IMG/VR virus record: IMGVR_UViG_3300022699_000232
Location: 1 to 64,000 of that record
DNA: 64,000 nucleotides
Direction: 5' to 3' (one strand)
DNA from: a virus
Made by a program: the position numbers and the translations under genes. Below are positions 1 through 64,000 of the stretch, one piece after another. The notes under the pieces were generated by a model that saw nothing but the letters and a program-made list of their open reading frames with translations, was not told the origin of the DNA and ran no database searches. How positions within the stretch are numbered: the first letter of the stretch is position 1; each line of letters opens with the position of its first letter.

Positions 1-80
1 ACGTTGCTGGAGTTCTTCTTGGGCAGACGATCCCCGAAGACATTGAGAAAACGCTTTGCCTTGATCTCATCCAGGGCCAT
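1..80 (-). CDS. Partial virion-region protein (N-terminus only)
   Basis: The first 26 codons of a minus-strand gene that runs off the left edge; the visible protein begins MALDEIKAKRFLNVFGD. The start at 80 is preceded on the minus strand by GAGG five bases upstream, and the gene lies 10 bases after the stop of the neighbouring minus-strand gene, so it belongs to the same transcription unit as the neck-type genes. Too little is visible to assign a family. By position it could be another head-tail connector or tail-completion protein, but that is inference from order only. Confidence 0.6.
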   Translation of the reverse strand, partial: MALDEIKAKRFLNVFGDRLPKKNSSN

Positions 81-90
81 GACTACCTCG

Positions 91-912
91 TTAGACCGGT
101 GGGTCCGGAGCGTCTCGCTTATCCTTTTCAGGGATCTTACGCTGCGGAGCGTGCCGCGACGAGCGAGAAAGTTGCATGGTAAACGCCGTGAAGAAGCCGG
201 TGCCACCGAACCGGGTGTCGTTGATGACGACCTCTTCGACGTCGTAGTAGTTGTCCTGGTCACGGGGCGGGTTTGCCAGGTTGGGGATCCGGACCATGTC
301 ACCGACGCGCGGGCGAATGTTCCACTCGGTCTCGCAGAGGATCCGTGCGAGTGAGAGTCGGATGCGCTTCGTGTAGATCGCCCCTCGACCGTCTGGGGTC
401 TCCGCGCGCTCGGGATCGTAGAGAACGCCGCGCACAAGGATCGGCTCGTCGAAATCCCAGGAAGGCGTGTACTCACGTTCGACGGTGCTGATCTTGTGAC
501 CGACGAGAATAGGTTCACCCCAGAGAGCAGAAAGCTGGCTGGTATCCTCCAGCATTTCCGGCTTTCCGCCTCCGGCGTGACGCGTTTGATCGTGCGGTCC
601 AGCGATCCTGTTCTCGGTAACAGGCAAGATGTCGTCGGTGCGCTCTGTCTGGGAGCGAAGGACGTAGTAGTAGACGTTGCTCCCTCGCAGCTTCGTCATT
701 CTGCGGTTCAGCACGTCCAGGTAGCGCTTGTCCGGCGGACCAAAGAAGGTGTCGCGGTAGGCGTCTGCGGGTTGCTCTGGTGATGGCTGACCGGCCGCAG
801 TATCGGGGGCTGCCCGCACACCGAGATCTTCCTCGGTGATGCCATCCGACTCCGGGATGTCGTCGTTCTCCCGGTCCTCGTCGAAAGCCTTGTTGGTGCG
901 GTCGTCTGCCAT
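91..912 (-). CDS. Possible neck/head-completion protein (gp14-like)
   Basis: A 273-residue soluble protein with an acidic, disordered first ~45 residues and a charged, proline-containing tail. The middle contains a tyrosine-rich start (YLDVLNRR ... SNVYYYVLRSQTER), an EPILV segment occurring twice, and a block PRVGDMVRIPNL followed by YYDVEEV. This order of short motifs resembles T4 gp14-type neck proteins, where a 'PLVGD-x-I-x-x-P ... F-x-V-x-x-V' block sits near the C-terminus. It lies two genes downstream of a gp13-like protein, which is where gp14 is expected. The similarity is by eye and weak; a tail-completion or connector protein is the alternative. Confidence 0.4.
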   Translation of the reverse strand: MADDRTNKAFDEDRENDDIPESDGITEEDLGVRAAPDTAAGQPSPEQPADAYRDTFFGPPDKRYLDVLNRRMTKLRGSNVYYYVLRSQTERTDDILPVTENRIAGPHDQTRHAGGGKPEMLEDTSQLSALWGEPILVGHKISTVEREYTPSWDFDEPILVRGVLYDPERAETPDGRGAIYTKRIRLSLARILCETEWNIRPRVGDMVRIPNLANPPRDQDNYYDVEEVVINDTRFGGTGFFTAFTMQLSRSSRHAPQRKIPEKDKRDAPDPPV

Positions 913-918
913 CGGTCG

Positions 919-1524
919 TTATCCCACCACGGTCGGCGGGTTCATGTTCGCAAGGTGCTTCTGCACCGCGTCGTTTTCCCCTAGATCGCGCCTGTGCTTT
1001 TCCATTCTCCGCAGAACGGTGATCGTCTCGCGCCTTCTCTTAGGACTCAGGTAGTCCGCCATCTTCTCGCGCCCCTTACCAGGGTCCTGGACCAGGAGCG
1101 CAAGCGCAACCTCGCGTCCGTCTCCAGTGACGCGCTTCTTGATGACGTTGGGCCGCCTGAACAGTCCGTTCTCAACGTAGCTGAACGTGATGATGTTGAA
1201 GGCGCGCGCCCACTCCTGAGGTGAGATAACGATGGAGTTAGGAAGAGGGTCTTCTGGCTCTCGCTTCGACTTTCCCCGTCTGCGAAGCCACTGCTTCATC
1301 GTCTCCTTGTAGAGGATCTCGAACATACCTCTTACGAGGAGCGGCCAGGGCAGGGTCCGGTCGAGTTCCGGACCCTCGTCCTTGGCGGCATCCCTCAGCG
1401 CCTTCTCTTCACCTTCTTCGTCCGGAGCAACATCTGTGCGGCCGTAGTAGTAGTTGGCCATTGCAGTGTCGACCGCGAGGAATGGATTGAGCCCGAATCT
1501 GTTCGGTTTCCGGCTGAGGGACAT
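919..1524 (-). CDS. Conserved-looking virion-region protein, function unknown
   Basis: A 201-residue, highly charged protein with no signal peptide or membrane segment. The N-terminus (FGLNPFLAVDTAMANYYYG) looks ordered, then an acidic linker around residues 33-55, then a mixed alpha/beta-like stretch (ISPQEWARAFNIITFSY) and a basic helical C-terminus rich in R/K/E. It starts at ATG 1524, 7 bases downstream of the GroES gene stop, and ends 6 bases before the next gene, so it is co-transcribed with neck-type genes. I do not recognise the family; a small head-tail joining role is a guess from position. Confidence 0.7.
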   Translation of the reverse strand: MSLSRKPNRFGLNPFLAVDTAMANYYYGRTDVAPDEEGEEKALRDAAKDEGPELDRTLPWPLLVRGMFEILYKETMKQWLRRRGKSKREPEDPLPNSIVISPQEWARAFNIITFSYVENGLFRRPNVIKKRVTGDGREVALALLVQDPGKGREKMADYLSPKRRRETITVLRRMEKHRRDLGENDAVQKHLANMNPPTVVG

Positions 1525-1531
1525 CTAGCAG

Positions 1532-1897
1532 CTACTTCTGGTATTCGAAAGCTGTGCTTTCTCGGCGGGGAGGAAGCGCTTCCGTCTCGACTCCTTCTTC
1601 GTCACCCTCGATGACAGCAGCGACGTTTCCTTCACGTAGTACGCGGTAAACCTCGTCATCGACCTCGATGTCGGTTCCTGCGTAGGATCCGAATACCACT
1701 CTGTCGCCGGGCTTGAGGGTCGTCGCTACCCACCGTCCATCCGCGTCGTAGGTGCCCGGTCCGACTGCCAGAACCTCTCCCTTTCTCTGCGCCTTCTTGC
1801 CGGAGGGCGGAAGCCAGATACCTCCGTCCGTGCGCGTCTTTGGGCGGTCGACGCGGACGATGATGCGGTCGTGAATCGGGCGTGCCTTGATCGTCAT
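1532..1897 (-). CDS. groES-like: Phage-encoded GroES-type co-chaperonin
   Basis: 121 residues. The first ~97 match the GroES/Cpn10 pattern from end to end: an N-terminal 'RPIHDRIIVRVD' strand, a mobile loop with GGIWLPPSGKK (GroES usually has GGI-x-L in the GroEL-binding loop), 'GEVLAVGPGTYD', 'LKPGDRVVFGSYAGTDIEVDDE' and 'VLREGNVAAVIEGDE'. GroES caps the GroEL chamber; phages carry their own versions (T4 gp31, also Cpn10-like) to help fold capsid or other virion proteins. It lies between the gp13-like gene and an unknown gene, so it would be made with virion proteins. About 22 extra C-terminal residues (ETEALPPRRES...) extend beyond a normal GroES. Identification is firm; the folding client is unknown. 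Confidence 0.93.
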   Translation of the reverse strand: MTIKARPIHDRIIVRVDRPKTRTDGGIWLPPSGKKAQRKGEVLAVGPGTYDADGRWVATTLKPGDRVVFGSYAGTDIEVDDEVYRVLREGNVAAVIEGDEEGVETEALPPRRESTAFEYQK

Positions 1898-1918
1898 TTC
1901 TCTTACCTTGCCTTTTGG

Positions 1919-2728
1919 CTAACCGGAGATGAGGGGAGTCGCACGCTCCCAGTTGATCGCGTCTTGCTCCAGCTTCTCCTCAAGCTGATCGGCGCGCTGA
2001 AGAAGCGCGCCACCGTTCATGGTTCGTTCTCCGCCTACCGTCGGGTAGGCGTCGTAGGTGTCTCGGATCGTGCCGAGAGTGCGCATCGCCTCGATCATCA
2101 GCTTCCGTCTGTAGTAGTCGGAGAAGCGCGGGTCGAGTTGCTCGGGACGAACGTCAGACGAGCCTACCTTGAGGATCGCGCTCGAAATCTGTGTTCCCAG
2201 ACCTCCTGCACGCGGCGGAGGCGCGATCACAAGGCGCCGAAGCTCTGGTTGCCAGTCCCAGTCGCGGTCGGTCGAGAAGATGCGTCCGATCTGCTCCAAG
2301 TACTGGAGACGCTGCACCAGGTCGGAGTAGGGCATCGGCGCCTGTTGGGGCGAGGTCCAGGCGCCAAACAGACTCGTGAAGTAGGTGAAGGAGAAGCTAT
2401 CGACGTCCAGCGTGGGAAGCTGGAAGCTAGGCAGCCAGATGTCGAAGACCTCGATGACGTCGCTGGAGAGGTAGTAGTTCGACTGACCCGGCACGAGCGG
2501 AAGCTGCTGGTACTTGATGAAACCGATTCGTTCGGCGTACCAACGATCAGTGTCGTCGAGAGCATCCTTCTTGTGGTCGTTGGTGAGTTCGATGTCGATG
2601 ATCCCACCACCCAGCTTCCGCAGGGTGTAGCCCCACCACTCGTCCTTGGTCTTCCCTGTGGGTCCGGGCTGGCCGGCTGGGGTATCAGGCGGCTGTTGCT
2701 CGGGGATGTTCTGGCCGTCGGTCGCCAT
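1919..2728 (-). CDS. Neck protein, gp13-like
   Basis: 269 residues. After a disordered Q/P/G-rich ~28 residues comes 'WWGYTLRKLGGGIIDIELTNDHKKDALDDTDRWY', laid out like T4-type gp13 neck proteins (L-x-x-LG-x-P-x-x-x-I-x-x-x-x-x-x-x-D-x-I-D-x-A-x-x-x-Y). It continues with 'GQSNYYLSSDVIEVFDIWLP', also typical of that family, where a beta segment feeds into the virion contact. The C-terminal half is helical (ADQLEEKLEQDAINWERA). In T4 gp13 helps seal the filled head and joins it to the tail. First gene of the left minus-strand unit; its minus-strand leader has GAAGG 8 bases before ATG. Family call moderate, by motif order only. Confidence 0.6.
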   Translation of the reverse strand: MATDGQNIPEQQPPDTPAGQPGPTGKTKDEWWGYTLRKLGGGIIDIELTNDHKKDALDDTDRWYAERIGFIKYQQLPLVPGQSNYYLSSDVIEVFDIWLPSFQLPTLDVDSFSFTYFTSLFGAWTSPQQAPMPYSDLVQRLQYLEQIGRIFSTDRDWDWQPELRRLVIAPPPRAGGLGTQISSAILKVGSSDVRPEQLDPRFSDYYRRKLMIEAMRTLGTIRDTYDAYPTVGGERTMNGGALLQRADQLEEKLEQDAINWERATPLISG

Positions 2729-2935
2729 AAGTCGCGCCTTCTACGTAGGGAGACACGACTATCTTAGCAGTTCGACGGCAATTACCGCACTAGGGTATAG
2801 ACGGTTATGCGCGTCAAGATCGTCGTGAGAAGCCCGAAAGGACGACGCCTGAAACGGCACTGTGTCGACGGTCAGACGCTTGCATGGATCGTTAGCGAAC
2901 AAGCCGTTGCTGAGAACAGATGAGTCAAGAAACTT

Positions 2936-2993
2936 CGCATTGGGCTCGATCAGATTGGGAATCTGAACCGTCTACCGGTTCACGTCGAATGCG
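2936..2993 (+). other. Closed multi-stem domain (three-way junction candidate)
   Basis: CGCATT (2936-2941) pairs with AATGCG (2988-2993) and encloses two perfect hairpins: TCAGATT/AATCTGA with a GGG loop (2950-2956/2960-2966) and TGAACCG/CGGTTCA with a TCTAC loop (2964-2970/2976-2982). The two inner hairpins share TGA at 2964-2966, so either one is shortened to 4 bp or they switch. The second looks like an anticodon arm, but no acceptor or T-arm accompanies it. Confidence 0.45.
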
Positions 2994-3620
2994 CTCTTGC
3001 TGTTTCAAGTCCGCTTGGGCTAGCTGTTGTCTGGATCGGCCGAACGTCGGGGCGTAGGAGAAATTCTAGGTCTGCCGTGGAGAGTTGCGCGCCGGAAACA
3101 GCGGCTCTGATGGACGTTGACGGGGATGCTGCCAAGAAAGAGGCTGCCTGGCGCACTCTTATGAGGGCCTACGACGACCACTGGACGCCGCTCGAAATCC
3201 TCGCGGCCGTGGCCGAGTGATGATGGCCTGCGCCGGTGCGCGTATCTTCTTCCAAACGAGAGACTTACTATTTTCTCGAATTCCTCTTGCGCCGACCCGG
3301 CGCATCTGGTCTAAACGTTCCTGCTCAGCGACGGCTGGGTGACGCAGTTTGACAACCGTACCGCCAAAGCCCAGGGCGCCAGGAACCACCAGGAGCCGTA
3401 CGGCTAACACCGTATGTCACCAGGAGGGGGAGTAGCGCCCACCGGCGGAAACTCACCGAACTTCGGTTCGGCAGAGAGTCGTCGGCACCAGCCAAGTCGG
3501 TTGGATGGGAGTCTGTGTAGGATCAAGACCGAAGATCTTTCGGGGTCTGACGTTGAGATTGAGTCGGCGCACGGGGATGCCTGGGTAACACCGGGGGGAT
3601 TCGGGCGTCGGTGCTCCGGT

Positions 3621-3640
3621 CAGGTCGTTTCGACGATCTG
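3621..3640 (+). other. Hairpin with TTCG tetraloop
   Basis: CAGGTCGT (3621-3628) pairs with ACGATCTG (3633-3640) with one G-T wobble, closing a TTCG loop (3629-3632). UUCG loops are unusually stable in RNA. An alternative register (GTCG/CGAC with a TTT loop) is also possible. Confidence 0.5.
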
Positions 3641-3766
3641 GTGGGAGGCGCAGCGGTGCGGTTGAGATGACAGCGTGCGTAACGGGTAAGGCCGTCGTGC
3701 GTGCGTCTGTTGATTGGATGTTCCTCACCGTCCAGCCAGTCTAACAGCCCGTCGGAGCGGAGCCGG

Positions 3767-3805
3767 GAAGAGGCGGCAGCGGCGAAAGCCGGTGCCGCTC
3801 TCTTC
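3767..3805 (+). other. 16-bp hairpin with GAAA tetraloop
   Basis: Six pairs (3767-3772 with 3800-3805), one bulged T (3799), six pairs (3773-3778 with 3793-3798), one G-G mismatch (3779/3792), four pairs (3780-3783 with 3788-3791) and a GAAA loop (3784-3787). No T-run follows on either strand, so it is not a standard terminator. GNRA loops often dock in tertiary contacts of large RNAs. This is the strongest single structure in the gap. Confidence 0.65.
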
Positions 3806-3849
3806 ATGTACGGGCGATGCGCAGCCGTCGCGCAATACCCCATCGCTTA

Positions 3850-3912
3850 CCATTCGGTTCCTTCACAAGTCCCCGCATGACGTGCCATAATCATGCCGAG
3901 GGACCCGAATGG
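3850..3912 (+). promoter_or_regulatory. Helix burying the ribosome binding site and start codon of the next gene
   Basis: Bases 3850-3855 pair with 3907-3912 and 3856-3863 pair with 3898-3905 (two G-T wobbles), leaving only C3906 bulged: 14 pairs in all. The 3' arm holds both the likely ribosome binding site GAGGGA (3898-3903) and the ATG (3909-3911) of the following gene. If formed in mRNA this would block initiation until opened by a ribosome, protein, alternative fold or processing. Pairing is seen directly; regulation is inferred. Confidence 0.5.
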
Positions 3913-4652
3913 CAGCCGTCGATCTCCTTACAACAAAGCCGCCGCAGAGCGTGCATCTGTTTCCGACGACGTCCGGTGCCATCCCGGCCGGCTCCGATCT
4001 TGTGCAGCGGCAACAGGAAGAAGCTCTCTTCTTCCAGTACTGGCCTCAATCGCTCGTCGACGACTACCAGGTCGAATACGCGGAGCATCAGGTCCCCGGC
4101 GGCTCGCATCCGCTCTATCAATGGGTCGGGGGGCGCGGTCGTGTGATCTCCTTCCAGGCGATCTTTACCTCCGAACTCAATACCTCCGGGTTAGGCCGAG
4201 TCAATGCTTCAGGCTTCATCCCATCTTCTACCGCTGGCGCTGTCGCGGTTGCGAGTAACCTGACGCCATCGAATCCCTTTACAGTCGATGTCTCGGCGGC
4301 GCTTAATCGACTTCGCGCCTGGCTGCGTCCTCGCTACCAGTCGGGTGGTCGACTGGGGGTAGTTTCTCCGCCCCCAAAACTGACGCTGGTTTTCCCTGGA
4401 ACGAGTCTCAACGGAACCAGTGACCTCATCACCGTTATCCTCAGAAGCGCTCCGGTCACTATCGAGTCGTGGTTCCCGGATGGACAACCGCGTGTGGCGA
4501 CAGTGGATCTGACGTTCAACGAGATCGTCCAGTCCTCGTCCGGCCAAGGCGATACGACCTCGGTCGAGTTCATCGGGCGAGACAACTTCGCAGAGGCAGG
4601 TCGCGGCTACCGCTTTCGTGGTCTCCCAGATCGACCCTTTGTGGGAGCGTAA
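3909..4652 (+). CDS. Tail-tube/baseplate junction protein, contractile-injection-system hub type
   Basis: 247 residues, no signal peptide. The layout resembles tube-end/hub proteins of contractile tails and injection systems: an N-terminal beta region with 'YAEHQVPGGSHPLYQWVGGRGRVISF' (the usual 'P-x-Y-x-x-x-G-x-R-x-x-x-F' strand), 'FTVDVSAALNRLRAWLRPRY', 'PPPKLTLVFPG' and 'VTIESWFPDGQPRVATVDLTFNEI', the last like the 'F-x-x-D-G-x-P-x-R-A-x-V-x-V-x-L-x-E' ending of that family. It would sit where the tail tube meets the baseplate. It is isolated on the plus strand between two minus-strand blocks, with one small gene after it. The start is buried in a helix. Alternative: another baseplate beta-protein. 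Confidence 0.5.
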   Translation: MAAVDLLTTKPPQSVHLFPTTSGAIPAGSDLVQRQQEEALFFQYWPQSLVDDYQVEYAEHQVPGGSHPLYQWVGGRGRVISFQAIFTSELNTSGLGRVNASGFIPSSTAGAVAVASNLTPSNPFTVDVSAALNRLRAWLRPRYQSGGRLGVVSPPPKLTLVFPGTSLNGTSDLITVILRSAPVTIESWFPDGQPRVATVDLTFNEIVQSSSGQGDTTSVEFIGRDNFAEAGRGYRFRGLPDRPFVGA

Positions 4653-4655
4653 AGC

Positions 4656-4970
4656 ATGGCTGGTACCGGCAAGTCGAGTATTCGCAGCTACAACTTCTTC
4701 GTGAACAGCACGGTCCAGTCCGGCGGCTTTCCTGCGAATCAGCACGAATTCGTGGATGTGGACGACGGAACTCCGTTCCTGTCCCATTCCGTCGTGATCG
4801 CCAACGACAGCGCCAACGACATCGATTTCCGGTTTTCGCCCGACCCCGGAACTGGGGCTTCCCACGGGCAAGTCTCGAACGGCGAGACGCTTCAGCTTGA
4901 CTTTAAGCGCGCTCGACGGATCTTCCTGTCTGGTACGGCTGGCAGCGCGTTCAGGCTTTGGGCCTGGTAG
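4656..4970 (+). CDS. Small virion beta-sandwich-like protein, function unknown
   Basis: 104 residues starting three bases after the previous stop. It alternates hydrophobic and polar residues (FVDVDDGTPFLSHSVVIANDS, IDFRFSPDPG) and ends FRLWAW, consistent with a small beta-sandwich capping or decoration protein. Co-transcribed with the hub-type gene. Its stop abuts the stop of the convergent minus-strand gene with no spacer, so no terminator separates the two units. Family not recognised. Confidence 0.7.
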   Translation: MAGTGKSSIRSYNFFVNSTVQSGGFPANQHEFVDVDDGTPFLSHSVVIANDSANDIDFRFSPDPGTGASHGQVSNGETLQLDFKRARRIFLSGTAGSAFRLWAW

Positions 4971-5276
4971 CTACCACCAATCGTCGTCCTCGTCTTCTAG
5001 CAGCAGCGAGATAGCAAGCGCCTCTTCCTCGTTCTGCTCCCAGACGATCTCGGGAATGATGACGCGCGGCCGGCGGCGACGTGGGCGTCCGACCCCTCCC
5101 TCTGGCGGTGCAGCGACTCCGCCCGCCACGGCTGCTGCTCGTGGAAATTCACCATCCGTGAAGATCTGAAGGCAACGGTTCGGGCTCTGAAAGCACGGGA
5201 ATTCGCCGTCTGTGAACAGAGCACGGGAATCGAGCGTGCAGTCGGTCGGCGCAAACGGTAGTGAAGACGTTGCCAT
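4971..5276 (-). CDS. Small protein with a repeated FTDGEFP motif and acidic tail
   Basis: 101 residues. The motif FTDGEFP occurs twice (about residues 21-27 and 39-45), separated by a cysteine-containing linker, then a proline/glycine/arginine-rich stretch (GGVGRPRRRRPR) and a very acidic C-terminus ending EDEDDDWW. No known family. The start ATG overlaps the stop of the upstream gene by one base (TAATG), so it is translationally coupled to the 180-residue protein. Last gene of the long minus-strand fibre block. The two-charge layout suggests a scaffold-like or binding role, but that is a guess. Confidence 0.6.
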   Translation of the reverse strand: MATSSLPFAPTDCTLDSRALFTDGEFPCFQSPNRCLQIFTDGEFPRAAAVAGGVAAPPEGGVGRPRRRRPRVIIPEIVWEQNEEEALAISLLLEDEDDDWW

Positions 5277-5818
5277 TAAGGCACCGTAGTACGCGAGCCG
5301 CCGTTGTTACGGTGCGTGAAGAGGTCGTTACCCTTCGCGTCCTTGTAGGTGGCGTCCACAGGCGGGCAGGGCGCCGGTGTCGGATCGAGGTCCACGTCGC
5401 CGACGAGCTTAGCGCGGACCTCCGACAGGACGGTCTTGCGCGACAGGCATCCGTCGACCAGGCACTTGAGACGGATCTCACCAGGCGCGACGTTGCGCGT
5501 GGGGCTGGTAACGGTGGGGATCACTACCCAAGAGTCATCGACAGATGGGTCGAGTGTGCTGATGATCGACGTATCGAGCCCATCCGGGTGGCTCGCAGAG
5601 GAGAGCGTGTAGACGCCTGGGGCGTTGGTCGCGTCTTTCTCCGTTAGTGCCTGGTCGAGTGTCGTAACAGAGCCGACCGCCTTGAATGTGTCGTCGTCCC
5701 AGTCGAGGAAGAACCCGTCGGAGTTTCGGCAGATGCGGATCGTGACCGTCTGTGCGGTCCGAAACGTGTTGATGACGATGGGTTCGACGTCGTCGTATTC
5801 GATCTCGCAACAAAGCAT
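5276..5818 (-). CDS. Fibre/baseplate-associated protein with N-terminal beta domain
   Basis: 180 residues. Residues ~15-75 form a beta-rich unit, 'TVTIRICRNSDGFFLDWDDDTFK' then 'APGVYTLSSAS', the pattern of Ig-like or BppU-type domains in phage baseplate-fibre adaptor proteins (strand, DG turn, strand, 'PG-x-Y-x-L'). A second part carries four cysteines (IRLKCLVDGCL, CPP). It sits downstream of the 323-residue virion protein, 17 bases apart. Role as a fibre adaptor is inferred from domain style and context. Confidence 0.6.
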   Translation of the reverse strand: MLCCEIEYDDVEPIVINTFRTAQTVTIRICRNSDGFFLDWDDDTFKAVGSVTTLDQALTEKDATNAPGVYTLSSASHPDGLDTSIISTLDPSVDDSWVVIPTVTSPTRNVAPGEIRLKCLVDGCLSRKTVLSEVRAKLVGDVDLDPTPAPCPPVDATYKDAKGNDLFTHRNNGGSRTTVP

Positions 5819-5835
5819 GACACCGTCAGTTTACG

Positions 5836-6807
5836 TCATTCGACTTCCGTGATGCCGTAAACGACGACAGATGCCCAGGTGCCCGTGAAAGGCTCGTTCT
5901 TACTGAGCGTTACCTTCATATATGCGGCGAGGTTACCGTCCAGAGGGATCTCCGAGAGATACTTCACTTCGTGGATGCGTACAGGCGAATCGAGTCCGCG
6001 AGGTGAGCCTGCCCCCTGAGCGGGGGCCTCGGGATGAGTGACGTGCGCCCAGTTGTGGATGTCTTTCTGGTTCTTGATGACGGTCGGTCGGCGAGCGGAC
6101 ATCGGGGTTCCAGCCGGAAGCCCAAATGCGCCGGAATCGACGTAGACGTTGTTGGTGATAGACGAAGTGATGACGACGTCAGCAGTAGTCTGTACCTCGA
6201 CCTTTTCGATGATGTATTTGGTTCCGACAGGCGGCTTCACGACGATCTGTGCTGCCGCGTCACTGTCCACCCAGTAGTAGGTGATCTCGACCGTCTCGGT
6301 GCCAGCGAAGGCGTTATAGAAGGTGACGAGCCCGGCCTGGTAGTCGATCTCGTAGTTGCCTCCGCTTGTCTCGCCGTAGGCTCGCTCGGTCTGCTCGACT
6401 CCGTCAACCGAGACAAGAGGCACGTAGCCGGAGAGGTCGCCGACAGCCGCGCCGTAGGGAGGACCCCAGATCGCGAACGGGTCAGATCCCGAGGGCGCGA
6501 TGTAGCCGCTGCCCATTGCTCGGTATTGACCGTTCGGGTTGACGATGTCGTTCTCGTCGCCGACCTTGCCGTGCGACAGGTCGATGACCGCTTCGTCCGG
6601 TGCTGCACCGTGTCCTAGCTGGATCGTTGTCTCACCGTTCGACGGATTGAACGTCTCCGTAGTGACCTGTGCATCGTGGTACCAGGTAGAGCGGTCGCAG
6701 AAGTTGACCGAGAAGCTGTAGACCCGGTCGTGTTCCGAGCCGTCAGGCTTACGTAGCTGCACCTGTGGTCGGTTTTCGACGGAGATCTTGCGAGGTGTGA
6801 TATGCAT
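5836..6807 (-). CDS. Virion structural protein of the fibre block
   Basis: 323 residues, beta-rich throughout, no signal peptide. It contains several GYI/GYV turns, an Asp/Gly-rich segment 'NYEIDYQAGLVTFYNAFAGTETVEITYYW' typical of small fibre-linked beta domains, and a C-terminal block (YMKVTLSKNEPFTGTWASVVVYGI) like a jelly-roll edge. Lies 6 bases after the 185-residue gene and before the 180-residue gene on the minus strand. No enzyme motif. Probably a baseplate or fibre-attachment component. Confidence 0.65.
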   Translation of the reverse strand: MHITPRKISVENRPQVQLRKPDGSEHDRVYSFSVNFCDRSTWYHDAQVTTETFNPSNGETTIQLGHGAAPDEAVIDLSHGKVGDENDIVNPNGQYRAMGSGYIAPSGSDPFAIWGPPYGAAVGDLSGYVPLVSVDGVEQTERAYGETSGGNYEIDYQAGLVTFYNAFAGTETVEITYYWVDSDAAAQIVVKPPVGTKYIIEKVEVQTTADVVITSSITNNVYVDSGAFGLPAGTPMSARRPTVIKNQKDIHNWAHVTHPEAPAQGAGSPRGLDSPVRIHEVKYLSEIPLDGNLAAYMKVTLSKNEPFTGTWASVVVYGITEVE

Positions 6808-6813
6808 GGCGCC

Positions 6814-7371
6814 CTAGCAGGTAATGATGATCTCGTAGTCGGCAGAACCGCCGGTCGTCTTCACCCAGACGGACGCCAACTCGACTTCGGCGGTCAGGAT
6901 CGATCCGGGGTCGAGCGTCTTGTAGTTGGCCCCGCCGTCTAGGCTGAGGAGCAGATCGGTTCCAGACGGACCAGGCGGGCCATCAGACTCCATGTTCTCG
7001 ACCAGAATGCTGCGAGATCGCATGCCGAAATCGACCTCAGCAGGTGATGTGGTGGCAGTGCCATTGAAGTGCTTCGCCGCGGAAGCGATACGCTGAGGCA
7101 GATTGACGGTCGATGACCAGTTGTCCTCGTAGTCCTGGCGCCAGGAGTCGTTGTCGCTGATCTGCTGCGGCGTCCAACCGTTCGGAATGAACCCCGACTT
7201 GAGGATCTCCGTGCGGTAGATGACCGACTCGTCGGCGACGAAGAGACTGATCGCGCGGTCCGACTCTTCAGCCTGGAGCCGGAGCGCCTTCTCAGTTTCA
7301 TCGAGAAGCTTCTTGAACTCCGGCCAATCTCGTTGGAACGAAATGGACTGTCGAGGATCACCGACGGGCAT
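6814..7371 (-). CDS. Virion protein with helical N-terminus and beta C-terminus
   Basis: 185 residues. The first ~55 are helical (WPEFKKLLDETEKALRLQAEES), the middle is polar, and the last ~70 form a beta domain with 'LLLSLDGGANYKTLDPGSILTAEVEL'. The C-terminal style matches small carbohydrate-binding or fibre-tip beta-sandwiches, the N-terminus a coiled-coil attachment. It follows the 557-residue fibre gene, with a strong hairpin in the 58-base gap between them. Family not recognised. Confidence 0.65.
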   Translation of the reverse strand: MPVGDPRQSISFQRDWPEFKKLLDETEKALRLQAEESDRAISLFVADESVIYRTEILKSGFIPNGWTPQQISDNDSWRQDYEDNWSSTVNLPQRIASAAKHFNGTATTSPAEVDFGMRSRSILVENMESDGPPGPSGTDLLLSLDGGANYKTLDPGSILTAEVELASVWVKTTGGSADYEIIITC

Positions 7372-7387
7372 GGTCTACCTCTGAGCG

Positions 7388-7418
7388 GACGCCGGACACC
7401 TTGAGGGTGCCCGGCGTC
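7388..7418 (-). other. Intra-operon hairpin between two fibre genes
   Basis: GACGCCGG (7388-7395) pairs with CCGGCGTC (7411-7418); after an A-C mismatch CACC (7397-7400) pairs with GGTG (7406-7409) around a 5-base loop. It fills the gap between the 557- and 185-residue genes. No T-run follows in the direction of transcription, so it is more likely a stabiliser, processing site or partial attenuator than a full terminator. Confidence 0.55.
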
Positions 7419-7429
7419 CAGGACGCCTT

Positions 7430-9103
7430 CTAGGCCGACATGGTGCTGTGGTGCTCGTAGTCGTGGATCGCGTGACCAAGGAACACGCTGTTTTCCACGA
7501 CGTAGAACGTGTTGGAGGTCGTCGTGTGCGCGCTCTCCATCGACGCGCGCCCCTCATCCCACCAGGAGATACTAAGCGACACGTCGTCGCTCGTTTCGCT
7601 TCCCATGTAGAGCCCGACATTGCGACCACGGTCGGTTCCCGAGGCGGTTGCGTAGTCGTACCAGGACTGGAAGCGGTTGTCCTGTCCGCCTGCAATGTCG
7701 TCGTAGGCGCCGATCACGACGAAATCGGCGTAGTCGCACATGTGCTCTCCGTCCTGAGCGTTGATCCCTCGGTAGGAGATGTCCGAACGCGCTGCTACCT
7801 CATTGTCATTGCCGAGCAGATAGAAGGCACTGAAGACGCCGCACGGAATGTCCAGGTGATCCTGGAACTTACGCACCAGGTCCATCAGTCCCGGCAGGTG
7901 CGTGGCTGGCGGGTAGGTGACTTCGTCGGTCCAGTACTCGACGTCGAGGATGCAGCCGTCGAAGCGCTGCTGCTCGGTCGACTGGTCCTGGTAACGACGC
8001 AGGTAGAGGATGATGTTCTCCATCACCCACTTGTGGTTCTGACCCCAGTCGACATTGCCCCCGAGCGCGAAGACCTGGATGCCGCTCTGATGGCATCGCT
8101 CAACGAGAAGTTGCATTCGCTGCTGACGCGCACCGGTCCAGTTGGTCTTGCCCAGGTAGGGGAAGGTTCCGAGGAACAGAACGTTGATTCCGTACGTGTT
8201 GCAGTGGGTCAGAAGATCGTTCATCTTCTGATCCGTGTCGAGGATGTCGTTGGCTGTTCCGTCGTTCGCGGTCCATACGAACAGCGAGCGAGCGAGGTTG
8301 TTGTTGGGCGGCGTAGGCGCCGCGACTGTCTGAACGGACATGAACTCTTCCTCCGGAGATGACGGCTCGTAGAATCCGATTGATCCCTGAATGTCGACTA
8401 TCGTCGACGAATCAGGAGCTACGTTCAAAAACACAATCGCCGGTCCGTCGATAGTCTCCGGCACCGAAAACCTGTGAGTCGTCGACGTAGTCGTAAACCG
8501 GTACGTCTCGATGGTGACCTGTGGAATGGTCGGGTCAAGCGGATTACGCTTTGAAAGAATCGCGCGACCATCAACCGTGTTCGACCCGATGCGCGCCTCA
8601 GTGATGTGGGCGCTCAGGCCGGTGCGCACGTAATGATGGGACCAGAAGGTCCGGTTGTCGCTGGTGAGGATCGTTCCTACCGCACTACCTCCGCCGTCCG
8701 GGCTGTCGTAGAGCGTGATGACCGCTGCGTTCGAACCGTTGCTGCCGACCTCTGCGACTTCCATGCGCTCGATGAACGCGATGTTCGTTGCGATCGTATT
8801 GACCGCGTTTGCGCCGTTAAGCGCTACGGTCTCCTCCCAAGGTCCGTCCATGTTTCCGTCGTAGTAGACGATCTTTACCTGACGAGCGCCCGCTCCACTC
8901 GGGGCAACATCCTGACCGGAGGCGCTGGAGATGCTCCGTTGGCCCTCGGCTCCCGGTTCGACGTAGTCGGTTGCGCGAAGCGGTTGCGTAGACGTACCAG
9001 AGAGTGTTGTATATCCGACTGCTCGACCTGAGGTAAGCCCGCCAGCTTCCTGAGCGCCTGCTTGTTCGGGGGAGTAGGAGACCAGTTGCGGGGTTGCTGG
9101 CAT
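7430..9103 (-). CDS. Tail fibre with C-terminal TIM-barrel, GH18-like motif
   Basis: 557 residues. Residues 1-~260 are beta-rich fibre-like. From ~265 the sequence changes to an alternating strand/helix pattern of a TIM barrel: 'YGINVLFLGTFPYLG', 'RCHQSGIQVFALGGNVDWG', 'FDGCILDVEYW' (about residue 380), 'DIPCGVFSAFYLLG' and 'YADFVVIGAYDD'. The DG-x-x-L-D-x-E segment matches the catalytic signature of GH18-type hydrolases (D-G-x-x-x-D-x-E), where the last Glu is the acid. It would cut a surface glycan during adsorption. Three bases separate it from the upstream fibre gene. Barrel call fairly good; activity and substrate inferred. Confidence 0.6.
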   Translation of the reverse strand: MPATPQLVSYSPEQAGAQEAGGLTSGRAVGYTTLSGTSTQPLRATDYVEPGAEGQRSISSASGQDVAPSGAGARQVKIVYYDGNMDGPWEETVALNGANAVNTIATNIAFIERMEVAEVGSNGSNAAVITLYDSPDGGGSAVGTILTSDNRTFWSHHYVRTGLSAHITEARIGSNTVDGRAILSKRNPLDPTIPQVTIETYRFTTTSTTHRFSVPETIDGPAIVFLNVAPDSSTIVDIQGSIGFYEPSSPEEEFMSVQTVAAPTPPNNNLARSLFVWTANDGTANDILDTDQKMNDLLTHCNTYGINVLFLGTFPYLGKTNWTGARQQRMQLLVERCHQSGIQVFALGGNVDWGQNHKWVMENIILYLRRYQDQSTEQQRFDGCILDVEYWTDEVTYPPATHLPGLMDLVRKFQDHLDIPCGVFSAFYLLGNDNEVAARSDISYRGINAQDGEHMCDYADFVVIGAYDDIAGGQDNRFQSWYDYATASGTDRGRNVGLYMGSETSDDVSLSISWWDEGRASMESAHTTTSNTFYVVENSVFLGHAIHDYEHHSTMSA

Positions 9104-9105
9104 GA

Positions 9106-10059
9106 CTACTGCTCCAAGGCCGCAACGTAGACGACCGCGCTCGTATTCGAGCTAAGGCCGGAAGCTGTCGCTGGGAGCGCCGTGCCCGACGTGCTCTGAT
9201 ACTGCACGACGTTCTCCAAGAATTCGTTAGGGTAAGAAGAATCTGTTTGCTGGATGTTGAACTGGCCTCCAGCAGAACTACGTACGATAGCGAACCAGTA
9301 ATAGCCTGCCGTGGGCGTCGTATAAGCCGACGTCAGCGAGAGAACGTTCGCGGAGTTATCGCTTACTTCGACAGCATTGGTTTGTGCTTCGCGAGTATTC
9401 GGAGAACCTCCTGCATCGGTGGGATCCGATTGACTGTAGATCCCCATGCGAACACTCTTGGAGGGGCCTGTGGTGCCTCCAATCCACGTACGCATACGAT
9501 CGATGGTGATTCCGGCGGGCAAGTAAACCTTTGTGTACTGGACCTCGTCAGCGGAGAACGACCCCTGGCCCGAGTAGATCAGTGGCGAGCCGAGAACGAA
9601 CTGACCTGGGAACCCGCCTGGTTTTTCGGTGAGTTGCTTCCAGACGGCTGCACCTATAGAGACCGAGATGGCTTGCCATACTCGTGCTTCAGTCGTGTTT
9701 ACCCAGAGTGATCCGATATCGTAGCCCTGGGTCTCGTCATCGCTAGCGGTCGGATCAGATGTTGCGTCTAGGTTGTGGACACGCAGCCAAGGTCGTTGAG
9801 CGGTCGACGGTAAAGCGGCCGGCCAGAGGTCTGTCTCCAATACCTGAATGGAGCCTGTCTGAACCGAGTTCAGTGTGACAACGAACTCATTTGTTGGGTT
9901 CGTTGGCGTAGGTACTACCGACTGGATCAGATCGCCTCGGGCGATGTTGTCCACGAATACGCGGACGAAAAGTCCTTCGTGACCAGCGTTGTGGGTCACG
10001 GTGATTTCGTACTGTGACACGAAGTCCTGTGAAAAGATTTCGGAAAACAGGCCGGCCAT
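9106..10059 (-). CDS. Tail fibre with shared C-terminal adhesin-like domain
   Basis: 317 residues. N-terminal ~90 form a beta attachment region, then a linker 'SDPTASDDETQGYDIGSLWVN ... GAAVWKQL' found in three neighbouring fibres, then a ~170-residue C-terminal domain (SADEVQYTKVYLPAGITID ... AGYYWFAIVRSSAGGQFNI ... GTALPATASGLS). The same C-terminal domain ends the 236-residue protein at 12344-13054. Probably a receptor-binding tip that has been duplicated. Its start overlaps the end of the 760-residue gene by one base. Confidence 0.75.
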   Translation of the reverse strand: MAGLFSEIFSQDFVSQYEITVTHNAGHEGLFVRVFVDNIARGDLIQSVVPTPTNPTNEFVVTLNSVQTGSIQVLETDLWPAALPSTAQRPWLRVHNLDATSDPTASDDETQGYDIGSLWVNTTEARVWQAISVSIGAAVWKQLTEKPGGFPGQFVLGSPLIYSGQGSFSADEVQYTKVYLPAGITIDRMRTWIGGTTGPSKSVRMGIYSQSDPTDAGGSPNTREAQTNAVEVSDNSANVLSLTSAYTTPTAGYYWFAIVRSSAGGQFNIQQTDSSYPNEFLENVVQYQSTSGTALPATASGLSSNTSAVVYVAALEQ

Positions 10060-12341
10060 TAGAGCTTGGCCCCATGCGTCCAGCGGACTCCGATCACTTC
10101 GAGCCCAAATACGCTGAGGTCGATAGCATCTGTACCGTCGGCGTCCAACTCCAATCGCACGAGCATCCAGTCGTCCTCAAAGTAGTCTCCGATATCGAAC
10201 GGTCCGAATTGCAGGGAGTAGAGCCGGTCGTTGAATGACGTATCGATGTTCTGACCTGTCGTCGAGTCCACCAGAGCCGCCTTAGACGTGAACGACTCTG
10301 TGTCCGCTGCCGGACGTGGGATTGGATCAATACCCCCGGCCGGGTCGGCAACAAGCGCACCGACAGTTTCTAGTGGGAGCAGAGAAGCAACGATGGATGC
10401 GTCGTCTGAGCCGGCTCCATTAATGATGCTGAAGACGAAGCCGATTAGCAACGGAAAGCTGGTGTCGACTCCACGCGGAAGCGAGAACTGTGCGTAGATG
10501 GCATCACCGGCAGCGGTCATTTGACTGTTCTTAACCTTGTGGTTCCAGCCTGTAGGAGCGCCGCCGCTGCCGACAGCAATCGTAGCGTCTGCTACCTGAC
10601 CCGACTCTCCGAATTGATTACCACCAGCAAGCAGCGTCTCTCGAAAACGGCTGCGTCCGAAGAAGGCGTGCGTGCCATCGTCCTTGAACTCCGAATGGTT
10701 CGGGTGGAGCTTTACCGTTTCGATGATCGGAGCAGAGGTCAAAGCGTTGACGTTGCGTACTCGTGACCAGTAGAGATTCTGGCCGTTGATGGTCTTCTTA
10801 GCCCAGGTGGTTGTTCGGTCGATTCCGTAGAGAACTTGGTCGTCGCTGTTGTCGCGAATCAGATGGAAGTTCCCGTATCGATGGAACAACTGTGAGTGGT
10901 AGCTCATCGCACCGATCTCAACCCACGCCGCTCCATCCCAGATTTCAAAGACGAAACTGCGAGTGTCGAAGTCGACTGCTCCGGTGGCGACCTCTAGATT
11001 CACGCCCCAGTGCTTTAGCACGTCTGTGCCGTCATCGAGCAACGACCCGAACAGGATTGAATGATTGGTGCCTGTGCCTTGCATGGTGAACGTTGAGCCC
11101 GAAACAGACTGCGACTCACTGGACACGTCGATAAGATTACCGCCATCTGACGTCGAACCAGCGGTCCCATCGGTTGTGATTACCACGGTACCGCGTCTGT
11201 AGGCGTCACCCTCTCCGAAGGTCGCCGAGGCTCCTCTCTCGGCGTGTCCCGTAACTAGCTCACCCCAGGTAACGAAGCCCTCGTCGCCGACGCTCCTGTC
11301 GATGATCGTGAGGAAGAATCCAGGTGAGTTTAGCCATGCACCTGGAGCGTCAATAGAGTCGACACGGCCTTCACTGAGCAGCCATGTGAAGTCTGCCGTG
11401 GTCAGCCCAGAATCGACCTTCACATCGGTGGTGACGACATCTGTGTTGATGCTAAGTGAATTGAGGCGGACAGTGGCACTGTCGCTAGTAATTCTAACGC
11501 CGTTGTCGATGCTGCCGACGCCACCGAATAGCGTAGACGTCATCTGAAGGTTACCCGCGCCGATCATGATTGCGTCCGTTAGGACCCCAGATCCCACGAA
11601 TGACAGGTTTCGGCAGACACACAGACCGCCGGTAACTTTCAGACCAGTGGTAGCAATTCCTCCAAGCACATCAAAGCCTGTAATGAGAGATGCCCCATTA
11701 CCACTTTGTTCGATGATCGTGTCGCAGGAACCTGCTTCGTAGATCGAGAACCCGATCCCCAAAGAACCGTCGCCTGAGTTTCGGATGCAGGTGCCGGAAC
11801 CGCCGTTTCCGATGAACAGGCAGGAGATTACTTCTCCTCTTTCCCCTACAGGCGCAACTACATCTACAGCAGGAGCCGCATCATCAGGAACTTCGACGGT
11901 GAAGCCAATGATGTTAGACCCACCGCTTAGCGTAACGCGAGTTCCAGTAGAGCTACTACCGGTGATGCGGGTACGAAGTGGACGAGGAGCGGCCAACAAA
12001 GTGACATCGGTTGGAACCGTGAAACTCTCCGCATAATCTCCCGGACCAACCCAGATGATCGAACCTGGTTGGGCCTCGTTAATTGCGTCGGTGATAGTAG
12101 TGAACTGCTTCTTCGTCAGTCCGAATACTAGCGTGACTCCAGACACACCGCCGACAGCGCCTTCCGGCGAGATAATCTTCCAGTTGGCCGCTCCGGTAGT
12201 CGAGTCCACCAACTCGTACTGAAAGCGTGTTGACGTGTCGAGCCATCTCCAGCCGAGGACGAATCCCTGCGACTCGTCGTCACTAACAGTCGGCGCGACG
12301 TTGGTGAGGGTAAGAGAGGCGTCTGTAGGAAAACCGGGCAC
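10059..12341 (-). CDS. Long tail fibre/tailspike with beta-helix region
   Basis: 760 residues. It opens with the shared linker motif (TVSDDESQGFVLGWRWLD ... TTGAANWKII), then residues ~75-330 show the short repeating strands and Gly/Ser/Asn turns of a right-handed beta-helix: 'IINVGPGDYAESFTV'-type start, 'GGSNIIGFTVEV', 'GLKVTGGLCVCRNLSFVG', 'GVRITSDSATVRLNSLSI'. The rest (SVGDEGFVTWGELV... to C-terminus) is a set of beta domains including 'WDGAAWVEIGAM'. Beta-helix spikes often bind or cut glycans, but no catalytic site is evident. Immediately downstream of the 236-residue fibre. Confidence 0.75.
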   Translation of the reverse strand: MPGFPTDASLTLTNVAPTVSDDESQGFVLGWRWLDTSTRFQYELVDSTTGAANWKIISPEGAVGGVSGVTLVFGLTKKQFTTITDAINEAQPGSIIWVGPGDYAESFTVPTDVTLLAAPRPLRTRITGSSSTGTRVTLSGGSNIIGFTVEVPDDAAPAVDVVAPVGERGEVISCLFIGNGGSGTCIRNSGDGSLGIGFSIYEAGSCDTIIEQSGNGASLITGFDVLGGIATTGLKVTGGLCVCRNLSFVGSGVLTDAIMIGAGNLQMTSTLFGGVGSIDNGVRITSDSATVRLNSLSINTDVVTTDVKVDSGLTTADFTWLLSEGRVDSIDAPGAWLNSPGFFLTIIDRSVGDEGFVTWGELVTGHAERGASATFGEGDAYRRGTVVITTDGTAGSTSDGGNLIDVSSESQSVSGSTFTMQGTGTNHSILFGSLLDDGTDVLKHWGVNLEVATGAVDFDTRSFVFEIWDGAAWVEIGAMSYHSQLFHRYGNFHLIRDNSDDQVLYGIDRTTTWAKKTINGQNLYWSRVRNVNALTSAPIIETVKLHPNHSEFKDDGTHAFFGRSRFRETLLAGGNQFGESGQVADATIAVGSGGAPTGWNHKVKNSQMTAAGDAIYAQFSLPRGVDTSFPLLIGFVFSIINGAGSDDASIVASLLPLETVGALVADPAGGIDPIPRPAADTESFTSKAALVDSTTGQNIDTSFNDRLYSLQFGPFDIGDYFEDDWMLVRLELDADGTDAIDLSVFGLEVIGVRWTHGAKL

Positions 12342-12343
12342 GC

Positions 12344-13054
12344 CTACACCTCCAACAACGAAGCTAAGATCACAGAGCTAGCAGGGTTAGAAAGACCGCT
12401 CGTTGTGGATGGAAGCGCAGTACCGGTGGTCGTCTGTCTCCTCACAGACAGAAAGTTGGCCGGGTACGTTGCATTCGTCTGAATCACATTAAACTGACCA
12501 CCAGCGCTTTCTCGAACAATTGCGAGCCAATAGTAACCGCTTTCAGGAACAGTCCAATTGCCCGCCGTGAAGGCAGCAGCAGTGAACACACCCGTGGAAG
12601 GTAATGTCAGCGCCGTCTCGCGAATCTTCGCGTTAGGAACTCCTGACCCATTAGACGGATCCGCCTGATCGTAGACGCCCATGCGAATATCTTTTGTCGG
12701 TCCAGTGGAAGAAGCGACATAAGCCCGCATGGATCCATATTCTCTGCCTACTCGCAGAAACGTCCTGGCATACTGCACCTCATCTGCTGTGAATCCTCCG
12801 GTCGTGCCGTAGAAATAGAGCGAACCGCCTGGTGTAATCACACCAGGTTCCTCAAGATTCGCCTGGATTAGCTCGTTTACGGTAACCCAAACGGCCGCGC
12901 CGGCAGTCGCATCGACGCATTCGAACACCGTATTCGTATCTACGTTCACCCATCGTGAGCCGATATCATAGGCTTGAGTTTCGTCGTCGTTGACAGTCGG
13001 ATCAGATGTGGCGTCGAACCTATTGGTGAGCGCGGCATTCGGGGTACGGGGCAT
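12344..13054 (-). CDS. Short tail fibre paralogous to the 317-residue fibre
   Basis: 236 residues: almost only the linker (SDPTVNDDETQAYDIGSRWVN ... GAAVWVTV, residues ~16-60) plus the C-terminal adhesin-like domain (TADEVQYARTF ... SGYYWLAIVRESAGGQFNV ... GTALPSTTSGLS). It lacks the ~80-residue N-terminal region of its paralogue at 9106-10059. One-base overlap with the zinc-knuckle gene upstream. Probably an alternative tip module. Confidence 0.75.
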   Translation of the reverse strand: MPRTPNAALTNRFDATSDPTVNDDETQAYDIGSRWVNVDTNTVFECVDATAGAAVWVTVNELIQANLEEPGVITPGGSLYFYGTTGGFTADEVQYARTFLRVGREYGSMRAYVASSTGPTKDIRMGVYDQADPSNGSGVPNAKIRETALTLPSTGVFTAAAFTAGNWTVPESGYYWLAIVRESAGGQFNVIQTNATYPANFLSVRRQTTTGTALPSTTSGLSNPASSVILASLLEV

Positions 13055-13662
13055 TACGAGGTTGGCTTTTCCTTACAGGTTCGAACGGTATGCCCCTCCT
13101 TGTCGCAACGACTGCACTTGCGAGGCTTCTTCTCAGACTTTTTCTTAGACTTCTTCTCGGACTTCTTGCCGTTCTCGGCCGCCTTCAGCGCAGCAATGCG
13201 GTTCGGCGGACGAGTTCCCGTTGGGCGCGGGGGTCCGAGGCGCTCGACCGTTCCATCAGGCTCCTCCTCGGTGTGTTGGGAAACAGCCTGACGCTTCGCC
13301 TGCTCGTCGTCATAGAGCTTCTTGGTGATCTTGACCGAGGTCTGTAGTGCTTCGACGCGTCCGTGGGCACGTTGCTCCTTTACATCGGCCTGGATACGCA
13401 TGTTACGAACGACTTCGGCGGAGCGCTGTAGCCACTTCCGGACCAGGACGAACTGCTCTTCGTCGAGAATCTCGGCGTCCATATCGCGCTTGGCGTGCGC
13501 GATGAGCCCCTCAACAGCCTGTGCGGCAGACCTCAACGAAGTCTTGGCGCCGTCCCATCGATAGATGTCGTGTTGAGCAGACTCAAGCGCATCATCGAAG
13601 CCGGCGCCAAGTTCATGGGCGACCGCCATCTTGACCTCGGACTTGTCGACTCCCATTACCAC
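13054..13662 (-). CDS. Helical protein with lysine-rich tail and CCHC zinc knuckle
   Basis: 202 residues. Residues ~1-125 are helical and amphipathic, then a proline-rich linker, a lysine/serine repeat (KKSEKKSKKKSEKKPRK, ~164-182) and a perfect CCHC zinc knuckle: C183, C186, H191, C196 (C-x2-C-x4-H-x4-C). This is the nucleocapsid/LIN28-type knuckle that binds single-stranded nucleic acid; it is uncommon in tailed-phage structural regions. With the basic repeat beside it, RNA or DNA binding is the natural reading. It is embedded in the fibre block, 22 bases after the 525-residue fibre gene. Confidence 0.75.
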   Translation of the reverse strand: MVMGVDKSEVKMAVAHELGAGFDDALESAQHDIYRWDGAKTSLRSAAQAVEGLIAHAKRDMDAEILDEEQFVLVRKWLQRSAEVVRNMRIQADVKEQRAHGRVEALQTSVKITKKLYDDEQAKRQAVSQHTEEEPDGTVERLGPPRPTGTRPPNRIAALKAAENGKKSEKKSKKKSEKKPRKCSRCDKEGHTVRTCKEKPTS

Positions 13663-13684
13663 CTCACCCTATGGGGTCTTCAGA

Positions 13685-15262
13685 TTACGGCTCCTGGCCG
13701 TTGACGATCACGGTGACGACGTCGGGGTTACCCGGAGAAGCCTTGATGGTGAACTCGAAGCGGAGATCACCACTAGCGGGGCTAGTGCCGGGGTAGACGT
13801 CCTCGTTCGCAGCGGCGTTCGCGCCATTGCGCAGAAGCGCGCCGTTGTAGAACACGTCGACATCTTCGACGAACGTGACCTGATCGTAGGCCGGAAGGTC
13901 CGTGTCGAGGTTGTTGGCACCGCTCGGACCGTTGACGTCGTTGTCGGCAGTTGTTGTGGACGTCACCACCGCCTGGACCTTGTTCCGCGCTTCGGCCCTG
14001 GCTGCCTGGTAGATCGCGTTCAGCAGTGAGACTTCACCGAACTCAGTTTCGAAGTCGTCCCACTCCTGAGTCGTCTCCGACAGCTTGATACCGGTTGTCT
14101 GGGCCCAGGTAGAACCAGCCTGGTTACCGTCGTCGAGAAGAAGCTCGCCGGCGCCTAGGATACGAAGATCATCGGCGCCCGTAGTCTCGACAACTCCAGC
14201 GTTGACGCCGATGTCGACCTGAGTCCCGCCTGTATCGAGCGAGGCTCCGTTCGCGAAATCGTTGACCGCCGCATTGTTATCGAATAGGTCGACATCCGTC
14301 CCGAACTCGATCTCACTGGTGCCACCGGAACTCCCCTCGATGATTCGGAGGAGATCGGCTTCGAGATCGTCGCGGATCGACCAGATCAGTCCAGGGCCTT
14401 CAAGATCCAGGGTGGCGTTGGTAGTCAGGTCGACCGGGGTCGTGCCTTGGTTGTCGTAGGCGACCTGACGAGTGACCGTAGATCCGGCGGGGACATCTAC
14501 CACAGCGCCGTTAAGGAAGTCGTCTTCGCTCAGATCCTCGTAGCGCACACGCTCGTTCGAGCAGTAGTTGATGACTGCATTTTCGATGTCAGACACCGGG
14601 CACGCTTCGAGGTCGTCTCCCGTCGCGTTGACCCGGACGAAGCTGATCTGGACACGCGTGGTCGTCGTATCGGTGATCGTTGCGCCGTCCGTAACACCCG
14701 ACTCGCCTTGGAGAAGACCGTAGATCTGTCGACCACTGGAGAGAATCGGATCTCGCGTGGCGCCGTCAACGATCACCATCAGGTTCTTCGGCTTGATCGC
14801 GCTAGAGCCCGCAACTTCGTCGAGAGCATGAGTGCCGAAGGTTCCGCCGTGAGCGGCAACCACGGTGCCTAGTGTTGTGACGGCGCCGACAGCAGCCGTC
14901 GTATTCGACGGCAGTTCGCCGGTTCCAAGGATCACGAAATTCTCGCCGGCCCCGACCGTGACGTCTGTCAGGTTGTAGACGCAGCGCAGGATGCGCTTCT
15001 TCTCAACCAGGTGCAGCGCATCGTTTAGATCGCTGACACCGCGCTGGGAGCCCGACTCCAGCGTCGACGGTGTCGTGATGACGTCGTACCAGTTGCCCAC
15101 TTGCACGTCGAGCAGGTGCGAGACCATCGAACGCAGGTTGTTGAGGTCTTCCTCGACGTTGGCCGGGTTGGTCTCGAAGTTCGCCTCAGAAGGGGCGACG
15201 GTGTCATCGAAGACATCGCTCGACTGAATCTGCGTGTCCTGCCGAATGAATGTACGTGCCAT
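13685..15262 (-). CDS. Large virion/fibre protein
   Basis: 525 residues. The N-terminus (ARTFIRQDTQIQSSDVFDD, then 'APSEANFETNPANVEEDLNNLRS') is of the type seen in large-phage virion proteins and looks like an attachment helix; the rest is beta-rich with many Asp/Thr/Gly turns. The C-terminal ~90 residues (VTFVEDVDVFYNGALLRNG ... FEFTIKASPGNPDVVTVIVNG) make a small beta-sandwich that recurs in shorter form in the next gene (EAVYFNGVRQREG ... DDVVTIDYDP). No enzyme motif. 13 bases separate it from the upstream 98-residue gene. Confidence 0.75.
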   Translation of the reverse strand: MARTFIRQDTQIQSSDVFDDTVAPSEANFETNPANVEEDLNNLRSMVSHLLDVQVGNWYDVITTPSTLESGSQRGVSDLNDALHLVEKKRILRCVYNLTDVTVGAGENFVILGTGELPSNTTAAVGAVTTLGTVVAAHGGTFGTHALDEVAGSSAIKPKNLMVIVDGATRDPILSSGRQIYGLLQGESGVTDGATITDTTTTRVQISFVRVNATGDDLEACPVSDIENAVINYCSNERVRYEDLSEDDFLNGAVVDVPAGSTVTRQVAYDNQGTTPVDLTTNATLDLEGPGLIWSIRDDLEADLLRIIEGSSGGTSEIEFGTDVDLFDNNAAVNDFANGASLDTGGTQVDIGVNAGVVETTGADDLRILGAGELLLDDGNQAGSTWAQTTGIKLSETTQEWDDFETEFGEVSLLNAIYQAARAEARNKVQAVVTSTTTADNDVNGPSGANNLDTDLPAYDQVTFVEDVDVFYNGALLRNGANAAANEDVYPGTSPASGDLRFEFTIKASPGNPDVVTVIVNGQEP

Positions 15263-15275
15263 GCCTTAGCTCTCC

Positions 15276-15572
15276 CTAAACGGGATCATAGTCGATAGTT
15301 ACCACGTCATCCGGTCTCGAACCAGGACGATCTCGCGGGGCTACCGCAAAGGTGATTGTATCGTAACCCGTTCCCGCCCCACCACTCTCTGAGCGAACGT
15401 AGTCGTTTCCCGCGCCCTCTCTTTGGCGCACACCGTTGAAGTAGACTGCTTCAGAACCAGGAGTGAAATCGCTCGCCGTCGTGAAGACGGTGTTGGAGTC
15501 GTTGATTGCTCCGGTAAGAACTTCACCGTAGACGCGTGTGGATGCTGCTGTTTCTGTAACGCTTAGGAGCAC
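15276..15572 (-). CDS. Small fibre-associated beta protein
   Basis: 98 residues, GTG start at 15572 (no good ribosome binding site, so the start is uncertain). The whole protein is one beta domain: 'GEVLTGAINDSNTVFTTASDFTPGSEAVYFNGVRQREG ...' ending 'VTIDYDP', the same fold style as the C-terminus of the adjacent 525-residue protein. Such 'N-G-x-x-Q-x-x-G' domains are frequent fibre add-ons. Possibly a split-off tip module. Confidence 0.7.
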   Translation of the reverse strand: MLLSVTETAASTRVYGEVLTGAINDSNTVFTTASDFTPGSEAVYFNGVRQREGAGNDYVRSESGGAGTGYDTITFAVAPRDRPGSRPDDVVTIDYDPV

Positions 15573-15639
15573 GATTTAGACCGATCCGAAAGAAAGGCTC
15601 ACCTGAGATTACCTGGGCCTCCCGAGGGTCTAGCGTCGG

Positions 15640-16701
15640 CTATCGTTCGGGTGCATCAACGATCTTCGCGCCTTGAATGCTCCCGTGCCGATCTCGGTCG
15701 AACTGAACCTCTCGCGACCCCTTCTCGCCCTTGTGGAAGTTCACCTTGATAGCACCTTCGTCGAAGGTGACACTGGGCGGTTGCACGTTAACCGGAGCGG
15801 CGACCTTTACCTCACGCTCCGGGATCTCGAAGTTGTTCTGGACGGCGCCCTTGGCGATCTTGACGACTGTGTCCTTAGAGACCGCGCCTTCGATCTTTGC
15901 CATACGCGCGTCAAGCGTGTGGTAGTTATCCATCAGACGCTCGACGAGTCGCTGCAACGACGAGAACTCTTCGCGGACGATACGCGACAGTTCTTCTCGA
16001 ACAGCGCGGATGATCTCGGTACGCAGAACGGTCGCTAGCTCGGTCTTGATGAGCCGAGGGACCTCCGCACGGATGACCTTGGTTACGTCGTTTCTACTCT
16101 CGGCGAGTAGGTGGCGCTGTGTCGTTGTCAGTGCTGTAGAAGTAGTTGCTGGTTTCGGCGTAGGAGGAGGAGGAGGAGTTCCAACGTCCTCCTGCTTCGT
16201 CGTAGGTCTCGTCTGCTCTGATGGAACCGACTTCTCTGGGGAGGTGCCCCACAAGCCACCCATCCGCTCGAACAGGTTGTCGACGATGTCTCGCGCCCGC
16301 GAGTCATTCTTCTGCTCGCTCGACGACGTACCTACGAAGTTCGGAAGCGGCCGGGTTGATCTAACTAGGCTGTGCGGTGTCGCCGTGGAAGACGGCGCCT
16401 CTTCATCGAGAAGTTGCGACTCTTCGTCTTCATCCTCATCTTCCTCGATCTCTTCGACGATCTCGTCTTCGATTCCGATGTGGTCGTTCGATGGCTCGTA
16501 GTCAGGTTCCTTGGCTTCCTCTACAACCGGTCGTTCTCCTGTGAGCAGGGTATGCTTGACGTAGGAGGAGAACTCCGTCGGCTCTGGTGGCGGTGAATCT
16601 GCGGGCGAGACGCGCTCGAACAGAGAGCCATGGCTCCGCGACCTGGAGGGAGCGGATCTGCGCATGGGCTCGGTTGGCATGACCCTGGCGAACAGGCTCA
16701 T
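15640..16701 (-). CDS. Virion protein with disordered N-terminus and coiled-coil core
   Basis: 353 residues from ATG 16701, chosen because AGGGAG precedes it at good spacing; a GTG ten codons earlier lacks one. Residues 1-~190 are disordered: basic start, acidic run (about 12 D/E around residue 85), proline runs. Residues ~200-270 are a long helix (VTKVIRAEVPRLIKTELATV...) likely to be a coiled coil. The end carries 'VKVAAPVNVQPPSVTFDEGAIKVNFHKG' and 'REVQFDRDRHGSIQGAKIVD', a short beta motif frequent in phage virion proteins. First gene of the minus-strand fibre block. Confidence 0.7.
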   Translation of the reverse strand: MSLFARVMPTEPMRRSAPSRSRSHGSLFERVSPADSPPPEPTEFSSYVKHTLLTGERPVVEEAKEPDYEPSNDHIGIEDEIVEEIEEDEDEDEESQLLDEEAPSSTATPHSLVRSTRPLPNFVGTSSSEQKNDSRARDIVDNLFERMGGLWGTSPEKSVPSEQTRPTTKQEDVGTPPPPPTPKPATTSTALTTTQRHLLAESRNDVTKVIRAEVPRLIKTELATVLRTEIIRAVREELSRIVREEFSSLQRLVERLMDNYHTLDARMAKIEGAVSKDTVVKIAKGAVQNNFEIPEREVKVAAPVNVQPPSVTFDEGAIKVNFHKGEKGSREVQFDRDRHGSIQGAKIVDAPER

Positions 16702-17138
16702 AGACGCTCCCTGGCGGTTAGAGCATACCACGACCTAACTGTCGAGATCGTATCGCCTTCCACATGGTAGCTTGAGTATTCCTCCCTTTTCCAGGAGGAG
16801 GAGGAGGAAGGGGATCTTCCTCGTTCTGCTTCCTGCGCCCATAATTTTTCTCGCACAGACTACAACCAACTCGGTAGAAATACCCAGCGCCTATTAGGCG
16901 CAACCTCAGAGCGGAAGTGCCTCGGTATCCCCCTTAAAGGGTTACCAACCGTCCTGGACACTGATCGTTCTTTGTTGGACCTCTTGGTCTGACGGGCAAT
17001 TAAGCCGGTCGATTGAAAGCGCGTTTACGAGACTCGCTCGAAACGAGACTCGTAAAATCGGACATAGTCCGTCTTTAGATTGACTGTCCTTGATAACTCG
17101 CCAAGAGGTGATTCGTGTCGGCACCCAGGAGGAGATGA
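16702..17138. other. Non-coding gap between divergent blocks, hairpin-rich
   Basis: About 440 bases with no convincing gene. It holds a run of stems: GAGGAAG/CTTCCTC (16804-16822), GCGCCT/AGGCGC with ATT loop (16887-16901), GGTA..CCCT/AGGG..TACC (16924-16946), GACC/GGTC with TCTT loop (16978-16989), a 12-bp stem (17024-17056) and CGGAC/GTCCG with ATA loop (17059-17071). Promoters for both flanking blocks are expected here, but no clear -35/-10 pair is visible. A strong ribosome binding site AGGAGG (17127-17132) serves the plus-strand gene. A 61-codon minus frame (TTG start at 16903) is judged doubtful. Confidence 0.5.
17024..17056 (+). repeat. Nested inverted and direct repeat
   Basis: TTTACGAG (17024-17031) pairs with CTCGTAAA (17049-17056); after an A-A mismatch CTCG (17033-17036) pairs with CGAG (17044-17047) around a 7-base loop. 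The same bases form a direct repeat of ACGAGACTCG (17027-17036 and 17043-17052, offset by 16). Such arrays can be RNA hairpins or two operator half-sites on one DNA face. Confidence 0.55.
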
Positions 17139-17681
17139 ATGAGCGGGCTTCAGAGACCAACAACCGTCCAGGAATCTCGCGTTACGGTCAAAGGCGTCGT
17201 CGTCGATCCGCTTGTCGATGTCACTCAACCTGGCGGGCCTTACGACTACGGTGAGGCGATCCTCACAGATGGGGCAGGCAACTACACGATTGCCCCCACC
17301 CTAAGACCCTATCTGCTCGGGTTTACCCTTCGCGGACCTGTTCCCGATGACGATTACGGGCTCTCCGCCGACTACCAAGGTATCAGCACCGCTCGAATGG
17401 GGCTTGTACTGCCTTTCCAGGCAAATCTCATTGCCATCACACTCGCCGTCTCGGAGCCCTCGAAGAACTCCTATGTCTTCGAGGTCGTCCAAGAACCGGC
17501 AGAAGAAGCTAAGGTCTTGTCTGGTATCGTGTTAGAGCAGGGCGAGCGGAAGGTTTTCCGTCGCGATCTCAGCGTTGAGATCGAAGCTGGGTCGGAGCTT
17601 GGTGTCTGCGCACGCCTCGAAGGGGGAGAAGGATCGTCGTTCTTTGATGCCGCGATTATTGGCGTCGAGCTTGAGATCTAG
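17139..17681 (+). CDS. Virion protein, jelly-roll-like, function unknown
   Basis: 180 residues, ATG 6 bases after AGGAGG. After a short N-terminal arm the protein is strongly beta: 'GLVLPFQANLIAITLAVSEP', 'YVFEVVQEP', 'IVLEQGERKVFRRDLSVEIEAGSELGVCARLEGG', 'DAAIIGVELEI'. This alternation suits a jelly-roll capping or fibre-tip protein, but no family is recognised. Its stop region overlaps the convergent zinc-ribbon gene by four bases. Confidence 0.75.
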   Translation: MSGLQRPTTVQESRVTVKGVVVDPLVDVTQPGGPYDYGEAILTDGAGNYTIAPTLRPYLLGFTLRGPVPDDDYGLSADYQGISTARMGLVLPFQANLIAITLAVSEPSKNSYVFEVVQEPAEEAKVLSGIVLEQGERKVFRRDLSVEIEAGSELGVCARLEGGEGSSFFDAAIIGVELEI

Positions 17682-18205
17682 GACTTCTTCTTCTTCTTCT
17701 TCTTCTTCTTCTGTTTTTTCAGCCGAGGCTTCTTCGTCTTCTTAGGCGGCACGATCTTCGTGCGAACCTTCGACTTCCGCTTCTTGTTGTCGGTCTGCCC
17801 GGAGAGTCCTTTCTGGGCGCCGGACAACGGCTTCGCGACGACCTCCCGCGATTCCTGTTCACCAAAGACCTGGTCTTCTTGGAAACGGAAGGATGGGTCA
17901 GAGTAGTTCGATCCCTCCATCTTCGGAAGCAGCGGACGTGAACTAACATCCTCGATGTCGACTTTCACGGTCCAGGGACGAAGTCGGTAGAGCAGTCCAC
18001 AGCACTCTGACTGCGTGTAGCTGATGTCTTGCGGACAGTCCCAGTTGAGAAGCGATCCGCACATCCGGCAGTAGCATCGAAGAGCATGCTCGTAGAGAAG
18101 CGACTTCCCCTCTTCCAGCTTCTCCGGTTCTCGGAGCCGGAGTAGACGCTCGAATCTCGCTGCACCCGGCCCCCGCTTCGCGTTCGGGTCTCCTTTAGCG
18201 GCCAT
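17678..18205 (-). CDS. Zinc-ribbon-like protein with poly-lysine tail
   Basis: 175 residues. Six cysteines cluster in residues ~44-69 (C-x-C-x2-C ... C ... CC), suggesting a zinc ribbon, followed by 'GLLYRLRPWTVKVDIEDV'. From ~140 the protein is very basic (KKRKSKVRTK, KKTKKPRLKK) and ends in nine lysines plus serine. It is likely to bind nucleic acid. A small phage zinc-binding regulator or DNA-condensing protein are both possible. It is divergent from the patatin gene and convergent with the 180-residue gene (4-base overlap). Confidence 0.75.
   Translation of the reverse strand: MAAKGDPNAKRGPGAARFERLLRLREPEKLEEGKSLLYEHALRCYCRMCGSLLNWDCPQDISYTQSECCGLLYRLRPWTVKVDIEDVSSRPLLPKMEGSNYSDPSFRFQEDQVFGEQESREVVAKPLSGAQKGLSGQTDNKKRKSKVRTKIVPPKKTKKPRLKKQKKKKKKKKKS
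17685..17711. repeat. (TTC)9 trinucleotide repeat coding the poly-lysine tail
   Basis: Nine uninterrupted TTC units on the plus strand, read as nine AAG codons on the minus strand. Microsatellites like this change length by slippage in steps of three, so tail length could vary between virions of one lineage without breaking the frame. Confidence 0.9.
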
Positions 18206-18284
18206 ACCTTGATTCTACTTGGGTCGACTCGTGCCGCCAGTTAGGATCGCCCAGGAAGACCCGGGGTTGGCGTGGTGCGGTCTC

Positions 18285-19169
18285 GTGAAAGAGAGAAAGA
18301 CCGTGCTGATCCTCAGTGTTGACGGTGGCGGCGTTCGGGGAATCGCCGCGGCCATCTTGCTGCGGCGCCTAGAAGAAGAGGTTCCCGGGTGGATCGCGAA
18401 GGTCGATCTTTTCACAGGTGCGTCGACTGGCGGAATCATCGCGCTTGCGCTTGCCTACGGTCTCCATCCCGATGAGATCGAGCGCTTCTATCGTGCCGAA
18501 CTTCCTGAGATCTTCTCTCAGTCTTGGTGGCGGCGGTGGATGGTGCTTTGGCGCGCCAAGTACAGCAACAAGGCGCTGCGCGAGTCGCTTAGGTCGGTCT
18601 TCAAGGACGCACGACTCGGTGATCTCGCACGAGAGACATTGATCTCCACCTACTTCTTGGGATCCAGGGAGCCCTTCGAGCGCGCGCATCCTAAGTTCTA
18701 CTCGCGGCGCCGCAATCCCAAAACAAAGCTCGCAGATCTTGCTCTCTGGACTAGCTCTGCTCCTACGTTCTTTCCGAGCGCAGATCGTCACGTCGATGGC
18801 GGTTTGTCGGCTAACAACTGTGCCGTCTGCGCCATGGCTTTCGCGGATCGTTACGGCGCGTCTTTGAGCGACATGACCGTGCTTTCGGTGAGTACGGGCC
18901 TCTCGCCAATGGTTCTAGAGGGTGGCGACCGAGGGCTCGCTTATTGGGGTCGATCCATTCCCGAGACGTTGATCGATGGTGGGGTCGATGTTGCTGACTA
19001 CCAGGCACGCCACTTCCTGGCCGACGAGGGGACGTATCATCGTCTCCATCCTGAACTTGGGGAGGAGATTCCCCTGGATGATGTCGCACGGCTGGACGAT
19101 CTCTGCGAGTTCGCAGAGAGCGTCGATCTTACTTCTGCTACTTCTTGGCTTGCGGCTCAGGTAGGCTAG
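18285..19169 (+). CDS. Patatin-like phospholipase
   Basis: 294 residues from GTG 18285; a longer frame from TTG 18219 is open but the family normally begins just before the DGGG motif, so the later start is preferred (neither has a good ribosome binding site). All patatin signatures are present: the oxyanion loop DGGGVRG (D13-G19), the nucleophile elbow GASTGG with Ser47, and the partner DGG with Asp171 followed by LSANN. Patatins are Ser-Asp acyl hydrolases that cleave membrane phospholipids. No signal peptide or membrane segment, so it acts in the cytoplasm, is released by lysis, or rides in the virion. It lies beside a promoter but on its own. Substrate and timing are unknown. Confidence 0.9.
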   Translation: MKERKTVLILSVDGGGVRGIAAAILLRRLEEEVPGWIAKVDLFTGASTGGIIALALAYGLHPDEIERFYRAELPEIFSQSWWRRWMVLWRAKYSNKALRESLRSVFKDARLGDLARETLISTYFLGSREPFERAHPKFYSRRRNPKTKLADLALWTSSAPTFFPSADRHVDGGLSANNCAVCAMAFADRYGASLSDMTVLSVSTGLSPMVLEGGDRGLAYWGRSIPETLIDGGVDVADYQARHFLADEGTYHRLHPELGEEIPLDDVARLDDLCEFAESVDLTSATSWLAAQVG

Positions 19170-19189
19170 AGGGTAATAGGCAGTAGTAC

Positions 19190-19220
19190 CGACGAAAGTC
19201 TGAGGTAACGCTGCTATAAT
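19190..19220 (+). promoter_or_regulatory. Extended -10 promoter for the plus-strand fibre block
   Basis: TGCTATAAT at 19212-19220 is a perfect extended -10 (TG-n-TATAAT); no good -35 is needed for such promoters and none is obvious (GACGAA lies ~18 bases upstream). It sits in the 105-base gap after the patatin gene, 54 bases ahead of the first fibre gene. It would be read by host sigma-70-type polymerase. Confidence 0.6.
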
Positions 19221-19274
19221 GCTTCGGTCGCCACGACTTACGTCGTAACCACACTCCGCTCTTAGGGGTCGAGC

Positions 19275-21350
19275 ATGGCAACCACCAGGCAGAATCTCGA
19301 CATTCAGTCGGATAAGGTACTCACCGAACCGACCGTACAGACGCGGATGCGGATGGAGGACGATGGGGCGACCCAGGCTTTCTTCCTCGACTGGGATGAG
19401 CCGGCCGGCGCTGATAGGACCGTCAACTTCTCGGATCCCGGCGCCAACGATACTGTCGCCTACCTGGACAAGCCCCAGGTCTTCCAGAACAAGCAGACCA
19501 CGACGACCCCGACCGTTGGCGACGACATCGCCAACAAGGACTACGTCGATTCGACAGTGGCGGCCGGAACCCCTACGGCTACCTCGGCGCCCGGTGGTGG
19601 TACTGAGGGTAAGGTCACGATGGATGAGGACAAGGGTCTCCTCATCGTAGGTGGCGTGGCTGAGGTGAAGGTCGACGGATCGACCATCACCTTCAATGGA
19701 TCCGGTGAACTCGTTGGATCGGCCGCGATTCCTGACGCTACGGCCGGCTCTGGCGGTGCCACCAAGGGTAAGGTGACCGCCGATACCGACAAGGGGCTAG
19801 ACATCGTCTCCGGTGTTCTGGAGGTGAAGGTCGACGGCGTCTCTGTCGGTCTGAATCTCTCCGGAGAACTGGAGACTCTCAGTGGCGGCGGCGGTGGCGG
19901 TCCAACAGGCATTGTCTCGAACCAGCCGCAGTTCACCGAGGAGATCTCCGGTGTCACAGCACCCAACGATGGCACAACCGGCGGCGGTGACATCTCTACG
20001 CTGGAGTTCCCCACCAACGTCGAGACCGGGATTCGGTTCGCCCTTCAGATTCCAGAGGACTACTTCGATGGTGATCTGACCATCTCAGCCGTCCAGCAGA
20101 TGACCGGTGCTGATCCCGCCGGATCCATCGAGATCACGACGCAGGCCAAGATCGTCGACGTTTCAGCAGGTGTCATTGACTCGATCTCCTATCCCGAGAC
20201 TCAGGCGACGCATACGGTTCCAACCACGACCGACGTCGAGAGTCGGAACATTCTCACCATTTCCGAGGGCGACTTCGCTAAGGGCGACACCATTCAGGTG
20301 CTCGTCAAGCGTGTTGGCAACGACGTCGGCGATACGAACACCGAGGACTGGGGCGTCCTCGCTTTCAAGTTCGCCTACAACGCCATCATCAACGGTCGCG
20401 TTGCTACTGTCTCCTCGAAGTTCTTCGAGAATGCGCCAGGTGAGACGGCGACGACGCCGGACACGATCTCTGGCGGTGACATCACAGTCGAGGAGTTTCC
20501 GACGGCGGTTGATACCGCTCTCAAGTTCGAGTTCATCGTACCGGAGAACTGGGACGAGTCCTCCGAGGCGGACATCCGCATCAACTACACGATGTCGTCT
20601 AGCGACGCGGCAGGTGTGGTTCGGCTGGAGCCTAGAGCGAAGATCGCACGTATCAACGGCGGGACCGTCGACACTATCGCTCCGAGCAACTTCGACTTCA
20701 CCCCCGGTGCCGGCGACTCGACGGTTCCGAAGCAGTCCACCGCGATTCTCAGCATCCCGGCGACAGCATTCAGTCGTGGCGACGCTGTGACCATTGTCCT
20801 CGCGCGTCGCGGTAACGATGCGGCGGACACGCACACTGGTGACCTTCAGCTTATCTGCTCGATGGTCACGTTCGGAACGGTCTCTTCTCTCGGCGTGAAC
20901 GCTGTCACGATCCGCGAGGATTACCTGAATCAAGGCGTATTCGGCAACGCAGTTGGCGCCGGCGTCAACGGCGACACCGACTACCCGGATCTTCTCGGTG
21001 ACTTCGAGACCTACGACCGCCTGGAAGCGACGTCTGGTGCCGGTAGTCTGGACATCGCCTATGAGGGGCGCCTCGGATCACTGGCAACGCAGATCAAGCG
21101 CATTTCGTTCTTCATCAAGGGCACTCCAGCGAGTAGCTACACGCTGGAGATTCACGCCGAGGGTTCTGGCATCGTTCACTCGATCGGACCCATCCCTGTG
21201 CCGGCGACAAGCACAGAGATTATCCGAACGGACTTGGACCTGTCCGCACAGCCATCTGGCGCCGGTCGTTTCTTCGTCGTCATCGAGGTCACCTTCTCCG
21301 GCGGGGGTGAGAACGTTCTGGTCGGACGACCCTTCGTGAGGATGGAGTAG
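19275..21350 (+). CDS. Large tail fibre, first gene of the plus-strand fibre block
   Basis: 691 residues. Residues ~75-95 contain 'DDIANKDYVDSTVAAG', the common fibre segment (ANKDYVD) found in many tail-fibre proteins. Two copies of a ~50-residue unit follow (GKVTMDEDKGLLIVGGVAEVKVDG / GKVTADTDKGLDIVSGVLEVKVDG). From ~215 there are two copies of a ~150-residue domain (LEFPTNVETGIRFALQIPEDYFDG ... and VEEFPTAVDTALKFEFIVPENWD ...) and a C-terminal domain ending VLVGRPFVRME. The last three domains recur in the gene at 23383-24891. Likely a multi-domain receptor-binding fibre. Confidence 0.8.
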   Translation: MATTRQNLDIQSDKVLTEPTVQTRMRMEDDGATQAFFLDWDEPAGADRTVNFSDPGANDTVAYLDKPQVFQNKQTTTTPTVGDDIANKDYVDSTVAAGTPTATSAPGGGTEGKVTMDEDKGLLIVGGVAEVKVDGSTITFNGSGELVGSAAIPDATAGSGGATKGKVTADTDKGLDIVSGVLEVKVDGVSVGLNLSGELETLSGGGGGGPTGIVSNQPQFTEEISGVTAPNDGTTGGGDISTLEFPTNVETGIRFALQIPEDYFDGDLTISAVQQMTGADPAGSIEITTQAKIVDVSAGVIDSISYPETQATHTVPTTTDVESRNILTISEGDFAKGDTIQVLVKRVGNDVGDTNTEDWGVLAFKFAYNAIINGRVATVSSKFFENAPGETATTPDTISGGDITVEEFPTAVDTALKFEFIVPENWDESSEADIRINYTMSSSDAAGVVRLEPRAKIARINGGTVDTIAPSNFDFTPGAGDSTVPKQSTAILSIPATAFSRGDAVTIVLARRGNDAADTHTGDLQLICSMVTFGTVSSLGVNAVTIREDYLNQGVFGNAVGAGVNGDTDYPDLLGDFETYDRLEATSGAGSLDIAYEGRLGSLATQIKRISFFIKGTPASSYTLEIHAEGSGIVHSIGPIPVPATSTEIIRTDLDLSAQPSGAGRFFVVIEVTFSGGGENVLVGRPFVRME

Positions 21351-21353
21351 TTC

Positions 21354-21911
21354 ATGCGTCGCCTTTGCTACTGCACCGGAAGCGGGTCAACCATGGTTCG
21401 TTCGGAAAATTTCCGAGATGGCTATCTCGTACCGACGAGTGTGGGGCCTAAGCGTGCCGATGAGATTCAGCCAAATACCCCGGCTACGCTAAGTGTTCCA
21501 GGCGTCGACGCTGACGGCCTCGTTGTCTATACGGCGAAGTACGGTGGGTCTGCTGGCAACGACATCTTCGTCTCCCACGAAACAGGAGAGACCGGGCCGG
21601 GGCACGAGAGCCGTCCGCTCGCCGTGAGCTTCGATCCCGATGATGAAGATGGCCGAGCTATCGTTGTGACGTTTGGCACGACGAGTGGGGGCTTTACTAT
21701 GCTTCCGACTGCTCAACAGATTGCCGATCTAGTTAGCGCGGAAGCTGTGCTTCTCGACGTCGTGATGGTCGAGGCGGGCGGTGATGGGACAGGCGATGCA
21801 GGCGTCATCGACCCTACCTATCTCGGCGGAGGAGCAGACGACGGCGATTGGCGCAAGTTCAATGTCAACGGTGGGGACTGCATGAGAGTCAATGCGGTTG
21901 AGGTGATCTGA
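21354..21911 (+). CDS. Virion protein with the common 'TAKxGGxxGNDI' beta domain
   Basis: 185 residues. The N-terminus carries two cysteines (RRLCYCTGSG); residues ~55-150 hold 'LVVYTAKYGGSAGNDIFV', 'LAVSFDPDDEDGRAIVVTFGT' and 'TAQQIADLVSA', the order of the small beta-sandwich domain that decorates capsid, sheath and fibre proteins of many phages. Starts three bases after the 691-residue fibre and overlaps the next gene by one base. Confidence 0.7.
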   Translation: MRRLCYCTGSGSTMVRSENFRDGYLVPTSVGPKRADEIQPNTPATLSVPGVDADGLVVYTAKYGGSAGNDIFVSHETGETGPGHESRPLAVSFDPDDEDGRAIVVTFGTTSGGFTMLPTAQQIADLVSAEAVLLDVVMVEAGGDGTGDAGVIDPTYLGGGADDGDWRKFNVNGGDCMRVNAVEVI

Positions 21912-23371
21912 TGGCACAACCGTTTCTCGCGCTCCAGCATCGTTCGGGCGGCGCACCGCAAGTTTATCGACTCCCCGGTGTGTCTCCGCAGGCGCTTGGT
22001 GATCCTATTGGCGCGGCTGTTGAAGGCACAAGCTCCGACGATATGTGCATCTTCAACCGCGTCATTCAGTTCCAAGGAGATGTCTACGCGGCGGTTAAGG
22101 GGGGTGTCTATAAGAAGGACGACCCAACTACCGATACTGGTGCATGGAGCTTGGACCACGCTTTCACGAACTTCACGACTTCATCTGCGATGGAGCACGC
22201 AGTATCCGGCATCTACCAGTTCGTGGATAACGGGGTAGAGAAGTTGTTTGTTTGTTGGCGCGCAGACACGTCCAACAGCACATGGAATGCTTCTATCTTG
22301 GATGGATCTACTGGACTGTGGAGCGATGCCGGCGAGCAGGCGGCTGTTACGGCCGGCAATAACGAGGCTACAGGGGCTCAGATCATTTATCGGGGCGTGC
22401 TCTACTGGGGTCTGAGGACCAGTCAAGAGTTTCTTACGTTCGATCCTGTAGCACAGTCGCTTGGGACCATCTCGGCGATGATTGCGGATGAGATCGGGTC
22501 CATGGGACTTTGTGTTTTCAACGACCGGCTTCTTACTTTTGGTCGAAACTCTTCTGGCAACGCAGCGCTCTTCGAACTCACTAGCACATTCAACGAACTA
22601 TTAGAGGTCTCTCCGGCTATCACTCTCAACGGAGGCATGGTCGAAGCGCTTGCATGTCTCGTTCCGAGCCCCGACGGATCGGTTCTCTATGGAATTGTGG
22701 TGGAAAACGGTAGTGGTAGTCACTTCCTGAAGTTCATCGACACTGCCGGTGTGATCTCATTTGACTCTGACTTGACGAGTACGGTATTGCCCGCCGCACG
22801 ACGTCCCGGAATGGGCGACAACAATACCGAGACACGTTGGTGGGCTGCTTTCGATCAGGAAACGACGCCAGGCTCCGCAACGCTGCTGATCTACTTCTCT
22901 GGAAATGGGTCAGTCGGGACGACTGTCACGCAGTATCAGTTCGTGAACGAATCCACCGAACTCTCGCAGGTAGATGTCGGTGGAAGCGCTGCATGGGGTT
23001 TCTCGACACCGACCACTGGCGGCGGAGAACGGATCTTTACGCCCGGTGAGCTTCACATCTCGATTGTGCAGAGACTTGCGGCCATCGGCGGCGAAGCAGT
23101 GCGTTTCAAGTGCTACGGAGACCCCGGCGCCGTCAACAAGAACGTCAGCTTCCGGTTCAACACGGAAAACGAAGTACCCCTGACCCAGGCCACGTTGATC
23201 GGCACACCGTCGGTCATTTCGGGCGGTGCCGCTGCGCCAACACGCGTCGGAGATACGCTTCAAGGCGTCGAAGCTGACGGCGTCTCTGTCTACGAGACGA
23301 TCTGGGATATCACGGCTGATGGTGTGACTGCCGGACAGCGCGCCCAGTTGGTCCCTAGGATCTTCATCTAG
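21911..23371 (+). CDS. Beta-propeller-like fibre protein (family member 1)
   Basis: 486 residues. The first ~370 contain repeated 'Y/F-x-G-x-x-Y-x-x' blades (FQGDVYAAVKGGVYKKD, IIYRGVLYWGLRTSQEFLTFDP, CVFNDRLLTFGR, SPDGSVLYGIVV), the pattern of a propeller. The last ~110 form a separate beta-sandwich (VRFKCYGDPGAVNKNVSF ... LQGVEADGVSVYETIWDI). The same two-part layout occurs in the genes at 48187, 49810 and 51270. Propellers of this type bind glycans; no sialidase catalytic set is seen. Confidence 0.75.
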   Translation: MAQPFLALQHRSGGAPQVYRLPGVSPQALGDPIGAAVEGTSSDDMCIFNRVIQFQGDVYAAVKGGVYKKDDPTTDTGAWSLDHAFTNFTTSSAMEHAVSGIYQFVDNGVEKLFVCWRADTSNSTWNASILDGSTGLWSDAGEQAAVTAGNNEATGAQIIYRGVLYWGLRTSQEFLTFDPVAQSLGTISAMIADEIGSMGLCVFNDRLLTFGRNSSGNAALFELTSTFNELLEVSPAITLNGGMVEALACLVPSPDGSVLYGIVVENGSGSHFLKFIDTAGVISFDSDLTSTVLPAARRPGMGDNNTETRWWAAFDQETTPGSATLLIYFSGNGSVGTTVTQYQFVNESTELSQVDVGGSAAWGFSTPTTGGGERIFTPGELHISIVQRLAAIGGEAVRFKCYGDPGAVNKNVSFRFNTENEVPLTQATLIGTPSVISGGAAAPTRVGDTLQGVEADGVSVYETIWDITADGVTAGQRAQLVPRIFI

Positions 23372-23382
23372 GAGCACGAGCA

Positions 23383-24891
23383 ATGGTCGTAAACATCGAC
23401 AAGTTTATCGACGAGACCGAACTCGGTGCTCTCAGTGGCGGGTTTGCGGTTGCACCTGTGTCTTTCTCGCCGGAGACGGTGCAAGACATCTCGGGTCCCC
23501 CCAGCTTCGGAACGCTGGGGTCGAGCATCAATACGCACGATCATCCTGACGGTTCGACGACAGGGCTCAAGTTCGAGTTCACAGTGCCCTCCGATTACGA
23601 CGCCGGTCCGCTTCAACTTCAAGCGGTCTACGCGATGTCGACGGCTGTTGCTTCGCCCAACAATATGGTCGTGCTAAGCGTCGGCGCCGAGATCGCTGAT
23701 ACCGCCACCGGAAGCATCGACACGGCGACATATGCACAGTCGCCCTTCATCCTTGTCACTCCCGACAACTCCACTGACGTGGACCGCTCTGGCACCATCC
23801 TCTCCATCGCAGAGGGTGACTTCCAAGCAGGAGACAAGATCGTCTTCCTGATCGAGCGACTCGGTGGTGACGCTTCCGACGACCATACGGGCGATTTCCA
23901 ACTCATCGACTACATGGTGATCTACGACGGACAGGTCGCTGCTCGTGCGTTCACTCACAACGTCGAGGTTTTTTCCGATACAGGCGGAACGGCGCCAGCC
24001 GCCGGAACCAAGTCCAGCTTCAACACGCTCGACTTCCAGGAGGGTTTCACCCACGAACAGAAGTTCCAGTTCACGATCCCCGAGAACTGGGATGGCGCCT
24101 CGGATTTCCACGTTCGCTTCATCTACGCGATGACCGCGGCGCAAGCAGCAGCGGTCAGGTTCGACTTCTCAGGCGAGGCCACCAATCTCGTCACCGGCGC
24201 CGTCGACAGTCTTCCCATCGATGCTCTGGTTCAAGGGACTACGGCCGATACGGACGTCCATAGGACTACGGTGGCCTATGCTGTTCCTGGCACGAACCGG
24301 TCCGCGGGTGATGCGGTCGTCGTCACCTTCAACCGTCTAAGCGGTGATGCGTCGGATACCCATACCGGCGATTTCCAGCTTATCGCCGCCACCGTATTCG
24401 TCGGGCAGGGCGGCAGCACAGCCGTCAGCACGCTGGTCACCGAAGACTACCTCACCCACAGGAACTTCCGGATCGTGTCCGGACCCGGCGTCGATGGCGA
24501 GCAGGAGTCGCCGGACTTCTCAGGTGATTTCGAGCTTTGGGCTCTCATGACGTCTTCTGTGTCTTCGGGGCGCATCGACGTCGAGTGGCAAGGACGGCTC
24601 GCCGCTTCGCAGACACAGATCTCATCGATCATCATCCCCATCGTCGGTCAAAGCGGGGGCCCAACACCTGAGTATCAGGTCAAGGTCTATGCCGAGGGCT
24701 CCGGGGCAACGCCTGTTTACACCGGTGCTCTTACGGCAGAGACGACTGGCTCACGACAGTTAGTTTCGCTCACCGACAGCGATCTCAGCGCACAACCGAC
24801 CGGCGAGAAGCGTTTCTTCGTGGTCGTCGAGGCTTCCTTGGACTCTGGAGAAGAGCTTCGCGTCGGAACGCCCTTCGTGCGGCAGGAGTAA
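23383..24891 (+). CDS. Tail fibre paralogous to the C-terminal part of the 691-residue fibre
   Basis: 502 residues. A short N-terminus (VVNIDKFIDETELGALSG) replaces the long attachment region of the paralogue; then two ~150-residue domains (GLKFEFTVPSDYDAG ... and EQKFQFTIPENWDGA ...) and the final ~140 residues ending 'ELRVGTPFVRQE' match those at 19275-21350 domain for domain. The N-terminal 'ID-x-FID-x-TE' resembles the start of the collar fibre at 33281 (IDDFITPTE), suggesting a common docking peptide. Confidence 0.8.
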   Translation: MVVNIDKFIDETELGALSGGFAVAPVSFSPETVQDISGPPSFGTLGSSINTHDHPDGSTTGLKFEFTVPSDYDAGPLQLQAVYAMSTAVASPNNMVVLSVGAEIADTATGSIDTATYAQSPFILVTPDNSTDVDRSGTILSIAEGDFQAGDKIVFLIERLGGDASDDHTGDFQLIDYMVIYDGQVAARAFTHNVEVFSDTGGTAPAAGTKSSFNTLDFQEGFTHEQKFQFTIPENWDGASDFHVRFIYAMTAAQAAAVRFDFSGEATNLVTGAVDSLPIDALVQGTTADTDVHRTTVAYAVPGTNRSAGDAVVVTFNRLSGDASDTHTGDFQLIAATVFVGQGGSTAVSTLVTEDYLTHRNFRIVSGPGVDGEQESPDFSGDFELWALMTSSVSSGRIDVEWQGRLAASQTQISSIIIPIVGQSGGPTPEYQVKVYAEGSGATPVYTGALTAETTGSRQLVSLTDSDLSAQPTGEKRFFVVVEASLDSGEELRVGTPFVRQE

Positions 24892-24894
24892 GAC

Positions 24895-25650
24895 ATGCCT
24901 CTCTATGTAAACGACGGTCGAACTCCGCTCCAGGCTGCACCTTCGTCCCGTCAGGAGCTTTTGGCTCCCCGCGGGTTCGGTTACGGCGAGCTTCTTTCCA
25001 TCATCGGATCCTCCTCGGGAAGTGCCCCAGCACTGAGCGCTCTTGCGGTGCAAGGCATCGGAAGCCTGAGCACAGGCGTATCTTCGATCACGCCCACGGT
25101 TTCGGCTGCTGGTAGCGGCGGTGGCGGCGGGCTCGGAAACGAGACGACCTGGGCCTTGTCCGGCGGCGGCATTGCGAGTGTGACATCAGCCTTGCAGATG
25201 CTCGACGCCCCCTTCCGGCTCGCTGCTCAGGTCGCACTGCCTGCTGGTACGCCTGCTGGTGGCGATGAATTCTTCGTTGGTGTGACGATTCCACCGACGT
25301 CGCCTACAGCGACACTTCTTCTCGGAGGCGGTCCTGGTCCTTCGGTAGGGGTCGGCTGGAACTCCGGTATCGGACCGGATTGGCAGGTTCAGGCAGGCGG
25401 TGGTGCGGCTGTTCCTACTGGTGTCCCTGCTGCGGGCGGACCCATCGTCATCATCGAACTGGTGGAGAATCCGGCTACGACGTGGACGGTAGCTATCTAC
25501 GATGCCGTTTCCCTCTTGCCGCTCTTCCCTCCAACACCATTTCCCGGCGTTCCTGTTGGACCTTACGGGTTCACTCTCTACTTCAACGCCGCTTCAGGCG
25601 GCTCCGTCTCCAGTATCATCTGGGGCGTATCCATCGGACCTCAGCTTTAG
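24895..25650 (+). CDS. Glycine/alanine-rich virion protein with lectin-like C-terminus
   Basis: 251 residues. A short N-terminus (PLYVNDGRTPLQ) and a flexible Ser/Ala/Gly linker (~residues 45-85) lead to a ~165-residue beta domain (APFRLAAQVALPAGTPAGGDEFFVGV ... VGPYGFTLYFNAASGGSVSSIIWGVSI) that has the strand spacing of a concanavalin-like jelly roll. That points to glycan binding, but the family is not certain. 11 bases before the 857-residue fibre. Confidence 0.65.
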   Translation: MPLYVNDGRTPLQAAPSSRQELLAPRGFGYGELLSIIGSSSGSAPALSALAVQGIGSLSTGVSSITPTVSAAGSGGGGGLGNETTWALSGGGIASVTSALQMLDAPFRLAAQVALPAGTPAGGDEFFVGVTIPPTSPTATLLLGGGPGPSVGVGWNSGIGPDWQVQAGGGAAVPTGVPAAGGPIVIIELVENPATTWTVAIYDAVSLLPLFPPTPFPGVPVGPYGFTLYFNAASGGSVSSIIWGVSIGPQL

Positions 25651-25660
25651 GGCTTAGATC

Positions 25661-28234
25661 ATGCCTCTGAATCCGCACATCAAGGGTGGCGCTGACGTCC
25701 CGATCCTGGACGGCGGTACTGGTGCGTCTACAGCTTCAGGGGCCCGTACGAATCTCGACGCGCTCAATGAGGCGGCTCACGATCTACTCGATCACTCAGG
25801 GCTCACAGGTGTCGGCGATCTCACAACCGCTGCCCACGCTTCGCTCGATCACTCCACTATTCCGCACTCTTTCCTGAATATCGGGACGGTCACCGACGCT
25901 GCTGCCTCCGGCGATTTTGCGGCCGGTCTTACGGGTGACAGCAGGATCGTCTTCGATCAAAGCAGCGGTGTTCTCCGCGCCATTCGGACGACGACGTCCA
26001 CGAACGACATCGACACTGTCCTTCGTGTGTTTCGTGAGAACACTGGCGGAACGGCCACTGGATTCGGCTCGTGCATCTCTTTTGCGATGTCCGACGACGG
26101 TGGCGTCGAGGTTACCGGCGGGGACATCAGCAGTGTTCTCACGCAGTTCTCTCCGGTAGAGACTGAGGTCCAGATCCGACCGGTGCAGTCGGGCTCGACC
26201 GTCTCGGCGGTTACGGTTCGCGGGTCCGACCTCGGTCTCGTGACAGGCGGTCCCATCAATGCTGGGACATACGCACGCGTCGGATCGTCTACGGCGGCAG
26301 TCGCTCCTGGCGACCTATCCACCGGCAATGGCGCAAACTCGCTTTTCTATAACGCCAGCGGCAATCAGCTTCAGCTTGTCGGGGCATCTGCGATCATCAG
26401 TAGTGACGATGCCCTTACTGTTGCCTCTGGGACGACCGATGATGCTCTGACTCTCCGGTCCGGAGACAACGGCGCTGGCGACAGTGGCGACGTCACCATC
26501 GATGCTGGTTCAGCCACCGGCACCGCAGGGACCGTCACACTAGCCGGCACCAACGCTGCCTCGCTTGTTCTCGGACGAGCCGGACTCGCTACGAGTGTTC
26601 CCGGTAATCTGACGGTCACAGGCGACCTAACGGTCAACGGCACAACGACGACTGTCGATACGACGAATATCCTCGTTGAGGATGTGCTCGCGCTCTTCGC
26701 TGCAAACGCTTCGACCGCCGACGAGGCCGGTCTAGCTTTCGAGCGGGGCTCCACCGGCGACGATTCTTTGCTCCTGTGGAACGAGGCCGGCACTCGCTTC
26801 GAGCTTGGCCTGTTCGATACCTCTGGTGGAACGACGGCGCCCACTGGTGCGCTGACGTCGCTGTCGGACCTGCGAGTCAACGATCTCCTGCTCGCCGGCA
26901 CCGCGCTCACCGCAGACGGGGCTCTCACTGTCACGGCGACCGGTGCTACGCTTAGTCTTGACGGGTCCGCGCTCGAAACGAGCGCTACATCACTGACTGC
27001 GGACGGAGCATTCACCGTCGCTGCTACGAGCGCGGTGCTCAGCCTTGATGGTAGTGGCATTGAGACGAATGCCACAAGTCTCACGGCCGACGCGGCGATC
27101 TCTTTTCTTAGCGGTAGCGGAAATAACGCACTCACCCTGAAGTCTGGCGACAATGGCGCCGGTGACTCGGGGGACGTCACCATCGACTCGGGCACGGCCA
27201 CTGGCACGGCTGGTGATGTGCTTGTTGGCACGACGAGCGCGAATGCAGTCAGCGTTGGTCGTAGTGGTCAAGCCACCACTATCAACGGTACACTCACTGT
27301 TTCCGAGGCGGCTACCTTTACTCTCGCGGCTGACTTCGACGCCGGGGCGACTGTGGCCGCCGGTCAGGCGATCACCGGCGATGGTGCTCTCACCGTTGCG
27401 GCTACCGGCGCGGTTTTGAGCCTCGATGGATCCGGGCTGGAGACTTCAGCGACCACGTTCACAGCCGACGCTGCGTTTACGCTTGCGTCTGGTGTCTCTG
27501 ACAATGCTCTGACCCTGAGGTCAGGTAACAACGGTGCAGGAGATTCAGGCGACGTTACGGTCGACTCGGGTACGGCGACTGGTACCGCCGGCGACGTGTT
27601 GATCGGCACTACGAGCGCAAATGCCGTTAGTATTGGTCGAAGTGGCCAGGCTACTACCGTCAACGGTACTTTGACGGTGACGGAAGCTGCCACGTTCACC
27701 GCCTCCGCCGACTTCGATTCGGGGGCTACGGTCGCGGCGGGACAGTCGATTACCGGCGATGGCGCGCTTACGATTACCGCAACTGGTTCTGCACTGAGTC
27801 TCGATGGTTCTGGGTTGGAGACGTCGTCGACCACACTCACAGCAGACGCCGCGTTTACTCTGTCCTCTGGTACTGCCGACAACGTCCTCACGCTGAAGTC
27901 TGGCGATAACGGGGCCGGTGACTCAGGCAACGTGGTGGTAGATGCTGGCACCGCGACCGGGACCGCAGGTGATGTCAACGTGGGCACGACCAACGCCGCC
28001 AATGTCAACGTAGGGCGCGCGGCAGGCAGCATCGGGTTCTTCGGCGCGACCGCCGTTGGTCAGCAGACGGATGTTGGCGTTCTCACAGACTCTAGTGGTG
28101 GTAGCGTGGACGGAACGGTTGCGGCTGTTAGCGGTTCCGGCGATGACACGACCATCAACAACAACTTTGCCGACCTGGTAGATAGGATCAACGGTCTGCG
28201 AACTTCGGTCCGTAACCTCGGACTCATGGCCTAA
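25661..28234 (+). CDS. Long repetitive tail fibre
   Basis: 857 residues. The N-terminus (PLNPHIKGGADVPILDGGTGAS) is shared with the gene at 28623 and followed by two histidine repeats of the D-H-x-x-x-x-G-V type. Residues ~240-790 contain four copies of 'ALTLxSGxNGAGDSGxVxxDxGxATGTAG' and three long units of ~125 residues that add 'TLTV-x-EAATFT-x-x-ADFD-x-GATVAAGQ'. The C-terminus ends in a helix (NNNFADLVDRINGLRTSVRNLG), likely a trimerising coiled coil. The repeats form a long shaft; length changes by recombination would be easy. Confidence 0.8.
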   Translation: MPLNPHIKGGADVPILDGGTGASTASGARTNLDALNEAAHDLLDHSGLTGVGDLTTAAHASLDHSTIPHSFLNIGTVTDAAASGDFAAGLTGDSRIVFDQSSGVLRAIRTTTSTNDIDTVLRVFRENTGGTATGFGSCISFAMSDDGGVEVTGGDISSVLTQFSPVETEVQIRPVQSGSTVSAVTVRGSDLGLVTGGPINAGTYARVGSSTAAVAPGDLSTGNGANSLFYNASGNQLQLVGASAIISSDDALTVASGTTDDALTLRSGDNGAGDSGDVTIDAGSATGTAGTVTLAGTNAASLVLGRAGLATSVPGNLTVTGDLTVNGTTTTVDTTNILVEDVLALFAANASTADEAGLAFERGSTGDDSLLLWNEAGTRFELGLFDTSGGTTAPTGALTSLSDLRVNDLLLAGTALTADGALTVTATGATLSLDGSALETSATSLTADGAFTVAATSAVLSLDGSGIETNATSLTADAAISFLSGSGNNALTLKSGDNGAGDSGDVTIDSGTATGTAGDVLVGTTSANAVSVGRSGQATTINGTLTVSEAATFTLAADFDAGATVAAGQAITGDGALTVAATGAVLSLDGSGLETSATTFTADAAFTLASGVSDNALTLRSGNNGAGDSGDVTVDSGTATGTAGDVLIGTTSANAVSIGRSGQATTVNGTLTVTEAATFTASADFDSGATVAAGQSITGDGALTITATGSALSLDGSGLETSSTTLTADAAFTLSSGTADNVLTLKSGDNGAGDSGNVVVDAGTATGTAGDVNVGTTNAANVNVGRAAGSIGFFGATAVGQQTDVGVLTDSSGGSVDGTVAAVSGSGDDTTINNNFADLVDRINGLRTSVRNLGLMA
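26395..28030 (+). repeat. Tandem ~375-base repeats within the 857-residue fibre
   Basis: Units start near 26400, 26998, 27373 and 27751; the last two are 378 bases apart. The protein repeats are highly similar while codons differ in many places, so the copies are old or kept apart by selection. The first unit is shorter and diverged. Confidence 0.7.
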
Positions 28235-28263
28235 AATCGTGATCGGTAATTGAGGTAACCACG

Positions 28264-28605
28264 ATGAAGATCGACTTCTCTCAGGAACTCAAGACCATCG
28301 AAGGAGATACGCTGCACCGCGAGCGTGTCGATAGCGGCAAGATCGCGCGTGTCCCCGCTACGCTGAAGTGGGCGACTGTCGAGGCGCTCCTGTCGCCTCC
28401 GGCAAACGCGAACGTTTCCGGGGAAGAGAAGGCTCGACGCTATGATCTCGCCATCAAGATCCAGCAGTCGCACACACCCCTCGATCTTCCCGTCGACGAC
28501 GTCAGCTTCATCAAGAAGCTCTGCGACGAGCACTTCCCTCCGCTCGTAATGGGTCAGACACGCAAGCTTCTGGAAGGCCCGCAGACTGAAGGGAAGAGCG
28601 ACTAG
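28264..28605 (+). CDS. Conserved phage protein, possible assembly factor
   Basis: 113 residues, helical, unlike its fibre neighbours. It reads 'KIDFSQELKTIEGDTL', 'ATLKWATVEALLSPP', 'SGEEKARRYDLAIKIQQ', 'DVSFIKKLCDEHFPPLVMGQTRKLLEG', the layout of a small conserved phage protein often seen near tail genes (start strand, 'A-x-x-ALL', 'EEK-x-R-x-x-LA-x-KI', 'I-K-K-L-x-x-x-x-x-P-L-V-x-G-Q-x-x-K-L-L-E'). Function unproven; a fibre or tail assembly chaperone is plausible. Sits between two fibres that share an N-terminus. Confidence 0.6.
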   Translation: MKIDFSQELKTIEGDTLHRERVDSGKIARVPATLKWATVEALLSPPANANVSGEEKARRYDLAIKIQQSHTPLDLPVDDVSFIKKLCDEHFPPLVMGQTRKLLEGPQTEGKSD

Positions 28606-28622
28606 CGCTCCGGAGAATCGAG

Positions 28623-29276
28623 ATGCCAGTCAATCCACACATCAAGGGCGGACCTGACGTTCCTGTCACCGATGGCGGTACCGGTGCCTCTAGTGCCTCC
28701 ACTGGCCTCTCGAATCTCGGCGGAATCGATACCTCCGCACACTCCTCGATTGACCACACCGGCATTCCGGGTGTTGGCGATCTGACGACCGCTGCTCACT
28801 CCTCGCTCGATCACACCGGCATTCCCGGTGCCGGCGCTTCGCTCATTGGGCAAGAATCAGGAACTCCATCCTCGTCTGGAGGGACTACAGCCGAGGAAAC
28901 TCTGTCTTCAGTGAGCGTGCCAGCAAATACGCTGGCGTCAAATGGGGACTCTCTTCGAGCCAGCTTTCGCGTTCAGGCGGGAACCCACCTCTCTGGAGCG
29001 TCGGCAACTACTCGTATCCGTTGGGGCGGTAGTCAGATCTACAGCAAAGCGGCCTCTCCCGGAGCGAACCTTCTTCTGAACATCGACGTGCGTATTAAGC
29101 GCACTGGCGTCGGCACGCAGGTGATCTACGTCGACGATGGGACCGTGACACGGATGACGGGGTCAGCAGACGAGACCTCGGGAAACTCCATCGCCATCTC
29201 AAATCAAAACTCGTCCGGCTCGAACGATGCTGGCGGGCTAGTCGTGGATCTGTTTGAGGTCGAGGCCGTCATCTAA
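28623..29276 (+). CDS. Short fibre with two DHTGIPG repeats and a beta tip
   Basis: 217 residues. The N-terminus (PVNPHIKGGPDVPVTDGGTGAS) matches the 857-residue fibre; residues ~38-70 hold two copies of 'H-SS-x-DHTGIPG', joined by 'VGDLTTAA' exactly as in that fibre. The last ~135 residues are a jelly-roll-like tip (LRASFRVQAGTHLSGASATTRIRWGG ...). It looks like a short alternative that uses the same attachment site. Confidence 0.75.
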   Translation: MPVNPHIKGGPDVPVTDGGTGASSASTGLSNLGGIDTSAHSSIDHTGIPGVGDLTTAAHSSLDHTGIPGAGASLIGQESGTPSSSGGTTAEETLSSVSVPANTLASNGDSLRASFRVQAGTHLSGASATTRIRWGGSQIYSKAASPGANLLLNIDVRIKRTGVGTQVIYVDDGTVTRMTGSADETSGNSIAISNQNSSGSNDAGGLVVDLFEVEAVI

Positions 29277-29387
29277 GACGTAACCTGCTGGATTACAGAA
29301 GTTTCTCTCTTCTATCCCGCCTGGTAGACTAAGGTAGCCTCTGCTCAATGCGAGGGCCTCAGTTCCAATCTCGGGGAGCAGCCGACC

Positions 29388-30422
29388 GTGCCGAGACAGA
29401 TCATCGACGGCGCAGACGCCGTAGACGCTATTGCTGGTCTCAGCTTCCCCGATTTCGGCACCGGTGCGCTCGGCAACGTCACCATCGCCGCACCTACGGA
29501 TGCTGCCGGCCGGAAGAACTACAGCGCTCTAACCATCGATCCAGGTGCCCATCTAGCTGTCACCGCCCGTCGCAAGCTCGTGGTGCTGGTGCAGGGAAAT
29601 CTTACGGTGAACGGGCCCCTAACCGCTACGGGTCGGGGTGGTCTTGGCGCAGTCGGCGGAGACGGCGGCAACGCGGGCAGTTCCGCCTCTATTGCCAACC
29701 CAAAGAACGCTTCGGCATCCGGTGGCGGGGGCAGCGGTGGTGATGGGCAAGAATCGCTTGGTGCGGGCGGCGATGGTGCGTCCAGATCAACATCTCTGCT
29801 TGACGGCGCAGGTGCAGGCACAGGCGGCCCGTCTCCATCCGGTGGCAACGGCGGCGTCATTTCAGCGCTTGACGCGACAGAAAGGGGGCGCATCGAGGAT
29901 GATCTGGGCGGCTCTCCTTTCACTTACGCTCCTGGCGGCGGTGGCGGCGGTGGCGGCGGTACTGACTCTGGTGAGAGCGGTACTTCAGGACTAGGCGGTA
30001 CGCCAGGATCTCAGACTGGTTCCGGTTTTGGTGTTGGGGAAAATGGCGGAGATGGTTCTGGTGGCGGTGCCGGCGGCGGGGGCGCTGGCGGCGCCGGCGG
30101 CGGGGAGCTAGAAGTTCGTGTCGGCGGCGATGTGTTGATCGACGCAGCAGCCGAGATCAGTGCCGACGGCGCTGTTGGAGGAACCGGCGGTGACGCCGGT
30201 GAACCCTCTGTCGCAGGTGCCGGCGGCGGCGGCGGGGGCGGCGCTGGAGGAATCATTCTTCTCATTTACCGCGGTACACCGACGAACGTAGACGCTGCGC
30301 ACGTACATGCTGACGGCGGAGCAGGTGGTAACGGAGGAGTCGAGACCGGCGGCGGTGGCGGCGACGATGGTTTCGACGGCTCCACCGGGGAAGACGGTTA
30401 TGCTGTCTTCTTCCAGGTGTAG
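29388..30422 (+). CDS. Glycine-rich adhesin (cassette copy 1)
   Basis: 344 residues, GTG start preceded by GGGGAG. After a ~80-residue beta N-terminus (PRQIIDGADAVDAIAGLSFPDFGTGALG ... VTARRKLVVLVQGNLTVNGPLTA) the protein is dominated by GGxGG runs, interrupted at ~235-270 and ~285-320 by beta segments (LEVRVGGDVLIDAAAEISADG; GGIILLIYRG). Such glycine patterns can form polyglycine-II helices, as known for the S16/T2-type gp38 fibre-tip adhesins. Paralogue at 31361-32362. A 110-base leader precedes it, in which CTGCTC (29341-29346) can pair with GAGCAG (29376-29381) next to the ribosome binding site. Confidence 0.75.
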   Translation: MPRQIIDGADAVDAIAGLSFPDFGTGALGNVTIAAPTDAAGRKNYSALTIDPGAHLAVTARRKLVVLVQGNLTVNGPLTATGRGGLGAVGGDGGNAGSSASIANPKNASASGGGGSGGDGQESLGAGGDGASRSTSLLDGAGAGTGGPSPSGGNGGVISALDATERGRIEDDLGGSPFTYAPGGGGGGGGGTDSGESGTSGLGGTPGSQTGSGFGVGENGGDGSGGGAGGGGAGGAGGGELEVRVGGDVLIDAAAEISADGAVGGTGGDAGEPSVAGAGGGGGGGAGGIILLIYRGTPTNVDAAHVHADGGAGGNGGVETGGGGGDDGFDGSTGEDGYAVFFQV

Positions 30423-30442
30423 GACGTAGGACGGTCGCGATC

Positions 30443-31348
30443 ATGATGATCCAGAAGACAAGTCCGTGCTGCGGAGAACTCCTGTTCCAGGCTGAGAAAC
30501 CCGACCATCTCGCGGCTGAGGTATTCCTTCAGGCGTGGAAGGACGACGCGAACAACCAGAACGGCCATGGATTCGAGTGTCCAGGCTGTGGTGGTTACTT
30601 CCGTACCCAGGATGACGGCATCCCCGCCGGCGATGGTGGCGGGTTGATGCTTCTCGACGAATCGAAGCCGCGCATCGACTCGCTGACCATCGGGTCGGGC
30701 TCTCGAACAGGCGGCGAGGCTCTCTACATCAACGGAGCGTCTCTCGACTCCGGGACCCTTAGCGTCACCTTCGCTGGAAAGCCCGTGAAGGAGTTGACCG
30801 ACATCACAACATCCAGTGCTCGCGTCGTGAGCCCCGTTGGTACTTATCGTCTCCTTCCAGAGGGTGATGAACTCGTGAAGCTCTCGCTTTCGAATCGGTC
30901 GGGGACGCCCGCACTCAACGAGGAACTCCGACAAGGTTCTAAGCGCGTGGGCGTCATCCGTTTGGTGGAGGCGGATGAGATTCGAATTACACTGGATTCT
31001 GGCTTCACGAATTCGATCACCTCTTTGATCGGTAACACGGTGAAGGGCAGTTCCTCCGGGTTTACTGCAACCGTCTCGACGGCGATTAGGCCGGAATTCA
31101 TCGATGGCGAGGAAGTTGTCGGACAGACTGGCGGGGCTAAGGGTGTTCTTAGATCTCGCGAGGAATGGATCGTTGATTCACCCACGCGGGCATATCAGGC
31201 TGGTGAGTTGGTAAAGGGTAGTTCCTCGGGCACTTACATCCGACTCGTTACTCCCGCTTACTCCGGTGCTGTGGACGTCGCGGTTTCCAACGAGCGCGGT
31301 CAGCGCGATGTTGGCAGCGTCCTCAAGAACGGGTTCACCTACCTGTAG
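30443..31348 (+). CDS. Zinc-binding N-terminus plus IPT/TIG-type domain (cassette copy 1)
   Basis: 301 residues. N-terminal SPCCG (C9, C10) and FECPGCGG (~C46, C49) make a four-cysteine zinc site; residues ~75-125 form an Ig-like IPT/TIG domain (SKPRIDSLTIGSGSRTGGEALYINGASL ... VTFAGKPV). The remainder carries two 'VKGSSSG' turns and ends 'GAVDVAVSNERGQRDVGSVLKNGFTY', again IPT-like. Paralogue at 32366-33268. Always directly behind a glycine-rich adhesin, so a partner or chaperone role is inferred. Confidence 0.75.
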   Translation: MMIQKTSPCCGELLFQAEKPDHLAAEVFLQAWKDDANNQNGHGFECPGCGGYFRTQDDGIPAGDGGGLMLLDESKPRIDSLTIGSGSRTGGEALYINGASLDSGTLSVTFAGKPVKELTDITTSSARVVSPVGTYRLLPEGDELVKLSLSNRSGTPALNEELRQGSKRVGVIRLVEADEIRITLDSGFTNSITSLIGNTVKGSSSGFTATVSTAIRPEFIDGEEVVGQTGGAKGVLRSREEWIVDSPTRAYQAGELVKGSSSGTYIRLVTPAYSGAVDVAVSNERGQRDVGSVLKNGFTYL

Positions 31349-31360
31349 GGGATGATCTAG

Positions 31361-32362
31361 ATGCCCAGGCAAGTCACCGACGGACTGGAACTCACTGACG
31401 CGATTACCGCCGCAGGTCTAGACGCTCGATTCGGTAGCGGCGCCCTTGGTGATGGTACGATCTCCAGCCTCATGGAGGTTGGAGGCGAACTCAACTACAA
31501 CAACCTCGTCGTTGAGACGTCTGGGGCTCTTATTGCGCTGGTAAGGCGCAAGCTCACTGTTCGTTGTCGAGCGAATTGTGACATCCAAGGCAGCGGGGCA
31601 ATCCACGCTGACGGGCGCGGCGCTGTCGGTGTAGCAGGCGGTGCTGGGTTCTTTGGCGCTGGATCTGGCTTTTCCGGTCAGGCCGGCATTGCCGGTTTTT
31701 CCTTCGCCGGAGGCGGAGGCGGAGGCGGGGGCGGCGCCACCGCGGCCGGTGGAATCGGCGGTGATCGTAGTCCGATGCTCAACGGAGGGACCAGCACCGG
31801 CGGTGCCCCGGGTACTGCCTCGGTGGATGGCGCGGCCCCGACTGCCTTGAGTGGCGACGTTCGTCCGCGGTTGGAAGACGCTCCGATTTCGCAGATGTTG
31901 TTGTGGTCTTCGTCGGGTGGAAGCGGCTCCGGTGGTGCGGGCACCGGCTCTACTGGCTCAGCAGGTGCGGGCGGCGTCCCCGGAACTCAGACCGGCTCAG
32001 ACCTCGGTGGTGGCGGTGCTGGTGGCAGCGGTTCCATGGGCTCTTCAAGTGGTGGAGGAGCCAGTGGTGCAGGAGCAGGCTCCATTGCGCTCTTCGTCGG
32101 CAGTGATCTCACGATTGACGCTTCGGCTCGCATCTCTGCCGACGGCGGAGATGGCGGTGACGGTGGTGCTGGTGGTGCTAATGATGGTGGCGCCGGCGGG
32201 GGCGGCGCTGGCGGCATGGTCGAAGTGATCTACAACACGAGCACAACCCCCGGCAACATCGATGCTGCCCACATCCATGCGAATGGCGGCGCTGGTGGAA
32301 CTTCTTCTGAGGGCGACGGTGGTGCCGGCGAAGACGGTATCGCCGTGTTTAAGGAGGTGTAG
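31361..32362 (+). CDS. Glycine-rich adhesin (cassette copy 2)
   Basis: 333 residues. N-terminus 'PRQVTDGLELTDAITAAGLDARFGSGALGDG ... LIALVRRKLTVRCRANCDIQGSGAI' aligns with copy 1; the glycine-rich body (GGGGGGGGATAAGGIGG ...) and beta segments (IALFVGSDLTIDASARISADGGDG; GMVEVIYNTSTTPGNIDAAHIHANGG) follow in the same order. 12 bases after the previous gene and 3 before the next. The differing glycine loops are where receptor choice would lie if it works like known gp38-type adhesins. Confidence 0.75.
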   Translation: MPRQVTDGLELTDAITAAGLDARFGSGALGDGTISSLMEVGGELNYNNLVVETSGALIALVRRKLTVRCRANCDIQGSGAIHADGRGAVGVAGGAGFFGAGSGFSGQAGIAGFSFAGGGGGGGGGATAAGGIGGDRSPMLNGGTSTGGAPGTASVDGAAPTALSGDVRPRLEDAPISQMLLWSSSGGSGSGGAGTGSTGSAGAGGVPGTQTGSDLGGGGAGGSGSMGSSSGGGASGAGAGSIALFVGSDLTIDASARISADGGDGGDGGAGGANDGGAGGGGAGGMVEVIYNTSTTPGNIDAAHIHANGGAGGTSSEGDGGAGEDGIAVFKEV

Positions 32363-32365
32363 TCG

Positions 32366-33268
32366 ATGAGCTTTTCGGTCGACTGCGACTACTGCGCCCC
32401 TCCAGGCAACACCCTAGTTGCATTCCAACCTCATCCCGACCAAAAGCAGTCCGAGTTCGATGCTGCCTGGAAGGCAGCGGCTTCGCTGGTCGGCAACATC
32501 GAGTGCGCTAACTGCGGCGCCCGATATCAATTGGCCGACGATCCGGCTGGTTCCGTCCAGCCCATGAACATGTCCAGGCCGAAGATCACCTCGATCAACG
32601 CGACGTCGGGTTATCGCGCTGGCGGCAACGTTATCTTTATCTCAGGCGAGGCTCTTGAGGTCGGAGACCTCGTCGTGCGCTTTGCCGGCAAAGCCGCACC
32701 CACTGTGGATCAGCGAACGAAGACGACGGCACGCGTTGTAGTGCCGCAGGGATGCTACCGACTAAACGTCGAGGAGTTGCTCTCACGCCTGGTGGTCGCT
32801 GTTACCAACGGAAGCTTTCAGGTGGGCGAGTCGATCACGACATCCGACGGCTCGACAGGCGTTGTCAGGCACATCGCGAGCAGTGTCTTCATGGTCTACA
32901 TGTCTACGCTCGTCACCTCTCTCGATGACCTCGTGGGGCTGACCGTCAGTGGTGGTTCTTCTGGGGCGACGGGAACCATCAATGCTGTATCAATGCCGCT
33001 CTTCTCAGATGGTGAGATTGGCAGAGGGACTACTAGTCTCACGAGCGGGCTGATGAGAGACAGTGCTGCGACTCCTTACGCGCCGGTCGTCGATAACCCA
33101 ACTGATTCTTTCGCGCCTGGCGAGCTTGTCGAGGGCACGGTATCCGGCGCTATGGTGAAGCTGTCGGGCAGTCCGGCATATTCAGGACTCGTCGACATTA
33201 CGGTCGAGAACGAGTACGGTCAGAGGGACTCGGGAAATACCCTCGAAGACGCCTACACCTACCAGTAG
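32366..33268 (+). CDS. Zinc-binding N-terminus plus IPT/TIG-type domain (cassette copy 2)
   Basis: 300 residues. Four cysteines in two pairs (DCDYC at ~7-10; ECANCG at ~48-51) precede an IPT-like unit (RPKITSINATSGYRAGGNVIFISGEAL ... VRFAGKAA), and the end 'GLVDITVENEYGQRDSGNTLEDAYTY' matches copy 1. The two copies are about 30-35% alike by eye, so the cassette duplication is old. Same position behind a glycine-rich adhesin. Confidence 0.75.
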   Translation: MSFSVDCDYCAPPGNTLVAFQPHPDQKQSEFDAAWKAAASLVGNIECANCGARYQLADDPAGSVQPMNMSRPKITSINATSGYRAGGNVIFISGEALEVGDLVVRFAGKAAPTVDQRTKTTARVVVPQGCYRLNVEELLSRLVVAVTNGSFQVGESITTSDGSTGVVRHIASSVFMVYMSTLVTSLDDLVGLTVSGGSSGATGTINAVSMPLFSDGEIGRGTTSLTSGLMRDSAATPYAPVVDNPTDSFAPGELVEGTVSGAMVKLSGSPAYSGLVDITVENEYGQRDSGNTLEDAYTYQ

Positions 33269-33280
33269 GTCGAGTAGCTC

Positions 33281-34930
33281 ATGGCTAGGAACATCGACGA
33301 CTTCATCACTCCTACTGAGCACTCGGCCATCGACCATACCGGTATTCCCGGCACAGGTGGCGGTGGTGGGTCGACCATCGTAGGTGCCAGGGTTCTCTTC
33401 GCGGACGACAATCCGGCAGGCCAAGGCACCGTCTATTCGTTGACGGCCAATACTTTGACCGCCGACAACCAGTCCCTCGAAATCACGCTCAATTTCTCAC
33501 CCGGCACCGGGTCTGACCCAGACTGGAGTGTGACGCTAGGCGGTCAGACGCTCATCAACTGGACCTCGATCCCCGTTGGCACCAGCAACGTGGGGTTCGC
33601 GCGGATCCGCGTTTTTCGCACTGGTGCTACGACTGGTCGTGCGAGCGTTCATGCGTGGGTAGCTGAGGACGACACGGCGCAGGCCGGGTTATCTGAGGTC
33701 TACAGCAACGCGGCGCCTGGTCTCACTCTCGATTGGTCCACCATCCTGGACCTCGACTCTCTCTTTTCTGGCGGAACTGGAACAAGTCTCTCGAATTTCC
33801 ATGTCCTCCAGTGGCCCCAGGCCGGGGCTCTTGGCGTTTCAGGCATCGGTTCAGATACCCTTCCAACCGGCACCATCGTGCCCTATGCCGGCACAGTGTC
33901 CTCGGTTCCTGCTGGATTCCTTCCCTGCGATGGCTCGCTGGCAGATGAGACCGTGGAGACGGAACTCTTCGCCGTCATCGGGTCGACATGGAATACAGGC
34001 GGCGAGCCCGCGGGCTTCTTCCGACTTCCCGATCTACGCGCCAAGAGCGTCCTTGGCCTCAATGACGGAACTCTTCCGAACGGCGCGGATGGTGGTTTCT
34101 CGACGAGAAATCTCGCGGACACGGGTGGTTCAGAGTCGGGTTCAACGAGCAGTGCTGGCGCACACGTTCACACACAGCCCGATTCATTCTCTACGTCTAG
34201 CCTCGGCGGGTCTGCGAACAATGCGGATAGCGGCGGCGCGGGTACTATCGATCTGATTCCAGCCGGCACGGTCGACCACGACCACTCGCTGCAAGATACG
34301 GACAGTGCCGGTAGTCACAGTCACACGACCAGTCGGATGCACCCCTTTGCCGTGTGTCCCTACATCATCAAGTCGCAGCAGGTCGGCGGCGGGCTCGGGG
34401 TCACGGCGCAGAATAACGGCGGGGCGCTCACGGGAACCCAGCCGACGCTGAACTTCATCCCCACCGGAGGCGCCGGTGTCTCCGTGGTAGAGGACTCCGG
34501 TAACAACCGACTCGACATCACCATCTCCGCGCCGACTGCCGGACTCAGCAGCTTCACCAATTCGCGCGCTGCCGTGAGTGGAACAAACACCTTCACTAAC
34601 AACCTGAGCCTAAACTCGGGCGGCTCAGGTACGTCTGACCTTGCCATAGTGGTCGCGGCGGGTGCTATTCGTGGGGACGCGAATGCTGACACGAACCGAC
34701 AGATGTGCATCGGCGCCTACGAGTTTGACGATCCGTCTGGCGTGTTCATCTGCTTCACTACCGGTTTCGCGACGTTCAGCAACGGCTCGGGAAATCAAAC
34801 CATTCTCGGACACCCCGATGGCACGCGGTACACTGTGAATAACTCTGGCGGTGGCGGAAACCCTGCTATTGATCGATCTGCCGGGTCGAGCGATTTCTCT
34901 GGGTTTGGTCTGGGTTTGAAGATCTCCTAG
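33281..34930 (+). CDS. Collar-domain receptor-binding fibre
   Basis: 549 residues. Starts with a docking-like peptide (ARNIDDFITPTEHSAIDHTGIPGTG), then a beta region. Residues ~205-280 form a phage tail-collar domain: 'LPTGTIVPYAGTVSSVPAGFLPCDGSL ... FRLPDLRAKSVLG'. After it come three His-x-His motifs (AHVHT, DHDHS, SHSHT), the iron-binding element of T4 gp12 and gp37-type trimeric fibres. A second beta domain ends the protein. Likely a trimeric, metal-stabilised short tail fibre. Stop and next start overlap by one base (TAGTG). Confidence 0.85.
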   Translation: MARNIDDFITPTEHSAIDHTGIPGTGGGGGSTIVGARVLFADDNPAGQGTVYSLTANTLTADNQSLEITLNFSPGTGSDPDWSVTLGGQTLINWTSIPVGTSNVGFARIRVFRTGATTGRASVHAWVAEDDTAQAGLSEVYSNAAPGLTLDWSTILDLDSLFSGGTGTSLSNFHVLQWPQAGALGVSGIGSDTLPTGTIVPYAGTVSSVPAGFLPCDGSLADETVETELFAVIGSTWNTGGEPAGFFRLPDLRAKSVLGLNDGTLPNGADGGFSTRNLADTGGSESGSTSSAGAHVHTQPDSFSTSSLGGSANNADSGGAGTIDLIPAGTVDHDHSLQDTDSAGSHSHTTSRMHPFAVCPYIIKSQQVGGGLGVTAQNNGGALTGTQPTLNFIPTGGAGVSVVEDSGNNRLDITISAPTAGLSSFTNSRAAVSGTNTFTNNLSLNSGGSGTSDLAIVVAAGAIRGDANADTNRQMCIGAYEFDDPSGVFICFTTGFATFSNGSGNQTILGHPDGTRYTVNNSGGGGNPAIDRSAGSSDFSGFGLGLKIS

Positions 34931-35400
34931 TGCTGGGACTGCTCGAAAAGATCCTTCAGGCGAAGGCAGCCGTTGAAAGTGGAGATGCTCCGCACGTCAC
35001 CATCTCGCTCGACCTGAGCGATCCACGCGCGCAACGGCTTGCTGAGCTAGCAAAGAAGTTGTTGCTTCCGACGACCAAGATCCACAAGACCGGACTCACA
35101 ACGAAGACCGGTATGATTATTCCCGAGCGCGCCGAGGAGTTCATTGAAGTGCTGAGAAGGGAGGTCGGTGACGAGGTCATGGACGATCTCGCTTCTGACC
35201 TGAGGGCTCAGATACAAGCGCGACAGAGGAACACCGCCTCCGGCCTTGGCAAACAACTCGTCTCTGATCCGGGGGCCATTGCAGCTACTACAAAGAGCCT
35301 GCTCTCTGAGGAGAGCTTCCGAGACGCACTCTCGCCGAGCGAGAAGACTGCTTTCGGAAACATCGCAGACGCGCTGGAGCGCGGCGAAGCGAGTATCTAG
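34930..35400 (+). CDS. Small helical protein, function unknown
   Basis: 156 residues, GTG start overlapping the collar-fibre stop. One beta segment (HVTISLDLSDPRAQRLAELAKKLL) then helices (ERAEEFIEVLRREVGDEVMDDLASDLRAQI; DPGAIAATTKSLLSEESFRDALS). No membrane segment or known motif. Marks the switch from fibre genes to tail-assembly genes, so it may be a tail assembly factor; not recognised. Confidence 0.7.
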   Translation: MLGLLEKILQAKAAVESGDAPHVTISLDLSDPRAQRLAELAKKLLLPTTKIHKTGLTTKTGMIIPERAEEFIEVLRREVGDEVMDDLASDLRAQIQARQRNTASGLGKQLVSDPGAIAATTKSLLSEESFRDALSPSEKTAFGNIADALERGEASI

Positions 35401-35419
35401 CCTCGTTTTCCCTATCACC

Positions 35420-35455
35420 TTGCAACGGGTTTCTGAGCAGTTATACTCGCGAGTA
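35420..35455 (+). promoter_or_regulatory. Sigma-70-type promoter with a 12-base palindrome over its -10
   Basis: TTGCAA (35420-35425), 16-base spacer, TATACT (35442-35447): four and five of six matches to consensus. A perfect palindrome, TACTCGCGAGTA (35444-35455), overlaps the -10 and likely start point, and a second inverted repeat GAGTAG/CTACTC (35451-35464) follows directly. This is the usual place for a repressor operator. AGGAGG (35465-35470) then leads to the GTG at 35478. Confidence 0.55.
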
Positions 35456-35477
35456 GACCTACTCAGGAGGCTAGTGG

Positions 35478-36005
35478 GTGGCTGAGGAAATTAGCGGCAA
35501 CGACTGGTTAGGACCCGTTCCGGCACCAGCACCGCCTGAAACACAGACGCGTTTGAACTACGTGATTCCGGGTAACCTGGAGCACCTTCTGGCGCGCTAC
35601 TGTGTACAGACGGAGATGAAGCCTGGTCCCTTGGTTCGGCGACTCATCACTGATTTCATGAAGGGCGAGATCGTGCTCACACAAGCCGACCTCGATCACC
35701 CCAGGGGCAAGCGAACATCCGTCGACCTCCCCGTACGCCTTCTGGACGCGTTCGAGGGGCGTTGCGAGGAGATCAAGGCACCAACGAAGGCAGCCGTAAT
35801 CGCTGCGCTTCTTCGTGAGTTCCTTCCTCCGCGTGTAAGCACTGAAGGAATCGAGAAGATCGCGGTGTCTGTGCCCACCACGATCTACAACAAGATCTAC
35901 AAGCGCTACGGGCCTGGTCCGGCTGAAGAAGTAATCGTCGAGGCCCTCTGCGACCTGATCCAAAAGAACGAGTCTCGTGCCATTCCGGCCGAGCAGGAGG
36001 CGTAG
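35478..36005 (+). CDS. Protein with three tandem ribbon-helix-helix-like units
   Basis: 175 residues, GTG start with AGGAGG at 7 bases. Three units share the pattern strand-P-x-x-L/I-x-x-x-L/I ... helix ending in a hydrophobic 'L-x-x-F/L/I': TRLNYVIPGNLEHLLARY ... PLVRRLITDFM (24-61), KRTSVDLPVRLLDAFEGR ... AAVIAALLREF (78-115) and KIAVSVPTTIYNKIYKRY ... EEVIVEALCDLI (127-161). RHH proteins use the strand to read DNA and normally have one unit per chain. Gene follows a promoter with a palindrome, so autoregulation is suggested. Alternative: a tail-assembly factor that merely resembles RHH, since it abuts the tail chaperone gene (TAG then GTG). Confidence 0.6.
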   Translation: MAEEISGNDWLGPVPAPAPPETQTRLNYVIPGNLEHLLARYCVQTEMKPGPLVRRLITDFMKGEIVLTQADLDHPRGKRTSVDLPVRLLDAFEGRCEEIKAPTKAAVIAALLREFLPPRVSTEGIEKIAVSVPTTIYNKIYKRYGPGPAEEVIVEALCDLIQKNESRAIPAEQEA

Positions 36006-36842
36006 GTGCCTGGTATCGCTGACATCCCCGGTGTACAGATCCACGGTAAGGGGCAGATGGACTTCGTCCTCCCCGTCGGTTACGTGGACGCAGAGAACAA
36101 GGTCCACAACAGCATCGTTCTTCGCGAGATGACCGGTGTCGAAGACGACATGATGGGCAACGCAGACCTGCCCATCGGAGAACGTGTATCCAACGTCCTC
36201 TCGGCATGCATCGTCAAGCTCGGCGACGTCGAGGATCCGGAGACGATCAAGAAGGCCGTCTGCGACGAGTTGGAGAGCGGTCTGCCTCTGACTGAACAAG
36301 ACCGCATCGCAGCCATGATCTACCTGCGTCGCGTCACTGTCGGTGATCTCTACAAGTTCGAGCGCTCTTGCCCTCGGTGCGGGACTGAGGCCAAGAACCG
36401 AGCCGTTGACCTTCGTACGCTCAAGATCGAGCAGTCGGAGCACCCGGAACGACGGCGAGTTAAGGTCGAGCTTCCGCGATCCAAGAAGGTCGCGATCATC
36501 AGGGTGCTCACGGCCAAGGGCGCCATCGAGATCGGTCGTCTGCGTCCTACTCAGGATGATCTCAAGAGCCTCGCCATCGTCGCCCGCATCGAGACCCTTG
36601 ATGGAAAGGCGCTTGGTGACCCCAGAACCGCTCTCGGCAAGATCAAGGCGCTTCCGCAGGCGGACCGCAACCTCATTCGGCAGGTCTACAACGCCATGGA
36701 GACGAACGTCGAGACCGACATCGACGTCGAGTGCCGGAATCCGATCTGTCTGAACAAGTGGCAGTTCCCACTGGACGTGGGGCAGGGTTTTTTCTTGGAC
36801 CTAGGGGGTTCCGTTTCGGCAGAGGATCTGAACTGGTTGTAG
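36006..36842 (+). CDS. Tail assembly chaperone/hub assembly protein (zero-frame product)
   Basis: 278 residues, GTG start directly after the previous stop. It resembles the gp26/tail-chaperone type: 'FVLPVGYVDAENKVHNSIVLREMTGVEDDMM', 'LTEQDRIAAMIYLRRVTVGDLYKF', then a zinc ribbon with CPRC (C122, C125) and CRNPIC (C243, C248). It lies immediately upstream of the tape-measure gene, where tailed phages keep their tail assembly chaperones. Near its end is a slippery site that gives a longer product. These proteins coat the tape measure during assembly and are absent from finished virions. Confidence 0.7.
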   Translation: MPGIADIPGVQIHGKGQMDFVLPVGYVDAENKVHNSIVLREMTGVEDDMMGNADLPIGERVSNVLSACIVKLGDVEDPETIKKAVCDELESGLPLTEQDRIAAMIYLRRVTVGDLYKFERSCPRCGTEAKNRAVDLRTLKIEQSEHPERRRVKVELPRSKKVAIIRVLTAKGAIEIGRLRPTQDDLKSLAIVARIETLDGKALGDPRTALGKIKALPQADRNLIRQVYNAMETNVETDIDVECRNPICLNKWQFPLDVGQGFFLDLGGSVSAEDLNWL

Positions 36843-37114
36843 GACACCGGTTTAGTGGATTCTGGCCCCTAGGTCTAAAATCGAATCTGGAGTACGACTG
36901 GCTTTTCCTAGCGGAGGCTTACAAGTACACCCACGAAGAAGTGTTGGCTATGCCATGTTCCCGGCGGCACAAGCAGGTGAAGTTCCGCCAGGAAGCGGTT
37001 AACCAACAGAATTCGGGCGGCGGAGACGTAGGCGCGGGTACTGGTGCTCGCCTACCGGCGACCTGGTGGCAAGCCCATCAGCGAGCCAAGGCGGTTGGGC
37101 AAGCACAGGGGTAA
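36006..37114 (+). CDS. Tail assembly chaperone, -1 frameshift product
   Basis: A shift to the -1 frame at 36788-36794 would join the first 263 residues to 106 residues read from 36794 to 37114, giving 369 residues. The added part (EYDWLFLAEAYKYTHEEVLAMP ... ATWWQAHQRAKAVGQAQG) has the look of the second domain of tail chaperones ('Y-D-W-x-F-x-x-E-x-x-x-Y-T-x-x-E-x-x-x-M'). It has no start codon with a ribosome binding site ahead of that conserved part, so it is best explained as a frameshift extension. The same design, zero-frame plus -1 product before the tape measure, is known for lambda G/GT and P2 E/E+E'. Confidence 0.7.
36788..36794 (+). other. Slippery heptamer for -1 frameshift
   Basis: T TTT TTC, spaced in the zero frame exactly as X-XXY-YYZ (codons GGT-TTT-TTC, 36786-36794). 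After a -1 slip the next codon is CTT at 36794, in the frame that stays open to 37114. P2 uses the nearly identical T TTT TTG at the same point in its tail gene. Confidence 0.75.
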
Positions 37115-37117
37115 TCC

Positions 37118-40100
37118 GTGGCGCGCGTGTTCGACTTCGGGATCGGCATCACGGCGGAAGACGAAGCCTCTTCCGTCATCCAGAACGTCATCCAGGACGT
37201 CGGAAACCTCAGAAATTCACTCACCTCGATGTCGGACGCCGGAACCGTCGAGGACATCATGGGTGGCTGGGATCCGACGGCACTCATCCCCGCCGAAGAT
37301 GCGCTCGATGACATGCGACGCATCCTCGGAGACGTTGGCGAAGTCCTCGTCGACATCTCCAAGGATACGGAGTTCATGGCGAAGGCGCTCGGTCGTGGTG
37401 CGACCGACTTTGCTGTTGAGCTTGAAGAGGTCAAGCCTGCGCTGGAGCAGGTGAAGCCGGAGCTTCACGAGGTCACTAGGGGACTTTGTGCTATCGACGA
37501 GTGCGCTGATAAAGCGTCTGTATCCCTGAAGGAAGTTTCCGATAGTTCCTCTGGTCTTGGAAAGATCCTACGCAAGCTCGATTCGGGCTTAGGGGACATC
37601 GTGGACGGGTTCGCCGATCTTGTCGGACTCGTTGGTGGTGCCGTTCCTCTCGGTCTTTCGAAGATCGAGCATGAATCTGTTCGACTCAACGCCTCTCTCG
37701 GTCAGTCACGCGACCAATCGATGGAGTTCGCGCGCAGCGTAACCGAGATAGCAGAGAGTACTGGTCTCTCGACTGATTCGATCCTGAAACTTCAGACGAA
37801 CCTCGCGAAGGCAGGACTACGCTTCGATGAGACTACAGAGGCAGGTAGGCGGCAGATCGAAACGTACGCGCACTTGCAGGAGACCTACAAACTAGGTGCT
37901 GAAGAAACACAGCGTCTTGCCGGTGCAATGCACGCCATGGGCAATTCTGTAGAGGATCTGGCCGGCGTCGGTCGTCGCTTTGAGAAGGAATTTCAGGTTC
38001 CAGGCATCATTGCGACGCTACCTGAAGCTGCCGACGCCGCGATGGATGCGCAGGCACAGTTCGGCTCACTAGTGGGTCGATCCTCGCGTGACATCATGGT
38101 CAACATCCAACGCATGACGGGTGTATACGCTCGCGCGCTCGGCACAACAGCCGCCAATGCCGCCGACAAGGCACGTCAGACCTTCATGCACTTCCAGGGC
38201 GAGATTGAGCACTTCGAAGATCTCTTCCTTGGTCTGGAAGATGATGTATCGCCGATGCAGCGGGCATTCCTGGAGACCGGAATGTCGTTTGCCAGTATGG
38301 AGGACATGATCCGCATGGGCGCAGAAGCGCCCATGGAGTTTGCTCAGAGCGTTCTTGCCATCAGAGATCAGATGGACCCGCAGATGGGTCAGCGCTTCTT
38401 CCGTCAGATTCTTCGTGCTAGCGACGAGACTACACGCAAGATTCTTACGCAGCAGGAGATCTTGCGGCACGGTACGGAGCAAGAGAAGAAGGATCTCGAA
38501 GAGCTAATGAAGAAGGAGGAGGACGCTCAGAAGCAACAAGAAGCCTTCAACAACATGATCTCTGAGATGCGTCGTAACGCCGTCGACGCTTTCGACATCT
38601 TCAACAACCTGCTTGGTGTATTCCGAGAGGAGGTTAAGCTCGATTTCGCCGATGCGATCCAGCAAGGACTGACACATCTCATCAAGCTGATTCCGAAGGG
38701 AATCCAGCTATGGCGCGACTTCAGTGGATTCGTGCGCGGAACCAGCGACGTCTTTGAGGGCTACGGCCCCGTCTTGTCATCTGTCGCCGGTGCATTGCGC
38801 GGACTCTTTACGAACGCCGAGGACGGAAGCAATCAGTTCAACGAGATCACCGGTAATGCCGTTGCGTTCGGGGTCGGTTTGTCTACGGTTGCTGGTGCTG
38901 CTGGCGTACTAGTGAAGGTTGTCAAGCCGCTTTGGAAGATCCTCAAGGGTGGTGGAAAGATCCTCAAGTCTATCGGGAAGCACCTACTGTCCGTTGGGCG
39001 AGAGGCTGCCGCCGCAGGACGCGGTGCAGGTGCGATGCGGGGATCGATGAAGGCTCTCGGCGTCGTTGTCAAGCGTATTGCTGTACCTCTCGGCATCGCT
39101 ATCGCGGCCTTCGACAACGTCAAGGAGGCTGTGCTCGGAGTTGCCGACATCATCTCAGATCCAAATAAGACCGGTTTCGAGAAGTTCGAGGACATCGTCG
39201 GTGAGGTGCTCGGCGCGGTCTGGGGCACTTTCGACGACTTCTTCCTCGGCCTCCCCGGCAAGTTTGTGGAGGGCTTCAATAACGTCGGTCGTTCGATCAG
39301 TACAGAAGGAGCCGAGGATTTTGGTAAGGCAGTCGGCGACTTGCTCGGCAACGGGCTCGCGACGATGGTCAGTTGGTTCAGCGAGTCGGTCATTCCGTGG
39401 TTCCGGAATACTCTCGTGCCCGGCATCCAGGACACTCTGTCTGCTATGGGCACGGGTGAATTCTGGAAGGATCTGGGTCTCAAGCTCCTGAGTGGATTCG
39501 CGGCTATCGGCGACCAGATCCTCGCTTTCTTCAGTGGTCTTGGCGAGGGTTTTGTCAATGCGTTTAGTGTTCCCCTCGAAGGGCTCAAGCCGACCGTGGA
39601 GATCATCTGGCTCAAACTCCAAAAGGCTCTCACGATAGGTATTTTGGGGTGGGTCGACACGTTCATGAACCAGATCTCGACGATTAAGTTGGCCTCGACA
39701 AACGCATTTGCTTATATCGAAAAGACCTGGGAAACGGTCACTTTCAAGCTGGAGCATAATTTCCAGTTGTTTGTCGCCAGCGCTCTCAGTCACTTGGCAG
39801 CGTTGGCGCAGGCTGTTCTTGATAATGCTGCTGTACTCGGAATTACCGTAGATCAAGCGAATCTAGGTGTCGACGCAGTCCGCTCCGCCGCTAACGCTGT
39901 TCTGGCCGCAGCGGGGACTGCTCGTGAGGAACACGAAAATGAGATGGAGCGGATTGAGGATGAGCGTGCTGCGAGTCAATCAGCCATCATCGATGAGATC
40001 AGGATGCGCGAGGCGGCCACGGATGCTGCCGCCGCGGACTTTGATAGACGTGTCGAAGAGCAGCAGGAAGTTCTCAACAAGCTCGCTGAGCAGCGTGCCG

Positions 40101-40492
40101 AAGCTGATGCGGCGGCTGCGCGTGAAGCGATGGGCATCGCCGCGCGCGAGGACGAGCCAGGGGCCGAGACCGGCAGTACTGCTACGTTGACCGCCGGACC
40201 GCCACCTGCCGGGGCCGGCGAAATTCCCCCGATGATCGCTGCTCCGGAGGGCACAGCCGGTGTTTCACAGGTAGTTCAGACCGCCGGCGTCGGTGCTGGC
40301 GGTGGCGGTGGTGGTGGAGCTACACGTCCAACCCCATTGGGTCCTGTTCCCGTCAATCTCAATGGGCAGATTACGGTTGCCGGTATGGGTCGTTGGGGGG
40401 CGATGATCGCCGAACAACTCGATCTCGCCCTTGCGCCCGGAAACGCCCCAGAAGATATGTCGAGCCCACATCATCAAGGGATGAACCAGTAG
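37118..40492 (+). CDS. Tape measure protein
   Basis: 1124 residues, GTG start 3 bases after the frameshift frame ends. Typical tape measure: long helical N-terminus (~1-150), helical body with 'MKKEEDAQKQQEAFNNMI', a glycine/alanine-rich hydrophobic part with predicted membrane-like segments (~585-610 VGLSTVAGAAGVLVKVVKPLW; ~645-665 VVKRIAVPLGIAIAAF), a coiled coil (~925-1010, EEHENEMERIEDERAASQ...) and a flexible Gly/Pro tail. It sets tail length; at about 0.15 nm per residue the tail would be roughly 170 nm. Position after the chaperone and before hub genes is standard. Confidence 0.9.
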   Translation: MARVFDFGIGITAEDEASSVIQNVIQDVGNLRNSLTSMSDAGTVEDIMGGWDPTALIPAEDALDDMRRILGDVGEVLVDISKDTEFMAKALGRGATDFAVELEEVKPALEQVKPELHEVTRGLCAIDECADKASVSLKEVSDSSSGLGKILRKLDSGLGDIVDGFADLVGLVGGAVPLGLSKIEHESVRLNASLGQSRDQSMEFARSVTEIAESTGLSTDSILKLQTNLAKAGLRFDETTEAGRRQIETYAHLQETYKLGAEETQRLAGAMHAMGNSVEDLAGVGRRFEKEFQVPGIIATLPEAADAAMDAQAQFGSLVGRSSRDIMVNIQRMTGVYARALGTTAANAADKARQTFMHFQGEIEHFEDLFLGLEDDVSPMQRAFLETGMSFASMEDMIRMGAEAPMEFAQSVLAIRDQMDPQMGQRFFRQILRASDETTRKILTQQEILRHGTEQEKKDLEELMKKEEDAQKQQEAFNNMISEMRRNAVDAFDIFNNLLGVFREEVKLDFADAIQQGLTHLIKLIPKGIQLWRDFSGFVRGTSDVFEGYGPVLSSVAGALRGLFTNAEDGSNQFNEITGNAVAFGVGLSTVAGAAGVLVKVVKPLWKILKGGGKILKSIGKHLLSVGREAAAAGRGAGAMRGSMKALGVVVKRIAVPLGIAIAAFDNVKEAVLGVADIISDPNKTGFEKFEDIVGEVLGAVWGTFDDFFLGLPGKFVEGFNNVGRSISTEGAEDFGKAVGDLLGNGLATMVSWFSESVIPWFRNTLVPGIQDTLSAMGTGEFWKDLGLKLLSGFAAIGDQILAFFSGLGEGFVNAFSVPLEGLKPTVEIIWLKLQKALTIGILGWVDTFMNQISTIKLASTNAFAYIEKTWETVTFKLEHNFQLFVASALSHLAALAQAVLDNAAVLGITVDQANLGVDAVRSAANAVLAAAGTAREEHENEMERIEDERAASQSAIIDEIRMREAATDAAAADFDRRVEEQQEVLNKLAEQRAEADAAAAREAMGIAAREDEPGAETGSTATLTAGPPPAGAGEIPPMIAAPEGTAGVSQVVQTAGVGAGGGGGGGATRPTPLGPVPVNLNGQITVAGMGRWGAMIAEQLDLALAPGNAPEDMSSPHHQGMNQ

Positions 40493-40496
40493 CGCT

Positions 40497-40826
40497 ATGG
40501 GCACTCTGAGAAACCCGCAAGGACCGTTGCAACATGCCGAACTCGTTCAGATCAACGAGGTCGTCTTCTGGGATCGCACTATGCCTCCCGTGGTCGACCC
40601 CGTCGATACAGACGAGGACTACATCGTTCAGATGGCGGATCGCTCAGATCTGTTGACGCAGGTCAAGATGTCGAACTCACAGTGGCCTTGGGTCCTCATG
40701 GAGCGGAATCGAAGCGAGGAGGATGGCGAGATCGATATGCGCTTGTGGCCGAACGACTACGTTCCCGGCGCAACGATCAAGCTCCCTAGCCGAGACTCTG
40801 TAATCCAGCGAGGCATCTCTCCGTGA
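40497..40826 (+). CDS. Small LysM/gp53-like baseplate protein
   Basis: 109 residues. 'DYIVQMADRSDLLTQVKMSNSQWPWVLMERNRSEEDGEIDMRLWPNDYVPGATIKLPSRD' has the plan of LysM-type tail proteins (T4 gp53, P2 X): an 'Y-x-V-Q' strand, a helix ending in a W-containing segment, and a final 'P-G-x-x-I-x-L-P'. It lies between tape measure and hub, as expected for such proteins. Ends in a four-base overlap with the hub gene. Confidence 0.55.
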   Translation: MGTLRNPQGPLQHAELVQINEVVFWDRTMPPVVDPVDTDEDYIVQMADRSDLLTQVKMSNSQWPWVLMERNRSEEDGEIDMRLWPNDYVPGATIKLPSRDSVIQRGISP

Positions 40827-42427
40827 GTTCGCTGGGCCCTAATCAGAGCGGCGGGGTCTTCAACATCCCGCAGCAGCGTGTCCCAAAGCGAAAGGGAGAG
40901 AATTTCTCTCCCGTCAATGACCTGTACGCGCCCTACTTCGACGTCGTGTTCTATCGCCCCGAGGAGGAGACGGGGACGAGAGAGTCGGACGAGATGGAGT
41001 CGCAGGGCGTGGGTGCGTTGACTCTTAGAGAGGTTGAGGCGACCGACTCGATTGGTGCGTCGAAGATTCAGCTTCGGAGCACAGGCGGCGGCACTCAGAT
41101 TCTCAACCCTCAGGGGCCGGACAGCCCTATGGGACAACTTCTTAACTACAAGTCGAACCTTCAGATCACGATGGTTTCGGCAGCCGCACTTCAGGCAACC
41201 CTCACGCTTCAACCGCCCTACTTCGACGCGATCAACATCATCGACAGTCGTCTCATCAAGTACGGATCGTTGATGGAGGTCCAGTGGGGCTACATCAACA
41301 CAGAGACAAACCAGCCAGAGATCTCGGATAAGGGGCTCTTCACCATCGTCCAGCCGTCAATCAAGTTCGGACGTGAGGTGACACTCACGCTCGGCGGTTT
41401 CGACACTCTTTCGACTTCGCTTAGGTCTATCGATTCACGTCGTGAGTGGTCGCGCGAGAACTTCGAGAACGATCTGCTGATCCTTCGAGAGATTGTCTCC
41501 AAGGCCGGAACGGGACTCGTCATCGATGATTCTGGAGTTAAGCCCGAATCCTCTCTTCGGAAGTCGAAGTCTCGTAGCATCACTCAGGCTACCGACAACT
41601 GGACTTTCTTTCGTCGCCTCTGTCGCCAGAACGACGTGACGTTCACGCAGGTCGGTAGTACTGTCAAGCTCAGCGACCAAGAAGAACGTGATCTCGCTCC
41701 GCGAAAGTACCGGCTCATCTGGTTCATGCAGCCGCAGAAGGAGTGGGACATTCCCATGGTCTCGTTCGAGACGAATCCGCACATCGGCTACTTTGCCGGT
41801 CAGGGTTCACGCGGGCTGCTTACTATCTGCCGTGACTCAGAGACAGGCGAAGTTCGTCAAGTCGAGAATAGCCCCGTCGACCCGGGTGTTGGTCAGACAG
41901 GCGAGGGTCGGGCGCAGACAGCAGAGGGATCGCACAAGAAGGATGTGGTTAAGACCGCCGAATCGGGAAGTGTTGCAGCCTTCGGCAAGTCGGATGACAA
42001 GACCAGCACATCTGCCGGACGCGTTTACGTCCAGCCGTGTGGGAAGCCAAACCAAGACGAGGAGACAGATCGCACCAACCGTGAAATTCTGCGCAACTTC
42101 AACACCCGAGCGAGCGCGCTTTGCCCGGGTGTTCCGGGGATGGTTCCGCAGATCATTACCGAGGTGGCGAATGTCGGTAAGGTTTTCTCGGGTCACTATC
42201 GAGTGATGAAGGTCGTTCACGACATTGGTGTCGGCGGCTACACGATGCAGATCGATCTTCTACACGCCGCCAGCAGCGGCGATCCGCGCTCATCTGATAC
42301 CGATGTTCGTGCTCAGACGAAGCAGGGGCCAGAGAATCCAGATCAGCCGCCGTGTCCCGCGTCTGGCGAACTCGTCGAACCAAAGCCCGGCGATGACGCA
42401 ACTGCGGCTGCTTCGGGGGGCGCTTAG
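40823..42427 (+). CDS. Baseplate hub protein, gpD/gp27-like
   Basis: 534 residues, GTG start in a four-base overlap. The N-terminal half alternates strands ('APYFDVVFYRP', 'LLNYKSNLQITMVSAAALQATLTLQPP', 'IKYGSLMEVQWGYI', 'TLTLGGFDTLSTSLRSID'), followed by 'ATDNWTFFRRLCRQNDVTFTQVGSTV', a stretch typical of late-control D/gp27 hub proteins (second hub domain). After ~330 it becomes polar and probably disordered, with a further beta segment (VFSGHYRVMKVVHDIGVGGYTMQIDLL). It forms the ring that holds the central spike. Directly followed by the spike gene. Confidence 0.75.
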   Translation: MSSLGPNQSGGVFNIPQQRVPKRKGENFSPVNDLYAPYFDVVFYRPEEETGTRESDEMESQGVGALTLREVEATDSIGASKIQLRSTGGGTQILNPQGPDSPMGQLLNYKSNLQITMVSAAALQATLTLQPPYFDAINIIDSRLIKYGSLMEVQWGYINTETNQPEISDKGLFTIVQPSIKFGREVTLTLGGFDTLSTSLRSIDSRREWSRENFENDLLILREIVSKAGTGLVIDDSGVKPESSLRKSKSRSITQATDNWTFFRRLCRQNDVTFTQVGSTVKLSDQEERDLAPRKYRLIWFMQPQKEWDIPMVSFETNPHIGYFAGQGSRGLLTICRDSETGEVRQVENSPVDPGVGQTGEGRAQTAEGSHKKDVVKTAESGSVAAFGKSDDKTSTSAGRVYVQPCGKPNQDEETDRTNREILRNFNTRASALCPGVPGMVPQIITEVANVGKVFSGHYRVMKVVHDIGVGGYTMQIDLLHAASSGDPRSSDTDVRAQTKQGPENPDQPPCPASGELVEPKPGDDATAAASGGA

Positions 42428-43801
42428 ATGGCTACTTGGACACTATCTCAAACCCTCACGAATATCCGTGAACGTGGTCTGGAGAACACATTTCAGCGCT
42501 TCTACTCGTTCTACCAGTCGCGGGTAAAGAGCACGGCCGATCCGCAACAACAGGGTCGCTCTCGCGTTCATGTCGATAGTCTAGGCTACCCGCGCGAGCA
42601 TCCCGAGTTTGCGGATACGATGAGTCCTTTCGCCAGCGACGACGCTGGCTTCTACTTCCCGCCTTACGAAGACGATCTTGTTTATGTGTCCTTCGACCAA
42701 GGCGATCACTCATCGCCTATGGTGGTGGGCTCCTTTTGGAAGACGCGCGGTAATAGGCAAGTCTCTGATTCGGGGGTGCCCGCCGAATTCGTCAGGTCTG
42801 ACGAATCGGCCCCGACTGTGCGCGGCATCAAGGTCCGCGTAGGTAGCGGTCTTGCCTTCGACGAGACAGAAGACCAGGTCAAAACCGAGATGTGGACGGG
42901 TGCGTCCCAAGGTGTGGGGCAGCCTGCCGAGAAGCACCACCGTGTGCTGCTGGACGACACGACAGAGGACGAGAAAGTGGTCGTGGCTTCGTTCGGGGGT
43001 CACGAGAGTCGATGGCAAGACAAGGCCGGAGAAGTCTACCTCCGTCATAAGACTACCGACGGCCATGAAGTTCTGCTCGATGACACAGGGAAGAAGATTC
43101 TCATCAAGAGTGTTGGTGACCACGCGATCACCATCGACGACAACGCCAACACCATCGAAGCTGCAACTCAAAGTGGAAGTCGCATCTTCATCGATGGGGC
43201 GGCTAATGACATCACGTTGGAGACGCCCGGACAGAATTCGGTGTTGATCTCTGATTCGCAGATGAAGATCGAGGCATTGACGACGGGGCAGCGTAAGCTC
43301 GCACTCGACGATGCACTGCAAGTGATTCGTGCTGAGTCGCCTGGAGGGGTTCAAGTCGTTCAAGTCAGTCCTCTGACGGGCACTCAGATCACTGACAACA
43401 CGGCCGGCGGTGTTACGACACTCGCCTCTGCTGGTCCTCTGATCTCTACCGGACAAGGAACGGCTATCACGTCGGCAGGCGGAGCCCCGGCTACCATCAA
43501 CAATACCGGTACGGCTACGAGCACTTTCCAAGGGCTCATGACCGAGGATCTTCTTGGAGCCCAGACCAAGAACGTTACGGGTACGTGGAATGTCCTTGGG
43601 GGATTCATCGGGGTAATCAACGCCTTGTCTTTGGCGCTGGGAACCGGGCTTCAGCTACGACTCGTCAACGAGAACTTCTTCGCTGCTGCCTATAATGTCC
43701 ACACGCACACTACGACCATTGCCGGCGCACCAACGGGTCCGCCGATCACCGGTCTCGGTGTTGTCGGCACTCACACGACTACGCAGGTCACAGGTTCTTA
43801 A
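42428..43801 (+). CDS. Central spike protein, gp5/gpV-like
   Basis: 457 residues. Residues ~30-105 are an OB-fold (RSRVHVDSLGYP ... GFYFPPYEDDLVYVSFDQGDHSSPMVVGSFW), as in gp5/VgrG/gpV. Then a repeating strand pattern (VLLDDTGKKILIKSVGDHAITIDDNANTIEAATQSG...) fits a triple-stranded beta-helix needle, and the end holds YNVHTHT, a His-x-His metal site like those at the iron-tipped apex of phage spikes. No lysozyme domain. It pierces the outer layer on contraction. Confidence 0.85.
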   Translation: MATWTLSQTLTNIRERGLENTFQRFYSFYQSRVKSTADPQQQGRSRVHVDSLGYPREHPEFADTMSPFASDDAGFYFPPYEDDLVYVSFDQGDHSSPMVVGSFWKTRGNRQVSDSGVPAEFVRSDESAPTVRGIKVRVGSGLAFDETEDQVKTEMWTGASQGVGQPAEKHHRVLLDDTTEDEKVVVASFGGHESRWQDKAGEVYLRHKTTDGHEVLLDDTGKKILIKSVGDHAITIDDNANTIEAATQSGSRIFIDGAANDITLETPGQNSVLISDSQMKIEALTTGQRKLALDDALQVIRAESPGGVQVVQVSPLTGTQITDNTAGGVTTLASAGPLISTGQGTAITSAGGAPATINNTGTATSTFQGLMTEDLLGAQTKNVTGTWNVLGGFIGVINALSLALGTGLQLRLVNENFFAAAYNVHTHTTTIAGAPTGPPITGLGVVGTHTTTQVTGS

Positions 43802-44170
43802 ATGTCTGTTCCACAAGGTATTAAGGCACCCTTTGAGGTAAGCAAGACGCGCGGTTCGCCCGTCATTGTTCAGAACAACGAACTCCTTAGTAGTTCGATT
43901 CGCACAATCCTGCTGACGACGCCCGGAGAGCGTCCGTATCGGCCAACCTTCGGGTCCTGGCTTCGGAGGATGGTGTTTGCGAACATGACGGAGGGCGCTG
44001 CCTTCCAGGCGGCTGCTGAAGCTAAGCGCGCCCTAACTGCCTGGGAGAAGCGGATTACCGTGCAGGACATCCTGTTTGAGTTGGCGGAAACCTCGATCTT
44101 CCTGACCGTGATTTGGCGCCCAAATGGCGCATCAAGTCAGTTTCGAACGACCGTAGAGTTTAGGACGTAG
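43802..44170 (+). CDS. Baseplate wedge protein, gp25/GpW family
   Basis: 122 residues. Contains the family core 'LLTTPGERPYRPTFGSWLRRMVF' (T-x-x-GER-x-x-x-P-x-F-G) and 'EAKRALTAWEKRITVQDI', then strands 'TSIFLTVIWRPNG' and 'FRTTVEFRT'. gp25-type proteins join sheath and wedge and trigger contraction. It sits between spike and baseplate J-like genes, the usual order. Confidence 0.92.
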   Translation: MSVPQGIKAPFEVSKTRGSPVIVQNNELLSSSIRTILLTTPGERPYRPTFGSWLRRMVFANMTEGAAFQAAAEAKRALTAWEKRITVQDILFELAETSIFLTVIWRPNGASSQFRTTVEFRT

Positions 44171-44173
44171 CTG

Positions 44174-46015
44174 ATGGCCGTTTTCCTCAGCACAACCGCA
44201 AAGGATCTTATTCGTTCGAACTTCTTCGGTAAGGATTTCGACAGCTACGTCACTGAGATTAACAACCAACTCGTTCTCCAGTTCGGAAACGAGGTCGCGG
44301 GGAATATCGTCACCTCGGACTACGGCCAGTATTTGGTCGAGATGCACGCCTTTGCCCTTTCGACAATGTCCTGGTACGGAGATAGGCAGGCAGATGACAC
44401 AACGCTCCAGTTCGTCCGCCTTCGCTCGGCCGCGAACGTCATTGCGCGTCAGCTTGGCTACAAGCCGAATGCGGCTGTTCCCCCGGCCATCGAACTGACG
44501 ATGACACTTGCATTCGCGCCCACCCTCACGCGATTGACGCTGGAGGCGGGTCGCGTTCTTGTTGGTCCTGCTGGACTGTTCTACGTAACCACCGAAGAGG
44601 TCATCTTCGATGTCGGTGAAGTGGGGCCGAAGACCTTTTCTGCTATAGAGGGCGAGGTCATCGAGGAGATCTTCACCAGCGACGGAACTCCGAACCAGTT
44701 CTTCTTCCTGGAGTCGGTTCCGACAAGTAAGTCTATCGCGCAGGACTCTCCGCGCGTATTCGTGAACAACGTCGAGTGGGCTGAGAATCCGCTGCTCACC
44801 TTCAAGCGAACCGACCAGTTTGAGATCCAGTACGGGTTCAATCCGCCGCGGCTTCAGTTCGGCGATGGTATCGCTGGAAACATCCCTCCCGTTGATGCTG
44901 AGATTCGCGTCACGTTCCTTGCTACGTCGGGACCTGCCGGTGCTGTCCAGGCCAACACGGTTACCAACTTTCAGGCGCCGCTAGTTGCTGGGTCTCAGAC
45001 GCTTCAAGCGACTCTGACGCACGATGACCCGTCGACGCCTGGTTCACCGCGCGAGAGCATCGACTCCATCAAGATCAATGCGCCGCTGGTCACGCAGACG
45101 GCCGACCGTGCTGTCACCCAGAAGGATCTGGATGCGCTCATCAACGCGTTCATCGATCCGGTCTTCGGTGCTGTAGCTGTCGGGCGCGCCACCGTACCGC
45201 GTACTGTGGACGAAGACGCCGAGGCGCTGACGATTATCGGGTTGATCGACGCCTGCTGTCCGGTGGTCCTGACCCACGGTGCAACCGACCCCTCTGGCAG
45301 CACCTTCACCGTTGGTTCGACGGTCACGGGCAACCTGTCAGAGGCAACCGGCACCATCGCGCGCGTTACGTCATCGACGACGCTGGAGGTCGTGGATGTC
45401 GGAGAAACGACACCGTTCGTGGTTGGAGACGTAATCACCGAGTTTGGAACGGGTGTTACGGCGACGCTTACTTCAGTTGCGGACCCGGGCATCGCATCTC
45501 GGCTGCGAACCTACTGGGACGCTGTTCTCTCCTCGAACTGTAAGGTCAACATCGTCAACGCACAGGTGCTTGCGGCAGACGCTACTGGTAGGTATGTATC
45601 CGCACCTGTCGGGCTCGCGACGGCCTTGGAGACGTTCCTCAACGAGCGTGCCGAGAGCACGGTTGAGGTGATTGTGACCGACGGGTCCATCAACCTCTTT
45701 AGCGTTTCGTTGGAGGTTGAGATCGCGTTGGCCGAAGGTTTCAACAACGAGGTTGCTCGTCAGACCGTCTTCGCCAATGTCATCGCTGTGCTGGAGACTG
45801 AACTTCTGGGTCGGTCTTACGGTGAGTCACTGCGCATCGGCGATCTCTACGCACTTGTTGAGGCGGTCGAAGGTGTCCGTTACAGCCACATTGCTGTGAG
45901 CGCGATCAACGGGGAAACCCCAGGTATCGGTGCTCTGAATGAGTTCGGAGACCTGGTCATCCGCGACTTCGAGGTCATCACACTCGGCGAGCAACCGGCG
46001 CTGTCTCAGATCTAA
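44174..46015 (+). CDS. Baseplate wedge protein, gp6/gpJ-like
   Basis: 613 residues. The N-terminal helix region (DYGQYLVEMHAFALSTMSWYGDRQADDTTLQFVRLRSAANVIARQLGY) and the central 'LQFGDGIAGNIPP' followed by 'IRVTFLATSGPAGAVQANTV' are hallmarks of baseplate J/gp6 proteins, as is 'DRAVTQKDLDALI'. Residues ~360-440 form an inserted beta domain (VVLTHGATDPSGSTFTVGSTVTGNL ...) not usual in short members. The C-terminus has 'SVSLEVEIALAEGF' and 'EAVEGVRYSHIAVS'. It forms the wedge ring of the baseplate. Confidence 0.85.
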   Translation: MAVFLSTTAKDLIRSNFFGKDFDSYVTEINNQLVLQFGNEVAGNIVTSDYGQYLVEMHAFALSTMSWYGDRQADDTTLQFVRLRSAANVIARQLGYKPNAAVPPAIELTMTLAFAPTLTRLTLEAGRVLVGPAGLFYVTTEEVIFDVGEVGPKTFSAIEGEVIEEIFTSDGTPNQFFFLESVPTSKSIAQDSPRVFVNNVEWAENPLLTFKRTDQFEIQYGFNPPRLQFGDGIAGNIPPVDAEIRVTFLATSGPAGAVQANTVTNFQAPLVAGSQTLQATLTHDDPSTPGSPRESIDSIKINAPLVTQTADRAVTQKDLDALINAFIDPVFGAVAVGRATVPRTVDEDAEALTIIGLIDACCPVVLTHGATDPSGSTFTVGSTVTGNLSEATGTIARVTSSTTLEVVDVGETTPFVVGDVITEFGTGVTATLTSVADPGIASRLRTYWDAVLSSNCKVNIVNAQVLAADATGRYVSAPVGLATALETFLNERAESTVEVIVTDGSINLFSVSLEVEIALAEGFNNEVARQTVFANVIAVLETELLGRSYGESLRIGDLYALVEAVEGVRYSHIAVSAINGETPGIGALNEFGDLVIRDFEVITLGEQPALSQI

Positions 46016-46027
46016 AGGATTCTAACC

Positions 46028-47029
46028 ATGTCTGAGCTTTCCCCGCGCAACCTGTTTCCTTACCCTTCGGAGCGCGAGCAGCCCTTCTTCGATCTATTCA
46101 AGGCCGGAGAGCTTGCGAAGGATGCGGCCATCTTCGCGAACTCCGACAACTCGAACATTGTCTGGCAGAAGGGTGGAATCTTCTCCTGGGATGCGGCGAC
46201 GGACACCCTCTTTTGGACCGACACGATCTACGTGAACGGTTTCCACGCACCGTTCGGTGGGTTCATTCCAAGTGGGTCTGTGACGCTTCAGGAGAACGAG
46301 GTCATCTACTTCAAGATGCCTCGGTTGGTTCAGAATCAGGATGTGGAACTCGAACTCTTCCGTTCGAGTCGGATCTTCCTGGAGGGTGTGCGTCTGCACG
46401 ACCTGAGACTCTTCGTCACACGACGTGACGACGTCATCTACTTCGCGAACGGCATGTCGCTCAACGACGGCGATACAGGCCCCTTGTTCGAAGCAGGGCT
46501 CATCAAGGTCACCACTGTTCTTCCACACCAGCACGAGCCTGCTTGGCTCTTCATTGCTCCGGCAGCCGGCCTCAATACGCTGACTCCTTCTCCCGTCATC
46601 ACGACGCCCGATCTCATTCGTGTCGACGTCTTCCGGAACGGACAACTTCTGGTGGAGGGCGCCACCGAAGACTACACGGTGGACCTGAACACAGGTGTCA
46701 TCACGCTCAACACGGCGACCGTTGTCGTGCCGAACCCCGACAAGTTCATCGTCTTCCGTGAGACCCGAGACAATTCCGGCGTCTCCGTGTCGAGTCACCA
46801 ACACCCTGCGCCGCTGCTGCTCAAGCCGACACCGGGAACGGCCGTCCTAAATGCTCTCGCGACGTCTCCCTTCCTGCTTCGCGTCGACGTGTTCCGCAAC
46901 GGTCAACTCCTCGCCGAAGGGGCAACGGAAGACTACACCGTAGACCTGGGCACGGGTCTCATCACCCTTGCCGTGGCGTCCGTAATCAACGACAAGTTCG
47001 AGATCTGGCGTGAGTTGGCGATCCCCTAA
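46028..47029 (+). CDS. Baseplate/fibre-docking protein with internal duplication
   Basis: 333 residues. The N-terminal ~165 residues (NLFPYPSEREQPFFDLFKAGELAKDAAIFANSDN ... GLIKVTTVLPHQH) look like a baseplate-anchoring region with 'HQHEP'. The last ~150 residues contain two copies of 'RVDVFRNGQLLVEGATEDYTVDLNTG-x-ITL', each preceded by an H-x-H/P-rich strand. Between wedge J and tail protein I, so probably a wedge or fibre-attachment protein. Overlaps the next gene by one base. Confidence 0.7.
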   Translation: MSELSPRNLFPYPSEREQPFFDLFKAGELAKDAAIFANSDNSNIVWQKGGIFSWDAATDTLFWTDTIYVNGFHAPFGGFIPSGSVTLQENEVIYFKMPRLVQNQDVELELFRSSRIFLEGVRLHDLRLFVTRRDDVIYFANGMSLNDGDTGPLFEAGLIKVTTVLPHQHEPAWLFIAPAAGLNTLTPSPVITTPDLIRVDVFRNGQLLVEGATEDYTVDLNTGVITLNTATVVVPNPDKFIVFRETRDNSGVSVSSHQHPAPLLLKPTPGTAVLNALATSPFLLRVDVFRNGQLLAEGATEDYTVDLGTGLITLAVASVINDKFEIWRELAIP

Positions 47030-47913
47030 TGTCTGGTAAGCCTTCTGCAATTGGGTTTGGATTCCAACCCTTCGGGGAATTCCCGTTCGGTCACGCGGAC
47101 TGGGCAGAGGAAGTTACGTTCGCCGTCGCGCCTCAGCACGTCAGGGACGACGACGCCCTTTGTCCGTTCGACCCGCCGGTGCCGTTCCGGAAGCTGGCGG
47201 ATTCTTACAAGCCGCAGCTTCAAGATCTACTGGACAATTGGGACCTGTTTCCGTCCCTGTGGGACGCCAACCGTGTTCCCATCGAGCAGCTAGCTCAGCT
47301 TGGCTATAACTTCAACATCTCGCCTAGTTCGCTGAAGAGTGAAGCTCTTCAGCGATCTGAAGTCCTCAACGCGGTTCAGTTCTTCCTCAACAAGGGAATC
47401 GATCAAGGCTACGAGATCGCTGCTGCTTTCTCTGGTCTGATCGTTACGATCACTCCGCTTTGGGCCGATTCGTGTGATGCCGGGGCCAACCTGATTGAAG
47501 AGGGGCCGACCGAGTTCTTCGCTACCTTCAACACGATTCCGGCGGACGCCATCTCAGCAGACGCGGTTTTCACCGATTTCTTCGCACGATGGCCGGGGAT
47601 GCTCACCTGGGATCTTCCTTGTCGAACCTCTTGGCTCAAGCTCTTCTTCACGACACCTGACGATACGGAGATCGAAGACTTCTCGGCTGTTGCTGAGGAC
47701 GTCATCAACAACGTGGAGCGCGTCCGCCCAATCCACGTTCGTATCGCGCAGTTCAGGTTCGACGGACCGAGGGCTGTAGGAGGCGGATGGACTCTTCCTG
47801 TTCAGGCCGAGAACGCAGCAGTCGGCGGCGGCTGGACGCTGCCTGTAGTGGGCGAACTTCGCGCAACTGGTGGTGGCTGGACACTGCCCGTCGTTGGAAC
47901 CCCATCGCCGTAG
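47029..47913 (+). CDS. Tail protein I-like baseplate protein with GGGWTLPV repeats
   Basis: 294 residues. 'LPSLWDANRVPIEQLAQLGYNFNI' and 'VERVRPIHVRIAQFRFDG' match the plan of P2 I-type proteins ('L-P-x-L-A-x-x-x-x-x-x-x' then 'KP-x-H-x-x'), which join wedge and fibres. The C-terminal ~50 residues contain three copies of GGGWTLPV spaced 16-18 residues apart, an odd tail for this family that may be a fibre docking site. Confidence 0.65.
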   Translation: MSGKPSAIGFGFQPFGEFPFGHADWAEEVTFAVAPQHVRDDDALCPFDPPVPFRKLADSYKPQLQDLLDNWDLFPSLWDANRVPIEQLAQLGYNFNISPSSLKSEALQRSEVLNAVQFFLNKGIDQGYEIAAAFSGLIVTITPLWADSCDAGANLIEEGPTEFFATFNTIPADAISADAVFTDFFARWPGMLTWDLPCRTSWLKLFFTTPDDTEIEDFSAVAEDVINNVERVRPIHVRIAQFRFDGPRAVGGGWTLPVQAENAAVGGGWTLPVVGELRATGGGWTLPVVGTPSP

Positions 47914-47925
47914 GAGACAGAGGTC

Positions 47926-48183
47926 ATGAGCACGACGATGACTTGGGAGGAGTTCATCTACGAGCTTTCTGCGCTGGGTTTCGTCTACGACAAGCGTGAT
48001 CGAAGCTGGAAGCGTGAGGATGGTGTGGCTGCTTGTGATGAGGCACTACGCGATCTTCATCGTAACTGGCCAGCTATGATGGGTGCTGTGCTGCATCTCT
48101 ACGCAGAGGGGTCGAAGACGGTCTACATCGAGTTCAACCGCGAGGGCAACACCTTCGTCGCGCGTCTACGCTCGGAGAAGTAA
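47926..48183 (+). CDS. Small protein, function unknown
   Basis: 85 residues: helix (TWEEFIYELSALGFVYDKRDRSW), linker with two helices, then two strands (KTVYIEFNREGNTFVARLRSEK). Alpha/beta, charged, no signal. It is non-repetitive among fibres and might be an assembly factor. Starts 12 bases after the I-like gene and ends 3 before the propeller gene. Confidence 0.7.
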   Translation: MSTTMTWEEFIYELSALGFVYDKRDRSWKREDGVAACDEALRDLHRNWPAMMGAVLHLYAEGSKTVYIEFNREGNTFVARLRSEK

Positions 48184-48186
48184 GAC

Positions 48187-49632
48187 ATGGCTAAGTTCCT
48201 GGCATATAAGCGCGACGACCGGCAAGTAGTCACCGTCAACACCATCGATGTGCTCGTCGAGAGCCTCGGAAACCAGGTTGCCGGTGCAGATGTCCTGTCG
48301 GACTTTCCGAATCGGTGCGAAAACGTCGTTTGTGAGTTCAGGGGCGACTACTACCTCCTCTACCGCACACCCAGCAACGAGATTCGACTCTCCCTTCTCG
48401 ATCTTGGGTCAGGAGTCTGGGCCGATGTAGTCGGGTTTACCGCCATCACGACAGTTTCGGGCACTCTCGTTCCTATGTGCCTTCAGGTCGTTCGTGACAG
48501 GCTTGTTGCCATCGCGACGGTTGCTAACTCGGTCGGCGTCGACGGTGTGATCGCGCGTCGTAGCGCATCAGACGACGGCTCGACGTGGAGTCCCATCAAC
48601 ACTCAGAACTTCGCAACCCAGCCTACGGACTCTCGGGCTGGGCCCAGCATCGTCTGGCACAACGCCGTCTTCTTCACCACATCTGAGGGGATCGGTTACT
48701 ACGATCCTGCTTCTGACACTCTGACGTCGACTTTCGACGACGGCGATGACAGCAGTATCACGGGCCAGAAGGCGAACTTCGGCGCCTTCACGTTCTTCGA
48801 GAATGATCTCTACTACGTCCTACCGACGGACAATCCGAGCGGTGCCCCCAACATCTACAGGCTGGACAAGACGTGGTCAACGACTGCGCCGACACCAACT
48901 TGGCAGAATCTTCTGATCGTGATTCCGGGAACAGGAGAGGTTGTTCTCAATAACGATACCGGCAACTACTCCATGTTCGTGAACCGGAACGGCATCATCA
49001 GCTTGCTCTACAGCGGAACGCTCGGCTCGAAGTTGGTCACGATTGAGGGATCTGGTTCGATGTTCACGGTCACAGACCTGTCGGACACGCTTGTTCCGCT
49101 GACGATCCGGGGTGAGCCGAACCTCGGCTTTGCCTACTACGTCGATGACCGCCGCCGGACCAACGAGAGGCACACGATCATCGTCCGGTTCCGGCCCTCG
49201 ATTCCTCAATCAGTGCTTCTCTATTCCTGGGATGGCGTCTCTGAATTGGAGCAGGTCGGCACGCTCGATGGCGGTGGAACCGGTCTCGACCTTATGGTGC
49301 CAGAAGTCGAGCGCGGCGACTTTCGCACCTTCACCGACAATCAACCGTCGGTGTTCGTTGACGACGCGAGCCAACCCTTTCCGGGGCGCGTGCGAGTCGA
49401 CTACACGATTCGCGACGACAGTTCTCGCCCCATCGACGTGATCCCGGAGTACTCCATCAACGGTCAGGATTGGTTCGAGATGACTCAGGGCGACGGAGAC
49501 TCTGGTAAGGAAAACCTGACTTCCTCCCCCACCGGTCTCTCCTACTTCTTCAACTGGGATGCCTTCGTTGATCTCGACGGAGACTTCGACAACGTCGACA
49601 TCCGCGTCGTCGCCAGGATCGCAGGAGTCTAG
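48187..49632 (+). CDS. Beta-propeller-like fibre protein (family member 2)
   Basis: 481 residues. Blade-like repeats 'CEFRGDYYLLYRTPSNEIRLSLLDL', 'IVWHNAVFFTTSEGIGYYDPASDTL', 'FFENDLYYVLPTDNPSGAPNIYRLD' and 'GIISLLYSGTLGSKLVTIEGS' fill the first ~375 residues; the last ~105 are a beta-sandwich (RVRVDYTIRDDSSRPIDVIPEYSINGQDW ...). Same design as the genes at 21911, 49810 and 51270. Directly followed by a small CxxC gene. Confidence 0.75.
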   Translation: MAKFLAYKRDDRQVVTVNTIDVLVESLGNQVAGADVLSDFPNRCENVVCEFRGDYYLLYRTPSNEIRLSLLDLGSGVWADVVGFTAITTVSGTLVPMCLQVVRDRLVAIATVANSVGVDGVIARRSASDDGSTWSPINTQNFATQPTDSRAGPSIVWHNAVFFTTSEGIGYYDPASDTLTSTFDDGDDSSITGQKANFGAFTFFENDLYYVLPTDNPSGAPNIYRLDKTWSTTAPTPTWQNLLIVIPGTGEVVLNNDTGNYSMFVNRNGIISLLYSGTLGSKLVTIEGSGSMFTVTDLSDTLVPLTIRGEPNLGFAYYVDDRRRTNERHTIIVRFRPSIPQSVLLYSWDGVSELEQVGTLDGGGTGLDLMVPEVERGDFRTFTDNQPSVFVDDASQPFPGRVRVDYTIRDDSSRPIDVIPEYSINGQDWFEMTQGDGDSGKENLTSSPTGLSYFFNWDAFVDLDGDFDNVDIRVVARIAGV

Positions 49633-49634
49633 TC

Positions 49635-49799
49635 ATGCTCGTCTACACGCTTGCCGATGGCTCCAAGTTCTACGTCAAGGAATCTGCGACCATCATGACC
49701 AACATGGGGCCGAAGCAGGCCGATGAGGCCCAGGTCGGTCACTACATCCGACTCGGGGGATGCCCCTTCTGTCGGATCGATATGATCGTCCAGAAGTAG
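49635..49799 (+). CDS. Small CxxC protein, function unknown
   Basis: 54 residues between two propeller genes; too short for most gene finders. Sequence: MLVYTLADGSKFYVKESA, then a Gln/Gly segment and GGCPFCRIDMI. Two strands, one CxxC pair that might bind half a zinc site in a dimer. ATG is 2 bases after the previous stop. Context says fibre assembly, but nothing more can be claimed. Confidence 0.6.
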   Translation: MLVYTLADGSKFYVKESATIMTNMGPKQADEAQVGHYIRLGGCPFCRIDMIVQK

Positions 49800-49809
49800 G
49801 GAGCGCGCT

Positions 49810-51252
49810 GTGGCTGAGACTTTTCTCGTCCTGCGAAGCAACGATACGAGCCCGCAACTCTTCTTCCACAATGGGTTCACCATCGATTCCTCAGGACTCG
49901 GTTCTCTTCCGGGCGCATCGCTCGAAGACCTAACCGCGCTCGGAGGCGTCCGCGACAACGTCAAGCAGAACAACCGCGTATTTACCTTCCTGGACATGAT
50001 CTTCGTGATCCAAGACGGCGTGATCTACCGGAGCACGGACGAGGCAACGACGTTCGCTTCGGACTTCACGTTCACCGGGACAACGGACGACTGGTACCCG
50101 CAAGTCATCGGACCCGTCCCGGTCATGGTCCAAGGCGCCATCAAGCTCGTGGGCTTCTACATGAGCGGCGTCAACATCTTCGTGTTCGAGTACGACCTCG
50201 CGGGCGATACCTGGTCGGACAGCGATACGACCGTAGACGTGACGACCGGAACTGCTGGTCAGACGGTTCCCGTCGTGTCTAACAACCTCGTCTATGTGCG
50301 CATCGGCGACATGTTTATCGCCTACGATCCGTCCTCTGGCGGAACCATCACCCTCTCAAGCTCCCTCTCGAATGAAGGCGCCGACCAGATGGTTCTCTGG
50401 AACGGCGGATTGTGGCTCGGTCCCATTACCGACGGCGCCCCAGCCCACGCCGGCATCGCGACGCTGGATGGTGCTTCCTGGGACGTGGATACGAACGGTG
50501 CCGACCTCGGCGTAGGGGCTTCGGACTTTCCTTCGACATCGAGCAAGGCGGGTCTCTTCGTCGACCCCAACACCAACAATCTGATCGTGATGTGGACGTC
50601 GGATGCAGGCAACTTCTTCGTCCACAGCATTACTCCTGGTCTTGTTGTCACAGACCTTACGGGAACCGTCGCCGGGTCATCGCTTACGACCCTAGGCACT
50701 TTCGGCGCTAACACTCGGTTCTGGCCTCACGTCACCCGCCAACCGGGGGGCACTTACGGCGTATTCATCTACGCCGCTCGTGGTCCGACGCCGAGCGATC
50801 CCATCGAGAAGTTCGAGTGGGTCGACGATGCAACGCAGATCATCGAGCACGGTGTGGTCGGTGGCTCCGGTGATATGGCGTTTCCTTACGCCATTCACGG
50901 CGGCGACTACAACGGGTTCTTCGTGGACGAGAAGCGCGTCCTTCAGACCGCGCAATCAGTGAATCCGAGCGGAATCACCGTCACTTGCCAGGTCTACCAG
51001 AACGGCGGAACGGTCCTCTCAGTGCGAGGACACCACGACAACGTGCAGGCGAACGTCAATAACCTGACCCTCGATCCGATGACCATCCTCAATCCGGCGG
51101 GAGATCCGGGTCTCTCCTTGGGCGGGTCGAACCCAGGTGCCCAAGTCGACAACGTTCCCGCCGACAAAACGCCGATCACCTTCGACTGGGATCAGATCGC
51201 TGATGGGTTTGTCACTGGCGACACCTACAACTATCAGCTTGAGGCGTTCTAG
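49810..51252 (+). CDS. Beta-propeller-like fibre protein (family member 3)
   Basis: 480 residues, GTG start. Blade strings such as 'MVQGAIKLVGFYMSGVNIFVFEYDL', 'SNNLVYVRIGDMFIAYDPSSGG', 'VLWNGGLWLGPITDGAPAHAGIATLDG' and 'GTYGVFIYAARGPTPSDPIEKFEW' and a C-terminal sandwich (VTCQVYQNGGTVLSVRGHHDN ... GDTYNYQLEAF) follow the plan of its three paralogues. It is the middle of three adjacent members, pointing to tandem duplication. Confidence 0.75.
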   Translation: MAETFLVLRSNDTSPQLFFHNGFTIDSSGLGSLPGASLEDLTALGGVRDNVKQNNRVFTFLDMIFVIQDGVIYRSTDEATTFASDFTFTGTTDDWYPQVIGPVPVMVQGAIKLVGFYMSGVNIFVFEYDLAGDTWSDSDTTVDVTTGTAGQTVPVVSNNLVYVRIGDMFIAYDPSSGGTITLSSSLSNEGADQMVLWNGGLWLGPITDGAPAHAGIATLDGASWDVDTNGADLGVGASDFPSTSSKAGLFVDPNTNNLIVMWTSDAGNFFVHSITPGLVVTDLTGTVAGSSLTTLGTFGANTRFWPHVTRQPGGTYGVFIYAARGPTPSDPIEKFEWVDDATQIIEHGVVGGSGDMAFPYAIHGGDYNGFFVDEKRVLQTAQSVNPSGITVTCQVYQNGGTVLSVRGHHDNVQANVNNLTLDPMTILNPAGDPGLSLGGSNPGAQVDNVPADKTPITFDWDQIADGFVTGDTYNYQLEAF

Positions 51253-51269
51253 GCGGATCGAGTTAGAGC

Positions 51270-52841
51270 ATGGCTACCGAATTCCTTGCGATGCACAACA
51301 AGTTCTCTGGCACCATCGGCAACGGTGTTGCCGTCTTTCGTGTGCTCAACGCAACTTCGGCCCAAGTCGGAAATGGGTTCGCCAGAAGAGAGCAGTTCTC
51401 CTCACAGTTTACCTTCGGGCTCCAGCGTGTCGTCCAGTTCAAAGGGGCCGAGGATCTCTATGCTGGGACTGGATCCGAGGGTGGTTCAGCCGGCGACGAT
51501 GGTGGAGTGTATAAGTACAACCCCTCAACAAGCAATTGGGACCAAGTGGTTAGTGAGGGGAGCTTTACCGAGGGATTCGATACCACAATGGGGCATCTCT
51601 TCGTGGGCCCTTACGTGGTATTCGTTAACGGCGAACCACATCTTGCTGTTCTAGCGCCCGGTAATAACAACGCTCGATTCCAGGGCGCCCGCTCGGTCGA
51701 TGGTTCGACCTGGTCATTTTCGGCCGCATCCGATTTCTCTGGGTCTGTAGATGCCGAGCGTGAAGCGGACTGCTGGAACAGCCATGTCTTCGGAAACGCT
51801 ATCTATACGTTCATCGAGGACGATGTCACCTTCTCAGCAACCGAGGGCTGGTTTGCCGTCTCTTATGATCCCGCAGCACAATCAGTCTCGCTTCACACGG
51901 TCGACTCCGGCTTGCACGGAGGCGGCGGCTCTAACAAGCAGGCGGCTGTTTGTTTTCTCAACGGACGACGATGGCTCATCAACTCGTGGCCCGGCGGCGG
52001 TGCGGACGAACCTCCGGTGGTTGTCGAATGGCCGGCGGGTCAGAACATTTCGTCCTCGCTTAATCGTTTGGTGCTTGAGTCTGGCGGTACTCCTTTTGGA
52101 AACAATCGTTGTGCATTATTCACCGACGGGACATTCCTTTACGCCCTCTACTACTACCAGAGTGTTGGGGACTCTGGTGGTGGCTGGCACATGATGAAGC
52201 TGCAAGAGAGTGGTGCCGGTCTTGCAATCGTGTCGGACCTGACCGATGTCGTACTTCCGGCCTCTGTCGGTCGAAATAGTGGTGCGGGTGGCCACTTCAC
52301 TTGGATGTTCGACCAGGAAGTCAATCCAGGCGGTGTGCCTGAGATTCGTCTCTACCATGATTCTGGTGCGTCGTGGGATGTCTACAAATGGAATGGTGAC
52401 TCTGCTTTGATCGGTGCTGGCGGATCACCAAATGATTCTGGAGCCACTGATGGCATCATGATCCCTGGCGGACCAAACTCAGACGACCAACCGATCTGGT
52501 GGTCCGACGGTCCCGATGGCGGTTCCGTCAACATCGAGTTTGAGCCGGCGACAAGCGGAGATGTAATCACGCCTGCGCTAGGCGGAGAGAGGCTGCGGTT
52601 CAAGATCTATGGACCGCTCGGAACTGAGACGGTAAACGTCAGAGTCTTCTTTGGCGAAGATGACGAATTTCAATTTCAGCAGGCCAGTCTCTCAGATGCT
52701 TCTCACGGCACCATCGTCAGTGACGAAATCCAGGGTCTCACGGCTGACGGTTCGACGATCTACGCCGTCACGGCCGGCTATCCCGGTGTTACGACCGGCG
52801 AACCGATCACAACGCAGTTGTACGTAGAGATCCAACCGTAG
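51270..52841 (+). CDS. Beta-propeller-like fibre protein (family member 4)
   Basis: 523 residues. 'VVQFKGAEDLYAGTG', 'FVNGEPHLAVLAPGNNNARFQGARSVDGSTWSF', 'CFLNGRRWLINSWPGG', 'LFTDGTFLYALYYYQ' and 'WMFDQEVNPGGVPEIRLYHDSG' give propeller blades; the C-terminal sandwich (LRFKIYGPLGTETVNVRVFFGEDDEF ... IQGLTADGSTIYAVTAGYPG) is closest to that of the member at 21911. Member 1 shares its 'F-x-x-x-Q-x-x-GL-x-A-D-G-x-x-x-Y' ending, linking distant blocks. Confidence 0.75.
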   Translation: MATEFLAMHNKFSGTIGNGVAVFRVLNATSAQVGNGFARREQFSSQFTFGLQRVVQFKGAEDLYAGTGSEGGSAGDDGGVYKYNPSTSNWDQVVSEGSFTEGFDTTMGHLFVGPYVVFVNGEPHLAVLAPGNNNARFQGARSVDGSTWSFSAASDFSGSVDAEREADCWNSHVFGNAIYTFIEDDVTFSATEGWFAVSYDPAAQSVSLHTVDSGLHGGGGSNKQAAVCFLNGRRWLINSWPGGGADEPPVVVEWPAGQNISSSLNRLVLESGGTPFGNNRCALFTDGTFLYALYYYQSVGDSGGGWHMMKLQESGAGLAIVSDLTDVVLPASVGRNSGAGGHFTWMFDQEVNPGGVPEIRLYHDSGASWDVYKWNGDSALIGAGGSPNDSGATDGIMIPGGPNSDDQPIWWSDGPDGGSVNIEFEPATSGDVITPALGGERLRFKIYGPLGTETVNVRVFFGEDDEFQFQQASLSDASHGTIVSDEIQGLTADGSTIYAVTAGYPGVTTGEPITTQLYVEIQP

Positions 52842-52850
52842 GCGTTCGCA

Positions 52851-53615
52851 ATGCCGTTTAGCTCCGGATTACTCCACAGCTTTAGGCCGCGACAGCTTGC
52901 TTCTTTCTCCTCCGGTCTGCTCCACTCACTGGTGCAGGGACCAGGTCGTCAGTTCACTGGTCTTACGGAAGACGAGGCGGAGTTCCCGCCGGCACAGGTC
53001 TACAGCGCCTCTACTGGGGATGTCATCATCACCGCTCCAGCACGTCAGTACGGGGGTACGTCGAGCGCCATTACGGTCTTGCCGCCTGCGCAGGTCTATA
53101 GTGGTAACGTTGGTGATGTTGTCCCTCCTATCGTCAGCGCATTTGGCTTCGGCGGCACAACCGGTGGTGAGGTGATCTTTACCATTCTCCCGGCCCCTCT
53201 CAATCTGACGGCTACGGTTGTGGACGCGGGCGATGTGGACCTGGTGTGGATCGATGCAAGTAGCGGCGGAGCCGATGGGTTCCGCGTCGAACGCTCGTTG
53301 ACGGGGCAGAATACCTGGGAAGAGATCGGCGAAACCGAGCCCACGGAGACGAGCTTCCGGGATCGGTTCGCCATCCCCCTTGTCACCTACGACTACCGCG
53401 TATTCGCCTTCGATTCGGTGGGTGATTCGCTTCCATCGAATATTGCGATGGCGACGACGCCTCTTCCTCCGAACATCTCGACTCCCCCACCGCCAACGAC
53501 TCCTGCTGACCCACAGCGCAATAAGCTGAAGCCATCGGAGGTCGAGTTCCTCAGTCCTGGTGTTTACGGTCTCGAAGAGGATGATGAGGGGAACATCACT
53601 GGGAACAAGCTATGA
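52851..53615 (+). CDS. FN3-domain virion protein with a C-terminal 'SPGVY' tag
   Basis: 254 residues. N-terminus with two copies of 'FSSGLLHS', then two strand-rich stretches each ending 'PPAQVYS'. Residues ~120-205 form a fibronectin type III domain (PLNLTATVVDAGDVDLVWIDAS ... YDYRVFAFDSVGDSLPSN). After a proline-rich hinge the last 30 residues (KLKPSEVEFLSPGVYGLEED ... GNITGNKL) are repeated at the end of the next protein, so this is a shared tag, perhaps a docking peptide. Confidence 0.75.
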   Translation: MPFSSGLLHSFRPRQLASFSSGLLHSLVQGPGRQFTGLTEDEAEFPPAQVYSASTGDVIITAPARQYGGTSSAITVLPPAQVYSGNVGDVVPPIVSAFGFGGTTGGEVIFTILPAPLNLTATVVDAGDVDLVWIDASSGGADGFRVERSLTGQNTWEEIGETEPTETSFRDRFAIPLVTYDYRVFAFDSVGDSLPSNIAMATTPLPPNISTPPPPTTPADPQRNKLKPSEVEFLSPGVYGLEEDDEGNITGNKL

Positions 53616-53660
53616 TGGTCGGCGCAATTCGTCGCCGCCTTACGATTTGCGAGTAATCCT

Positions 53661-54203
53661 GTGCCACCTCCTCAGTCGTCTATAGGACCGACGTTCGATC
53701 ACTTTACGACCAGTGGCGCACCTAGCTCTAGCGGTCCGATCTTCGATCACGTCGCAGAGGCAGCACCCACAACCTCACTCGGTGCGGTTGCAGATCGGTT
53801 CACCTCCGCAAACCCCAGCGATTCCGCCGGACCGATCTTCGATCACATAGCGGAAGGGATTCCGGGGGCCTCGTTCGGACCAGTAAGCGACGCCTTCTCG
53901 CTCATCGGAATTTCGGCTGTTGGGCCCGTGTTCGACCACGAAACCGAAGCCACGCTACCAGCAAATGACGTGCATGGACCCGTCATCGACTCTTTTGCCC
54001 AGAAGGGGGTGGATGCCGTCGGCCCTGTGTTCGATCATGTGGTGGCAACTATCTCACCTCTTACCGTCAGCGACCCTGAATCGCTCATCCCGGTCGACGT
54101 CGAGCGTAACCAGTTGGATCCTCAGGACGTAGAATACCTTAGCCCCGGCGTCTATTCTGGCGAGAAGGATCCTGAGGGGAACATCACAGGCAATAAGTTC
54201 TGA
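53661..54203 (+). CDS. Protein with repeated GPxFDH motif and the same C-terminal tag
   Basis: 180 residues, GTG start (weak ribosome binding site). 'GP-x-FDH' or a close variant occurs six times at ~18-24 residue spacing (GPTFDHF, GPIFDHV, GPIFDHI, GPVFDHE, GPVIDSF, GPVFDHV), with 'LGAVADRF' and 'FGPVSDAF' as two more worn copies. The end (NQLDPQDVEYLSPGVYSG ... GNITGNKF) copies the FN3 protein's tag. A regular histidine-bearing repeat suits a trimeric, metal-binding shaft, but that is inference. Confidence 0.65.
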   Translation: MPPPQSSIGPTFDHFTTSGAPSSSGPIFDHVAEAAPTTSLGAVADRFTSANPSDSAGPIFDHIAEGIPGASFGPVSDAFSLIGISAVGPVFDHETEATLPANDVHGPVIDSFAQKGVDAVGPVFDHVVATISPLTVSDPESLIPVDVERNQLDPQDVEYLSPGVYSGEKDPEGNITGNKF

Positions 54204-54218
54204 GGATGTGGAGCAGCT

Positions 54219-55286
54219 ATGGCCTTTGTCTACCCTGACCGAGTCAAGGAGCAGTCGTCTACTACGGGTACCGGCGACCTTACCCTTGCTGGGGCCGTTC
54301 CGGGGTTCCGCACCTTCGATACAGGCGTGGCGGTTGGCAACCAGACCTACTACACCATCGTCTTGGACTCCAACAACACCTGGGAAGTGGGTATCGGCAC
54401 GCTCACAGGAAGTAACATCCTTCAGCGCACAACCGTCCTCGCTTCCTCGAACGCGAACCTCCTCGTCAACTTCGCTTCCGGAACGAAGATCGTCAGCGCT
54501 GTCGTTGCGTCTCAGTTCTTCGCTCAGACGCTTCTCACCTCAGCCCACGCTACGCTCAACCATTCCGGAATCCCCGGGGTCCCGGCTCCCGAGTCCTTCA
54601 CCTCCGCCAGTCATGATCTCGTCGACCACACGGCAGCACCCTTCAATCTCCTCGACGTAACGGCACACGAGTCGGTCAATCACCTCGCTCCGCCCTTCAA
54701 CTTGCTGGACGAGCCGACGCATGATCTGTTGGACCACACCGGTCTTCCGGGCGTAAGCAGCTTCGATTCGTCTGCTCACGCTACTACTAACCACACAGGT
54801 CTTCCGGGTGTTCCGCCTCCAGAGTCTTTCACCAATGCGGTCCACGCTGTCACAGACCACGCCAGTATCCCGGGCGTGTTCTCGCTTGCGACTCACGCGG
54901 CGACTAACCATGCCGGAATTCCGGGTGTTCCCGGGGCGCTCCAGTTCGCGACGCACACGTTCGGTCCGACCTCGTCCAACATCTCCTTCTCTGTCGGGTT
55001 CACACCCTTCATGCTGGTCGTGCTTTACGAGCTTTCCGACACAGGAGGCGGAGTCGGTGTTGCATTCGGAACCAATAGCGGAGATCAGTCGACTGGCACT
55101 CTGAACTTCGGCGCTACGTCATCCTGGGAGCATATCCCCGAACGTGTGATCTCGTCGTCCTCTCAGAATCCGGACAACGTCATCTATACGCTCTCCACGT
55201 TCGGCGGGGGCACGGTCACGCTTACGAGTTCCGGCGACACCTCGGCCGACACCGTGAGCGGCAGAGTTTTTGTTTTCGGTAACTAA
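54219..55286 (+). CDS. Fibre with DHTGIPGV repeats (type A, copy 1)
   Basis: 355 residues. N-terminal ~100 residues (VYPDRVKEQSSTTGTGDLTLAGAVPGFRTFD ... TWEVGIGTLTG ... FASGTK) are a common phage-fibre beta domain. Residues ~105-240 hold about seven repeats of the H-x3-[DN]-H-x-x-[IL]-PGV type (ATLNHSGIPGV, LLDHTGLPGV, ATTNHTGLPGV, AVTDHASIPGV, ATNHAGIPGV). The last ~110 are a beta tip. Paralogue at 59150. Likely a trimeric fibre with a histidine-lined shaft. Confidence 0.8.
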   Translation: MAFVYPDRVKEQSSTTGTGDLTLAGAVPGFRTFDTGVAVGNQTYYTIVLDSNNTWEVGIGTLTGSNILQRTTVLASSNANLLVNFASGTKIVSAVVASQFFAQTLLTSAHATLNHSGIPGVPAPESFTSASHDLVDHTAAPFNLLDVTAHESVNHLAPPFNLLDEPTHDLLDHTGLPGVSSFDSSAHATTNHTGLPGVPPPESFTNAVHAVTDHASIPGVFSLATHAATNHAGIPGVPGALQFATHTFGPTSSNISFSVGFTPFMLVVLYELSDTGGGVGVAFGTNSGDQSTGTLNFGATSSWEHIPERVISSSSQNPDNVIYTLSTFGGGTVTLTSSGDTSADTVSGRVFVFGN

Positions 55287-55300
55287 AGGAACCCGAGCAG

Positions 55301-57268
55301 ATGTCGATCAGCGAATTTTCGATCTCTGAGGGCTCCGTTTCTGAGACGGAGGCGGGTTCCGGTGTCCTTGCCGGACCGTCGCACCAGTTCGATGCGGTGA
55401 ATGTCAAGTTCCGCCACGGCGAGCGCTACATCTCGGATGCCGCAGACAAGAAGTTCTTGGGCATCCCAAGAGGTGTCTATCTCGGATTCGTACCCTCTTT
55501 CGGCACTAACGATGTGCTTACTCTCTCGCCAGATCCCATGTTTGGCGTCTCGTTCGCTCGCGTTACGTCACAGGACGACCCGCTCTACAGCGTGGATGTC
55601 TTCGTGCAGACAGACGTGATACTCGACTTTTCAAATCACAATGCGTTCCCTGTGAACGTCGTCTTGAAGACGCGAGGTGCTCTGGGCTTTCCTCACTCAG
55701 CCGAGATCGTGACTCAATCGGCGGCTCCTACTCAGCCGACCGAGATCTTGCTCGGCGTGGTCACGGCTCCTCAAACCATCAGCGTCGCGGAGCCGTTCAA
55801 CCGCGATACGCCCTATGCCTATTCAGGCGCACCGCTCGGTTATGGGTTCATGAAGAGTAATGCGGTCGATGAGCTTCTGGCCGCCATCGCCCTCAATGCC
55901 GAAATTGCCGACGCGCGCGTAGACCTGGCGGGGACGACTCAGGCATCCTTGGATGATCGTCTGGAGGCGGATGGTGATGCCTCTGCAATGGCGGATCGAC
56001 TGGGTAAGGAGACGCAATCCATCCTGGCGGGCGATTTCGTTCTCACCTCGCCGACCTCGGTCGTCAACATCAGCAGTGGGTTCGCTGCCTTCCATCGCAG
56101 CGCTGCCAGCCTAACACCTATCGAGGACTTCGAGGGATTCGCCTCCGAGACGCGTCCTGGTGCCGTGACGAGTGGCACTATCCCCTCTCCTTCACCAGCC
56201 GGTGCGATGACGGACAATGTTCGCAACGTCTGCGCGATCATCGATGCGACGACGCAAGCTCGAATTACCAGCGACGCGCGAGCGGTCGCGTTCGGACGTC
56301 TCAGTCTTGACGAGATCACACTATCTGGGACGGAGATCACGTTCACGAACTCCAGCACCACGGTTACCGGTGTCGGGACCCTCTTCACATCTGAGGTGGA
56401 AGAGGGGGACATCATCCAAGACCCTGTGGGGGGCGGGCTTTACGAGGTTGCTTCGACGCCCGTCAGCGATACGTCGCTTACGCTGTCTGACCCGTTTCCA
56501 GGAACGACGACTCCTCCGGCAACGGCGCCGACGCTACGACGTCGATTCGAGTTGAACGCGCGAACGCGCACTGGGCCCGACTCAGACACGCCCTTCACCC
56601 TTCCGGCAAGTACGATTCGCGTCTTTTTTACGGCTTGGCGCAAGATCGAGGAGAGTCAGTTCGACTATCTGCCTTTTCTTTCCCGCGGCTTCGAAGAGGA
56701 ACCGATTCCGACGGCTACGACCTCTCTCGAAGGCAAGGCGTTGCTGGCCTCCAACATCTCAGAGGGTCAAGCTGGATCTGTCTTTCAGGTGCAGCAACAA
56801 AGCGCGCAGGTCGGACCGAATCACATTCACACGATGGATTTCGATGGTGCTGTCCTCGGTGCGCCCGGCATCGCTGACATCACACAACGTGGCCCCATCG
56901 GAGCGCCTGGACCGCCCGGCTCTGGTGGAGTTCCGGGTCCGGCAGGTCCTACCGGATCTACAGGAGTCGGTTTCACGAACTTCGATTCAGCGAATCTCTT
57001 CCGTGAGAGCGGACTCTTCCAGCACGCAGTCTTGGGGAGCGGTGCTCAGTACAGCTTTTCCACAACAATGTCTGGGACGGAGGTCTTGTTCCTGACCGGC
57101 GGTAACTCTGAATGGTACTCACCTTTCGTATTCGACTCCGACGATCATTGGCAGATTGACGACATCACCATCGTAAGTGGATTGAACGTCCGGTTGGACG
57201 CACGCGTCCCGACCGGAAGCACTCCATCGGCTGAAGTACGTTTCTTTCTTAACGCGGCTACTAGGTAG
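55301..57268 (+). CDS. Collagen-like tail fibre (type B, copy 1)
   Basis: 655 residues. Residues ~30-190 are a conserved beta domain (VNVKFRHGERYISDAADKKFLGIPRGVYLGF ...), then a ~330-residue beta middle shared with copies 2 and 3 (LPFLSRGFEEEPIPTATTSLEGKALLA...). Residues ~530-556 (56890-56970) are a Gly-x-Y collagen-like run with several Pro in the Y position (GAPGPPG, GVPGPAG), followed by a ~100-residue tip. Collagen-like runs form trimeric rods in phage fibres. Confidence 0.85.
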   Translation: MSISEFSISEGSVSETEAGSGVLAGPSHQFDAVNVKFRHGERYISDAADKKFLGIPRGVYLGFVPSFGTNDVLTLSPDPMFGVSFARVTSQDDPLYSVDVFVQTDVILDFSNHNAFPVNVVLKTRGALGFPHSAEIVTQSAAPTQPTEILLGVVTAPQTISVAEPFNRDTPYAYSGAPLGYGFMKSNAVDELLAAIALNAEIADARVDLAGTTQASLDDRLEADGDASAMADRLGKETQSILAGDFVLTSPTSVVNISSGFAAFHRSAASLTPIEDFEGFASETRPGAVTSGTIPSPSPAGAMTDNVRNVCAIIDATTQARITSDARAVAFGRLSLDEITLSGTEITFTNSSTTVTGVGTLFTSEVEEGDIIQDPVGGGLYEVASTPVSDTSLTLSDPFPGTTTPPATAPTLRRRFELNARTRTGPDSDTPFTLPASTIRVFFTAWRKIEESQFDYLPFLSRGFEEEPIPTATTSLEGKALLASNISEGQAGSVFQVQQQSAQVGPNHIHTMDFDGAVLGAPGIADITQRGPIGAPGPPGSGGVPGPAGPTGSTGVGFTNFDSANLFRESGLFQHAVLGSGAQYSFSTTMSGTEVLFLTGGNSEWYSPFVFDSDDHWQIDDITIVSGLNVRLDARVPTGSTPSAEVRFFLNAATR

Positions 57269-57275
57269 GAGAGCG

Positions 57276-59141
57276 ATGGCCGTCTACCCACGCCAGGTTT
57301 TCACGCAGGAGAACGCTCTCGTTGGCTTCAACGAGGACTACAAGTCCTCTCCGCTCGGGAAGAAATTCGCCGGGCAGCCGAAGGGCGTATACGTGGGATT
57401 CGCCCCGACTACCGCTGGTTCTGTGCTGTCGCTGGAGACGGATACATCAGAGGGCTATTCGGTCGTAAAGGTCCCATCACAGGCTGATCCAAGCGGTCTC
57501 GATATCATCACAGATCAATCCATCGCGCTTGACTTCAGCAGTCAAACCATCGGCGATTTCCCGATGCAGGTACTTGCGCGAGCAAGCTACATGGCAGACG
57601 GTAGTGTTCCGACAACAGCGGAAATCTTCTCGCGCTCGGGCAGTGCCACGCCGGCCTTCGACGAGGTGCTCATCTGCGTCGTCGATGGTCCGCCTGGAGC
57701 CATCAGCGCACGATTCGACGCATCTCTAGGTGAGCGCGATGAGCCGTTGGCGTTCTCCGGCGTCAACTTCGGCTTCATGCCTGGCGGGTCAATCGAGGAT
57801 TTGCAGGCAGCGGCCGACATCGTCGACGAGGTCGTCGCCGCGAGGCAAGGGTTCGACGGGACCGACCATCCTGATCTAGATGCTCGTATCTCCGAAGACT
57901 ACAGCGCGGAGTCGATGGCGGGGCGTCTGTCGCCGCTTTTCAGAGCATTGCGCAGCAACGACTACGCGGTCTCCGCAGGCGATTCGAGTGTTGTCGTCTC
58001 CGGCTCGTTCACAGAGATCGACCGCGACTTCGGCCCGGAACTGACTCTGAGCGGGAACGGTGACGAGACGACCGTCGGCGCCGTTGCGGCGCCTAATGAT
58101 TCGATCCGAAACGTTGCCATCGTCGTCGATGCCGATACGGGATACCGCCCCGTAGATGATCCGACGGATCGCCGCATCGTCTTTGCGCGTATAGAGGGTC
58201 CGAACGAGACCGCCGTTGGTGGTACGTGGACATTCACTAACGCGCTCACGGATGTAAGCGGGGCTGATGGGCAAGCAACAACCGAAATGGAGGTTGGCGA
58301 TACTATCCTCGGCGCTGACGGCAAGTACTACGAGATCGAGACGATCATCGACAACAACAACATCGAGCTTCGTACGGCTTACCAGGGTCCGACTGCGACG
58401 GTGGATACGCAGACCATCCGCCGTTGGCAACTGCGTCTGAAGAAGATCAACGACCTCAACGTAGAAGTCGATGCTTCCTTCGCATCACAGGTTATCGTTC
58501 GATTCTTCTTCCCGGCATTCGTGTCGATGGAGCAAAGCAACTTCGACTGGAAGATGGCCATGCATACGGCAGGGGAGCGAGAGCCGTTGCCATCTGCATC
58601 TACGACTGTCCCAGGTGCCGTGAGGCTCGCTACCTCCGGCGCACGTCTCGGCGCCGTCAAAATCCAGAACGCTGGTGTACCTGTTGGCGGCGGACCCTTT
58701 CATACGATCAACTTCAGCGCTCCAAACGCCTCAGTTGTCACAGTTTCAGGGTCTCCTGGCGAGGTCGAAGTTGTTGAAATCGGTCCACAGGGTGCTACCG
58801 GCCCCCCGGGGGCAAGCGGTGGCCCAGGTCCGCCGGGGGGCCCGGGTCCTGGTTATAGCGCCCTAAACACGTTCGAACTCAGTAGTGAGTTCGCCGGCGT
58901 TAGTGGGTCGGCTATGATGTTCTCGTTTACTCGGGATATGGGACACAACATCCGGTACTTACACGGCAATGTCGCTAGATTCCGAGACTTCGGCTCTTTC
59001 GTTTCCACGCAAGACCCACTGGAAATTCTCGACGTCACCGCAGCTAGTGCGACGGAAGGGAAGATCGACGTCTCTCTCGGAACCTCCGGTTCCACAAACG
59101 ATCATGCCGCTACACTGTTTCTTAGCTCGGCAGGTGACTAG
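57276..59141 (+). CDS. Collagen-like tail fibre (type B, copy 2)
   Basis: 621 residues, same plan as copy 1: 'KFAGQPKGVYVGFAP' N-terminal domain, long beta middle (including 'YEIETIIDNNNIELRTAYQG'), 'NFDWKMAMHTAGEREPLPSASTTVPGAVRLA', a Gly-x-Y run (GPQGATGPPGASGGPGPPGG, ~58782-58854) and a tip with 'FTRDMGHNIRYLHGNVARF'. It lacks ~30 residues at the N-terminus compared with copy 1. Confidence 0.85.
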   Translation: MAVYPRQVFTQENALVGFNEDYKSSPLGKKFAGQPKGVYVGFAPTTAGSVLSLETDTSEGYSVVKVPSQADPSGLDIITDQSIALDFSSQTIGDFPMQVLARASYMADGSVPTTAEIFSRSGSATPAFDEVLICVVDGPPGAISARFDASLGERDEPLAFSGVNFGFMPGGSIEDLQAAADIVDEVVAARQGFDGTDHPDLDARISEDYSAESMAGRLSPLFRALRSNDYAVSAGDSSVVVSGSFTEIDRDFGPELTLSGNGDETTVGAVAAPNDSIRNVAIVVDADTGYRPVDDPTDRRIVFARIEGPNETAVGGTWTFTNALTDVSGADGQATTEMEVGDTILGADGKYYEIETIIDNNNIELRTAYQGPTATVDTQTIRRWQLRLKKINDLNVEVDASFASQVIVRFFFPAFVSMEQSNFDWKMAMHTAGEREPLPSASTTVPGAVRLATSGARLGAVKIQNAGVPVGGGPFHTINFSAPNASVVTVSGSPGEVEVVEIGPQGATGPPGASGGPGPPGGPGPGYSALNTFELSSEFAGVSGSAMMFSFTRDMGHNIRYLHGNVARFRDFGSFVSTQDPLEILDVTAASATEGKIDVSLGTSGSTNDHAATLFLSSAGD

Positions 59142-59149
59142 GAGATCGG

Positions 59150-60193
59150 ATGGCCTTCGTATTCGCTGATCGCGTCAAGGAGACTTCCACTTCGGTGGGT
59201 CTTAGCAGCTTCACTCTCGATGGCGCTGCTGCCGGGTTCCGTACTTTTCAGGCTGGCGTTGGGAACGGCAATCAATGCTTCTACGCCATCGAAAACGACA
59301 GCGACAGTACTTGGGAGGTAGGCATCGGGACTGTGAGCGGGGCGTCCTTGGCGCGAGACTCCGTCATCAGTTCTTCAAATGGAAACCTCCCGGTCAACTT
59401 CGCCGCCGGAACGAAGCAGGTGTTTGCGACCGAGGCGTCGGACTTCTTCAACAACGCGCTTGATGAGACCGCCCACGATCTTCTCGATCACACAGGGCTT
59501 CCTGGTATTCCGGCACCGGAGAGTTTCACTTCTTCTGCTCACGCACTGACAGACCACACGGGACTTCCCGGGGTTCCGGTTGCTGAGACGTTTACGTCCT
59601 CAGTTCACGAGTCGGTCGATCACACGGCTTCCCCTTTCGATCTGCTCGATGTTCCGGCGCACTCCTCTCTAGATCACACAGGTATTCCAGGAGTTGGTGG
59701 CAGCGAGACCTACGATCAAGCCGTTCACGATGCTGACGATCACTCCGGTGTTACGGCGATCCAACCGCCGTCCCAAGCTGAGGCTGAAGCAGGAACGGCC
59801 ACGACAGCCCGTCTGTGGACTGCTTTGCGTGTTGCTCAGGCTATCGCCGCACAGACCGGACTTGAGGTCGTGGCCGACTTCTTCACCGCTGTCAACACGA
59901 TCAGCATCTCGACGGGGTTTGTTCCGAAGATTGCCGTCTTCGCGGGTCGCTACGTCGGCCTAACTGGGGCACCTACAATCGGGTTCGCGCTCGGTACGGG
60001 CGGTGGAAATCAGGGTTGTACGGTGTCTGGTGGGCTGGAGGGTGTTTCTGGGTTCGTTGCCGCCGATTCCGGCGGAGACGCTGTTGTGGATGAAGCTCAC
60101 GAAGTGACTACGTTCAACAACACCCAGGTGCAAGCGACTCAGACAACGGGTACTACCGCTTGGACTGGTATCGTATTCGTTCTCGGGGGCTAG
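59150..60193 (+). CDS. Fibre with DHTGIPGV repeats (type A, copy 2)
   Basis: 347 residues, paralogous to 54219-55286: 'FADRVKETSTSVGLSSFTLDGAAAGFRTFQ ... TWEVGIGTVSG' N-terminal domain, then histidine repeats (LLDHTGLPGI, ALTDHTGLPGV, SLDHTGIPGV, DDHSGV) and a different C-terminal tip (VVADFFTAVNTISISTGFVPKIAVF ...). It divides collagen copies 2 and 3, so an A-B unit has been duplicated more than once. Confidence 0.8.
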   Translation: MAFVFADRVKETSTSVGLSSFTLDGAAAGFRTFQAGVGNGNQCFYAIENDSDSTWEVGIGTVSGASLARDSVISSSNGNLPVNFAAGTKQVFATEASDFFNNALDETAHDLLDHTGLPGIPAPESFTSSAHALTDHTGLPGVPVAETFTSSVHESVDHTASPFDLLDVPAHSSLDHTGIPGVGGSETYDQAVHDADDHSGVTAIQPPSQAEAEAGTATTARLWTALRVAQAIAAQTGLEVVADFFTAVNTISISTGFVPKIAVFAGRYVGLTGAPTIGFALGTGGGNQGCTVSGGLEGVSGFVAADSGGDAVVDEAHEVTTFNNTQVQATQTTGTTAWTGIVFVLGG

Positions 60194-60196
60194 TCC

Positions 60197-62125
60197 GTGG
60201 CAGGCGTTTTTCCTACCGCTTCGACACCTACTGCATCGACGTCGTCGCTCACAGCGCCGCCGCCTGGTCCCGGTACCTTCCCTTCGATGACACTGTCGAA
60301 CGAGTTTGTGAAGGTGAGGTTCTTTGAGGAGAACGCTGCTGAGGCCATCAATCGTCGCTGGCTTGGAATGCCTCGTGGCGTCTATCTAGGGTTCAACCCA
60401 AGTGTCTCTGCTGGCTCCCCTGTGCTCACACTGAGTGTTGACGCGAGCCACAATTTCTCGCTACTCAGAGTGCCCTCTGGCGTCGAAGCAGCGATGGTCG
60501 ATATCTTCACAGCCTCGCCGATCACGCTAGATTTCACCGCCCACCAGGTATTTCCCGTCTACGTCCTCGCCACAGCCGATTACCGTGAGAACTCTCCTAC
60601 GCAAGGACGCATCTTCACTCGTGCTGCCGGGCCCACGTCGGAGACGGAGGTACTGATCTGCATGGTCGACAAGTCCGGGGACGACCTCGTTGTTTCATCA
60701 TTGTCTCCGACGACACGTCAGCCACCGGTCGCCTTCAACTCACAGCCTTACGGTTACATGCCGGCTGATTCCATTGACGACCTAGCAGCGACAAACGCTT
60801 CGGTTGCCGAGGTCATCGCCGCACGCAATTCCTCGTTCACCGGTCCGCACGCGAGCCTGGATGGTCGTATTGATGCTGACATCACGGGCGAAGCCATGGC
60901 CGACCGTCTTGGGCTACGGCTCGTTCATCTGATTTCTAATACCCATCTCCAGAGAACCGGCTCTTCGCCCAATGTTTCGGCTTCCTTCACAGAGACAGGT
61001 CGTGAGTTCGGACCCAACTTCACCATTGGAGCCGGCGGCAACGAGACTACAGAAGGTGCGGTAACCGATATCACTCGCGGGTTTTGCTTTGTGATCGATG
61101 CGCAGACGAAGAAGCGCATCGTCAGCGCTACGACCAAAGAGCCCGTATTCGGAACCCTTTCGTTCACCCAGACATCGCTTGGTGCGGGTAAGGAGATCCA
61201 GTTCACCAACGCTTCTACCGCCGTGAACGGTAACGGTACGAACCCGTTTGCTTCGCCGCTCCAAGAGGGAGATATCGTTCAAGGACCAGATGGACTCTTT
61301 TACGAGGTCGAGAGCTTCACGGATCCAGACAACGCTGTGCTGGGCGCTGCGTTCCAAGGAACCAGCGGTTCGATCACCAACTCACTCTTCAGGCGTTGGC
61401 TTCTGTTCCTTGCGACCGCGTCAGGCGGTGCCTTTTCCCTGTCATCTGCCACAGATATCCAGTTCGTCTTTCCATCGTTCTTCCGTACTGATAGAGCCAT
61501 CTTCGACGGCTACCTGCTAATCAAGCAGGATGGAGAGTCACCCTCGCTAGAGGTCGCAACTTCAACGGAAGCGGGTAAAGCACTTCTCGCTACACCTGGT
61601 GGATTAGTCGGATCAGTTCGAACCATCGAGGATTCGAATACTCCTATCGGAAACGACTTCCATACGCTCAACTTCATCTTCGGCGGCGCTACGAACGCCG
61701 GTAGTGGAGTGCTTAACGTTTCGGTTCCAGGGGCTACTGGTCCCGCAGGTACGCCATCGAATACCGGACCCCCTGGTGCAACTGGACCTGCTGGATTCGG
61801 TTACTCGGTCAACAACTCCTTTGAGGGTTCAGCAGAGACCGGAGACACATTCACCGCGGTGGGTCCTGTTACCCTCTCGTTTACAAACGACTGGACGTCT
61901 CCATCCTCTACACCGACGTTTGCATCCTTGTCGCCACGGTCTTACGCCCACGTAAGTGGTGGATGGGCTAAGATCAACGGATTCACGACTGCTGGGTTCG
62001 AGCGGATTCACATTGACGAGCTAACAGACGTCGACGCTGATCGAACTCGTATCACTATTCGGATCCAGCCGGATCCTAATACGAGCCTGACGACGTTGAA
62101 AGCGTTCATGGGGGCGTCCCAGTGA
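60197..62125 (+). CDS. Collagen-like tail fibre (type B, copy 3)
   Basis: 642 residues, GTG start. Same order: N-terminal 'FVKVRFFEENAAEAINRRWLGMPRGVYLGF', beta middle ('GLFYEVESFTDPDNAVLGAAFQG', 'SLEVATSTEAGKALLA'), a shorter Gly-x-Y run (GATGPAG, GPPGATGPAG, ~61733-61796) broken by 'TPSNT', and a distinct tip with 'YAHVSGGWAKINGFTTAGFERIHIDELTD'. Stop and next start overlap (GTGA). Confidence 0.85.
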   Translation: MAGVFPTASTPTASTSSLTAPPPGPGTFPSMTLSNEFVKVRFFEENAAEAINRRWLGMPRGVYLGFNPSVSAGSPVLTLSVDASHNFSLLRVPSGVEAAMVDIFTASPITLDFTAHQVFPVYVLATADYRENSPTQGRIFTRAAGPTSETEVLICMVDKSGDDLVVSSLSPTTRQPPVAFNSQPYGYMPADSIDDLAATNASVAEVIAARNSSFTGPHASLDGRIDADITGEAMADRLGLRLVHLISNTHLQRTGSSPNVSASFTETGREFGPNFTIGAGGNETTEGAVTDITRGFCFVIDAQTKKRIVSATTKEPVFGTLSFTQTSLGAGKEIQFTNASTAVNGNGTNPFASPLQEGDIVQGPDGLFYEVESFTDPDNAVLGAAFQGTSGSITNSLFRRWLLFLATASGGAFSLSSATDIQFVFPSFFRTDRAIFDGYLLIKQDGESPSLEVATSTEAGKALLATPGGLVGSVRTIEDSNTPIGNDFHTLNFIFGGATNAGSGVLNVSVPGATGPAGTPSNTGPPGATGPAGFGYSVNNSFEGSAETGDTFTAVGPVTLSFTNDWTSPSSTPTFASLSPRSYAHVSGGWAKINGFTTAGFERIHIDELTDVDADRTRITIRIQPDPNTSLTTLKAFMGASQ

Positions 62126-62721
62126 GGCATTATTTCGGCTACGACACCAACGGAGTGCTGCGGTCTGTTGAGGTCTACGGCCCCGCAGGTTGGCCTTCGT
62201 CCCACTGCGTGGAAGACCCTGACTGTCAGGAAGATGCTGTCACGAGTCTTCGTGAGGGCCGGGCCAACAACGCACCAGACGTAATCGACTGGGTCCTTTT
62301 CGATTGTTCGTGCGATCCAGCACAAGGCGCGTTGCTCAAGGATTGCGTCTGCTACAACGCGGAATTTGCCGAGAGCTACGTCAACACGCAGACCAAGACG
62401 CTCGTCAAGAAGCCTCTCCGAACTGTCCAACTCGACAATAAGACCATCTCAAACAACGAGACAATCACTCATCCTCCCGGGACGAAGGTTGTTCTCAAGA
62501 TCATCTCAACGGGAATGCCGGACGGGGAGACGGCTCACTGCACCCAGAAGGGTGCTGTGGATCTAACGCTCGATGATGAGTGGGATCTCACCTTCGAGGG
62601 TGGGGTTACGGACGCGAAGACTCTCACAGCCCCGGCCCAGGGTACGAAGGGTGTTGTAGCTATCAGCGGAAAGATGATGCGCCCCATCACGTTCTGCCTG
62701 CGCGGCTTCGAGGACGAGTGA
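62122..62721 (+). CDS. Cysteine-containing virion protein, function unknown
   Basis: 199 residues, GTG start. N-terminal ~85 residues carry a YFGYDTNGVLRSVEVYGP beta start and seven cysteines (HCVEDPDC, DCSCDP, DCVCYN), perhaps a small zinc or disulfide module; the C-terminal half is beta (TKVVLKIISTGMPDGETAHC ... VVAISGKMMRPITFCLRGF). Overlaps the last collagen fibre and the dioxygenase, so it is tightly coupled to both. Role unknown; an adaptor or fibre-tip cap is plausible. Confidence 0.7.
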   Translation: MRHYFGYDTNGVLRSVEVYGPAGWPSSHCVEDPDCQEDAVTSLREGRANNAPDVIDWVLFDCSCDPAQGALLKDCVCYNAEFAESYVNTQTKTLVKKPLRTVQLDNKTISNNETITHPPGTKVVLKIISTGMPDGETAHCTQKGAVDLTLDDEWDLTFEGGVTDAKTLTAPAQGTKGVVAISGKMMRPITFCLRGFEDE

Positions 62722-63554
62722 GCAAGATCGACGATATCCTGCCGCTTCCAGAGCAAGCAGACGTTCACCTCATCTGCCCCGATATCCTCGCCGTCAAGCG
62801 CATCGTTCCGTGGGGCGATGAACTGATTCGAGTCTCCGAGAACATCAACAAGTGGAAGCAATCCGATCAGGTTCATGCTGGTAACGCTGGGCCCGGCTAC
62901 ACTTCCGAGCACCGGACCAGCAGAAGCTTCTACGTCACGAGCGCTCATCCGGATTTCGGTCCGTGTCTCAGACGCTTCGAGCACGGTCTGATGCGCGCAT
63001 TCCATACGGCCGCAGTTGCCTACAAGAGCTACAACTCAAGCCTCGTGGCGACCGACGACTCAGGCTACGAACTCCTTCGCTACCGCGAGGGGGAGATGTT
63101 CTCTGCGCACGTCGATACGATTGTGGGTCGCCAGAAAGCGTTTCGGCAGCTTAGCGCAGTTTGCTATCTGAATGCCGACTACAGTGGGGGCGAAACCTTC
63201 TTTCCGAGGCAGCAGGTCAAGTTCCGCCCGGAACCTGGAGACATCCTGATGTTTCCGTCTAACTTCTGCTATCCTCATGCTTCCCTTCCAGTAATCTCCG
63301 GTACCAAGTACGCTGTGGTGACGTGGTTCGTCGCCTACCCGGAGAGACCGCAAGAAGACAAGCAGGAGGTCGATGGTGAAGAGGAAGAGCCACTGGGCGC
63401 TGACGATGGTGATGATCCTGCTCCCGGTCACGAACGGGTGCGCATGGTTCGGGACGCCGCCGGAGGCGGAGCTTCTACAGGAGAACCGCAAGCATCTGGT
63501 CGAGAGCATTCGGCCTGCGCTAGTGGATGCGCTTCACAAGGCCAAGGGTCCTGA
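62718..63554 (+). CDS. Prolyl-4-hydroxylase-like 2-oxoglutarate/Fe(II) dioxygenase
   Basis: 278 residues from GTG 62718, which overlaps the previous stop (GTGA); an earlier in-frame extension lies inside that gene and is rejected. All metal and co-substrate residues of the P4H type are present: 'YELLRYREGEMFSAHVD' (H131, D133), 'CYLNADYSGGETFFP', 'PEPGDILMFPS', the distal histidine H187 (YPHASLPV) and K197 (SGTKYAVVTWF) for the 2-oxoglutarate. The enzyme would hydroxylate proline or a related side chain using O2 and 2-oxoglutarate. Core ends near residue 207; the last ~65 residues are acidic, low-complexity and overlap the lipoprotein gene. Directly downstream of three collagen-like fibres. 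Confidence 0.88.
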   Translation: MSKIDDILPLPEQADVHLICPDILAVKRIVPWGDELIRVSENINKWKQSDQVHAGNAGPGYTSEHRTSRSFYVTSAHPDFGPCLRRFEHGLMRAFHTAAVAYKSYNSSLVATDDSGYELLRYREGEMFSAHVDTIVGRQKAFRQLSAVCYLNADYSGGETFFPRQQVKFRPEPGDILMFPSNFCYPHASLPVISGTKYAVVTWFVAYPERPQEDKQEVDGEEEEPLGADDGDDPAPGHERVRMVRDAAGGGASTGEPQASGREHSACASGCASQGQGS

Positions 63555-63714
63555 TGGAGAGCCTATCTACATCGACGCCTACCGAACCGAGAAGGTGAAC
63601 CTGCTCGACGAGATCATTCGTCAGAGCGCTCGCGTCGCTCCTACCGACGAGGATCAGGGGCAGTACACGCCGGAACCGCTTCCCTGGAAGCGCGACGGCG
63701 AGGAAGACGAGTAG
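63373..63714 (+). CDS. Small lipoprotein-like protein
   Basis: 113 residues, ATG with CAGGAGG upstream. N-terminus MVKRKSHWALTMVMILLPVTNGCAWFG: basic residues, a hydrophobic run of about 13, then T-N-G-C, a near-lipobox (the -3 residue is Thr, less usual). The mature part is helical and charged (ENRKHLVESIRPALVDALHKAKG). It starts 182 bases inside the dioxygenase frame, in another frame. Could be an outer spanin-like lysis protein, but there is no paired inner spanin visible in the window; otherwise a virion or envelope lipoprotein. Confidence 0.65.
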   Translation: MVKRKSHWALTMVMILLPVTNGCAWFGTPPEAELLQENRKHLVESIRPALVDALHKAKGPDGEPIYIDAYRTEKVNLLDEIIRQSARVAPTDEDQGQYTPEPLPWKRDGEEDE

Positions 63715-63717
63715 ATC

Positions 63718-64000
63718 ATGCCGCTCGATGCTGACAAGATCCTCGCGGACCTGAAGGCTGCTGCTACCCCCGAACTGGAGAAGCGCGCCGAAGAACTGCG
63801 AGCTACGTTCCTGAAGAACGTCGACGACTTCGTTGACTCGTCTCGCGTCCACGTCCTGGATGACCTGCTCAAGAAGGCCGCCAAGTACGAGATCTCCGCC
63901 ATCACCGAAGATGATCCGGACAAGGCACGTCAGTACGCCGAGGCGGCTGAGGATGTTCTCCGCCAGGTCTCCGTGGTGCTCGTCGCCGAGAAGGTCGTCG
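63718..64000 (+). CDS. Partial helical protein (N-terminus only)
   Basis: 94 codons visible, running off the right edge; ATG 3 bases after the lipoprotein stop. Amphipathic helices throughout (ILADLKAAATPELEKRAEELRATFLKNVDDFVDSS ... ARQYAEAAEDVLRQVSVVLVAEKVV). No membrane segment so far. Same unit as the lipoprotein; could be a lysis or assembly partner. Confidence 0.7.
   Translation, partial: MPLDADKILADLKAAATPELEKRAEELRATFLKNVDDFVDSSRVHVLDDLLKKAAKYEISAITEDDPDKARQYAEAAEDVLRQVSVVLVAEKVV

Follow-up and report, generated by a model that had tools for sequence, protein, structure and literature searches.

The window analysed here comprises positions 1-64000 of the record of an uncultured, large-phage-like virus, 74,287 bases in total. 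Between 2729 and 3908 lie 1180 nt without any gene-length frame, and no other interval separating confidently called genes in the window comes near this length. This gap is bordered on the left by a head-tail adaptor gene, whose only cultured-phage relatives were neck-type proteins of jumbo phages (337-490-kb) at 24-28% identity, and on the right by a tail-protein-like gene that is 56-59% identical in relatives. A GroES-like co-chaperonin (Cpn10, E 5e-25) was found to be encoded at 1532-1897, within the structural gene cluster. The first-pass annotation had described a 1.1-kb gap with no convincing gene; the gap is real, but 2807-3220 turned out to be a homologue of a small frame that is intact in two relatives (L002 and L006). 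The features of the locus are the following.

1919-2728, minus strand: head-tail adaptor (Ad2-like) gene, left neighbour (PHROG 211, E 9e-7)
2807-3220, plus strand: decayed small gene with an in-frame TGA at 2921, beside the RNA and not part of it
3287-3315, plus strand: putative promoter, TTGCGC (3287-3292), 17-bp spacer ending in TGG (extended -10), TCTAAA (3310-3315)
3320-3806, plus strand: large structured non-coding RNA, about 485-490 nt, delimited by alignment A2, consensus-fold energy, covariation and single-sequence folding (all below)
3862-3891: promoter-like site of the tail gene itself, TTCACA-18-CATAAT
3909-4652, plus strand: tail-protein-like gene, right neighbour (weak PHROG 76 match)

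When the gap was folded and compared with dinucleotide shuffles, the plus strand of 2920-3915 gave z -2.9 and its minus strand -0.24, and 3320-3812 gave z -4.6 and -1.3, respectively; only on the plus strand did the stems exceed chance, with a fold energy below the shuffles, the comparison that the first-pass annotation had proposed. The segment 2729-3290 folded no better than its shuffles (z +0.24), and the window's other intergenic gaps of 270-410 nt ranged from z +1.4 to -2.8. A divergent intergenic gap at 16732-17138 folded below its shuffles in either orientation, with z -2.8 and -2.1. The large structured RNA suspected in the first-pass annotation is real, but it is limited to about 3320-3806 on the plus strand instead of filling the whole 1.1 kb, so that the earlier extent was about two-fold too long. 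Both of the capped stems named there are present: the one with a GAAA loop is the hairpin 3767-3805, and the 8-bp one with a TTCG loop spans 3621-3640. A further stem, around 3851-3913, is part of the start region of the following gene and falls outside the RNA.

A scan with the adaptor protein yielded five related IMG/VR contigs, in which the adaptor is 83-88% identical, and the RNA was found in the same gap in four of them (L002, L004, L005 and L006). The fifth, L003, has an adaptor gene 84% identical to that of the window and only about 115 bp at the locus (approximately 6808-6922, reverse complement). Two covariance models were used, R2 for the 5′ part and R1 for the 3′ part of the RNA; R2 recovered all five copies at 146-195 bits and R1 all five at 97-126 bits, and a filters-off search of L003 with R2 found no RNA. 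L003 is a natural empty site at which the flanking promoter-like sequences, including the CATAAT-like site of the tail gene, are retained. Since it lacks the RNA, the RNA appears as a dispensable cassette, which suggests that it is dispensable within this phage group.

The RNA is single-copy, and the five known copies all belong to one narrow phage group. Nothing convincing was obtained with R1 and R2 in 15 other related virus records (that of L003 and 14 more distant ones), and in the 14 more distant relatives, found via the tail gene, the RNA was absent over the whole, probably fragmentary, records. No further copy came from scanning IMG/VR and a set with one genome per species for sequence patterns, nor from looser 5′-motif and 3′-motif scans, and blastn against cultured phages and plasmids returned nothing real; none was thus found in the sampled distant relatives, cultured phages, plasmids and cellular genomes. 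A scan of genome contigs with a 19-nt 5′ motif did return 95 stretches, along with three further viral contigs. In L012, however, the motif translates as LLSDGWV, and the similarity nearly always breaks off after some 25-60 nt, so these matches were rejected as coding or chance.

The window copy and the four others were aligned on sequence alone (alignment A2, 576 columns) and proved alignable from end to end at pairwise identities of 56-80%. The RNAalifold consensus of A2 reached -165 kcal/mol on the plus strand, with z -19.0 against 100 column shuffles, and z -6.4 was obtained for the consensus energy of the reverse strand; folded singly, the five copies gave z -2.1 to -4.6. Standard pairs occupied 88.9% of the consensus pair cells. 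It is clear from the alignment that compensatory changes, which the first-pass annotation had named as a check, are extensive: 65 of the 174 consensus base pairs were changed on both sides, against 30.8 +/- 3.9 in shuffles (0 of 500 as high as 65) and 12-19 when the partners were slid. The signal persisted when L004 was left out (58 double-changed pairs), and the three most divergent copies alone (window, L002 and L006) still provided 40. No reading frame common to the copies was found, in keeping with the first reading of the gap, and among the pairwise indels of the five copies only 19 of 123 were divisible by three; the RNA is therefore taken to be non-coding. With a covarying, multi-domain, non-coding fold that extends over some 0.5 kb of these phage genomes, it has the features that characterise a large structured phage ncRNA, and there is strong support for a large, structured and non-coding RNA being conserved at this locus.

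The consensus resolves the RNA, about 490-550 nt long among the copies, into a closing helix P1 (3323-3340 paired with 3746-3763), three domains and a 3′ hairpin.

3320-3341, plus strand: conserved 5′ motif CCTGCTCAGCGACGGCTGGGTG, near-invariant in all copies, 5′ strand of P1
3321-3323, plus strand: probable 5′ end of the RNA, the 3′ end lying at the terminator-like hairpin
3368-3510, plus strand: 5′ domain, multi-branch with three arms (helices 5-11)
3514-3652, plus strand: central domain (helices 12-20), with UUCG and GNRA-like loop caps
3653-3745, plus strand: 3′ domain (helices 21-23), in which the loop stretch TGTTCYTCACCGTCCA is nearly invariant
3746-3763, plus strand: 3′ strand of P1 (helix 1, 96% of cells paired)
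3767-3805, plus strand: G+C-rich 3′ hairpin (helix 24) capped by GAAA and followed by a C/T-rich tail, probably an intrinsic terminator

Several arms of the 5′ domain are UUCG-capped in relatives, and a branch of about 55 nt in the central domain of the relatives is missing from the window copy, where it appears as a gap in A2. The 3′ domain contains the nearly invariant UGUUCYUCACCGUCCA. A covarying kissing loop was sought in the alignment and none was found; the sole pseudoknot candidate, columns 62-66 with 473-477, is weak and supported by purine-pyrimidine pattern only.

The decayed frame at 2807-3220 aligns with intact frames of 136 aa in L002 and 144 aa in L006, the intact homologues lying at 5527-5937 (minus strand) in L002 and at 749-1183 (minus strand) in L006/L010, with W where the window has TGA. 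No Pfam or PHROG match was obtained for this small gene. It is absent from L004 and L005, both of which keep the RNA, and the RNA is thus independent of it. The TGA at a conserved W, together with the rarity of TGA stops, had suggested TGA recoding; this was rejected because two paralogous genes, and the gene at 5836, truly end in TGA. Stop codons in the 51 window genes are TAG in 32, TAA in 14 and TGA in 5, which is unusual at about 60% GC. The adjacent genes 52851-53615 and 53616-54203, both ending in TGA, have a common C-terminal block (LSPGVY...EGNITGNK[LF]) and appear to carry duplicated virion-protein tails.

Upstream of the RNA start, all five copies carry TTGnnn, a spacer of exactly 17 bp ending in TGG and then TCTAAA, TCTAAC or TCCACT, at a fixed, ungapped spacing, and the 3′ hairpin is followed in the copies by a CCTTCTTTC-like tail. 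A generic sigma-70 consensus scan did not list 3287-3315 among its matches, nor did a strict U-run terminator scan list the 3767-3805 hairpin, so both calls rest on conservation; we infer that 3287-3315 is the promoter of the RNA. A promoter-like element at a fixed distance and a 3′ hairpin in five of five copies point to a probably free-standing transcript, and it is highly probable that the locus encodes a real, free-standing ncRNA.

Alternatively, the RNA could act in cis on the tail gene that follows it, as a long 5′ leader, an attenuator or a 3′ element. It precedes the gene at 3909 in the same orientation, and read-through transcripts would make the hairpin at 3851-3913, whose 3′ arm holds the start codon of the tail gene. 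However, the terminator-like hairpin ends the RNA about 100 nt before this gene, which has its own promoter-like site at 3862-3891, with a similar CATAAT site in the RNA-less L003; to our knowledge, 490 nt is also far above the size of known leaders, and we consider such an element improbable. As for the 3851-3913 hairpin itself, its 5′ arm lies upstream of the promoter-like site of the gene, so that it would form in read-through transcripts only, and most relatives have start-region hairpins at the same place with a different sequence. In T4 late genes, a comparable start-codon hairpin is formed only by read-through transcripts.

A search of the window at gathering scores against Rfam 15 (OLE, HEARO, raiA, introns, tmRNA, RNase P etc.) gave 0 matches, and lax searches (E up to 10; lax-filter cmscan) gave chance-level scores only, none of them near threshold. 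This bears on the idea of a protein-bound guide or catalytic RNA (omega-RNA/HEARO-like, a ribozyme, or a relative of group I/II introns), with which the size and the GNRA/UUCG-capped arms would be compatible. Even with E allowed up to 10, no such model matched; genes for a nuclease or a reverse transcriptase were not recognised alongside, no gene is interrupted by the RNA, and the sole adjacent small frame is the decayed, unmatched one that L004 and L005 lack; such an RNA likewise has little probability.

Membership of GOLLD or ROOL, raised in the first-pass annotation, was not supported by searches with the two models in 20 records (G000-G019), that of the window and 19 from relatives. The GOLLD model (RF02032, conserved 3′ region) matched none of these 20 records, nor did the ROOL model (RF03087) at E<=10, in a search whose sensitivity was not demonstrated as the control genomes were also silent. 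ARAGORN found 0 tRNAs in the 64-kb window, and the tRNA-island setting that is frequent, though not constant, for ROOL is thus absent. ROOL resembles the present RNA as a large, ornate, free-standing ncRNA of phages and prophages with many arms and a similar length (574 model positions against about 490-550 nt), but the missing model match and tRNAs set the two apart and a different fold is likely. GOLLD, also a phage-borne large ornate RNA of unassigned function, is often >800 nt, with a conserved 3′ half, a variable 5′ half and tRNAs nearby or internal (PMC12286853). The RNA described here, in contrast, is shorter and conserved over its whole length, mean column identity being 76% in the 5′ domain and 77% in the 3′ domain. 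A divergent ROOL or GOLLD, of the same family but past the reach of the models, would share the size class, phage location, ornate fold and GAAA and UUCG caps, and is nevertheless very improbable in view of the unmatched models (with the ROOL controls silent), the empty lax-filter cmscan and the lack of tRNAs. Chance structure in GC-rich decayed coding sequence has next to no probability: strong stems are expected anyway at 63% GC and a decayed gene lies immediately upstream, but energy and covariation, when set against the shuffled and slid controls, contradict it, the actual decayed gene has no excess structure (z +1.3), and covariation refutes it.

The RNA is thus a new family of the large-phage-RNA kind, neither ROOL nor GOLLD, with the limit on ROOL search sensitivity given above; the suggestion of a possible new family made at first reading agrees with the lack of Rfam matches and the compensatory changes. 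In setting, it parallels the RNA of about 800 nt that is the most abundant transcript of phage ICP1 and lies between gp139 and gp140 in an orf-less 1-kb gap with no tRNAs nearby (PMC7567579). Rfam gave no strong match to that RNA either, and R1 and R2 with filters off found no similarity to it, so that the parallel is one of setting and not of sequence. The pRNA of phi29, about 174 nt, is a phage structural ncRNA beside morphogenesis functions, as is the location here; the present RNA has no Rfam match, and nothing ties it to packaging.

We lean towards a structural RNA of roughly 0.5 kb that is transcribed on its own, acts in trans and founds an undescribed family of large phage RNAs, as the best explanation of the covarying fold, the fixed promoter- and terminator-like signals, the lack of coding, the single copy and the empty site. 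The anatomy fits a stable RNA of this type, with a putative promoter and terminator of its own, ends that pair with each other, arms that carry capped loops, and invariant motifs. The RNA would form a one-gene cassette between the divergent head-tail and tail genes: RNA polymerase would start near 3321-3323, P1 would form between the two ends of the chain and close the three-domain core, and the transcript would end at the hairpin 3767-3805. With lower confidence, the RNA may reach a high level during infection and may act architecturally, either as a homo-oligomer like ROOL and GOLLD or as a scaffold for a protein of the host or the phage. It would do so by way of two invariant internal motifs, GUUUGACAA and UGUUCYUCACCGUCCA; invariant single-stranded motifs of this kind suggest tertiary or partner contacts. 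ROOL and GOLLD assemble into protein-free, RNA-only cages (PMC12286853), and because of this analogy an architectural role appears the most likely one, though it is put forward tentatively; a homo-oligomeric cage specifically, drawn from the same analogy and comparable to the homo-octamer of ROOL, is doubtful. GOLLD was reported to be dispensable in a Lactobacillus brevis prophage (PMC7567579).

It is conceivable, if unlikely, that this would be a third unrelated phage RNA family that self-assembles into a protein-free particle, here in a head-tail morphogenesis region and independently of a tRNA cluster; if true, RNA particles would have arisen repeatedly in phage evolution. Only a few natural RNAs as large and complex as this one have been described, and those from phages, ROOL and GOLLD, are without an assigned function despite their RNA-only cages. 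An unrelated family with compact domains, clear ends and a natural RNA-less genome (L003) makes it possible to ask, independently of these two, whether RNAs of the large ornate type converge on oligomeric particles and what their role in infection is.
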